Below the pieces are notes generated by a model. The model saw only the letters and a program-made list of their open reading frames with translations, did not search any database and was not told the origin of the DNA. The translations under genes and the position numbers were made by a program. This document shows, piece by piece, positions 1 through 31,858 of a DNA stretch of 31,858 bases. The stretch lies in IMG/VR virus record IMGVR_UViG_3300009176_000059, positions 1-31,858 of that record; one strand, given 5' to 3'. Within the stretch, counting starts at the first letter, position 1; every line of letters begins with the position of its first letter. Origin of the DNA: a virus.

Positions 1-401
1 AATGGGTTCACCAGATAAGCGCACGTCATCTTCCCAGGCATCAGATCACTCATCATCTGATTCCTCTGATCGTCCCAACTGTGGATGATGATATACGGCG
101 AGCTGAATGGATGGGGCAGAGCACCAGCGGCGTACAGCTTGCCGGCGCGTCTCGCCACCGTCTTAATCAGGTCGTTAGGCCAGTATCCGAAGTCGATAAC
201 CTGACCATGCTCGACTGCCTGCTGCGCCATGTCGAGGATGATATCCAACTCGTCCTGCGTGGGCATGTACTTACGATCAAGCCCAGGGCCGGAACTGAGA
301 TGATTGGCGCGCACGATATCCCGCACACGCTCCGGTGTGAGATTGAGCGGCTTCATGTCCTTCATGTCGCACTCGAAGACACCATTGCCGATAGACCACA
401 T
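1..401 (-). CDS. Hypothetical protein, 3' end cut by window edge
   Basis: An open frame starts at ATG 401 and runs off the window after 133 codons without a stop, so this is the N-terminal part of a longer protein. The start lies two bases after the TAG of the preceding gene, which suggests translational coupling. The visible part is a mixed soluble sequence beginning MWSIGNGVFECDM, with a helical stretch (DELDIILDMAQQAV) and a later strand-like YIIIHSW. There is no signal peptide or membrane segment. I do not recognise the family. Coding is supported by the tight junction and codon use like its neighbours. Confidence 0.6.
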   Translation of the reverse strand, partial: MWSIGNGVFECDMKDMKPLNLTPERVRDIVRANHLSSGPGLDRKYMPTQDELDIILDMAQQAVEHGQVIDFGYWPNDLIKTVARRAGKLYAAGALPHPFSSPYIIIHSWDDQRNQMMSDLMPGKMTCAYLVNP

Positions 402-403
402 GA

Positions 404-619
404 CTAAGCCCCCTGTTGCCACGTTTCAAGGATGAGCAATGCGCGGTGTAGCAGTTCCTCCATCTTGCTCTGTCGCTCGACCATCGCCGACATGCGTTGC
501 TCCATGATGAACTGCCCGCGCTCGATGCTAGACATTCGGATGTCTGTAGCAGCATGATGCGCGTCCATCTTCTCTTCAAGACGTATCATACGCCGCCGTA
601 CATCAGCCGTATCATCCAT
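404..619 (-). CDS. Small coiled-coil protein, unknown function
   Basis: This 71-residue protein is almost entirely helical with heptad-like spacing of Met, Leu and Ile (RRMIRLEEKMDAHH, then MEQRMSAMVERQSKMEELL). That predicts a coiled-coil oligomer. The ATG at 619 is preferred over an upstream TTG because GAGG sits seven bases before it. It resembles the neighbouring 74-residue protein at 986-1210 in size and helical character, and the two could be distant paralogues. No catalytic motif is visible. Phages often encode such small coiled-coil proteins, but nothing here assigns a role. Confidence 0.65.
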   Translation of the reverse strand: MDDTADVRRRMIRLEEKMDAHHAATDIRMSSIERGQFIMEQRMSAMVERQSKMEELLHRALLILETWQQGA

Positions 620-642
620 AACCAAACCTCATTCGGTTGTGC

Positions 643-664
643 GGGGCGGGATCGCTCCCGCCCC
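643..664 (-). repeat. Perfect intergenic hairpin
   Basis: A perfect 9-bp inverted repeat (GGGGCGGGA/TCCCGCCCC) with a 4-base loop lies in the 54-base gap between two small genes. On the minus strand no U-tract follows it, so it is not a standard intrinsic terminator. It may be an mRNA-stabilising or processing hairpin just ahead of the ribosome binding site of the 404-619 gene. Confidence 0.6.
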
Positions 665-673
665 ATACGCACG

Positions 674-880
674 TCACGTCGCTGGCGTCATCAGGTTCAA
701 CGACAGCTTCAGACCCTTGTCGTTCACCGTCACTGGTGCACCAGTCGACGCAACCAGCTTCGTCTTGCCGGTGCCCGACAGCGGTGCCGCCTTCAGCTTC
801 GTCTGCGATATGTCGCACGTGATGATGAGCTGCGTGCCCTTGATCTCGTACGACACGTTGTTACCCACAGAACTCGACAT
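674..880 (-). CDS. Small beta-rich hypothetical protein
   Basis: This encodes 68 residues beginning MSSSVGNNVSYEIKG. The start at 880 is chosen because GGAG lies six bases upstream; an in-frame upstream extension to 979 lacks such a site and would cross two hairpins. The sequence alternates hydrophobic and polar residues with many Lys, Thr and Ser (TGKTKLVASTGAPV, then VNDKGLKLSLNLM), which suggests a small beta-sheet protein. No cysteines, signal peptide or membrane segment are present. The family is not recognised; the compact basic fold could bind nucleic acid, but that is only a guess. Confidence 0.65.
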   Translation of the reverse strand: MSSSVGNNVSYEIKGTQLIITCDISQTKLKAAPLSGTGKTKLVASTGAPVTVNDKGLKLSLNLMTPAT

Positions 881-898
881 GATAATCTCCGGAACCAC

Positions 899-971
899 CG
901 CAGCACGATTGCTGCGACCCTTGCCATTCAGGCTAAGGTGACTGAAGCGCCTAGCTGGCAGTCGCGCTTCA
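899..971 (-). repeat. Two perfect hairpins in an intergenic gap
   Basis: The 105-base gap between the 986-1210 and 674-880 genes holds two perfect inverted repeats. TGAAGCGC/GCGCTTCA spans 943-971 with a 13-base loop. CGCAGCA/TGCTGCG spans 899-916 with a 4-base loop. Neither is followed by a U-tract on the minus strand. They are probably RNA elements between cistrons (processing or stability). No promoter hexamers were seen here. Confidence 0.55.
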
Positions 972-985
972 ATCATCAAAGTCTG

Positions 986-1210
986 CTACTTCAGATCGTC
1001 GAGCCGGTTCTCTATGTTCGTCATCCGACGACCCAACACGATGGCGTCCTCGATCAGGAAGCCCTTCGTGTTTTGGAAGTCACGCGATAGTGTGCCAACC
1101 TTATCAATCAGTCTCTCGTGCTGATCGTTTATCAGCTTTATCAACCGCCCCTCCATTTTCATAATGCGGCTTTCCATTCCGTCCAGGTAGGCTTTCAGTT
1201 CTTCGTCCAT
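986..1210 (-). CDS. Small coiled-coil protein, unknown function
   Basis: This 74-residue protein begins MDEELKAYLDGMESRI and is strongly helical, with regularly spaced Met, Ile and Leu (KMEGRLIKLINDQHERLIDK, then MTNIENRLDDLK). A coiled-coil is predicted along most of its length. The start at 1210 is preceded by GAGGAGG, a strong ribosome binding site. It starts 12 bases after the end of the gene upstream and may be co-transcribed with it. Function is unknown; it looks like a structural or regulatory oligomer similar to the 404-619 product. Confidence 0.7.
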   Translation of the reverse strand: MDEELKAYLDGMESRIMKMEGRLIKLINDQHERLIDKVGTLSRDFQNTKGFLIEDAIVLGRRMTNIENRLDDLK

Positions 1211-1221
1211 TCATATCCTCC

Positions 1222-2112
1222 TCAAGTCAGGCGGTAGCGTTTGTTGCCCAGATCGTGAAACTGAAGTTTCGCGATGCCGGCAAGCTTCTGAATGTAAGCC
1301 ACGCCAACAGAGCCATCGGCGATCTTCTTCAACTCATCCAGCGTGGCGCCGTCGCGCCGTTTCAGAGCGTCGACGATTGCCGCCGCTTTCGTTCCGGGTC
1401 GCGGTCGGATCGCCCCATCACCGCGCTCCCCGGCTCCCGCCACCTTAGACGGAGTCGGGGCGGCATTTCCAGCCTTCGCCTTCCCGGTCGGTGTCGTCGG
1501 CGCCGGCACGGCGGAAAGCCGCCTACGGGGCGGCGCGGAGGATGCGCTAGGCGCCTCTCCCGCCTCGCTCCGCTGGGGTGGTAGCGCCCGCCTCCCTGGC
1601 GCCGTGGCGGTGGCTCCCAGCGCCCGCCGTGGCACCACCTCCGGTTGCGCTTCCGGCTCCGGAATCGGCTCCGGTTGTGGCGCGGACTTAGCGGACTTTT
1701 CGCCGTTCGTACCATCGTTCGCCCATGTGCGCCGCCCCTTCGTCAGCGCGTCATCAGCCTCCGCTTGCCACGGGTAGTTGATGCCACGTTCGGGGAAAGG
1801 ATCAGTCACCAGCCCGTGATTGATTTCCAGTATCTCCCCCGTCTTGCCGTCCTTCATCGTGACAAGCTTCACCGGACAACCGAGACGCGGTTGCCAGTAG
1901 CGCGCCCATTCCTCAGCACGTGTTCGCTTCACCAGCATCGGCAGGAAGATCGAACACAACTCGTCTGCCGGTCGGTGTGCGTGCTGCTTCATCATCTGCC
2001 CGACGTACGCCTTGCGCTTGTTCGCATCGTCCGGCAGATCGCTCGCATCAGGTATGATCGGCTTCGGCTTTGCCTTCGCTGGCGGGTTGGGTTTCTTGCG
2101 CGGTGTTCTCAT
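1222..2112 (-). CDS. Hypothetical protein with Pro/Ala/Arg-rich linker and C-terminal winged-helix-like domain
   Basis: This encodes 296 residues in three parts. Residues 1-25 are basic and Pro/Lys-rich. Residues 30-130 form a conserved-looking soluble domain with many Trp and Arg (EEWARYWQPRLGCPVKLV). Residues 140-235 are low-complexity, rich in Pro, Ala, Arg and Glu. The last 60 residues (GTKAAAIVDALKRRDGATLDELKK) resemble small winged-helix domains of the DUF3489 type. The linker carries three copies of a P-x-R-R-x-L motif (VPRRALG, GRRALP, PPRRRLS) that recurs in other proteins of this window. GGAGG lies nine bases before ATG 2112. The first 65 bases overlap the preceding gene. The activity is unknown, but DNA binding through the C-terminal domain is plausible. 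Confidence 0.75.
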   Translation of the reverse strand: MRTPRKKPNPPAKAKPKPIIPDASDLPDDANKRKAYVGQMMKQHAHRPADELCSIFLPMLVKRTRAEEWARYWQPRLGCPVKLVTMKDGKTGEILEINHGLVTDPFPERGINYPWQAEADDALTKGRRTWANDGTNGEKSAKSAPQPEPIPEPEAQPEVVPRRALGATATAPGRRALPPQRSEAGEAPSASSAPPRRRLSAVPAPTTPTGKAKAGNAAPTPSKVAGAGERGDGAIRPRPGTKAAAIVDALKRRDGATLDELKKIADGSVGVAYIQKLAGIAKLQFHDLGNKRYRLT

Positions 2113-2467
2113 ATTGCTCTACCTCCAAGATAAGATCGTCGGCTGCATACGACTCACGTTCCACAAACAGCTTCCATCCGTGCCGTTCCATCAGCACCGC
2201 CTGCCACGAGCGGTCCAACACGTTCTCGAGTACGATCGGCAGGCGGTAGACTTGTAGCTCCTTCACCAGCGCGGTGAACGTGCCCTTGCGAGGCACGCCA
2301 CACTGAAGGTTGGCAAGCGTGATGCATTGGATGCGTTCGCCGTTGCTCTGGCGGACACGCTGCCCAACGCGGATGTAGGCTTGCATGGTGGTGTCGAATT
2401 TCAGCCACTCGTTGGCACGACCGCGCTGGATCATGCCACGCACCTTTGCATGAAACGTGTCGTGCAT
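2048..2467 (-). CDS. Hypothetical protein
   Basis: This encodes 139 residues starting MHDTFHAKVRGMIQRG, with GGAGG five bases before ATG 2467. The body (RVGQRVRQSNGERIQC, then GTFTALVKELQVYRLP) looks like a compact alpha/beta domain that could be a small DNA- or RNA-associated protein. The final 30 residues are acidic and probably disordered (YENTAQETQPASEGK). The 3' end overlaps the next gene by 65 bases. I do not recognise the family. Confidence 0.65.
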   Translation of the reverse strand: MHDTFHAKVRGMIQRGRANEWLKFDTTMQAYIRVGQRVRQSNGERIQCITLANLQCGVPRKGTFTALVKELQVYRLPIVLENVLDRSWQAVLMERHGWKLFVERESYAADDLILEVEQYENTAQETQPASEGKAEADHT

Positions 2468-3013
2468 CTACACCTCCAGTTTCACCACGTTCGGCGCCTT
2501 CACGCGATAGCCCAGCCCGTCGCGCGTCACCATCTTATCATGTGCCAGTCGCTTCAGCCCGCCGCGTATCGCCACGCGCTTCGCGTTCTTCGAGAGGTGC
2601 TGATCCTGCACCCACATCTCGATCAGAGTGGGCACGAACAACACCTCACCACCGTTGCTCTGCTCCCACTCTCGCACCAGTCGCGTTACCGTGTGGATGT
2701 AGTTCTCCACCAGGTTCACGCCGCTGTTGCGCCGCGCTGTCATAGTACGACCGGCGATGCACAACTCGGTACGGTTGAGCGCGATGATGCGACGCTGTGC
2801 GATGAGCGAATGCAGCGCCAGACAGATATCGCGATACCGTGTGATGGTCGCGACCGATTGCAGCACGCGAAGCTGAAGCAAATCCTCCCGCGTGAAAAAG
2901 TCGGCGGTGCCTAGCTCATGCTCGATGCCAGCCATGACGGCTCGCTGCATGATCTCGTCGCGTGATGACGCGTAGTTCGTCAGCTTGGTTTTGAGTCTTA
3001 CCACGTTAGCCAT
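2468..3013 (-). CDS. Hypothetical protein, possibly helix-turn-helix
   Basis: This 181-residue, mainly helical, Arg- and Leu-rich soluble protein has no signal peptide. Residues about 30-90 (FFTREDLLQLRVLQSV, then ITRYRDICLALHSLI) and 145-180 (AIRGGLKRLAHDKMVTRDG) resemble paired winged-helix segments, with a hairpin-like GLGYRVKAP near the end. DNA binding is therefore plausible but not proven. The start at 3013 overlaps the stop of the upstream gene by eight bases. The stop abuts the start of the next gene, so this is a coupled cluster of unknown genes. Confidence 0.65.
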   Translation of the reverse strand: MANVVRLKTKLTNYASSRDEIMQRAVMAGIEHELGTADFFTREDLLQLRVLQSVATITRYRDICLALHSLIAQRRIIALNRTELCIAGRTMTARRNSGVNLVENYIHTVTRLVREWEQSNGGEVLFVPTLIEMWVQDQHLSKNAKRVAIRGGLKRLAHDKMVTRDGLGYRVKAPNVVKLEV

Positions 3014-3371
3014 TCCTTTGCTTGTTCCCTTTGATGATGGAGTCCACGTACTCGAACAGCCGGCATACCGACAGGTAGCGGTAAGTCGGCTGCTCCCTCT
3101 CCGACCAGAATTGCACCGAGACGAACATACTGCCCTTTATCGCGGGCGTATGTGGCTGGTGCGCTTCCGTCTGCACTCTCACGTCGCCGGCATTGCCCAC
3201 GCCGTGTATCAACGCACGCCACCTCTCCGCATCGCGCTTATCATCGGGCGACTCTATCGGATAGCCGGCGTCGTCTAGCGTGTACCCCTTCGCCTTCCGC
3301 GTCAACGGACGATGAGATAGGGCGTCCCGCTCCGCTATGTCGAGCATGGCTTTGTCGGATAACTCACTCAC
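3006..3371 (-). CDS. Hypothetical protein, GTG start
   Basis: This encodes 121 residues. The start is GTG at 3371, chosen because AGGAG stands eight bases upstream; the next ATG is residue 9. The N-terminal half is charged and helical (DKAMLDIAERDAL). The C-terminal half has a strand-rich stretch (GSMFVSVQFWSEREQPTYRY). No cysteine clusters, signal peptide or membrane segment are visible. The end overlaps the next start by eight bases. The family is not recognised. Confidence 0.6.
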   Translation of the reverse strand: MSELSDKAMLDIAERDALSHRPLTRKAKGYTLDDAGYPIESPDDKRDAERWRALIHGVGNAGDVRVQTEAHQPHTPAIKGSMFVSVQFWSEREQPTYRYLSVCRLFEYVDSIIKGNKQRNG

Positions 3372-3408
3372 GTTGCCGGCTCCTGCTTTGTGCGGTAGCT
3401 ATACCGGC

Positions 3409-3885
3409 TCACTTCGTGAGTTGGTGCCCCAGCCGTTCAAGGCTATCCAGTTCCGCCCTTGCTGCCCGCTTCTCCGCTGGTGATGAAGTCGGTGATTGTG
3501 ACTTGTCGATGGTTGTGCATACCCATGTTGCGGTGGCTGTTTCGCGTTCCGTAGGTGACTTATTCGTGGCGAGGAAGTCACCTACACAGTTCACGACGAA
3601 CATCGGATGCGGCTGGTATGCGAACGCCGGTGCTGCCAATCCAAGCAACATCGTCAGCACGATCACCGGCTTCATCAGCTTGTGCCACGCCTCTTGAATG
3701 TTGGCGTTGCTCAGTTCGCAGTAGTTGGGGAACTTGTTCCACGCGTTGATATCCATCTCCGGCTCGCGCGAGCGGAACAGCGTGTAAGCACGCAGCAGAT
3801 CGGCGTCGCTGGTGCCGGTGACGATTGGATTGTCCTTGAAGCGACTCCGCAGCGTGTTGACGATGCGTTGTGTTGATGTGACCAT
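3409..3885 (-). CDS. Membrane-anchored or nested secreted protein, unknown function
   Basis: The 158-codon frame has a good ribosome binding site (GAGAGG six bases before ATG 3885). Residues 1-70 are cytosolic in character (TQRIVNTLRSRFKDNP). Residues 71-89 read like a textbook signal peptide with a cleavage-type end (MKPVIVLTMLLGLAAPAFA). The remainder is a small exported-looking domain with two cysteines (VVNCVGDF and TWVCTT) and a basic tail. Either the full product is a type II membrane protein, or an internal start at 3675 gives an 88-residue secreted protein. AAGAGG lies 14 bases before that ATG, which is rather far. It follows directly after a palindromic element and is next to an envelope cassette. 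Confidence 0.65.
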   Translation of the reverse strand: MVTSTQRIVNTLRSRFKDNPIVTGTSDADLLRAYTLFRSREPEMDINAWNKFPNYCELSNANIQEAWHKLMKPVIVLTMLLGLAAPAFAYQPHPMFVVNCVGDFLATNKSPTERETATATWVCTTIDKSQSPTSSPAEKRAARAELDSLERLGHQLTK

Positions 3886-3901
3886 GATAACCTCTCATCC
3901 T

Positions 3902-3961
3902 GGACCATCCCAGGCGAAAGCACCGTGACATAAACCACGGTGCTGTCGTACGGGGTGGTGT
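3902..3961 (-). repeat. Palindromic repeat element, copy 1
   Basis: This 60-base element is shared with 5526-5583. On the minus strand it folds as a long imperfect hairpin. An outer ACCA-C-CCC pairs with GGG-A-TGGT, CGA pairs with TCG, and a 9-bp AGCACCGTG/CACGGTGCT stem closes an 8-base loop. The tip differs from copy 2 by a compensated pair (GTG/CAC against ATG/CAT), so the fold rather than the sequence is kept. It lies between the stop of the DUF805 gene and the ribosome binding site of the next gene. Only three U residues follow the stem, so it would be a weak terminator; an RNA processing site or REP-like palindrome is also possible. Confidence 0.75.
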
Positions 3962-4362
3962 CAGCCGAACTTGTTGGCGCCCTTGGTGCCGGGTATGAAG
4001 AAACAGCTTAGCGAGGCTATGATGGATAGCCAATCGAGTATCAAGCCGATGTCGGCTACGTTTGGGTTGCGTGACTCCGAATACATAAAGCTGCCGATGA
4101 TGCCGATTAAGACCAGCAGGATAGCGTAGCCACCCGAGAGTCCTATGTCATGCAGGCGTTTGAACCATAAGGCGTAACTCGACCACATCAGACCGATGAT
4201 GGCGGCAACCAGTATCACCATGCCCGCCATGTATTGCGAACCCGTCCATATCATGTTGAGTCCAATGCCTATAAAGGCACAGGCTATGATCCAGATCAGG
4301 ATCGAGTAGCCGAGATAAGCCAGACGACCCATCCGACCAGAGAAACCAAACAGTGTGCTCAT
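3961..4362 (-). CDS. DUF805 family inner-membrane protein
   Basis: This 133-residue protein has family hallmarks of DUF805: an N-terminal FGFSGRMGRLAYLGY, a central RLHDIGLSGGYA after a transmembrane segment, and the C-terminal PGTKGANKFG. Four hydrophobic segments are visible (about residues 15-37, 43-65, 80-92 and 105-122), so it sits in the inner membrane. DUF805 proteins are widespread in bacteria and of unknown function, and are uncommon in phage. The start at 4362 has AAGGAG upstream. It is the last gene of a cassette with a small membrane protein and a secreted aspartic protease. The stop touches the palindromic repeat. A role in remodelling the host envelope is inference. Confidence 0.88.
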   Translation of the reverse strand: MSTLFGFSGRMGRLAYLGYSILIWIIACAFIGIGLNMIWTGSQYMAGMVILVAAIIGLMWSSYALWFKRLHDIGLSGGYAILLVLIGIIGSFMYSESRNPNVADIGLILDWLSIIASLSCFFIPGTKGANKFG

Positions 4363-4372
4363 GATACTCTCC

Positions 4373-4540
4373 TTAGTTTCCGAACAGCAGGAAGACGATG
4401 CTGCGGAGGTTGAAGTAGATCAGGTAAAATCTGATCCGGTTGATCTGATCGGGCGTGATGGTGATGGTGCTCAACACAGGTACCGCGCCGATCAGGATGA
4501 ACGGTAGGTTGAACCAGAAGGAGAAGAAGTTCACGATCAT
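4373..4540 (-). CDS. Small hydrophobic membrane protein
   Basis: This encodes 55 residues starting MIVNFFSFWFNLPFIL, with ATG at 4540 overlapping the TGA of the protease gene (ATGA). Residues 3-24 form one transmembrane segment, and the end (YFNLRSIVFLLFGN) may form a second. A short polar loop (TITPDQINRIR) lies between. It is not recognised as a known holin. Coupling to the protease and DUF805 genes suggests all three act at the same membrane. Confidence 0.65.
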   Translation of the reverse strand: MIVNFFSFWFNLPFILIGAVPVLSTITITPDQINRIRFYLIYFNLRSIVFLLFGN

Positions 4541-5493
4541 GGAGTCAGCACCAGGACGTTGCGCCGGTTGTCCACCGACCACGATTTGAAGCGGTCCAGG
4601 AAACTCTTGCCCAACAGCAGCGCCGAGTTGGTACCGCCAATGCTACACAGCACATCCTTCACTGTGTAACCGCCAACGGTGACGGAGCGCAGGCGGTAGA
4701 CCGGCTCACGTGAGATCGAACCATCCGCCAGTGAGAACTTGCGCATCTCGACAAAGTCCGCCTTGGTCAGTGTGCCGCTGACGAACAGCGCCTCCCCCGT
4801 CGTTCGGGAGAGTGATATAAGTCCGGCTCCGCTGTCCAACGTCATGCTGACGGTGGTCGCTCCGTTCAACATCACGTTAAGCTGAGCCACGCGACTGCCC
4901 GCCTCATTGGTCATCGCTGCTTCAATGACACCTCCTGTCATTAGCGTCGGAGGTAGCTGAATTGGCGATGGCGCTGGAGGTGCCAACTGTATCGGTGCCG
5001 GTGATGCAACCGTCTTGCCCGATACAGCTTCACCGCATTGGTACAGTACCGTCATCGCGACGGCTGTCCCCTGCAACGAGAACGGACTTACATGATCGCC
5101 CGCTCGCACAGTCGCGGTGTTGCCATTGTAGAGCGCGCGCCAGAACTCGCCGGTCAGGCTGCCCTTGCTCGTAAGCCAGTTCTTGTTATCGTTGATCTCC
5201 GTGTTCAGGTTATACAGGTCGCCGTCTATGTTGACGTAGATTTTCCCCGCCGTCCGCCATGTGATATCGGCGCCGGCAGAGAATCCGAATTGCCTGATAC
5301 CATCGTCTCGGACCACGATGGTCATCTGCGAGAAGCTGCCATCGGTGGCGCGTATGGTGAACACGCATTGCCCGTCCGATTTCTGGCGGACCTCGATCTG
5401 TCCAGCCGGCCATACGGCTACGGTGTCAGCGAGCGCAGGCACCACATAGCCAATCGCCACCGCAAGAGCGATGGCGCATGTTCGGAAATACAT
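4537..5493 (-). CDS. Secreted clan AA (retropepsin-like) aspartic protease
   Basis: The 318-residue protein begins with a signal peptide (MYFRTCAIALAVAIGYV, cleavage likely after PALA). A beta-rich domain covers about residues 25-160 and a Pro-rich linker about 165-185. The last 120 residues form a retropepsin-like domain with the catalytic motif LDSGAG (Asp220), a flap region (FSLADGSIS), VTVGGYTVKDV and the diagnostic LLLGKSFLDRF. Single-domain proteases of this type act as homodimers. The export signal places it in the periplasm. The start at 5493 is chosen because the signal peptide follows it directly and AGAGGA is upstream; a longer in-frame extension would run through the palindromic repeat. 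Phage-encoded secreted aspartic proteases are unusual. Its substrate is unknown. Confidence 0.85.
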   Translation of the reverse strand: MYFRTCAIALAVAIGYVVPALADTVAVWPAGQIEVRQKSDGQCVFTIRATDGSFSQMTIVVRDDGIRQFGFSAGADITWRTAGKIYVNIDGDLYNLNTEINDNKNWLTSKGSLTGEFWRALYNGNTATVRAGDHVSPFSLQGTAVAMTVLYQCGEAVSGKTVASPAPIQLAPPAPSPIQLPPTLMTGGVIEAAMTNEAGSRVAQLNVMLNGATTVSMTLDSGAGLISLSRTTGEALFVSGTLTKADFVEMRKFSLADGSISREPVYRLRSVTVGGYTVKDVLCSIGGTNSALLLGKSFLDRFKSWSVDNRRNVLVLTP

Positions 5494-5525
5494 AGTGTGC
5501 TTTATCCTCTTGTTGCTTAATCCCA

Positions 5526-5583
5526 GGACCATCCCAGGCGAAAGCACCATGCCGAAACATGGTGCTGTCGTACGGGGTGGTGT
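5526..5583 (-). repeat. Palindromic repeat element, copy 2
   Basis: This is the second copy of the element at 3902-3961. The outer arms are identical (GGACCATCCCAGGCGAAAGC and GCTGTCGTACGGGGTGG). The stem tip is altered in a paired way (CACCATG/CATGGTG) and the loop is two bases shorter. It lies immediately after the stop of the 5583-5753 gene and just upstream of the aspartic protease. The two copies bracket a three-gene cassette of about 1.6 kb in direct orientation. Confidence 0.75.
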
Positions 5584-5753
5584 TACAGCTTCAGTGCGAG
5601 GTACTCCAGCCCCGCGCACAGTTGCCGTACCTCGTGCAGCCTCATCCAGTGACCGTCGAACTCGCACAACTCATCATCGTCAGCGCCGTCTTTGATCGCG
5701 TTGTGGATCAGAGCGTTGAGATGTTCGATCTTCTTCTCAAGCCACAGGTTCAT
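5583..5753 (-). CDS. Small hypothetical protein (56 aa)
   Basis: The frame from ATG 5753 encodes MNLWLEKKIEHLNALI and continues as an acidic helical protein ending GLEYLALKL. AAGGAG sits eight bases upstream. The start lies inside the end of the preceding gene (17-base overlap), which is typical of this coupled cluster. The stop TAA at 5583-5585 touches the palindromic repeat. There are two cysteines and no membrane segment. The family is unknown. Confidence 0.6.
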   Translation of the reverse strand: MNLWLEKKIEHLNALIHNAIKDGADDDELCEFDGHWMRLHEVRQLCAGLEYLALKL

Positions 5754-5892
5754 CGGTGCTCTCCTTCCGCATAAGATAGGCGAGGTGCATTTCCGCCGCG
5801 TGTGCGGTGCGCGCCACCTCGATCAGCGCCTCGCCACATTCCGCCGTGCCCAGCGCGTCCTTGATACGCTGGATCAATTCCAGATTGCTCAT
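5737..5892 (-). CDS. Small hypothetical protein (51 aa)
   Basis: The frame from ATG 5892 encodes MSNLELIQRIKDALG, then a helical Ala/Glu-rich body and the tail RKESTDEPVA. The ATG overlaps the TGA of the upstream zinc-ribbon gene (ATGA), so its translation is probably coupled. Helical periodicity and the overlap at both ends support it as a gene. Function is not recognised. Confidence 0.55.
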   Translation of the reverse strand: MSNLELIQRIKDALGTAECGEALIEVARTAHAAEMHLAYLMRKESTDEPVA

Positions 5893-6098
5893 GGTGCCCA
5901 TCCGCCTTCCAACGCGTCGGCGCAGGAATCACATTGATACCCGAGTCGGCGATCAGCCGGTGTAAGTCGGTTGGGCTCGCCACAGTTAGGGCACGGCAGG
6001 TTCCGCGGATTGCGCTTTGATGCGGCGCGCAATGCGGACTTACCACCGGGATCGGCGAACGTGCGGCGTACCTCAGCTTGCTCTTCTTCGTATGTCAT
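5889..6098 (-). CDS. Small zinc-ribbon protein
   Basis: This encodes 69 residues. The N-terminal 35 are charged and helical (MTYEEEQAEVRRTFAD). The rest has two CxxC pairs (CPNCGEPNRL and CDSCADAL) about 22 residues apart, which form a classic zinc ribbon. Such small phage ribbons usually bind nucleic acid or a protein partner. The start at 6098 overlaps the stop of a 28-codon gene, and GGAGG is seven bases upstream. The precise role is unknown. Confidence 0.7.
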   Translation of the reverse strand: MTYEEEQAEVRRTFADPGGKSALRAASKRNPRNLPCPNCGEPNRLTPADRRLGYQCDSCADALEGGWAP

Positions 6099-6181
6099 TT
6101 GTCACCTCCGATCTTATACACAACACAGTAGACGATGGTGACAACCACCACCATCGTCAGGACGATCCACAGTGCCGTCAT
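6095..6181 (-). CDS. Very small single-pass membrane protein (28 aa)
   Basis: ATG 6181 begins MTALWIVLTMVVVVTIVYC, a single hydrophobic segment with a short basic tail (YKIGGDK). Both ends overlap neighbouring genes by four bases in ATGA arrangement, so it fits exactly in the 80 bases between them. That fit and its composition argue for a real gene. Function is unknown; small membrane peptides of phages can be holin-like or act on host membrane proteins. Confidence 0.55.
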   Translation of the reverse strand: MTALWIVLTMVVVVTIVYCVVYKIGGDK

Positions 6182-6375
6182 ACTCCTGTTTCAATCGCAC
6201 GCATCATGCGTATGACACGTGCTGTCAGATCGTGACGCGTTGTCACGTCGTCGATCATCTCATACTCGAAGCCTTCCCAATTCAGGTCGACCTCGGTCAG
6301 CGTTTGATCGCCGTCGGTGAACACGCCGGCAATCTCAAGGAACAGATACCCGTCCTCTGTCAGCACAGCTCTCAT
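6178..6375 (-). CDS. Small acidic hypothetical protein (65 aa)
   Basis: This encodes MRAVLTEDGYLFLEIAGVF followed by an acidic segment (DLNWEGFEYEMIDD) and a basic helical tail (HDLTARVIRMMRA). It overlaps its upstream and downstream neighbours by four bases each. The layout suggests a small alpha/beta domain. It has no recognisable motif. Confidence 0.6.
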   Translation of the reverse strand: MRAVLTEDGYLFLEIAGVFTDGDQTLTEVDLNWEGFEYEMIDDVTTRHDLTARVIRMMRAIETGV

Positions 6376-6893
6376 TTCCCTTTCCTCACGGTGCCTAGCT
6401 TAGTCAGTTTGTCCTGATACGCCAACGCCGCCTTTAGAAACGGCGCCTTCTGTTCTCCCGTCATCCACCGCCTTATGGTGCTGCCGGGCGATTGCACGTA
6501 ACCGCACTTGCCGAACTTGTCGTGCGCGGTGTTGATGCTTATGGTCATGTAGTCGTACTCCGTCCACACGTTGTCGCGCATGGACTTGCCTTTCATATGG
6601 TAGGGTGTGATCGACTCCACCTTGCCCCAGTATCCGAAACTGTCTCCCATGTTGGTGACACTCTCGCACCGGATCACATCGCCCACCACGATATCAGTCG
6701 CGGGTACTTTCAGCGACTCGGCATAGAGACGCGACGCGGCTTCGCCACGCTTCGTCAGCGTGACCTTCTTGCCGCGACACTTGAAGCATGTCGTGCCGTA
6801 GCTCTGGCAATAGCTGTAATTGCCGCTGCCTCCACAACGGGAGCATGTCTCGATCTCGAAGCCCAGCGTGCTTACGCGCATTTTGTCGGTCAT
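6372..6893 (-). CDS. DnaJ-type zinc-finger protein, unknown function
   Basis: This encodes 173 residues. Residues 17-43 carry CSRCGGSGNYSYC and then CFKCRGKK, the CxxCxGxG spacing of the cysteine-rich domain of DnaJ, here as one compact zinc site. There is no J domain. The C-terminal 120 residues look beta-rich (IVVGDVIRC, WTEYDYMTISINTAH) and are unassigned. GGAG lies seven bases before ATG 6893. Proteins with single DnaJ-like fingers are common in phages and often bind nucleic acid or protein partners, but no activity can be assigned. Confidence 0.7.
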   Translation of the reverse strand: MTDKMRVSTLGFEIETCSRCGGSGNYSYCQSYGTTCFKCRGKKVTLTKRGEAASRLYAESLKVPATDIVVGDVIRCESVTNMGDSFGYWGKVESITPYHMKGKSMRDNVWTEYDYMTISINTAHDKFGKCGYVQSPGSTIRRWMTGEQKAPFLKAALAYQDKLTKLGTVRKGK

Positions 6894-6924
6894 AGGATAC
6901 TCCCGTCCGGTTGATGGTTGTGGA

Positions 6925-7206
6925 TCAGCGTCCGGTGAGCCGCTTCAGCTTCGCCGCCTTAGCCTTGCCTTGACTCGATACCACGATCCGCGTCTTCAGC
7001 ACGGCGGGCGGTGCGCCCACCACCTTATGCTTCGGTGCCTTCGCGGTGACGATGATGCGCGACGGCTTCGCCTCGCGCTTGCGTAGTATGTCGGATGCCG
7101 CGTTGCGGTACTTCCACTTGGTGGCTTCGGTCGCGTCGTACCACATGCCGCCTTTGTCGGTGGTGTAAAGCTGTGCCGCCAGCCCCTCGATCATAAGCGA
7201 GTCCAT
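6925..7206 (-). CDS. Small basic hypothetical protein
   Basis: This encodes 93 residues starting MDSLMIEGLAAQLYTTDKGG. The second half is highly basic (AKAPKHKVVGAPPAVLK, ending KAAKLKRLTGR), which suggests nucleic-acid contact. Its start region, with AAAGGA upstream of ATG 7206, is part of a 28-base sequence repeated exactly at the next gene upstream. The family is not recognised. Confidence 0.6.
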   Translation of the reverse strand: MDSLMIEGLAAQLYTTDKGGMWYDATEATKWKYRNAASDILRKREAKPSRIIVTAKAPKHKVVGAPPAVLKTRIVVSSQGKAKAAKLKRLTGR

Positions 7207-7225
7207 GTCCTATTCCTTTCGATGT
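7198..7225 (-). repeat. 28-base direct repeat over a start site, copy 1
   Basis: The sequence covering the ribosome binding site, ATG and first codons (reading ACATCGAAAGGAATAGGAC then ATGGACTCG on the minus strand) is identical to 7438-7465. It supplies the start of the 6925-7206 gene. Confidence 0.8.
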
Positions 7226-7257
7226 GTTCCATTCTTTTTTCAGCCGGGGACGCCCAA

Positions 7258-7446
7258 CTATTTGATGAGGCTTCGGTCAACGATAGCTGCAATCCTATCC
7301 AATCGCTCCTGCAACTCTTGTGCGGTCATCGCATAATGTGCATGGCGTTGTGTGGCTTGTTTAATCTCTTCCAACGCTTGCCTCATTTCTTCGATCATCT
7401 CAGACTGTGCTCGCAGGAGCGGAAGGGAATCACCAGACGAGTCCAT
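7258..7446 (-). CDS. Small coiled-coil protein (62 aa)
   Basis: This protein begins MDSSGDSLPLLRAQSEM and then forms one long amphipathic helix (IEEMRQALEEIKQATQ, then LQERLDRIAAIVDRS). Coiled-coil formation is likely. It shares its translation start sequence with the next gene downstream. It starts shortly after an intrinsic terminator, so the promoter must lie within or beyond that terminator; none was recognised. Function is unknown. Confidence 0.6.
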   Translation of the reverse strand: MDSSGDSLPLLRAQSEMIEEMRQALEEIKQATQRHAHYAMTAQELQERLDRIAAIVDRSLIK

Positions 7447-7465
7447 GTCCTATTCCTTTCGATGT
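7438..7465 (-). repeat. 28-base direct repeat over a start site, copy 2
   Basis: This is an exact copy of 7198-7225. It provides the ribosome binding site and first codons of the 7258-7446 gene. The two copies are 240 bases apart in the same orientation, which suggests duplication of a translation-start cassette. Confidence 0.8.
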
Positions 7466-7469
7466 ACGT

Positions 7470-7494
7470 GAAAAACGCCCCTAAGTCGGGGCGC
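7470..7494 (-). terminator. Intrinsic terminator
   Basis: On the minus strand a 6-bp GC stem (CGCCCC/GGGGCG, loop GACTTA) is followed by five U residues. It begins six bases after the stop of the 7501-7761 gene. This is a canonical rho-independent terminator. Confidence 0.85.
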
Positions 7495-7500
7495 TCCGTT

Positions 7501-7761
7501 TCACACGTCGTCGTCGAACACGTCGGAATTGAGCGAGAAGCTGCGATCGTACTTGGCGTTGCTTTCCGCCTCGATCAGCCGATTGGCGAGGAGCCACGCG
7601 GTGCCGACGGAAGCGATGAGCAACAGCTTGTCGCACTTCCGCTTCAGTTGGCTTTGATGGATGCCGGGTTTCTCTTTGATGATCGAGAATACCGTGGTGA
7701 TGCAACGCGCCTCAAATTCGGACAGATGCGAGAAGGATACTCCGTTGATGTGCGAGTCCAT
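7501..7761 (-). CDS. Hypothetical protein, possible winged helix
   Basis: This encodes 86 residues starting MDSHINGVSFSHLSEFEARC. Residues about 25-70 (TTVFSIIKEKPGIHQSQLKRKC, split over a helix-turn-helix-like core, then LLANRLIEAES) resemble the first part of winged-helix DNA-binding domains. The tail is acidic (SDVFDDDV). GGAGG lies six bases before ATG 7761. Terminators lie on both sides, so it is probably a separate short transcription unit or is reached by readthrough. A regulatory role is inference. Confidence 0.65.
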   Translation of the reverse strand: MDSHINGVSFSHLSEFEARCITTVFSIIKEKPGIHQSQLKRKCDKLLLIASVGTAWLLANRLIEAESNAKYDRSFSLNSDVFDDDV

Positions 7762-7814
7762 GTTAAACCTCCGTTGTTGGCGATCTTGCGGCTAAGTCGG
7801 CGAACCGGCTTATG

Positions 7815-7861
7815 CGCAAAAGCGCGAAGGGCGCCCCCAGCCTTTCAGCCGGGAGCGCCCT
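7815..7861 (-). terminator. Strong GC-rich hairpin pair, probable terminator
   Basis: Just after the H1-like gene, AGGGCGC-T-CCC pairs with GGG-GGCGCCCT in an 11-bp stem. It is followed by a second small hairpin, GCGC-TTTT-GCGC. The T-run is inside the second hairpin rather than free, so the strength is uncertain. The position right after a stop codon supports termination. Confidence 0.65.
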
Positions 7862-7875
7862 GTCGTCGGTACTCA

Positions 7876-8277
7876 TCAGGCGAAGCGGTATGCGGCGACG
7901 CCGTCCTTGCGCTCGACCGCAACCACCTTGTACGGCTTGGTGATCTCGCCGTGCTTGATGTTGTAGTTCGACCACGTCACCGAGAAGCGGTCGGCAATCG
8001 CCTTGGCGGAAACGGACTTCCAGCCGGTTGCCTCCTTGATTTCAGCGGCGGTCATCCCCTCCTTGCGGATGGCGAGAGCGAAGATGATGCTGGACTTCTC
8101 GCCGTGTGCCGCTTTCTGCTGCACCGGCTTCGGTGCCGGCTTTGCCGCCTTCTTCGCGACAACCGGCTTTGCCGCCTTGGCGGTCTTCGCCAGCTTCGCC
8201 TTGTCAGCCGCTGCGGTCTTCAACGCCAGCTTGCGGGCGTCGGCGACGGTGGCGGTCTTCGTGATCTTCTTAGCCAT
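7876..8277 (-). CDS. Histone-H1-like basic protein with C-terminal winged-helix-like domain
   Basis: This encodes 133 residues. Residues 1-60 are Lys/Ala/Pro-rich, like the tails of histone H1 and bacterial AlgP-type proteins (KLAKTAKAAKPVVAKKAAK). Residues 62-133 form a compact domain (SSIIFALAIRKEGMTAAEIK, then WKSVSAKAIADRF) resembling small winged-helix DUF3489-like domains. The likely role is binding phage or host DNA in the cytoplasm. It stands alone: a strong promoter at 8745-8773, a leader of about 460 bases with five inverted repeats, GGAG eight bases before ATG 8277, and a terminator directly after. This arrangement suggests high and separately controlled expression. Confidence 0.8.
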   Translation of the reverse strand: MAKKITKTATVADARKLALKTAAADKAKLAKTAKAAKPVVAKKAAKPAPKPVQQKAAHGEKSSIIFALAIRKEGMTAAEIKEATGWKSVSAKAIADRFSVTWSNYNIKHGEITKPYKVVAVERKDGVAAYRFA

Positions 8278-8357
8278 GATGTAAACTCCGTTGGAAACCT
8301 AAGCCCTAATGCTTAGGTGCAAGCGCCGTAGCGGTGGCGCTTACATCTAAGATAGGA

Positions 8358-8412
8358 AACCAAATCGAACCGCTATAGGGCTGCGTCGCGGTGGACCGAG
8401 TCCGATTTGGTT
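8358..8412 (-). repeat. Structured element A of the leader
   Basis: A perfect 10-bp outer stem (AACCAAATCG/CGATTTGGTT) encloses a 35-base core. On the minus strand the core reads TCGGTCC, a variable stretch, GACGCAGCCC and TATAGCGG, matching element B closely. An inner ACCGC/GCGGT pairing is also possible. Confidence 0.75.
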
Positions 8413-8421
8413 GGTGTCCCT

Positions 8422-8473
8422 GTTATCCGATACCGCTATGGGCTGCGTCCGCTAGGACCGAATATCGGATAAC
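8422..8473 (-). repeat. Structured element B of the leader
   Basis: A perfect 11-bp outer stem (GTTATCCGATA/TATCGGATAAC) encloses a 30-base core with TCGGTCC, GACGCAGCCC and ATAGCGG in the same order and spacing as element A. The outer stem shares no sequence with that of A. The inner fold differs, since GTCC-TAGC-GGAC can pair here. Confidence 0.75.
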
Positions 8474-8485
8474 CTCAGAAAAGTT

Positions 8486-8526
8486 CAGATCGCTAATCGG
8501 CGCGAACACGCTATCGGCGCGATCTG
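8486..8526 (-). repeat. Structured element C of the leader
   Basis: An 8-bp stem (CAGATCGC/GCGATCTG) encloses 25 bases. Only a short part (CCGATAGCG on the minus strand) resembles the core of A and B, so it may be a degenerate third copy. Confidence 0.55.
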
Positions 8527-8744
8527 TTTCGTTTAACGGTTGCCACCCTGGTTATATGGCGGGCGCTTGCTATCGCGTCCGTTTGCCCATACGCACCTTG
8601 CGTCACTGAGTCTATTCCCGTCCGATATCAGACGAGGCTCTGAGGGGGTGGAGTCCGTGCCGAATTTTGTTTCGTCGGGGTTCGGCGCCCGCCGGCTTAT
8701 CTGCCGAGTTTTCCGTTGGGGTTGGTTCCCGTCCGGTGAAAGGA

Positions 8745-8773
8745 AATATAGGGGTGTCGTCCGCCGCCGTCAA
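8745..8773 (-). promoter_or_regulatory. Sigma70-type promoter for the H1-like gene
   Basis: On the minus strand TTGACG (8768-8773) and TATATT (8745-8750) are separated by exactly 17 bases. An A-rich stretch (AAAAATAAA) just upstream resembles an UP element. Transcription would start near 8738 and read into the structured leader. This is the best match to a host promoter that I found in the window. Confidence 0.75.
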
Positions 8774-8984
8774 CTTTATTTTTCGGACCTAAGTCGTTGA
8801 AAACGTTAGATTTCCCCTACGGGACGCATTTTTTATGACGGGAATCGGCGGTTTTTTTCAGGTCGAGCCGGAGCGCCGACGACAAGTCGGGCGGGGCGGG
8901 GCTGACGGCGGGGAGATTCAGTCTCAGTATATGAGACGGGAGCCGGGAGGGGAGGGGCGCCGGGAGTGGCTTTACGACACCACC
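8774..8984 (-). other. Gene-free spacer between helicase gene and promoter
   Basis: No gene is supported here. The part next to the helicase is extremely G-rich on the plus strand. A perfect 6-bp palindrome (GTCTCA-GTATA-TGAGAC) at 8921-8937 could be a binding site. T-runs at about 8830 and 8853 read as terminator-like only on the plus strand, without convincing stems. Confidence 0.5.
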
Positions 8985-10631
8985 CTAACGCGGGGCGCCC
9001 GGATGCGCTAGGCGGCGCCGGGGCGCGGGGCGCGGGATAGGTAGCGGCGGGGAGCTAGGATGCGTGGCGGGCGTCCGGAATCGCCGGCGTTCGCTTGTCA
9101 GGCTTCGGAGGATATCGCGCCCCTCCTTCAGAAAGTCTAGGATGCGCCTATCCACCGGGGAGGCGGTCAAATCATCGATCATCAGTGGACGTGTGCCGCG
9201 CGCCATCGGACGTGCCTGCGCTTGCTGACGTGTGATAGGCGACACGGGCGATTCATAGAAGATAAGATAATCGGCTTGCGGAAGATCGATTGACAGCCCG
9301 CCTTTCACGCTGTTCGCCACGAGATACTGCGTGCGCCCCTGCTGAAAGTCTGAGACGATGGCATTGGACTTGGCGAGCGTGGTCACACCACCATAGAGCC
9401 AGCCGAACGTCGCCTTGCGCTTGGTCAGCATGTCGGTGATAAGCTTGCCGGTGTGTGTGTATTCGTGAAAGATGACGATCTGCACATCGGGTTTGGCTTC
9501 CACCAACTCGGTCAGCCATTCCAGCTTGGGGTTCGCCTTGAAGTGGATTATATGTCGCTCATCTTCATCATCGTCGAATGGCAGGTACCCAGCCGAGACT
9601 TGGCGCAGCCGGTGAAAGGTGCTGAGTATGGCAGCGTTCTCACCAGACGGCAGCTTTATCAGCTTGTTGATAACATCATGGTAAGCCTCTAGCTGGTCGC
9701 CGTACATGTGCAACTCGACCACATCCTCCCACACCGTCTGATCTGCCACCTCCTCGCGTCGATAGCTCATGGCAAGTGATGATAGCTTGTATTCCAGCTT
9801 CGGCAGCTTTCGCTTGTCGAAGATGTACTCCGTCCGCCCGCTGAAGTAGTTCTTCTTCTTGTTGCCGAATGCAATCTCGAAAAAATAGTAGTTGTGCCCT
9901 AGCGTTTTGCCACGGTCGATGAGGAAGCACTGAGCCCACAGCGCATATGGGTCGCGCCCGAACGGTGTGCCGGTCAGCCCCAGCCGGAACTGGCAGTGCT
10001 CTGTCAAAGCCGCTGCAATCTGAAACCTGAGAGACTGATGATCCTTGAACATATGTATCTCATCGAAGATCGCCAACTCAAAATCTTCGGCAATGTCGGC
10101 GATGAGCGGTAGGTTCGGATACAGCTTGCGCTTCGCCTTGTCACGCTTGTTGGTGCCCCACACGGTGAACAACTCTTGCGCGCCCGACACCGGCAGCACG
10201 ATCAGGTCGACAGATGGATCGGTGATGCCTTTCACGAAGTCGGCAGGATCGGTGTGCACGATCTGGATGTTGAACGTGCTGTGTTTGCGTGCCTCGGTCG
10301 CCCATACTTGCAAACCGAGTGGCGAGTGCGCAAACACGATGCCTTTGCCTTTCCGCCATAGATTGGTGCGCTTGAGATGCTGTGCCCAAGCCAGCGCCAT
10401 CATGCTCTTACCCAGCCGCATGTCGTACAGCAGCAGCGAGCGGCGCATATAGAGCGCGAATGCCAGTCCTTCCAACTGATACTGGCGAGGTTCCGTCACC
10501 GGCTCTAGGAATTGCCCGGTGCTGTCATAGATGGTGCGATTGAGTGCTTTCGTCTCCGCGTGCTTGAACTCCGGCATCGCCGGCATAGGCTTGTCGAGGA
10601 AATGCTCAATCGCGAGTGATGACAGAGCCAT
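8985..10631 (-). CDS. SNF2/superfamily II DNA helicase
   Basis: This encodes 548 residues. Helicase motifs in order are motif I (YDMRLGKSMMALAW, near residue 71), motif II (FDEIHMF, about 190), motif III (LGLTGTPFGRDP, about 215), motif V (ANSVKGGLSIDLPQADY, about 442) and a diverged motif VI (QQAQARPMARGTRP, about 480). This is an SNF2-like ATP-dependent translocase. It probably does branch migration or replisome remodelling like T4 UvsW, which it may replace here. The last 40 residues form a Pro/Arg-rich tail with PAPRRRLAHPG, sharing the R-R-x-L motif seen in several other proteins. ATG 10631 overlaps the stop of the DnaB-like gene by one base. It ends its operon before a long non-coding region. 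Confidence 0.88.
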   Translation of the reverse strand: MALSSLAIEHFLDKPMPAMPEFKHAETKALNRTIYDSTGQFLEPVTEPRQYQLEGLAFALYMRRSLLLYDMRLGKSMMALAWAQHLKRTNLWRKGKGIVFAHSPLGLQVWATEARKHSTFNIQIVHTDPADFVKGITDPSVDLIVLPVSGAQELFTVWGTNKRDKAKRKLYPNLPLIADIAEDFELAIFDEIHMFKDHQSLRFQIAAALTEHCQFRLGLTGTPFGRDPYALWAQCFLIDRGKTLGHNYYFFEIAFGNKKKNYFSGRTEYIFDKRKLPKLEYKLSSLAMSYRREEVADQTVWEDVVELHMYGDQLEAYHDVINKLIKLPSGENAAILSTFHRLRQVSAGYLPFDDDEDERHIIHFKANPKLEWLTELVEAKPDVQIVIFHEYTHTGKLITDMLTKRKATFGWLYGGVTTLAKSNAIVSDFQQGRTQYLVANSVKGGLSIDLPQADYLIFYESPVSPITRQQAQARPMARGTRPLMIDDLTASPVDRRILDFLKEGRDILRSLTSERRRFRTPATHPSSPPLPIPRPAPRRRLAHPGAPR

Positions 10632-12067
10632 CAGTCTTCCTCCTGATCCTCGGTGTCCTGCTTTCGATCATCTATGATGCTATCGGACTCCTGCGTGACA
10701 GCCGAGTTCATAAATATGCTATCCACGCAAAACTGCCCGGTGGCGTATGACTGAGTTATCATCACACGGAATCCGTCTTCCTCGTCGCGTGCGGCGTCGA
10801 CCAGCAATCGTGCAAGCTGTCGTTTCTTCTCCTGTTCGGTGCGCGAGAATGTGACCACGATATCTGCAATGCCGGCTTTGCTCCAATCCTCCGACACATT
10901 CTTGGATGTAACCCAGCGCGAATCCTGCGATGCACGGTTGCCTTGCGTTGGACAGATGAGAGCATGGTTGCGATCGACTGCCACGCCGCGCAGACCGGAG
11001 AACATACGCCCGGTGGAGACACGCAGTGTTTTCTCATCTATGTTCATCAAATCAGGATAGTCCATGATCACCAGGTCCGGCACGAATTTGTAGCGGCGTT
11101 CCAGGTTGTCGAGGTATGCGTTGTAGCGAGGCAGCGTGAGCGTGTTCGTGGCGAACTGCTTAATCAGCAGCGGCGTGCGATGCTCCATCTCACGCAGCCG
11201 TGCCAACACATATTCCTCATTGTCCACCGTCAGAGCCAACGGCATCACCATGTAATCTTTGGTGTCGGTCCATTCACCACCGCTGTCGCGCTCGAAGTAT
11301 GGCATGTTGAGTTTCTCAAGTGCCTGCTTCTTCGTCATGCTCCAGAAAGCCTGGATGTAGCGCCGCTTGGTCAACTCCGCTGAGTTTTCCAGCGAAATGT
11401 GCAAGGTCTTGCGTCTGAAGCGTACACCGGCTTTGCCCACACCGATGCAGAACCATGATTTGCCAGCCTTCTTCGGTGCGATGAACATCATCATGGTTCC
11501 ACGTGCTGGCACTATGCCGCGCTCGTCCAACACCTCGATGCCAGATGAAAAGAAGTCGGTTTCGGTCTTGCGTAGGAAGGACAGATCGGTGTCGTGAAGC
11601 CACGTGCCGGCGGTCATGTCATTGTCAAACGAGTGCCCGGTGCGACTCCACAGCACCTCATCAGCCTTCTCTTCGTCGCCCTGGTTGAGATAGCGCAAGG
11701 CTTCGTCAATCGCCATTTTGCGCTGCCGGATGCGTATGAAGCGATCCAGGTCAGACATAACATAGTCGGGGTCGAGTTCCGGTGCGAGCCGTTCGGTGGC
11801 GTCTATCGTCAAGCCCATCAGTGAGCCAGGACGTTTCAGGTCATCTTCTAGCAGATCGCGGATGTGTCCCATCGCTGGTCGACGGTACACCTCTATGAAT
11901 CGTATGGCGGCTTCTGCCAGCTTTTCCTGGTTCTTGTCACCGAACAACTCGGGGCGCAGCACCGATGCCAGTTGCGGTGCATATTGCTCATTCCAAATCA
12001 GCATGGTCAACACGTTTTCCTGCGATGCCCCGTGAAGGACACCGAAGTCGTGTGAATAGTCAGACAT
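10631..12067 (-). CDS. DnaB-like replicative DNA helicase
   Basis: The 478-residue protein has an N-terminal helical domain (QENVLTMLIWNEQY) and a RecA-like ATPase domain. The ATPase shows Walker A IAPKKAGKS (about residue 190), H1a LHISLEN, Walker B LVIMDYPDL (about 330), H3 ALICPTQGNRAS and a following ADIVVTFSRTEQE segment. It should unwind DNA 5' to 3' at the fork. The start at 12067 is chosen because AGGGGA lies six bases upstream; an in-frame extension would overlap the gp46-like gene. The final 20 residues are very acidic (DTEDQEED). It sits with an SNF2 helicase and recombination genes. No primase was recognised next to it. Confidence 0.85.
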   Translation of the reverse strand: MSDYSHDFGVLHGASQENVLTMLIWNEQYAPQLASVLRPELFGDKNQEKLAEAAIRFIEVYRRPAMGHIRDLLEDDLKRPGSLMGLTIDATERLAPELDPDYVMSDLDRFIRIRQRKMAIDEALRYLNQGDEEKADEVLWSRTGHSFDNDMTAGTWLHDTDLSFLRKTETDFFSSGIEVLDERGIVPARGTMMMFIAPKKAGKSWFCIGVGKAGVRFRRKTLHISLENSAELTKRRYIQAFWSMTKKQALEKLNMPYFERDSGGEWTDTKDYMVMPLALTVDNEEYVLARLREMEHRTPLLIKQFATNTLTLPRYNAYLDNLERRYKFVPDLVIMDYPDLMNIDEKTLRVSTGRMFSGLRGVAVDRNHALICPTQGNRASQDSRWVTSKNVSEDWSKAGIADIVVTFSRTEQEKKRQLARLLVDAARDEEDGFRVMITQSYATGQFCVDSIFMNSAVTQESDSIIDDRKQDTEDQEED

Positions 12068-12078
12068 TGTAATCCCCT

Positions 12079-13866
12079 TCAGGCGATTTTCTCGATGGAC
12101 GTTCCGTGTTGATCTTTGGTTACTTGCCACGTTTCAGCAAACGGATAACTCAGTGTGTGATGATCGCTCAGCCAGATCGTCTTGCCGGTGCTTTCGGCGC
12201 GGTCATCCAGGCATGACATGAGGTGTTCGACGCCTTGCGGTGATAGCCATTGTGTCGGCTCGTCGAAGACTTCTATGGAGTGATATACTCCGCTCATGCT
12301 TTGAACGAGTGCCGATAGTCCAAGCGAGACAGCTAACTTGATACGCTGCGCTTCGCCATAGGAGTATGAGCGATAGTCGCCCTGCTTGCGTGGATTGGTC
12401 ACGTGTGCGTACACGCCGAACCGCGACGATGTGTTGCCGGACTTGGTTTCCACCTCGGTGCTGAATGTGATGTGCCAGTCACCAACGCCCAGCGATCCGG
12501 CTGCCGCCGCCGTCTCGATCTCGAGTACCTTCAGCAGACGGCGGATGATGAACAATCGGATGTTGAGGAAATGCTTGCGCCAGTATGTGGCTTCCATGAA
12601 CTCGGTTTCAACAGCGATGCGGGCCTCTTTGCGTGCTGCTATGTCGGCTTGCAGATTGTGTACTTGTGTCACCGCCTGTGCAATGGCGCGGGTGAATGGG
12701 TTGGTCTGCTCCAGCACAGCCACGAGTGTCTTGTGTGCCATGTCATGGTTGTTCTTGGCGAGCCGAACATCCGCCTGTGCGAATGCGACGGCTTGACGTA
12801 TCTCATTCTGTGTTTGCTCGTATGCACGATTGATAGCCTGCGCCTTGGCATATCTGTCTTCCACGTCGGCAGATTCTTGCTTGCTGGAGTCTAGGTTTGC
12901 GATGTGGACAGCCACATCTTCGGACAACTCGGTTAGCTTGGCAACGCGGAAGTGCTCGGCGATGTTTTGTCCGCACGTGGGGCACCGATGGTTATCGCGA
13001 TAGAAGAAGCTTTGCTGTAGCGTCGCCTGGTGCTGCTGCTTGATGTGCTCTTGTTCGGATCGGAGGTGCGCCCGGCGACTGATGAGGTGTTCTATGGGCA
13101 AAGACTGTGGTATCTCGGCTGCCCAGGCTTCGGCATATGCCAGCAATTCCGTGCATTGATTGAGTGTGGCTTCGGCAGCATCGTAGTTGGCTTCCCACTG
13201 TGCCACTTGTTCGTCGCGTCCATCCATCCACACGCGTTCGGCTTCGTAGGTCTGTGTGAGGTGCGACTGCGACGATGTAAGCTGACCCTCCCTGTGTGAT
13301 ATTTGTCGGGTGGCTTCCTCCATCTGAAACGACAGCTTCTTGGCTTTGTTGCCGGCGAAGTCGGACATTGATTCCCAATAGTCCAGCATCATCAGTTCCG
13401 CCAGCATCTCGCCGCGCTGTGGCACCGTTAAATCCATGAACAACGGCGCTGCCTGCCCGAACACCACCGAATGCACGAAGCGTGCACGTGGCAACCCCAT
13501 CAGTTCATCAACGGCTGCCTGTGGTACCTCGCTGCCGTTTATGGTAAGCCGCTCCGGTGAGCCGATGCGCTCGATTGCATACTGCACGCCGTCGATGGTG
13601 TAGCAGGCTATCACTTGTGGTCGGTGCTTGGTGCCCCACGGCATGAGTTCCGATGCACGCTGCCCGCGAATGGACATGCCGTACAGGCACCACGTCAGCG
13701 CGTCCCACCACGTTGATTTGCCAGCACCATTGGAACCCAGCGATGGGTCGAGTTCGTTGACGCCGGTCAGGTAGATCAAACCTCCTGCTGGAAACTCAAG
13801 TGTTGCGGTGTCGGTGATGGCGCGGAAGTGGCTGGCAGTTATGGTTTCAAGGACGATCAATCTCAT
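12079..13866 (-). CDS. SbcC/gp46-like recombination nuclease ATPase subunit
   Basis: The 595-residue protein has the Rad50/SbcC layout. Walker A (GSNGAGKST) lies near residue 45. A long coiled-coil follows, interrupted by a zinc hook CPTCGQNI (about residue 298) and a second coil. The signature region is YSYGEAQRIKLAVSLG (about 507) and Walker B is IEVFDEPTQW (about 540). The usual LSGGE signature reads SYGEA here. With its partner at 14087-15082 it should resect double-strand ends for recombination. The order gp47-like, small gene, gp46-like and the ATGA overlaps indicate co-translation. Confidence 0.9.
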   Translation of the reverse strand: MRLIVLETITASHFRAITDTATLEFPAGGLIYLTGVNELDPSLGSNGAGKSTWWDALTWCLYGMSIRGQRASELMPWGTKHRPQVIACYTIDGVQYAIERIGSPERLTINGSEVPQAAVDELMGLPRARFVHSVVFGQAAPLFMDLTVPQRGEMLAELMMLDYWESMSDFAGNKAKKLSFQMEEATRQISHREGQLTSSQSHLTQTYEAERVWMDGRDEQVAQWEANYDAAEATLNQCTELLAYAEAWAAEIPQSLPIEHLISRRAHLRSEQEHIKQQHQATLQQSFFYRDNHRCPTCGQNIAEHFRVAKLTELSEDVAVHIANLDSSKQESADVEDRYAKAQAINRAYEQTQNEIRQAVAFAQADVRLAKNNHDMAHKTLVAVLEQTNPFTRAIAQAVTQVHNLQADIAARKEARIAVETEFMEATYWRKHFLNIRLFIIRRLLKVLEIETAAAAGSLGVGDWHITFSTEVETKSGNTSSRFGVYAHVTNPRKQGDYRSYSYGEAQRIKLAVSLGLSALVQSMSGVYHSIEVFDEPTQWLSPQGVEHLMSCLDDRAESTGKTIWLSDHHTLSYPFAETWQVTKDQHGTSIEKIA

Positions 13867-14090
13867 GGTTCGATCTTCCAGAACGTCATACCACCGAGGT
13901 AGTTCATACAGTCGGATATGCCCATGTACCAGCTACCACGACTGCTCTCCCGCATCACCACATCATGGTCCCTGGTGCGGTGTTGCCGCACTCCGTTCTC
14001 GATCCATGATTCCCACTTCACCTTAACCCTGTCACCAACAGATACCGTTTTCCCGTCGGCATCCTTCAGTGTCCCGAACTCATTCATCAT
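13863..14090 (-). CDS. Small hypothetical protein between gp47- and gp46-like genes
   Basis: This encodes 75 residues starting MMNEFGTLKDADGKTVSVGD, a beta-rich pattern (GDRVKVKWESW, then GSWYMGISDCMNYLGG) like small SH3-type barrels. GGGGG stands just upstream of ATG 14090. The start and stop overlap both neighbours by four bases, so it is expressed with the nuclease complex. Its position suggests an accessory subunit, but that is inference. Confidence 0.7.
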   Translation of the reverse strand: MMNEFGTLKDADGKTVSVGDRVKVKWESWIENGVRQHRTRDHDVVMRESSRGSWYMGISDCMNYLGGMTFWKIEP

Positions 14091-15082
14091 ACTTCCCCCT
14101 TGGCTTGCTCCATCAGTTCAAAGCCGGCAAGCTGCATTGTTTCGTCTATGCCTTCGGCGGCACAGTAGTCATCCAGCACTTTGAACGGATCGGCAGTCTC
14201 GGCAATCATCGCATCGCGTGTGCGCTGGTCGGTTTCAATGGTAGGCTCGATGCCAGCCAGCGACACGTCATTTTGCTTCGCCCACCGTTCTATCGCATCG
14301 CGCTGCTCGACCCAGGTGTCCATCTGTGACATTGGTAGCACGAGGCGAATCTTGGCAGCGTCACCACGGTTCACCACCGCCGTCTTCAATTCCTCCGCAT
14401 TGTTCACAACGATGGTGTGTTTGCTGGGTGGATGTAGTGTGACATCTTCGGTGATCTGGTACTTGTCATCCAGAGCCAGCACACGGCACCGATAGCTGTC
14501 ACCAAACTTGATATGATGCGGCGAGCCGATGTAGACCAGTCGCCCCATCTCCTGTGGCACGTGAACATCGCCGGAATACACACGCATTTTCGGATGGAAC
14601 AGCTTGTCTACGATCAGCTTGCCCTCGAAGATGCGGTTGCCCGCCATCCTCGCGCCGTCGAACGTTTGGTGACAGAAAACCGTGGTGTACAGCTCCATCG
14701 TGATATCGCCCCAGTCTTTGTATGGATCGGCAGACCACGGCAGCATAAGCAGCCGCCCGGCAGCGAGCGGCTTGCGGACAAATTCAACACCGGGCAGCAG
14801 TGACAAGAAAGACCAGTACGGCTTGTTGGAGAACAGTGGTCGGTCGTGGTTGCCGCATAGCACGGTTATGGTAACACCTTCGTTCGCCAGCACGGTGAAG
14901 GAGTCCACGAGACGGTTCACCAGATCAGATGGATGCCGGTCCCTCCTGTCAGTCAGATCGCCTAAGATGTAGAGGTGCTTGTCACGATCGCGCTTCAGCA
15001 ACCGTGACAAGTCCTGAAAAAGTTCCCATCGGTATTCATCTTCCGCATTGGACGTGAAGTGCGTATCACTGGTAACGATCAT
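14087..15082 (-). CDS. SbcD/gp47-like metallophosphoesterase nuclease subunit
   Basis: The 331-residue protein carries the calcineurin-like metal motifs in order: SDTHF (residues 5-9), GDLTDRRD (about 41), GNHDRP (about 77), CHQTF (about 138) and SGDVHVPQ (about 170, in place of the usual GHxH). These bind two metal ions for exonuclease and endonuclease cleavage of DNA ends. The C-terminal 120 residues are the capping and dimer region. It partners the gp46-like ATPase downstream. ATG 15082 overlaps the stop of the upstream nuclease gene. Confidence 0.9.
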   Translation of the reverse strand: MIVTSDTHFTSNAEDEYRWELFQDLSRLLKRDRDKHLYILGDLTDRRDRHPSDLVNRLVDSFTVLANEGVTITVLCGNHDRPLFSNKPYWSFLSLLPGVEFVRKPLAAGRLLMLPWSADPYKDWGDITMELYTTVFCHQTFDGARMAGNRIFEGKLIVDKLFHPKMRVYSGDVHVPQEMGRLVYIGSPHHIKFGDSYRCRVLALDDKYQITEDVTLHPPSKHTIVVNNAEELKTAVVNRGDAAKIRLVLPMSQMDTWVEQRDAIERWAKQNDVSLAGIEPTIETDQRTRDAMIAETADPFKVLDDYCAAEGIDETMQLAGFELMEQAKGEV

Positions 15083-15819
15083 CCACGCAACTCACGTCGT
15101 GGCATTGGCTGACGTGTTGGCATCACAGCAATCGGACGGCGCACAAGCACCGGCTTTGGTGCGGGCTTTGGCTCACGAATATTCCTGATGGCTTCAATGA
15201 ACTCTTCCGGTGATAGCTCGTCCAGCGTTTCCTCGAAGTTGGTCAGCAGTGTGGTGCCGTTGAACAGCCAGTGTGCCGATAGATGTGGCGCCAAGCCAAC
15301 GATGACTTCCCCGGCTTCCCGATTGGTGATGAGGAAGGTGGGGCGGCGGTTCTGCTTGCCGATGAACATCCACCACAAGCCGGCGCGCACCGCCTGCTCT
15401 GCCGTCTTCATAATGGACTGTGTGAGGTAGCCTTTGCCGGCGCCCAGCAGGTACTCGCTCAGAACCAGCATCTCGTTGTGCTTGACTTCGATTGAGAAGT
15501 GCATGAGGAAGCCATATGCCAACGGTGAAGCGGCAGCAATATCACCGGGCAGGTTCGTGTCAGCACCTCGTCGATCAGCGGAAGTCCATGTGCCACCACT
15601 CATCGGACTCCTGCCGAACACGTTGTTCTTCTCGCCGTTGGTCAGCCACAGCGAGAGCGCCTTGGCAACACGTCTCTCCATCGAATTGCCCTTGGCTTTG
15701 GCTGTGTTGCGTTTCTTGCGTGCTGGCTTCTCAACCTCCACTGATTCCACTTCCTGTGCGGGTTCTGGCACTGGCGTCACTTCAACGATATCCTCTGTCT
15801 TCTGTGTGTCGTCGTCCAT
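15079..15819 (-). CDS. PD-(D/E)XK-type nuclease, possible Holliday junction resolvase
   Basis: This encodes 246 residues. An acidic, probably disordered N-terminus (1-40) is followed by a basic patch (ARKKRNTAKAKGNSMERR) and a nuclease core. In the core NLPGDIAAASP and FSIEVKHNE give the D...E-x-K catalytic triad, with a helix (GYLTQSIMKTAEQAV) and a later strand (RPTFLIT). The order fits PD-(D/E)XK resolvases and RecB-like nucleases. The C-terminal 32 residues are Pro/Arg-rich with VRRPIAV and a terminal MPRRELRG. The start at 15819 follows a GGAG nine bases upstream in the end of the HAD gene. The operon position beside gp46/gp47 supports a recombination role. Confidence 0.7.
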   Translation of the reverse strand: MDDDTQKTEDIVEVTPVPEPAQEVESVEVEKPARKKRNTAKAKGNSMERRVAKALSLWLTNGEKNNVFGRSPMSGGTWTSADRRGADTNLPGDIAAASPLAYGFLMHFSIEVKHNEMLVLSEYLLGAGKGYLTQSIMKTAEQAVRAGLWWMFIGKQNRRPTFLITNREAGEVIVGLAPHLSAHWLFNGTTLLTNFEETLDELSPEEFIEAIRNIREPKPAPKPVLVRRPIAVMPTRQPMPRRELRG

Positions 15820-15824
15820 GTTGC

Positions 15825-16250
15825 TCACTCCATGTTCCAGGGCTTGAACTTTAACAGTGCGGCTGGGTCGAGCCAACTCACACTCCAGTCACCACGAAAC
15901 TGCACGGCACGGTCATCGATGGTGATGAACGCTGGCGGCTTCTCATGCGCGAACTCGATGTTGTCGATGATTTGACGCATCTCATCTATGTCAATGCCGA
16001 TATGCGACGATGCTGTGATGAATGCACCGGCTTGGTAGTACAACCAGGACTTCATACGTTCGGTACCCATCGGTTCCCGGCTGCGGCTGCTGTAGACGAC
16101 AAGCCGGAACTTGTGCCGTGCATCCAGCATCCATTCAAAGAAGCCGTCGGTTACATCGTCGTAGATCAAGCCATCCTGCCAGCCTCTCCGGTATGCATGT
16201 ATCACTCCATCGAAGTCGAGGCACAGGATCGGCTTGCGTGTTTCGCTCAT
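15825..16250 (-). CDS. HAD-superfamily phosphatase
   Basis: This 141-residue protein has motif I CLDFDGVIHAYRRGW (nucleophile Asp near residue 12), motif II VYSSRSRE (about 54), and motif IV ITIDDRAVQF (about 120). The small size matches phage HAD phosphatases related to the 3'-phosphatase of polynucleotide kinase or to nucleotide phosphatases. A DNA-end or nucleotide substrate is likely from the context, but the exact one is not visible. AAGGAG lies seven bases before ATG 16250. Confidence 0.8.
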   Translation of the reverse strand: MSETRKPILCLDFDGVIHAYRRGWQDGLIYDDVTDGFFEWMLDARHKFRLVVYSSRSREPMGTERMKSWLYYQAGAFITASSHIGIDIDEMRQIIDNIEFAHEKPPAFITIDDRAVQFRGDWSVSWLDPAALLKFKPWNME

Positions 16251-16261
16251 CGTCTGTCTCC

Positions 16262-17269
16262 TTATGCGTATTTGCGAAGTGGCGGTGCCAGTTCTTCCTC
16301 AAGGTCGAGCCAGAATGCTTGCACCATCTCGCGCAGAAGGTTGTTGATGGCGTCCAGCCATTCACGATCCTGGTGCTTGCGTGCTTCCTTCAGTTCGTCA
16401 TAGATGCTGTCTAGCTCGGATGGTGTACCAGCTTTGTTTGCAGCAAGGAAATCCAGCATGGAGCCTTCATCGTCCACGCCATAGTTAAACCAGATGGTGA
16501 CTTCGGCTCTGCGGTATGGTGTCCCCACCTTGCACTTTCGGTTGCGCACCTGCACCGTGGTTCCAATGACGTGCTTGGAGCCACGCACAGTCTTCTCAAC
16601 CTTCTTCAGTTCGGTTAGCCATATCGTCTGTGATGAATAGAAGCTGAGTGCTCGCCCGCCGGATCGCCCCTGCTTCTCACCGAACATCACACCCAGCTTG
16701 TCGCGTAGCTGTGATATGATAATAAGCGTGCAGTTGGCTTCGGCTATCTCGGCAATGGTGCGGCGGAACATCTCTGACATGCGCTTGGCTTTGGCGGCAC
16801 CGAATGACGCTTCGTCCATATCGCGCCCCATCTCCGCATCGTCCGACAGAGCATCCAGCGAATCCACCACATAGAGCGATGGTGTCCGCCTGCCCTTGCG
16901 AGCCACACAGAAGGCGTGTAGATCGGCAAACAACTGTTCGACGGTGCCGATGTTGTCTACTGGATGTATCTCCTTTGGCATTCCGATGGTGCGCCCATAA
17001 GCCTCATCGTACGCCATCTCTGCTTCGATGTAGCGAATGTCATCCGGCGACGACACGACACGCATGAAGTTGGCACAGGCTTCGACCGCGAGCAGCGTCT
17101 TGCCGGACGACTCGTTCCCGACAACGTTTGCCACGCGCCCGATTGCCCAGCCTCTGCCACCCAACACCATGTCGAGCAACATAGAGCCGGAATCCACGAA
17201 CGCCACTGGCGCCCGCGCAACTGTGCGCGCGGGCGTCGGTGACAGCTTGCGTGTGGCTTTCCTAGCCAT
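16262..17269 (-). CDS. RecA/UvsX-like strand-exchange recombinase
   Basis: The 335-residue protein begins MARKATRKLSPTPART. Walker A GNESSGKT is at residues 51-58, a Walker B strand LYVVDSLDAL lies near 145, and a loop QLRDKLGVMFGEK contains the motif between L1 and L2. Together these match the RecA/UvsX ATPase core. It should form filaments on single-stranded DNA and catalyse strand invasion. The start at 17269 overlaps the SSB stop by eight bases; a longer in-frame extension would lie inside the SSB gene. The neighbouring gp32-like and UvsY-like genes strengthen the assignment to a T4-type recombination module. Confidence 0.87.
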   Translation of the reverse strand: MARKATRKLSPTPARTVARAPVAFVDSGSMLLDMVLGGRGWAIGRVANVVGNESSGKTLLAVEACANFMRVVSSPDDIRYIEAEMAYDEAYGRTIGMPKEIHPVDNIGTVEQLFADLHAFCVARKGRRTPSLYVVDSLDALSDDAEMGRDMDEASFGAAKAKRMSEMFRRTIAEIAEANCTLIIISQLRDKLGVMFGEKQGRSGGRALSFYSSQTIWLTELKKVEKTVRGSKHVIGTTVQVRNRKCKVGTPYRRAEVTIWFNYGVDDEGSMLDFLAANKAGTPSELDSIYDELKEARKHQDREWLDAINNLLREMVQAFWLDLEEELAPPLRKYA

Positions 17270-18419
17270 TGCGTCCGGCAAAGCGGCTGCCCAACTCGGC
17301 GGCGCGATCACGTGCCGACGGTGCCGGTTCTGCAATCTGACGACGCTGTGGTGCTGCTGGCGGTGCGCCACGTGGAGCCGGACGATTCATCGGAGGTGCA
17401 GCACCTCGCGGCGGCGGTGCTGCCTGTCTGCGAACTGGCGGCTGTACCACCTCCGGTTCTTCATAGTACTCGCCATTGTCAAATGGTGGCTCAGTACCAT
17501 AGCGGGGATCAGGATCATACTCCTCTTCCTGCGGCGGCGGTGCAGAGCGGACGGGTGGGCGCCCAGCAAGTCTAGCGCCGGGCTGCGGTTGCGGTGCAGG
17601 CATCTCACGCCGCCCCGGCGCAGGCGAAGGCGCCGCACCCCGCGAAGGCGTGGCGGATGCTCCTGGACGCTGCGACGGCTGTGCTGTCCCGTTGCCACGC
17701 GGAGTCGGACGACCCGCACCGGCAGCGGCGCGCGATGGTACCTCAACACCGCCTGAGAACATCATGGCAATCTCGTCGTAGTCGCGCCAGTTGAGTGTGT
17801 CCGGCACAGGCGTTTCGGCGATGGCGTCGAGGTACGATTGATCCACCGACGTTGGCTGGTTGGCGCGCTCAACTCCGGTGTAGCGAGTTTGCAGGCGATC
17901 ACCTGTCTTGTCGAAGTAGATGTCGAATCCATCGTATGGATTGTCGATGACAAAGTAGCTGCCGGTCTGCCGATCCTGGCTGTGCTTCTGAATGTCACGA
18001 TCCAGCGACGGCGGGATGTTGTACAACATCAACGCCTCCTCGCCGGCAGCTTCCGCCTTGCGGTCGACGATCCAAGTCAGAATGCCAAGACGCGGTGACA
18101 GTTCCTTGGCGGCTTCAGGATCGCCGGACTTGTCCAGACGGTTCACCTCTTCGCACACCGGACATGGCTGGTTTGCCATACGGCGCAGACATAGGATGGT
18201 TGCCTTGTCTGGTCCGATGTTCCAATGGCTGTAAATGTCCATCCCGTAGTGCTCACTCTCCCACGTCGGTGGCAAGATGCGTATGCAGTTTTCACCTGGA
18301 CGCACCTTGTAGACACGAAACTCATCCCTGACGTACCCCTGAAAGTCTCCGCCCTGTTTGGTTGCGCGATTGTGAATCGCTGCCTGTGAACGTTCCCGAT
18401 AGACGAACTGTGCCATCAT
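17262..18419 (-). CDS. gp32-like single-stranded DNA-binding protein with extended disordered tail
   Basis: The 385-residue protein has an N-terminal basic segment (AIHNRATKQGG) and an OB-fold core. The core carries a zinc site like that of T4 gp32: SHWNIG, then ILCLRRMANQPCPVCEEV (H, C, C and C). It would coat single-stranded DNA at the fork. The last 155 residues are Pro/Arg/Ala-rich and carry GRREMPAP, VRRQAAPP and PQRRQIAEP, close to the R-R-x-[LMI] motif seen elsewhere. The usual acidic gp32 tail is absent. ATG 18416 has better ribosome-binding-site spacing than ATG 18419, so the product may be one residue shorter. Confidence 0.83.
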   Translation of the reverse strand: MMAQFVYRERSQAAIHNRATKQGGDFQGYVRDEFRVYKVRPGENCIRILPPTWESEHYGMDIYSHWNIGPDKATILCLRRMANQPCPVCEEVNRLDKSGDPEAAKELSPRLGILTWIVDRKAEAAGEEALMLYNIPPSLDRDIQKHSQDRQTGSYFVIDNPYDGFDIYFDKTGDRLQTRYTGVERANQPTSVDQSYLDAIAETPVPDTLNWRDYDEIAMMFSGGVEVPSRAAAGAGRPTPRGNGTAQPSQRPGASATPSRGAAPSPAPGRREMPAPQPQPGARLAGRPPVRSAPPPQEEEYDPDPRYGTEPPFDNGEYYEEPEVVQPPVRRQAAPPPRGAAPPMNRPAPRGAPPAAPQRRQIAEPAPSARDRAAELGSRFAGRNG

Positions 18420-18540
18420 CCTCTCCTTTGGTAAACTCAGCCTTCGTGGTAAACCACGCCAACGCGGTCAGCCGAGCTGCCACGTAGACAAACATAAGCG
18501 TAAGCAGCACGGCTATTGGTACACCAATATAGTACATCAT
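18322..18540 (-). CDS. Small membrane protein overlapping the SSB gene
   Basis: The frame from ATG 18540 encodes 72 residues. Residues 4-30 form a transmembrane segment (VPIAVLLTLMFVYVAARL), followed by a polar tail ending QTGRRLSGVRQG. Its start overlaps the stop of the UvsY-like gene (ATGA). The last 98 bases overlap the SSB gene in another frame. Coupled start and clear hydrophobic segment support it; the long overlap weakens it. Function is unknown. Confidence 0.5.
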   Translation of the reverse strand: MMYYIGVPIAVLLTLMFVYVAARLTALAWFTTKAEFTKGEDDGTVRLSGTFTGSDSQSRNQTGRRLSGVRQG

Positions 18541-19004
18541 CCATCTCCTGACAATCGCCTGCGCTCCCTGTTGACAGCCGTGCGGCGTTCAACGTAGATC
18601 GTATCCGGCGTGATGTATCCAGCCTTAATCAAGTCAGCTATGGTGCCAATTGCATAGCTCTTGGATCGCATCCCATCCGCCAAACCTTGCCAGAGTTTTA
18701 GATTATACTCCGCTGTGCGAAGCACCTCGGTTGCCTCGATCACAGCTTCATCAACTGCCGCTTCCGCCTTGATCTGTGTTTCGTTGACCTTCTCCCCTGT
18801 GTGATATTCACGCACCCGGAAATCCGCTTCAGCTATGGCGATGGACAATGCGTCCTTGGCGGCATCACGATCACGTTGACATTCTGCCACGGACTCGGCT
18901 GCCTCCTGCATAACTGATGGCAGGTTCTCCAGTTCCTCAGTGAGCCGCATCCGGTCTATCAGGAGCAGGCTCTTCATTTGATCGTACCGTGTTTGATCCA
19001 TCAT
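18537..19004 (-). CDS. UvsY-like recombination mediator (probable)
   Basis: This 155-residue helical protein has a charged coiled N-terminus (DRMRLTEELENLPSV), a central KDALSIAIAEAD helix and a C-terminal LWQGLADGMRSKSYAI then LIKAGYI. The last part resembles the end of T4 UvsY, in which a Trp-containing helix is followed by ALDAIKSRGFAI. UvsY loads UvsX on gp32-covered DNA. The genes for SSB and the recombinase follow directly, which supports this role. It ends ERRRLSGDG, again with R-R-x-L near the terminus. The assignment rests on weak similarity plus context. Confidence 0.6.
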   Translation of the reverse strand: MMDQTRYDQMKSLLLIDRMRLTEELENLPSVMQEAAESVAECQRDRDAAKDALSIAIAEADFRVREYHTGEKVNETQIKAEAAVDEAVIEATEVLRTAEYNLKLWQGLADGMRSKSYAIGTIADLIKAGYITPDTIYVERRTAVNRERRRLSGDG

Positions 19005-19936
19005 TTGTTCCCCCAGATAAGCTTTCCTATGGTTGCATAGAGCAGCACCTTGCGGTCGAAGCTGTTGGCTGGAAATGTCAGAGCCTCTAGCAGTGTCCAG
19101 GCGCGCTCCGCTTCCAACTCGTTGTCCGCTCTAAGCATCGCTCCGCAGATATACCGTCCTGCCTGTACGATGGCTTGGTCATAGGCATCGTCTTCGATCA
19201 TGGATAAATGCTGCTTGGCAACCTTCCATGTGCACTTGCCGCGCAGCAACAACTGGATCAAAGCCACCAGCGCGGAGTCGGCGTCGATCAGCGACATGAT
19301 GCGACGCACTTCGGAGCGATCCGTCGAACTGTGTACCGACTGCAATAGTGTGATGCCCATACGTGGCGAGCCTTCCGCTGCCTCGATCACGGCAGCCATC
19401 ACGTCGCCGATCACCTTCCACCCTTCAGCGTGTGCGATGGCGTCGAGCAGTACGTTCATATCGGCACGCTTGACCGGACGAAGGTGCATCTGGTAGCAAC
19501 GTGATAGGATCGTCTCAGGTATCTTGCGTGCGTCGGTGGTGCATAGCGTGATGTATAGGTGTGCTGGCGGTTCCTCCAATGTCTTGAGCATGGCGTCGAA
19601 GGCGTTGACGGAGAGGCGATGACATTCGTCGATCAGGTACATCTTGCGTCCGTCGCCGATCAGCGACATGTGCATACCTTCCTCGACCAGTTGCCTCATC
19701 TCCTCAACCTTGCTGTGTGTGGCAGCGTCTATCTCGATGAGTTGCGTGCTGAAGTGTCTGCTGATGAGCCGTGCGATAGTCGTCTTGCCGGTACCCTTGG
19801 GTCCGGTCAGTAGGTAGGCGTGCGGGTGGCTCGGTGAAGCCATTGCACGCTGTAGTCCAGACAGTATATCCTCGTGTCCGATGAGTTCGTTGAACTCCAG
19901 CGGTCGGTACTTGACGATAAGCGGTTCATCAACCAT
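19001..19936 (-). CDS. AAA+ clamp loader subunit (DnaX/gp44-like)
   Basis: The 311-residue protein has YRPLEFNELIGHEDIL at the N-terminus, Walker A GPKGTGKT (about residue 45), Walker B YLIDECHRL (about 100), sensor 1 LCTTDARK (about 132) and the arginine-finger motif LSRCYQ (about 145). This is the RFC/DnaX clamp loader core, which would open and load the sliding clamp encoded at 30659-31726. The zinc site of bacterial DnaX is absent, making it closer to T4 gp44 or RFC small subunits. No partner like gp62 is recognised here. Confidence 0.88.
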   Translation of the reverse strand: MVDEPLIVKYRPLEFNELIGHEDILSGLQRAMASPSHPHAYLLTGPKGTGKTTIARLISRHFSTQLIEIDAATHSKVEEMRQLVEEGMHMSLIGDGRKMYLIDECHRLSVNAFDAMLKTLEEPPAHLYITLCTTDARKIPETILSRCYQMHLRPVKRADMNVLLDAIAHAEGWKVIGDVMAAVIEAAEGSPRMGITLLQSVHSSTDRSEVRRIMSLIDADSALVALIQLLLRGKCTWKVAKQHLSMIEDDAYDQAIVQAGRYICGAMLRADNELEAERAWTLLEALTFPANSFDRKVLLYATIGKLIWGNK

Positions 19937-19940
19937 TGTT

Positions 19941-21116
19941 CTACCTTACGATTACAGGAACGCTCTCACGAGATATACGCTTCTGTGCGATCTTGACGTA
20001 AACTGGATTCAGTTCGATGAGAGTTGAATGCCTCGCCAGCAATCCAGCCATCAACCCGGTCGTGCCGCTGCCACCAAATGGATCGAGTACGTGATCGGCT
20101 GTCTTGCTGCTGGCTTTTATGCACCGTTCTGCCAACTCGGTTGGCATCGTGGCGAAATGCGCTTCATCGTAAGGCTTGGTATTGATGGTCCATACATCGC
20201 GGATATTGCGGAAGCCATCATACTCCTTGTACTCGGGCGGGCGCGCATTAACACCAAACACTGATTGACGTTCGACGCTGCCCTTGGCTGCCATAGTGCC
20301 GGCTGGTATGCTGCCCTTCTCCTTCACCGCGTCCTGATCGAAAAAATACTGTGCCTGCTTGGTAAGCATAAACACATATTCGTGCGATGTGGTCGGTCTG
20401 TCATCCACGCTTTCTGGCATGGGGTTCGGCTTGTGCCAGATCACAGCGGAACGCAGATACCATCCGTCCGCCTGCAATGCAAGTGCGGTGCGCCACGGTA
20501 TGCCTATAAGGTCTTTTGGCTTCATGCCAATTTTGGTCTTGTTGATTTGTGCTTGAGCATGTCGACGCATTTCCTGGTTTGCGATGCTATTGGGCAGTCC
20601 AGATGATAAAGCGGTAGTATTGACTTTATTGCCTGGTGGACTGGTTGCGTAACTGTCACCTATGTTCAGCCAAAACGTGCCGTCGTCTCGAAGCACTCGC
20701 CAGACGCCACGAAACACGTTCACGAGGTTGTTGATGTAGTCCTCTGGCGAATCCTCCATCCCGATTTGATCGTCTACCTTGATCGCTCCACAGTGTCCGC
20801 ATACTGTGTCGTAGTAGAAGCCGCGTGTCTTGGTGGCTTCCCTGCTTGGTCGGTTCTCATTGAATACCGGGTTTCCAAACACTTTGGTCTTGCTTGCGTT
20901 GGCGATGTGTTCGCAGGTAGGATCACCACCAGACCATTCAGCGGTTCCGTAGTCGCGCAAACCCCAGTACGGGGGCGAGGTGACGCAACACTGAAACTTG
21001 TTGTCTGGCAGTGAGGCTAGAACATCGGTGACGTTCCCTGTGTGTATGGTGACGGTGCCGGACTTGAGGAAGAAGCCACGCGGCACCAACTGTGGTTCTA
21101 TCTGTCTTCGTTCCAT
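19941..21116 (-). CDS. Beta-class DNA methyltransferase with zinc-binding insert
   Basis: The 391-residue protein has motif IV TSPPYWGLRDYG near residue 50, a cysteine-bearing insert (TVCGHCGAI, plus CEH upstream), FWLNIGDSYA, and motif I near the C-terminus (VLDPFGGSGTTGLMA, about residue 350). Motif order IV then I marks beta-class N4-cytosine or N6-adenine methyltransferases acting on phage DNA, probably against host restriction. SPPY favours N4-cytosine or N6-adenine but does not decide between them. The start at 21116 follows the upstream stop by one base; a longer frame would extend into the GIY-YIG gene. Confidence 0.87.
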   Translation of the reverse strand: MERRQIEPQLVPRGFFLKSGTVTIHTGNVTDVLASLPDNKFQCCVTSPPYWGLRDYGTAEWSGGDPTCEHIANASKTKVFGNPVFNENRPSREATKTRGFYYDTVCGHCGAIKVDDQIGMEDSPEDYINNLVNVFRGVWRVLRDDGTFWLNIGDSYATSPPGNKVNTTALSSGLPNSIANQEMRRHAQAQINKTKIGMKPKDLIGIPWRTALALQADGWYLRSAVIWHKPNPMPESVDDRPTTSHEYVFMLTKQAQYFFDQDAVKEKGSIPAGTMAAKGSVERQSVFGVNARPPEYKEYDGFRNIRDVWTINTKPYDEAHFATMPTELAERCIKASSKTADHVLDPFGGSGTTGLMAGLLARHSTLIELNPVYVKIAQKRISRESVPVIVR

Positions 21117-21117
21117 A

Positions 21118-21867
21118 TTAGAGGTTCCAGAAGCCGTTACGTTGAATCCCAGCACGCTCAATAACCGTATCAATAATATCTTTGTTTTTCTTTAGTACCC
21201 GATCTGTTACAACTGGATATTTGCTGGCGTATTCAATTAGTTTTCGTGTGGCTACCCAATGGCCTCGTTTGATATGCACAGTAAGCATACCCTCTTCAGT
21301 TAGCTGTTTCCTAACCCAATGAATATGTTTGGAAGCGCGTGTCTCCCTCGAACCGTCAGTATCGACCCACTCTAAATCATAGTCTGTTAGGTCCATATCG
21401 TTGATAATACGGTCTACCAGGGCAGAACATGGAATAGTACTGGTATTCCCCATGACGCTACAATGCATTAAAATCTCTCGTATGAGCGGCATCCGATATG
21501 CTGTACGGGGTGTGGCTTCTGGAATAACGACATGATATTTGTAATGGGCTCGCTCAATTATGTTTATGCCCTCAAGGTTACACAACAGGGTTATACCCTT
21601 ACCACTCAACCAAAACTGTTCCGTCCTAGAACGCTGCCATAACCCAAACTTTTGCTTGTAGTGTGTTTCTAGGTCTACTGACGATAGACGATCAACTGGT
21701 GGTGCGTACCCGATGAAATCCCATTTGCCAACGTTACTTCCGCCGTTATGTTGTCTTATACGACGTTCGAGGTTTGTGGTTCTTCCAATATTTATGACGA
21801 CTTGTCCGTCTTTCCCCAAGCCAGATACATCCTGAAGGATGTAAACCACTTCTGGATATAACGTCAT
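21118..21867 (-). CDS. GIY-YIG endonuclease-like protein, AT-rich insert
   Basis: The 249-residue protein begins MTLYPEVVYILQDV. VYIL and VINIGRTTNLERRIRQHN form the two-strand core of GIY-YIG or T5orf172/MUG113-like domains, with the conserved Arg in NLERR and a Glu in SVDLETHYKQKF. The C-terminal 150 residues are a separate region with possible helical DNA-binding parts (SKHIHWVRKQLTEEG). AGAGGA lies inside the end of the upstream methyltransferase gene. Base composition is clearly AT-richer than neighbours (21 G+C of 60 in 21181-21240). It may be a mobile homing endonuclease or a nuclease paired with the flanking methyltransferases. Confidence 0.75.
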   Translation of the reverse strand: MTLYPEVVYILQDVSGLGKDGQVVINIGRTTNLERRIRQHNGGSNVGKWDFIGYAPPVDRLSSVDLETHYKQKFGLWQRSRTEQFWLSGKGITLLCNLEGINIIERAHYKYHVVIPEATPRTAYRMPLIREILMHCSVMGNTSTIPCSALVDRIINDMDLTDYDLEWVDTDGSRETRASKHIHWVRKQLTEEGMLTVHIKRGHWVATRKLIEYASKYPVVTDRVLKKNKDIIDTVIERAGIQRNGFWNL

Positions 21868-21872
21868 ATTGC

Positions 21873-23066
21873 TTATCCTCTCATTTGCCGGCGTTGTGGA
21901 ATGAATGGATCGCGCCGGTCGAACCATCCACAGAAGGTTGTCATACGTCGCTCGATGTCCTTGACGTATTGTGCCATCAATTCACAGCCCACCGCGTTGA
22001 AGCCATGCTCGACCGCTGCCTGCAACGTGGTTCCGCTGCCGGCAAACGGATCGAGCACGGTTCCTCCTGGTGGTGTCACCAGCTTTATCAGCCAGTGTAT
22101 CAAGTCGAGCGGCTTCACTGTCGGATGGTTGCTCCAAGCCCGATCAGTGGAGTCCGCCTTGGCAGTATAGTAATACCTGTCGATAGAGCCGGTGTCACCG
22201 TAACCTGTTGGTGCCCCGAGTGGTCCTTGTGCCCATCCTCCATTGTATGTCTTGCGTCCGGCAGCAGAGCCGATGGTGCCGGTGCTGGTGCGATCACCAT
22301 ACTTGGCGAAGGACTTCAACACCTCCTCGCTGCCGTCGTGCACCAGGTTCGCCGGGTGCCTGCCAAAGCTGACAGGACTTTGGTGGGTGGCGCCCTGGAT
22401 GAGAGTGTTGCTGCGGTATGCCGGCGTGTTGCGATAAGCTGGATTGGTGGACACGGTGCCGGCTATCGCGCATTCCTTCACATTCATGGCACCGGTGCCG
22501 TACTTCAGCACGTTTTGCACCACGGTTCCGATGAGCGGCTTGCGCGCCAACACAGCGGGTTCTATGGCAGGCTTCAGTGAGGTTTCCCATCCCTCCCACT
22601 GTTCGGCTTCTGCCAGCTTCGCCTTCTTCATCTGCTGACCAACGTCTTCGGACTTGGCGAATCCCTGCCCATACATCCAATACACGGTATCGCGTATCTC
22701 GAAGCCAGCATCCTCGATGGCACATGCCACGCGGTGCGATGTGCGAGTGCCGCCGAATGCCACGAGATAGGCACCCGGCTTCAGCACGTCATACACTGCC
22801 TTCCATGTCTCTGGCAGGAAAGCCACGTTGCCGCCGTCCCATTCCATACCCATAAAGCCACGCGAGAGTCGGCTGTATGGAGTCGACCGATTGCGGGCAC
22901 TCTTGCCGGTGCTGTTGTTGTCATCCACCGAAGTCTTGGCAAATCGCTTGGCGATGGTGAGATGGTAAGGAGGATCGGTGACAGCAGAGTCGAACATCAC
23001 GCCACGCTTCTTCATCTCCGCCAGCAGCAAACGGCAGTCGCCTTCCATGATGTTCCACACTGCCAT
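21873..23066 (-). CDS. Second beta-class DNA methyltransferase
   Basis: The 397-residue protein has motif IV TDPPYHLTIAKRF (about residue 34), FMGMEWDGG, LKPGAYLVAFGG and TVYWMYGQGFAKS, and a C-terminal motif I VLDPFAGSGTTLQAA (about 340). These are typical of beta-class N6-adenine or N4-cytosine methyltransferases. It differs strongly from the enzyme at 19941-21116 and so should have its own target site. The terminus is IPQRRQMRG, where the AGAGGA codons of Arg-Gly also serve as ribosome binding site for the next gene. AAGGAG precedes ATG 23066. Confidence 0.88.
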   Translation of the reverse strand: MAVWNIMEGDCRLLLAEMKKRGVMFDSAVTDPPYHLTIAKRFAKTSVDDNNSTGKSARNRSTPYSRLSRGFMGMEWDGGNVAFLPETWKAVYDVLKPGAYLVAFGGTRTSHRVACAIEDAGFEIRDTVYWMYGQGFAKSEDVGQQMKKAKLAEAEQWEGWETSLKPAIEPAVLARKPLIGTVVQNVLKYGTGAMNVKECAIAGTVSTNPAYRNTPAYRSNTLIQGATHQSPVSFGRHPANLVHDGSEEVLKSFAKYGDRTSTGTIGSAAGRKTYNGGWAQGPLGAPTGYGDTGSIDRYYYTAKADSTDRAWSNHPTVKPLDLIHWLIKLVTPPGGTVLDPFAGSGTTLQAAVEHGFNAVGCELMAQYVKDIERRMTTFCGWFDRRDPFIPQRRQMRG

Positions 23067-23070
23067 TTGT

Positions 23071-23538
23071 CTATCTCCTTAGTGGTCGACGAACTGGTGA
23101 CGTCACTGGTTTTTCCTTATCAGGTTCCCACACCACCAAGCCGGATTTGGTGGCGAGGTGAATCATGTTTGCCGTTCCAGAGCCACCGGGGAACGCCACC
23201 ACGTTTGTCGGTCGGAAGCGTGTCAGCATCTCAGCGTTGCGATGTGGTCCAGCACGGTCGCCGTGCAAGCCCCACTGTGCTGGCATTCCAAGGTAGGCGT
23301 ACTCGCGTTCCTGTGCCCATTCCTGCGCCCAGCGATCCGCACCGCGCAGATTGGTAGGCTCGCCCTTCACACAGCAGGCGCCGTGGATCACAGTGATTAG
23401 CTCGTTGCCTGTGCCGTACCTATGGTTCTTCGCCAGTTTGTCTAGAGCACGGAACACAGCATCGCGGTCCAGATAGTTGCGTCCGCCGGTCACGAGCACG
23501 CGCATCTCGTTGTCACTTCGATCATCCAGCCAGTCCAC
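23071..23538 (-). CDS. DUF2493 (SLOG/YspA-like) protein
   Basis: The 155-residue protein has the family hallmarks: RVLVTGGRNYLD, VIHGACC and LRGADRWAQEWAQE, AGPHRNAEM and VVAFPGGSGTANM. This is a Rossmann-like SLOG fold that binds nucleotides or related ligands. GTG 23538 overlaps the polymerase stop and has GAGGGGAG upstream; ATG 23505, giving MRVLVTGG, is an alternative start. Phage members are common but uncharacterised. The end reads PVRRPLRR, close to the shared R-R-x-L terminus. Confidence 0.87.
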   Translation of the reverse strand: MDWLDDRSDNEMRVLVTGGRNYLDRDAVFRALDKLAKNHRYGTGNELITVIHGACCVKGEPTNLRGADRWAQEWAQEREYAYLGMPAQWGLHGDRAGPHRNAEMLTRFRPTNVVAFPGGSGTANMIHLATKSGLVVWEPDKEKPVTSPVRRPLRR

Positions 23539-26063
23539 TACACGTAACTCCCCTCAAATGTATGTACGTCGTACGTGTCACACCAATTATCGCCAATCTT
23601 ACACTCCACGGTGAGGGGCACACATTGGAACTGGTATCGAGTCCTCACCATCACCTTTTGAATTTCCTCAATGTATGGCTCGGGGTTTGCGTTGGGAAGG
23701 AAGAACGATAAGTCATCGTGAATCTGCATACGCGGATGAAAGTAGAAGTCATCATACTCCATCGCAAGCTGTGACAGTTCATCCATAGCCTCCATCACGA
23801 TATCAGCCTCCATCCCCTGTATCGGATAGTTGACAGGCTCGGTGCCCTTGGCGATGCCACGCCATTCGCGTCCGGTCATAAATCGGATCACACCGTAGTC
23901 ACGGTATATCTTGTACTGATCGCGTTGCCACACCTGTACGTCTTTGTATGTCTCCCAGAAGAAGCCCAACACCTCCTGCACCTGACGAAGCGGTATGCCG
24001 GTGCGCTCGCATGTGGTTTCCGCGTTGGAGCCGAACAGCGATGAGAACACGAAGTCGGACTTGATGACGTTGCGTCCAGCCTTCCGCACCTTCGCTTCAT
24101 CCTTCTCGCCGGTCTGCGATGCGAGACGTTCCAGGTAGATCGGATAGACATGCAGAACTTGATCCAGCCAGTAGGTGTGCATATCCACGTGTTCAATGAT
24201 GGACTTGCATAGCGCACGGTCACGCGATGCCCATCCCTGTATCCTCATCTGTAGCTGTCCATAGTCGAACTTGCAAAACAGATTGCCCTTCGGTGCCACG
24301 ATCTGCCGGCGTATCTCTGGATGCTTCCGCACCGGGTAATTCTGGATATTCGGTTCGCGTGACGACAGCCGCAATGTTGACGTGAACATAGTGGTGTAGG
24401 TCGGATGTAGCATACCATCTGGATACAGCTTCGGCGCTTCGATGGTGGCGTCTACATACGTGACGACCTTGGCTATCTCCCGATCATCCAGCACCGCACG
24501 TGCGAGGGGGTTTTCATCGGCGAACTTGGACAGTGTATCTTCATCGGTGGCATACTGCTTGCCCTTATCAGTCTTGGGCAGTGGTAGCTTTCCATACGCC
24601 ACCAGTGCGGCACCCACTTGCTCAGCGGATGTGATCTTGAACTCAATGCCACGATCCGCCTCATACTGCTTTACTTCATAGAGATTGCGAGCGTCGGCGC
24701 GTATCCGCTCCTGATCGGACAGCAGCTTTGCCTGCATCGTCTCGGCTTCGTTCAAGTCGTACGGTATGCCCATCAGTTCCATGTTGACGGTGGCAGAGAT
24801 GGCACCGAGTATCCTGGTATAGTCCTCACGCGCCACCTGTCCGCCAATGCGGCGATGGATGCGTGCCGATGCCCACGAGTCCAAGCCGTTGTATGGGATG
24901 ATATCCTCCAGCTTATACGACATGATCTGAGCGGCATCAATGTTGCTGAGTGATTTGATGTTGACGCCGAGTACAAGCTGTGAAGTGTCATCCAAGCCAA
25001 GCAAGCCCTGCCGCTCGAAAATCAGACGGGAGTACGCCATCGTATCATCGAACGGCATGAGAGGTTCGGATGTGAGGTAGCGGAACCACGACAGTTCGTG
25101 CGCTGCGTTGTGTGCGATCCAGCGACGGGTGCGCACCACCTTAATAATCAAGTTGGTACCCCACGTCGTTGGCATTGACGGATGATTGCACGACCACGCT
25201 ACCGTCAGCTTGCCATCCGACACTGATGCTGTCAGCAACTCAGACCGCACCTCATATGGACGCAATCGCGACGACTCAAGGTCGACGGCAACCGGATCGC
25301 TCATACGGTCGATGATTGCCTGTGCCTCGGACTCGGATTTTGCCCAGACCACATCAGACAATTTGACGTGTTCGATACGTGGCGGGTTCCACTGATCGAC
25401 GCCGTTGAAGAAGCGCCGCAGATCGGATTGAAACAGCACGCCTGCCGACGACTCACGTCTGCCGCGCCGCTCAGCTTCACGGTTCTCGCGGATGACGAAT
25501 GCCGGATGAAACACTGGATAGTACCACAGCACACGTCCGCCGACAGACACCGGCATCTTGATACCGTGAGCCTTCATAATAGAGCCGTCTGGATAGAACT
25601 TGCGAAGCGGTGTGCCACCCAGACCGAGGATGGCTGTGAGGTTCGGCATGTTGGCAACGTCTTCCTCAAGATATGGCGAGCACGCGTGCATCTCATGTGG
25701 TGTCGGTGTTCGGTTCTCCGGTGGTCGGCAGCGACACACATTCTGGAACGCAACGCGCTTGTTGTGCTTGTGCGGGATGTTGTCGCGTAACAGCTTGCCG
25801 GATGGTCCCACCAGTGCGGCGCCGTCGCGATCCTCCTGCTCGCCTGGTGCCTCCGCCAGTGCGAGTATCTCGCCAGTATTCCAGTTGCCGCTGATCTTCA
25901 TTTGTGGGCTGGCGATGGTGCCCCATACGCTGCGGAGCGTACACGCGTCGCAGCCCACAGCGTTGGGGTCGATTATGACTTGTTGCTTGGCGGCTCGGGC
26001 GGTGGTTTGCTTGATTTTGTGCAAGTTGTCGGTGACGTGGTCGAGGTGTTTCCAGAATCCCAT
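23538..26063 (-). CDS. Family A DNA polymerase fused to an N-terminal family 4 uracil-DNA glycosylase
   Basis: The 841-residue protein has three domains. Residues about 30-200 are a family 4 UDG with four Fe-S cysteines (38, 41, 112, 128), EAPGEQEDRDG (71-81), NVCRCRPPENRTP and FHPAF (185-189). Residues about 245-420 are a 3'-5' exonuclease with VDLESS, AHNAAHEL and YNGLDSWA. The polymerase follows with motif A FDYGQLQMR, motif B RNVIKSDFVFSSLFG and motif C QIHDDLS. Motif A has Gln where family members have Glu (Glu710 of E. coli Pol I), and motif C has HDD instead of HDE. It is the replicative polymerase of the module; the glycosylase domain looks intact. GGAG precedes ATG 26063. Confidence 0.92.
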   Translation of the reverse strand: MGFWKHLDHVTDNLHKIKQTTARAAKQQVIIDPNAVGCDACTLRSVWGTIASPQMKISGNWNTGEILALAEAPGEQEDRDGAALVGPSGKLLRDNIPHKHNKRVAFQNVCRCRPPENRTPTPHEMHACSPYLEEDVANMPNLTAILGLGGTPLRKFYPDGSIMKAHGIKMPVSVGGRVLWYYPVFHPAFVIRENREAERRGRRESSAGVLFQSDLRRFFNGVDQWNPPRIEHVKLSDVVWAKSESEAQAIIDRMSDPVAVDLESSRLRPYEVRSELLTASVSDGKLTVAWSCNHPSMPTTWGTNLIIKVVRTRRWIAHNAAHELSWFRYLTSEPLMPFDDTMAYSRLIFERQGLLGLDDTSQLVLGVNIKSLSNIDAAQIMSYKLEDIIPYNGLDSWASARIHRRIGGQVAREDYTRILGAISATVNMELMGIPYDLNEAETMQAKLLSDQERIRADARNLYEVKQYEADRGIEFKITSAEQVGAALVAYGKLPLPKTDKGKQYATDEDTLSKFADENPLARAVLDDREIAKVVTYVDATIEAPKLYPDGMLHPTYTTMFTSTLRLSSREPNIQNYPVRKHPEIRRQIVAPKGNLFCKFDYGQLQMRIQGWASRDRALCKSIIEHVDMHTYWLDQVLHVYPIYLERLASQTGEKDEAKVRKAGRNVIKSDFVFSSLFGSNAETTCERTGIPLRQVQEVLGFFWETYKDVQVWQRDQYKIYRDYGVIRFMTGREWRGIAKGTEPVNYPIQGMEADIVMEAMDELSQLAMEYDDFYFHPRMQIHDDLSFFLPNANPEPYIEEIQKVMVRTRYQFQCVPLTVECKIGDNWCDTYDVHTFEGSYV

Positions 26064-26467
26064 TCGTCTATCTCCGTGAGTCTGGCGGCGCGCAACCGCT
26101 GGCGTTGTCGGGCGTTGAGATGAGTAACCTTGCGTGAGAATGGTCCGCGTGTGCCGTAGCGTTGAATCGAAACATCGGCTTCGACGTGCGGATAAGGCAA
26201 GCTATACGCTCTGTGATATTCGCGAGCGAAACGCATTATGTCGGCTCGTTCGGTGTATTCGATGGCGTACAGGCTGTAGTCGACTCCCTTGCGACGGTTC
26301 ACATCGAACGCCGCAAGGGATGAGAAGTTTTGATTAAACTCCTGCAATACGTGTTGAAGGACTTTCGGCAACAGATCAAACCACATGAAGTCGTCACCGG
26401 CTGTACTTTTGATGCTATCGGTGCCGTGGGATATAACACGATTGGACTGAGCGTAACGCTTTGCCAT
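25973..26467 (-). CDS. Hypothetical protein overlapping the polymerase start
   Basis: This encodes 164 residues starting MAKRYAQSNRVISHG. The main body (DLLPKVLQHVLQEFNQNFSS, split into two helices, then YSLYAIEYTERADIM) is soluble. An Arg/Gln-rich helix (LNARQRQRLRAARL) and a Ser/Thr/Pro tail follow. The last 91 bases overlap the polymerase gene in another frame. The ribosome binding site is weak. No family is recognised, but the ordered layout between two large genes and neighbour-like codon use support it. Confidence 0.6.
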   Translation of the reverse strand: MAKRYAQSNRVISHGTDSIKSTAGDDFMWFDLLPKVLQHVLQEFNQNFSSLAAFDVNRRKGVDYSLYAIEYTERADIMRFAREYHRAYSLPYPHVEADVSIQRYGTRGPFSRKVTHLNARQRQRLRAARLTEIDEWDSGNTSTTSPTTCTKSSKPPPEPPSNKS

Positions 26468-26485
26468 TGCCGAAAGCCCTGTTGT

Positions 26486-28987
26486 TTAGCAGCGTGTGTA
26501 ATCGCAAGCCAGACAGCGGACACAGCCCAACTCGTGTACGAGTGGTGTCGCATGACAGTTGGGACACGAGTCTGGACCGTCACCGCGTGTGACTGATACT
26601 GGTACTACCTTGGTGCCGTCAAAATGCTCTTGAGCCGCCGCGCTTGCTGGTAGCAGACCAAGTACGCGGAACTCCTCTTCCAGTACACCGCCGATGGCTG
26701 CCACGATGGATGGACGGTACTTGTGTTGCTCTGCGATGAAGGCTCCACCCTTGGCAGAGTGTACGGCACCCAATTCTTGAATGAGGAACTTGACGTCACC
26801 ACCACGCCGTAGCACGGCGGTGAGCAACCGGCTGAGCGTCTGTACCCATTCGGCATTATCGGCACCGCTCGTGGTGATGAACACCTCGAATGGCACATTG
26901 CCTATGCGCGTGATTGTGATGTACCAGTTCGACCCGTCCAATCCCCATTTCAGCTTGTAGCGTCTGCCCTCGACCACACGCTGCGCCGGCATAATACTAT
27001 GTTGTATCTCCTCAATGGCTTCAGTCATCACCGCCGCACGCTGGTCGACCACAGCCCCCTTCTTCTCGGACAGGATGGAGCCACGTCCTGATGCCGGATC
27101 GTAGCGGTAGGTGGTGCAGCCCTTGCAGCCAAGATCGTATGCCTGTTTGTAGACATTCTTGAATGTCTCGTAATCCATGTCGTCTGGGCAGTTGATGGTC
27201 TTGCTGATGGACGAGTCGATGTGTGTCTGCCACGCCGCGTGCACAGCCACATGCTCTTCGACCGTGATATCCATAGCGCCGACGAAGATGTCCTTGGGCG
27301 GTATCTCGCCTGGATGTATCTCGTTGAACAGCCTGAGCGAGTAAGGCATAGACACATAGTCTGCCCATTGTCCGTCTGGTTGCCGCACCTTGCGTTCCGT
27401 CGGACTGAATGAGAACACCGGCTCGTGCCCGGATGAGAGGTTGCCGGTGTAGATGCTGATGGTGCCGTTCGGTGCAATGGTGTTGAGTATGCCGTTGCGT
27501 ATGCCGTCCTTGTTGATCTTGTCGATGGTGTCTTTGGTCAAGCGGTTGACGTTGTAGCCAGCCAGGAACATGCCCCGATCAAACAATGGGAATGAGCCAC
27601 GCTCAACAGCAAGATCGGATGATGCGTGATACGACGTGTTCGCCAGAAGGTAGGACAATTCCTCAGCTATATTTGCTGACTCCACGCTGCCGTAACGGAT
27701 GCCCAACTGCACCAGCATATCAGCGAAGCCGGTGATGCCTAGTCCGATGCGCCGCTTGTTCATACTCTCTTCGCGCTGTCCCGGCAGAGGATAGTTGGTC
27801 ACATCCAACACGTTGTCAAGAAACCGAACACCGATCCGAGTCACTGTCTTAAACAGTTCCCAATCAAACTTGGCATTCGGTGTGAATGGGTCGAGGACCA
27901 TGAATGCGAGGTTGACGGAACTCAGGCAGCAGCAACCGTTCGGCGGCAATGGCTGTTCGGCGCATGGATTGGTGGCGCGGATATCCTCACAGTAATAGAG
28001 GTTGTTGCGCTGATTCACACGGTCGATGTAGATCACACCCGGCTCGGCGTATGTGTAGGTTGACCGCATGATGTCTTCCCAGATCGTGCGAGCCTTCACA
28101 CGCTGATAGACGTACCACGGAAGCATAGTACCGCGGCGCCACTTGAGATGCTCATCCTTCGGCTGCTGTTGCTCAAACTCGTTGCTATATGAATAGTAGT
28201 CGTATGGGAACGGCTTGTCGTACACGTCCACGTGGTTGCCGTCAGCACGTGGCACATGGAAACCCAAGTCCCAATATTCGTCAGCTTCGACGGCGGCAAG
28301 GAATGCATCGGATATCAGTACCGATACATTGAAGCCCGTCAACTGCCCTTTCTGTCGCTTCGCACTGATGAATGATGGATTGGTGATAATGGTGTCGCCG
28401 GTCTGGCTGTCAATGTGTGTCTCGTACTGCCGTGGATTCCACAGATCGGGATGTGTGTCGCACAACACACCCATCATTGCACCACGCCGCGTGCCAGCCG
28501 ACATTATCGTTTGGCACATGCCATCCTGCTGTCGCATGAATGAGATGGCGCCAGACGCCACCGATCCAACACCACCGACGATGGCGTCCTTTGGACGGAT
28601 GGGAGAGAAGTCCGATCCAATGCCACCGCCCTGCTGTAATGTGAATGCACCTTGTGCGATGGACATCTGGATGCCTGCCATCGAGTCCATGATGGTTGGC
28701 AACACATAGCAGTTGATGAGCGTAACATTGCGTCCGGTGCCGGCGCCCGCATTCACGCGTCCTGCTGGGATGAGGTAGCCATTGGTGACTGCCCACATAC
28801 CATCGGCTTTGCCAGCAGCATCCTTCGCATACACCGCGTCAACCACACGCTTGCGTGTGTCTCGCACGCTGTGCTCGTGCGACGTGCCATCTGGATGTAG
28901 CCAACGATACTTGTCATTCCAAATGTCCCGCACCAGAGGATCGGTCTCGAGTACCTTCATGCGGAATAGGTCCATATCAAATGGCAT
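26486..28987 (-). CDS. nrdJ: Class II (B12-dependent) ribonucleotide reductase
   Basis: The 833-residue protein shows adenosylcobalamin-dependent reductase features: the first redox cysteine in LINCYVLPT, QQGGGIGSDFSPIRP, the active site NPCAEQPLPPNGCCCLSS, PNGTISIYTGN, and SISKTINCPDDM then LGCKGCTTYRYDP. Near the C-terminus is a TSCPD-type domain (VPFEVFITTSGAD) and then a tail with CPNCHATPL and CVRCLACDYTRC, which resembles the zinc-ribbon redox tail of NrdJ. It makes dNTPs for phage replication using host cobalamin and needs no separate small subunit. AGGAG precedes ATG 28987. The gene opens the polymerase unit. Confidence 0.92.
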   Translation of the reverse strand: MPFDMDLFRMKVLETDPLVRDIWNDKYRWLHPDGTSHEHSVRDTRKRVVDAVYAKDAAGKADGMWAVTNGYLIPAGRVNAGAGTGRNVTLINCYVLPTIMDSMAGIQMSIAQGAFTLQQGGGIGSDFSPIRPKDAIVGGVGSVASGAISFMRQQDGMCQTIMSAGTRRGAMMGVLCDTHPDLWNPRQYETHIDSQTGDTIITNPSFISAKRQKGQLTGFNVSVLISDAFLAAVEADEYWDLGFHVPRADGNHVDVYDKPFPYDYYSYSNEFEQQQPKDEHLKWRRGTMLPWYVYQRVKARTIWEDIMRSTYTYAEPGVIYIDRVNQRNNLYYCEDIRATNPCAEQPLPPNGCCCLSSVNLAFMVLDPFTPNAKFDWELFKTVTRIGVRFLDNVLDVTNYPLPGQREESMNKRRIGLGITGFADMLVQLGIRYGSVESANIAEELSYLLANTSYHASSDLAVERGSFPLFDRGMFLAGYNVNRLTKDTIDKINKDGIRNGILNTIAPNGTISIYTGNLSSGHEPVFSFSPTERKVRQPDGQWADYVSMPYSLRLFNEIHPGEIPPKDIFVGAMDITVEEHVAVHAAWQTHIDSSISKTINCPDDMDYETFKNVYKQAYDLGCKGCTTYRYDPASGRGSILSEKKGAVVDQRAAVMTEAIEEIQHSIMPAQRVVEGRRYKLKWGLDGSNWYITITRIGNVPFEVFITTSGADNAEWVQTLSRLLTAVLRRGGDVKFLIQELGAVHSAKGGAFIAEQHKYRPSIVAAIGGVLEEEFRVLGLLPASAAAQEHFDGTKVVPVSVTRGDGPDSCPNCHATPLVHELGCVRCLACDYTRC

Positions 28988-28996
28988 AGTTGTCTC

Positions 28997-29203
28997 CTAG
29001 TGAGTTGATGATATAACACCGAAGTTGGCAATATGGCTGCCGCACTTCGCACACTCGCATTCGATCACACCCGCTGACCGGGTGTAGCGTAGCACCAGTC
29101 CAGACTTCGAGTGGCACTTGCTGGTGAGCACCATGCTATTGGAATCTATGTCTGCGGGTGCGTCGTCAAACGCCCTGTCTAATTCCTGCCTAGTCAGTAT
29201 CAT
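28997..29203 (-). CDS. Small zinc-binding-like protein
   Basis: This encodes 68 residues starting MILTRQELDRAFDDAPADID. The C-terminal half holds KCHSKSGLVLRY and IECECAKCGSHIANFG, a pattern of three or four cysteines that probably binds zinc. The start at 29203 is chosen because GGAG lies eight bases upstream and it overlaps the preceding gene by only 14 bases. The role is unknown. Confidence 0.65.
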   Translation of the reverse strand: MILTRQELDRAFDDAPADIDSNSMVLTSKCHSKSGLVLRYTRSAGVIECECAKCGSHIANFGVISSTH

Positions 29204-29387
29204 CGACTGTCTCCGGATGATGAAGGTTGTAGATAAGTGCATACACACCGCATAGCAACACCCACAACACAAATATGAACATGAGTATCCACGTGTAGAA
29301 AGCCAAGCTGCTGTCGGCGTGCGTGGTGATGTAGGTCAGACATATCATAATGGTTCCGATGACCGTGGCTATCATCAACTCTGTCAT
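29190..29387 (-). CDS. Small two-pass membrane protein
   Basis: This encodes 65 residues starting MTELMIATVIGTIMICLTYI, with a first transmembrane segment at residues 4-20. The second is at about 30-52 (YTWILMFIFVLWVLLCGVYA), and the tail is acidic (HHPETVDDTD). Its start overlaps the upstream stop by four bases. It could be holin-like by topology alone, but no lysis genes are nearby, so function is left open. Confidence 0.65.
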   Translation of the reverse strand: MTELMIATVIGTIMICLTYITTHADSSLAFYTWILMFIFVLWVLLCGVYALIYNLHHPETVDDTD

Positions 29388-29587
29388 TGGGTTGTTGCCT
29401 CCAGTTTCAGAGCATAGTCGTATATTGACTGCCTGATCTGAGTACCACGCTCACGGTGTGCTCGCAGGAGGAATAGCGTGGCATCGGTTGTCGCCGATAG
29501 ATGTTGTGGACGTTCCATCAGCAGAAGCGCAGTCACTTTGTTTAGATGTTCCACTGCATCCAAGAAGGTGAGCGGTGCTATGCTCAT
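29384..29587 (-). CDS. Small helical hypothetical protein (67 aa)
   Basis: This encodes MSIAPLTFLDAVEHLNKVTA followed by further amphipathic helices (LLLRAHRERGTQIR) and a short tail. It overlaps both neighbours by four bases in ATGA form. No motif is recognised. The predicted all-helical fold and coupling suggest co-expression with the adjacent small genes. Confidence 0.6.
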   Translation of the reverse strand: MSIAPLTFLDAVEHLNKVTALLLMERPQHLSATTDATLFLLRAHRERGTQIRQSIYDYALKLEATTQ

Positions 29588-29811
29588 TGCCTCTCCTCCG
29601 CAGCCAGCGCCTGCATATTCACGTGATGCATCACCAACTCGGCGAAGCGGATCACGTCGCTGCTGCTGTACACCAGCGGACGAAGATGAAGCAACTGCTC
29701 ACACGTACAAATCACCTTGTAGATGGTGTAGGTGGAATCAAGCAGTTCGCTTTCGCCTGCCATGTAGGTTTCAAGCAGATCGCTTATGCGGTCAAGGTCT
29801 GGTACTGGCAT
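29584..29811 (-). CDS. Small helical hypothetical protein (75 aa)
   Basis: This encodes MPVPDLDRISDLLETYMAGE and then a mainly helical, slightly acidic body (YKVICTCEQLLHLRPL, then DVIRFAELVMHHVNM). Two cysteines are close together (CTC). AGAGGATAGAGCA from the end of the upstream gene provides the ribosome binding site. The family is unknown. Confidence 0.6.
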   Translation of the reverse strand: MPVPDLDRISDLLETYMAGESELLDSTYTIYKVICTCEQLLHLRPLVYSSSDVIRFAELVMHHVNMQALAAEERQ

Positions 29812-29815
29812 TGCT

Positions 29816-30655
29816 CTATCCTCTCAGTTGCCGGCGTGGAATCACCGCCGGTTTTGGTGCTATGGGAAAGTGCACGGATGCGGAGGCTGCGGGCGGTGCT
29901 AGGCTGCGCCGCGCTATCGGGGCGACCGGAGGGAGCGCCCGCCGCCCGACCGGCTGTGGCGCATCCGGAGCCTTGCCGTTTGCCGCATTCTCCAATGCCG
30001 CCGCCGCGCGAGCCGGCGACGGTATCTCATTCACGATATTGGACGCCAGAGCGAGGATCACTTGTGCTGCCTCGCTCAACTCGTATGACCACGAATGGTT
30101 GGGGTGCGCATCTGCCAGCGCCTTGTACTTGCGTACGAGATCGAATGGGTTGGCTGGTGACATACTTTGGTTCCTCGAAAACATCACCTGATAGGCGACG
30201 ATTTCACGCTTGGGGTTGCGTCCGATGATGATATCACCTTCGCGGCTTGCTGCTGCTCTCACAGCACTCCAGTCGGTGAACGGTCCATGTTGTAGTTTGC
30301 CTCTCGACCATACGGTCCAGTTGGTGACTAGGTTTGTCATATTCTCATACGGCAGCGAGCCGATGCCCCATGTTAGGTGCTTGGCGAAGTTGTCCCACGG
30401 CAAGCCGTTGAGATGTAGCGGACGCACACCGTTGACACGACGCCCGGTGAACGACGATGCGATCAGCGAGTCGAGATAGAACTCAGCCTTGCGTGGTCCC
30501 GACTGCAAGATCACAGTACCATAGCCGTCCTTGTCCCACCATGGATTTATCAGTTGCTTGCTGCGCTTGCGCCGGATGTGACCGTACGAGCTGACTTCAT
30601 ATGGCCAGCCCTGTACTGTCAGCCACACCTCGGTCTTGACGAGGCGCCTCTGCAT
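29816..30655 (-). CDS. NUMOD4/HNH-like protein with R-R-x-L tail, probably domesticated
   Basis: The 279-residue protein opens with EVWLTVQGWPYEVSSYGHIRR, followed by LINPWWDKDGYGTVILQ. This is the NUMOD4 pattern found in front of HNH nucleases. LDSLIASSFTG and LHLNGLPWDNFAKHLTWG follow in the position of an HNH core. The first His of the usual HxxLVA stretch is replaced by a different residue, so catalysis is doubtful. Residues about 100-215 are a further unassigned domain. The last 60 residues are disordered and hold GRRALPP, ARRSLAPP and a terminal IPRRQLRG. It sits between the clamp and small genes, unlike a free mobile element. Confidence 0.72.
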   Translation of the reverse strand: MQRRLVKTEVWLTVQGWPYEVSSYGHIRRKRSKQLINPWWDKDGYGTVILQSGPRKAEFYLDSLIASSFTGRRVNGVRPLHLNGLPWDNFAKHLTWGIGSLPYENMTNLVTNWTVWSRGKLQHGPFTDWSAVRAAASREGDIIIGRNPKREIVAYQVMFSRNQSMSPANPFDLVRKYKALADAHPNHSWSYELSEAAQVILALASNIVNEIPSPARAAAALENAANGKAPDAPQPVGRRALPPVAPIARRSLAPPAASASVHFPIAPKPAVIPRRQLRG

Positions 30656-30658
30656 TTG

Positions 30659-31726
30659 CTATCTCGATGTGCCAGAGATGAGATACCGAAAGCCGCTGTT
30701 GGAGCCTGTCAAGATCATAACGTTGCGGTCCACATAGTCCAGCACGATGCTGTCGATGTAGCTCAGTGCGCGTGCCACCTTGGATGCTGACAACGGAACC
30801 GGCTCGATGTCTGGCACGCCGGTCAGTTCCTCCGACAATATAAACTCCTCTGACTCCGACGTGCCTTCCTGGAATGAGAGGTTGAGGCAACCATCCGATG
30901 CAGCCACCAACACGCGAGCGTGGCGCTTGTTCTCAGTCAGCGCATTGGCACGCCGGACGAATGCTGCGATGCGATCCTGTGGTATGCGTGCCACGATATC
31001 GCTGCCGCTGTATTCCTCGACAATATCCTTGATCGGCGTGTCCAACGTGAGCGCCGGAACCTGTCGCACGTAGCACGCCAACTGCTCCGACTGGTAGATC
31101 ACGCCGTTGTTGCCGAACTCCAGCGTGCCATCGTCATCAATGATCGCACCAAGCAGTTCCGATCCGGGTGGTGGCAGAGTCACCAGTTCGGGTACTCCAG
31201 CGATGCGGCGGTTCGATGTGGCTGACGATACGGTGGTGTTGTCGGTGGAGCAGACCAACACGCCTTTCTTGTCATTGTAGATCGTGACGCCATAGACACC
31301 GGCAGCACCGAGCGCCGCGCTGTCGCACGACAACGCGCCGAAGTCCAGCATATGCCCTAGCAGCTTGTTCGCCTTGACGGGTGTGCCGATCTGCTCCGGT
31401 GGTATGCCGGGCACTTCCTTGATTTCCATGATGGCGAGTTTGCCGCTGGCTGGTCCGCACGTCCACATCACTGAGCCGTCCTTCTGTGACAGCTTCAGTT
31501 CCTCATTCGGTGGCAGCGAGGATACGATGGAGAGAAATGACAGTGCGTCGATGTAGACAGGATGATCGACCCCTATCTCCATGTATGCTTCGAGCACGGC
31601 AAACGATGAACAGCCTTTCACCTTATCAGGTGATAGTTCGATGGCGCGATACATAGGTGCTGCTGCGGTGCGCGAGACGATGTGCTTGAACGGCGTGAGA
31701 CGAGCAGCGAGTTTGTTGCTCAACAT
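30659..31726 (-). CDS. DnaN-like sliding clamp (probable)
   Basis: The 355-residue protein shows a three-domain repetitive pattern of strands and helices typical of bacterial beta clamps. The clearest part is the end: VPLSASKVARALSYIDS, then VLDYVDRNVMILTG and FRYLISG. This matches the last domain of DnaN, where a similar YLI segment lies near the C-terminus. The length is close to the usual 365-380 residues. It would encircle DNA and tether the polymerase, loaded by the AAA+ protein at 19001-19936. AGAGGGGA precedes ATG 31726. The N-terminal domains are divergent, so the call relies on the C-terminus and context. Confidence 0.72.
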   Translation of the reverse strand: MLSNKLAARLTPFKHIVSRTAAAPMYRAIELSPDKVKGCSSFAVLEAYMEIGVDHPVYIDALSFLSIVSSLPPNEELKLSQKDGSVMWTCGPASGKLAIMEIKEVPGIPPEQIGTPVKANKLLGHMLDFGALSCDSAALGAAGVYGVTIYNDKKGVLVCSTDNTTVSSATSNRRIAGVPELVTLPPPGSELLGAIIDDDGTLEFGNNGVIYQSEQLACYVRQVPALTLDTPIKDIVEEYSGSDIVARIPQDRIAAFVRRANALTENKRHARVLVAASDGCLNLSFQEGTSESEEFILSEELTGVPDIEPVPLSASKVARALSYIDSIVLDYVDRNVMILTGSNSGFRYLISGTSR

Positions 31727-31767
31727 AAGACTTCCCCTCTTGGTTGGAACGGAAGCCTATATACGAA

Positions 31768-31795
31768 AACGCCGGAGCGATGACGCCCCGGCGTT
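31768..31795 (-). terminator. Intrinsic terminator upstream of the clamp gene
   Basis: On the minus strand AACGCCGG pairs with CCGGCGTT and the stem can extend by GCG/CGC to a TCAT loop. It is followed by four U residues including those of the stem foot. It would end an upstream unit lying mainly beyond the window. The 63 bases beyond it (31796-31858) hold stops in the minus frames and no callable gene. Confidence 0.75.
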
Positions 31796-31858
31796 CCGTG
31801 TCAAGCCGAATTGTGTTGAAAGATGACTACTTCCAGTGTCCTAGATTCTTGACAGTCT

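Follow-up and report, generated by a model that had tools for sequence, protein, structure and literature searches.

A two-copy stem-and-core module in a predicted phage leader RNA

The locus and its relatives

We analysed a 31,858-base fragment of a virus from IMG/VR, referred to below as the window. Its plausible genes are nearly all on the minus strand and include those for a sliding clamp, ribonucleotide reductase, DNA polymerase A, methyltransferases, a clamp loader, a RecA-like protein, SbcCD-like proteins, a DnaB-like helicase, and an SNF2-type helicase (gene names without a family call were read from the sequence only). With the plausible gene set used, these 31.9 kb contain only one intergenic gap longer than 115 nt (8278-8984); it separates the SNF2-type helicase gene from that of a basic, DUF3489-like protein. 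A second IMG/VR contig belongs to the same phage species, with two differences in 13,659 bases and none in the gap. The features in and around the gap are as follows.

8789..8801, minus strand: upstream motif TTCAACGACTTAG, single copy in the window
8745..8773, minus strand: promoter-like TTGACG-17-TATATT, sigma-70-like, with 10 of 12 consensus matches
8278..8738, minus strand: untranslated leader, predicted to start near 8738, part of the gap
8545..8600, minus strand: E4, weak hairpin with GGACGC..ATAGC, a doubtful relative of the module
8486..8526, minus strand: E3, hairpin with an 8-bp perfect stem
8422..8473, minus strand: E1, first module copy, with an 11-bp stem (P1) and a conserved core
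8358..8412, minus strand: E2, second module copy, with an 11-bp P1 in the same register (one G-U) and a conserved core
8297..8358, minus strand: hairpins at the 3′ end, directly before the ribosome-binding site, predicted to adopt either of two mutually exclusive folds
7876..8277, minus strand: downstream gene, 133 aa, with a Lys/Ala-rich N-terminus and a DUF3489-like C-terminus
7828..7861, minus strand: strong hairpin after the gene, a possible terminator with a weak T-run

The product of the downstream gene had been labelled 'H1-like' in a preliminary description of this DNA. It is better described by a DUF3489-like C-terminal domain (a sub-threshold Pfam match) and a basic tail, and the protein probably binds DNA. 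The leader contains no convincing reading frame, and ARAGORN identified no tRNA or tmRNA.

Several other features of the window were recorded. DNA polymerase A (23538-26063, minus strand) combines N-terminal uracil-DNA glycosylase-superfamily and 3′-5′ exonuclease domains in a single reading frame. The helicase carries a GC-rich proline/arginine C-terminal extension of ~30 residues (8985-9080, minus strand) that its relatives do not have, and the protein encoded at 6372-6893 (minus strand) has a zinc-finger-like region with weak, below-cut-off similarity to Anti-TRAP. Two neighbouring small genes, both starting MDS, have a duplicated translation start, with identical 28-nt direct repeats (7198-7225 and 7438-7465) that span the ribosome-binding site and start codon. 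A 29-nt repeat pair (93 per cent identical) is found twice in the same order, at 3899-3961 and 5523-5583, each time upstream of a gene, and may be a promoter or regulatory region that has been duplicated.

In helicase-profile searches, a single relative proved to be syntenic and to have the gap: the distant L016 (112.8 kb, helicase 56 per cent identical). Three others (L017-L019, helicase 43-46 per cent) have this region at the end of a contig or in another arrangement, and the same search of species genomes returned no match. The preliminary description had called the promoter strong. The sequence does occur on the minus strand, at 8773-8745. The pattern alone is not above chance (eight found versus 6.9 expected in 16 kb), but its -10 context and the upstream motif recur in L016 at the corresponding place. 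The conserved -10 context is ACCCCTATA, with the upstream motif at the same distance: in L016, TTCAAYGACTTAG is followed by 34 bases (33 in the window) and then ACCCCTATA, with exact matches nowhere else in the sequence examined. The upstream motif occurs once in the window and once in L016, both times inside this gap.

The motif, written WTCAAYGACTTAG, also recurs between the genes of unrelated phage contigs; its sites are window 8789-8801 (minus strand), L016 11567-11579, and L041-L052. A scan for it together with the -10 context returned eleven contigs unrelated to the window. All eleven have an A before TCAAYGACTTAG, though the scan pattern did not include that A, and in L044 the motif is present three times in tandem, at intervals of about 28 nt. 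In Stenotrophomonas phage DLP6, the motif precedes several predicted terminators (PMC5349666). A text search of the literature found no explanation for it.

L016 has its own hairpin-rich, structured leader (z -3.6), whose similarity to the leader in the window is not clearly above shuffles. Directly after it comes a gene for a small DnaJ-type zinc protein, and only further on the DUF3489-like gene, which has a clear terminator-like site behind it. Since this gene order differs from that in the window, the position of the leader is tied to the transcription unit and not to one gene.

The duplicated module

E1 (8473-8422) and E2 (8412-8358) are paralogous modules of ~55 nt, each with a conserved core of ~30 nt within an 11-bp stem in the same register. 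On the minus strand they have TCGGTCC, GACGCAGCCC, and ATAGCGG in common and in that order. Local alignment of the cores scores 51, compared with a maximum of 33 in 1,000 dinucleotide shuffles, and about twenty-five core residues are nearly invariant. The predicted short inner arms GUC/GAC and GC/GC are the same in both copies and never vary; in our model, they would sit in a junction.

Aligned in register, nine of the eleven P1 pairs differ on both sides between E1 and E2 and two are the same, all of them standard pairs. This level of double change with pairing was reached by none of 500 shuffles. Sliding the partner column leaves between zero and two doubly changed paired positions, versus nine in register, and because sliding destroys the double-change pairing, the result is covariation inside one genome and not chance. 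Complete 11/11 pairing around a 30-base interior is found at three of the 31,858 positions in the window, and around a 31-base interior at one. The earlier proposal of a conserved core in freely varying perfect stems thus holds for E1 and E2 as they had been described. Judged from the sequence, they are a real, duplicated, structure-constrained element, and old enough for the stems to have turned over with pairing kept throughout. The element is most likely RNA, and it is placed to be transcribed within the leader, as had been suggested. We consider the structure of the module well supported; its function we infer.

A third copy of the core is absent from the window, and neither E3 nor E4 is a convincing match to R1, the covariance model of E1 and E2. 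E3 and E4 share an 18-nt repeat (72 per cent), and ATAGC is found in E1, E2, E3, and E4, always on the same strand, which hints at a degenerate longer array without proving one. Of the three further hairpins previously noted, those at 8486-8526 and 8297-8318 (the latter with an 8-bp stem) are real, but 8545-8600 is unremarkable (z -0.94).

Database searches were largely negative. No Rfam family matched at the gathering score, the sole match being a microRNA model far below the cut-off, in agreement with the earlier statement that no known riboswitch class is recognisable. A search of IMG/VR with the core returned only the second contig of the same species. Among 84,980 species genomes (GTDB), there was one core match; it falls within the coding sequence of an SbcD-like gene and lacks a flanking stem, and we rejected it as chance. 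Plasmids yielded no core match, and a nucleotide search of phages yielded nothing convincing. The core scans demand near-exact cores and would therefore miss a diverged relative. In L016, a genome-wide search for core-like sequences and matches to R1 found no module. The wider structured RNA family that had been envisaged is not supported, as no covarying homologues came to light in related phages, of which a single syntenic one was found: the evidence comes from one phage species and two module copies, with covariation only between E1 and E2.

Two other identities were considered for the repeats. We rejected a phage-borne mini CRISPR array (the spacing is 62 nt), since the central parts of the repeats differ and each repeat has inverted stems of its own. 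The attC sites, which have conserved ends and variable centres, were also set aside.

The leader and its possible functions

Compared with shuffles, the whole leader folds better as the minus-strand RNA (z -4.0) than as the plus strand (z -2.4). Its energy corrected for GC is no outlier, and this phage folds strongly in general. Among about 137 chunks of 230 bases, 8278-8507 is one of the strongest (z -3.66), and the 5′ half of the leader (8508-8737) folds no better than shuffles (z -0.64). The leader contains four perfect stems of at least 8 bp (loops up to 35), a number reached by 0.6 per cent of equal-sized windows. For its last eighty bases, two mutually exclusive folds are predicted from the single sequence at -29.4 and -29.1 kcal/mol, and a further fold, which pairs the start region, lies 2.6 kcal/mol above the best. 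Two separate 7-base stretches in the 3′ hairpins complement the E2 core (0.6 per cent of shuffles), as we noted post hoc. In the computed ensemble, the bases directly before the start codon are mostly unpaired. A switch between the 3′ hairpins is plausible on these predictions.

The explanation we tentatively favour, which falls a little short of probable, is an untranslated leader RNA in which two tandem aptamer-like or protein-binding junctions and alternative hairpins control the downstream gene. The promoter at 8773-8745 would drive transcription of the gap and give an untranslated leader of ~460 nt. In its 3′ half, each tandem module would have an 11-bp P1 of freely varying sequence that closes a junction, and this junction would consist of two short arms, GUC/GAC and GC/GC, together with the conserved core residues in single-stranded form. 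Most likely, each core would bind one factor, which could be a small molecule or a protein of phage or host, and two copies could make binding tighter or cooperative. Expression of the DUF3489-like protein may then depend on how binding shifts the balance of the mutually exclusive hairpins beside the ribosome-binding site.

The sequence itself shows the gap, the two copies with their constraint on pairing, and their position. The doubly changed P1 pairs, the core similarity above shuffles, and the better fold of the minus strand all favour the leader reading, as do the nearly isoenergetic 3′ folds, the complementarity to the E2 core, and the lack of a coding, tRNA, or Rfam alternative. L016 keeps the promoter context and the gap, with its own structured leader. 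Against this reading, the module is found in one phage species only, and L016 keeps the leader's place without it; the 3′ switch is a single-sequence prediction, the complementarities are post hoc, and the computed ensemble leaves most of the final bases ahead of the start codon free. That the leader senses its own product, as had been proposed, is weakened because a different gene directly follows the leader in L016 and because the product is better called DUF3489-like. A bolder version is improbable: the module would represent a new tandem RNA aptamer class, serving the phage as a riboswitch or as a protein sensor, and would determine when during infection a DNA-binding protein of the phage is expressed.

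The leader might instead serve stability or processing, with hairpins that are cut by RNase III or block exonucleases, so that the mRNA is processed and stabilised without any ligand. Leader hairpins do process and stabilise mRNA in the transcripts of T7-like phages. Strong hairpins lie a short way upstream of the start codon in this phage as well as in L016, and such a role would account for leader structure, but not sequence, being kept across phages. It leaves the nearly invariant core residues unexplained amid fully diverged stems, and we consider it unlikely.

Another possibility is a small noncoding RNA that works in trans, either as a free-standing transcript or as fragments processed from the leader. 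One such role would be to titrate a host protein. Tandem modules with a common core resemble a protein sponge, and a long leader without a convincing reading frame is in keeping with this idea. However, no terminator-like site separates the modules from the downstream gene on the minus strand, and the modules are continuous with that gene, which has its own ribosome-binding site. We find a role in trans quite unlikely.

Pairing could also be selected in the DNA, as part of a replication origin or as protein-binding cruciforms or single-strand hairpins. The element adjoins replication helicases, its DNA folding is also better than shuffles, and the upstream motif is near primase genes in two of the eight unrelated contigs examined. 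In other unrelated contigs, though, the motif is near terminase, ligase, and repressor genes, and one E2 P1 pair is G-U on the minus strand and a mismatch on the other. The repeats and GC skew give no support to the origin region suggested earlier: there is no iteron-like k-mer excess, and neither the window nor L016 shows a clear skew turn at the site (a weak test). We consider a DNA element rather improbable. Chance, or a recent functionless duplication, fits the restriction to one species but is hardly credible, as recent copies would share stem sequence and the stems here are unrelated yet paired in register.

Comparison with known systems

Orphan structured RNAs are usually discovered by comparing many genomes; here, two copies in one phage genome supply their own covariation. 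If confirmed, the module would be a small, testable RNA element in a phage replication region, and covarying duplicates within a genome would offer a search route for RNAs too rare for comparative screens.

Among known systems, tandem riboswitch aptamers (glycine, guanidine-II) are similar in having adjacent copies with a conserved core and variable P1, in their placement in a 5′ leader, and in alternative hairpins, predicted here, near the ribosome-binding site. E1 and E2 differ in having no Rfam match, known ligand, or conserved gene association. As in riboswitches, a conserved core is combined with variable, covarying stems, here between two copies only; riboswitches, however, recur in several species before functionally related genes, and the module is confined to one. 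Protein-binding mRNA leaders that act as autoregulatory operators likewise place a structured leader before the gene for a probable nucleic-acid-binding protein, but the gene order differs in L016 and binding here is a prediction. T7-type RNase III or 5′ hairpin leaders also have hairpins upstream of the ribosome-binding site, but they do not have the duplicated, conserved single-stranded core found in E1 and E2.
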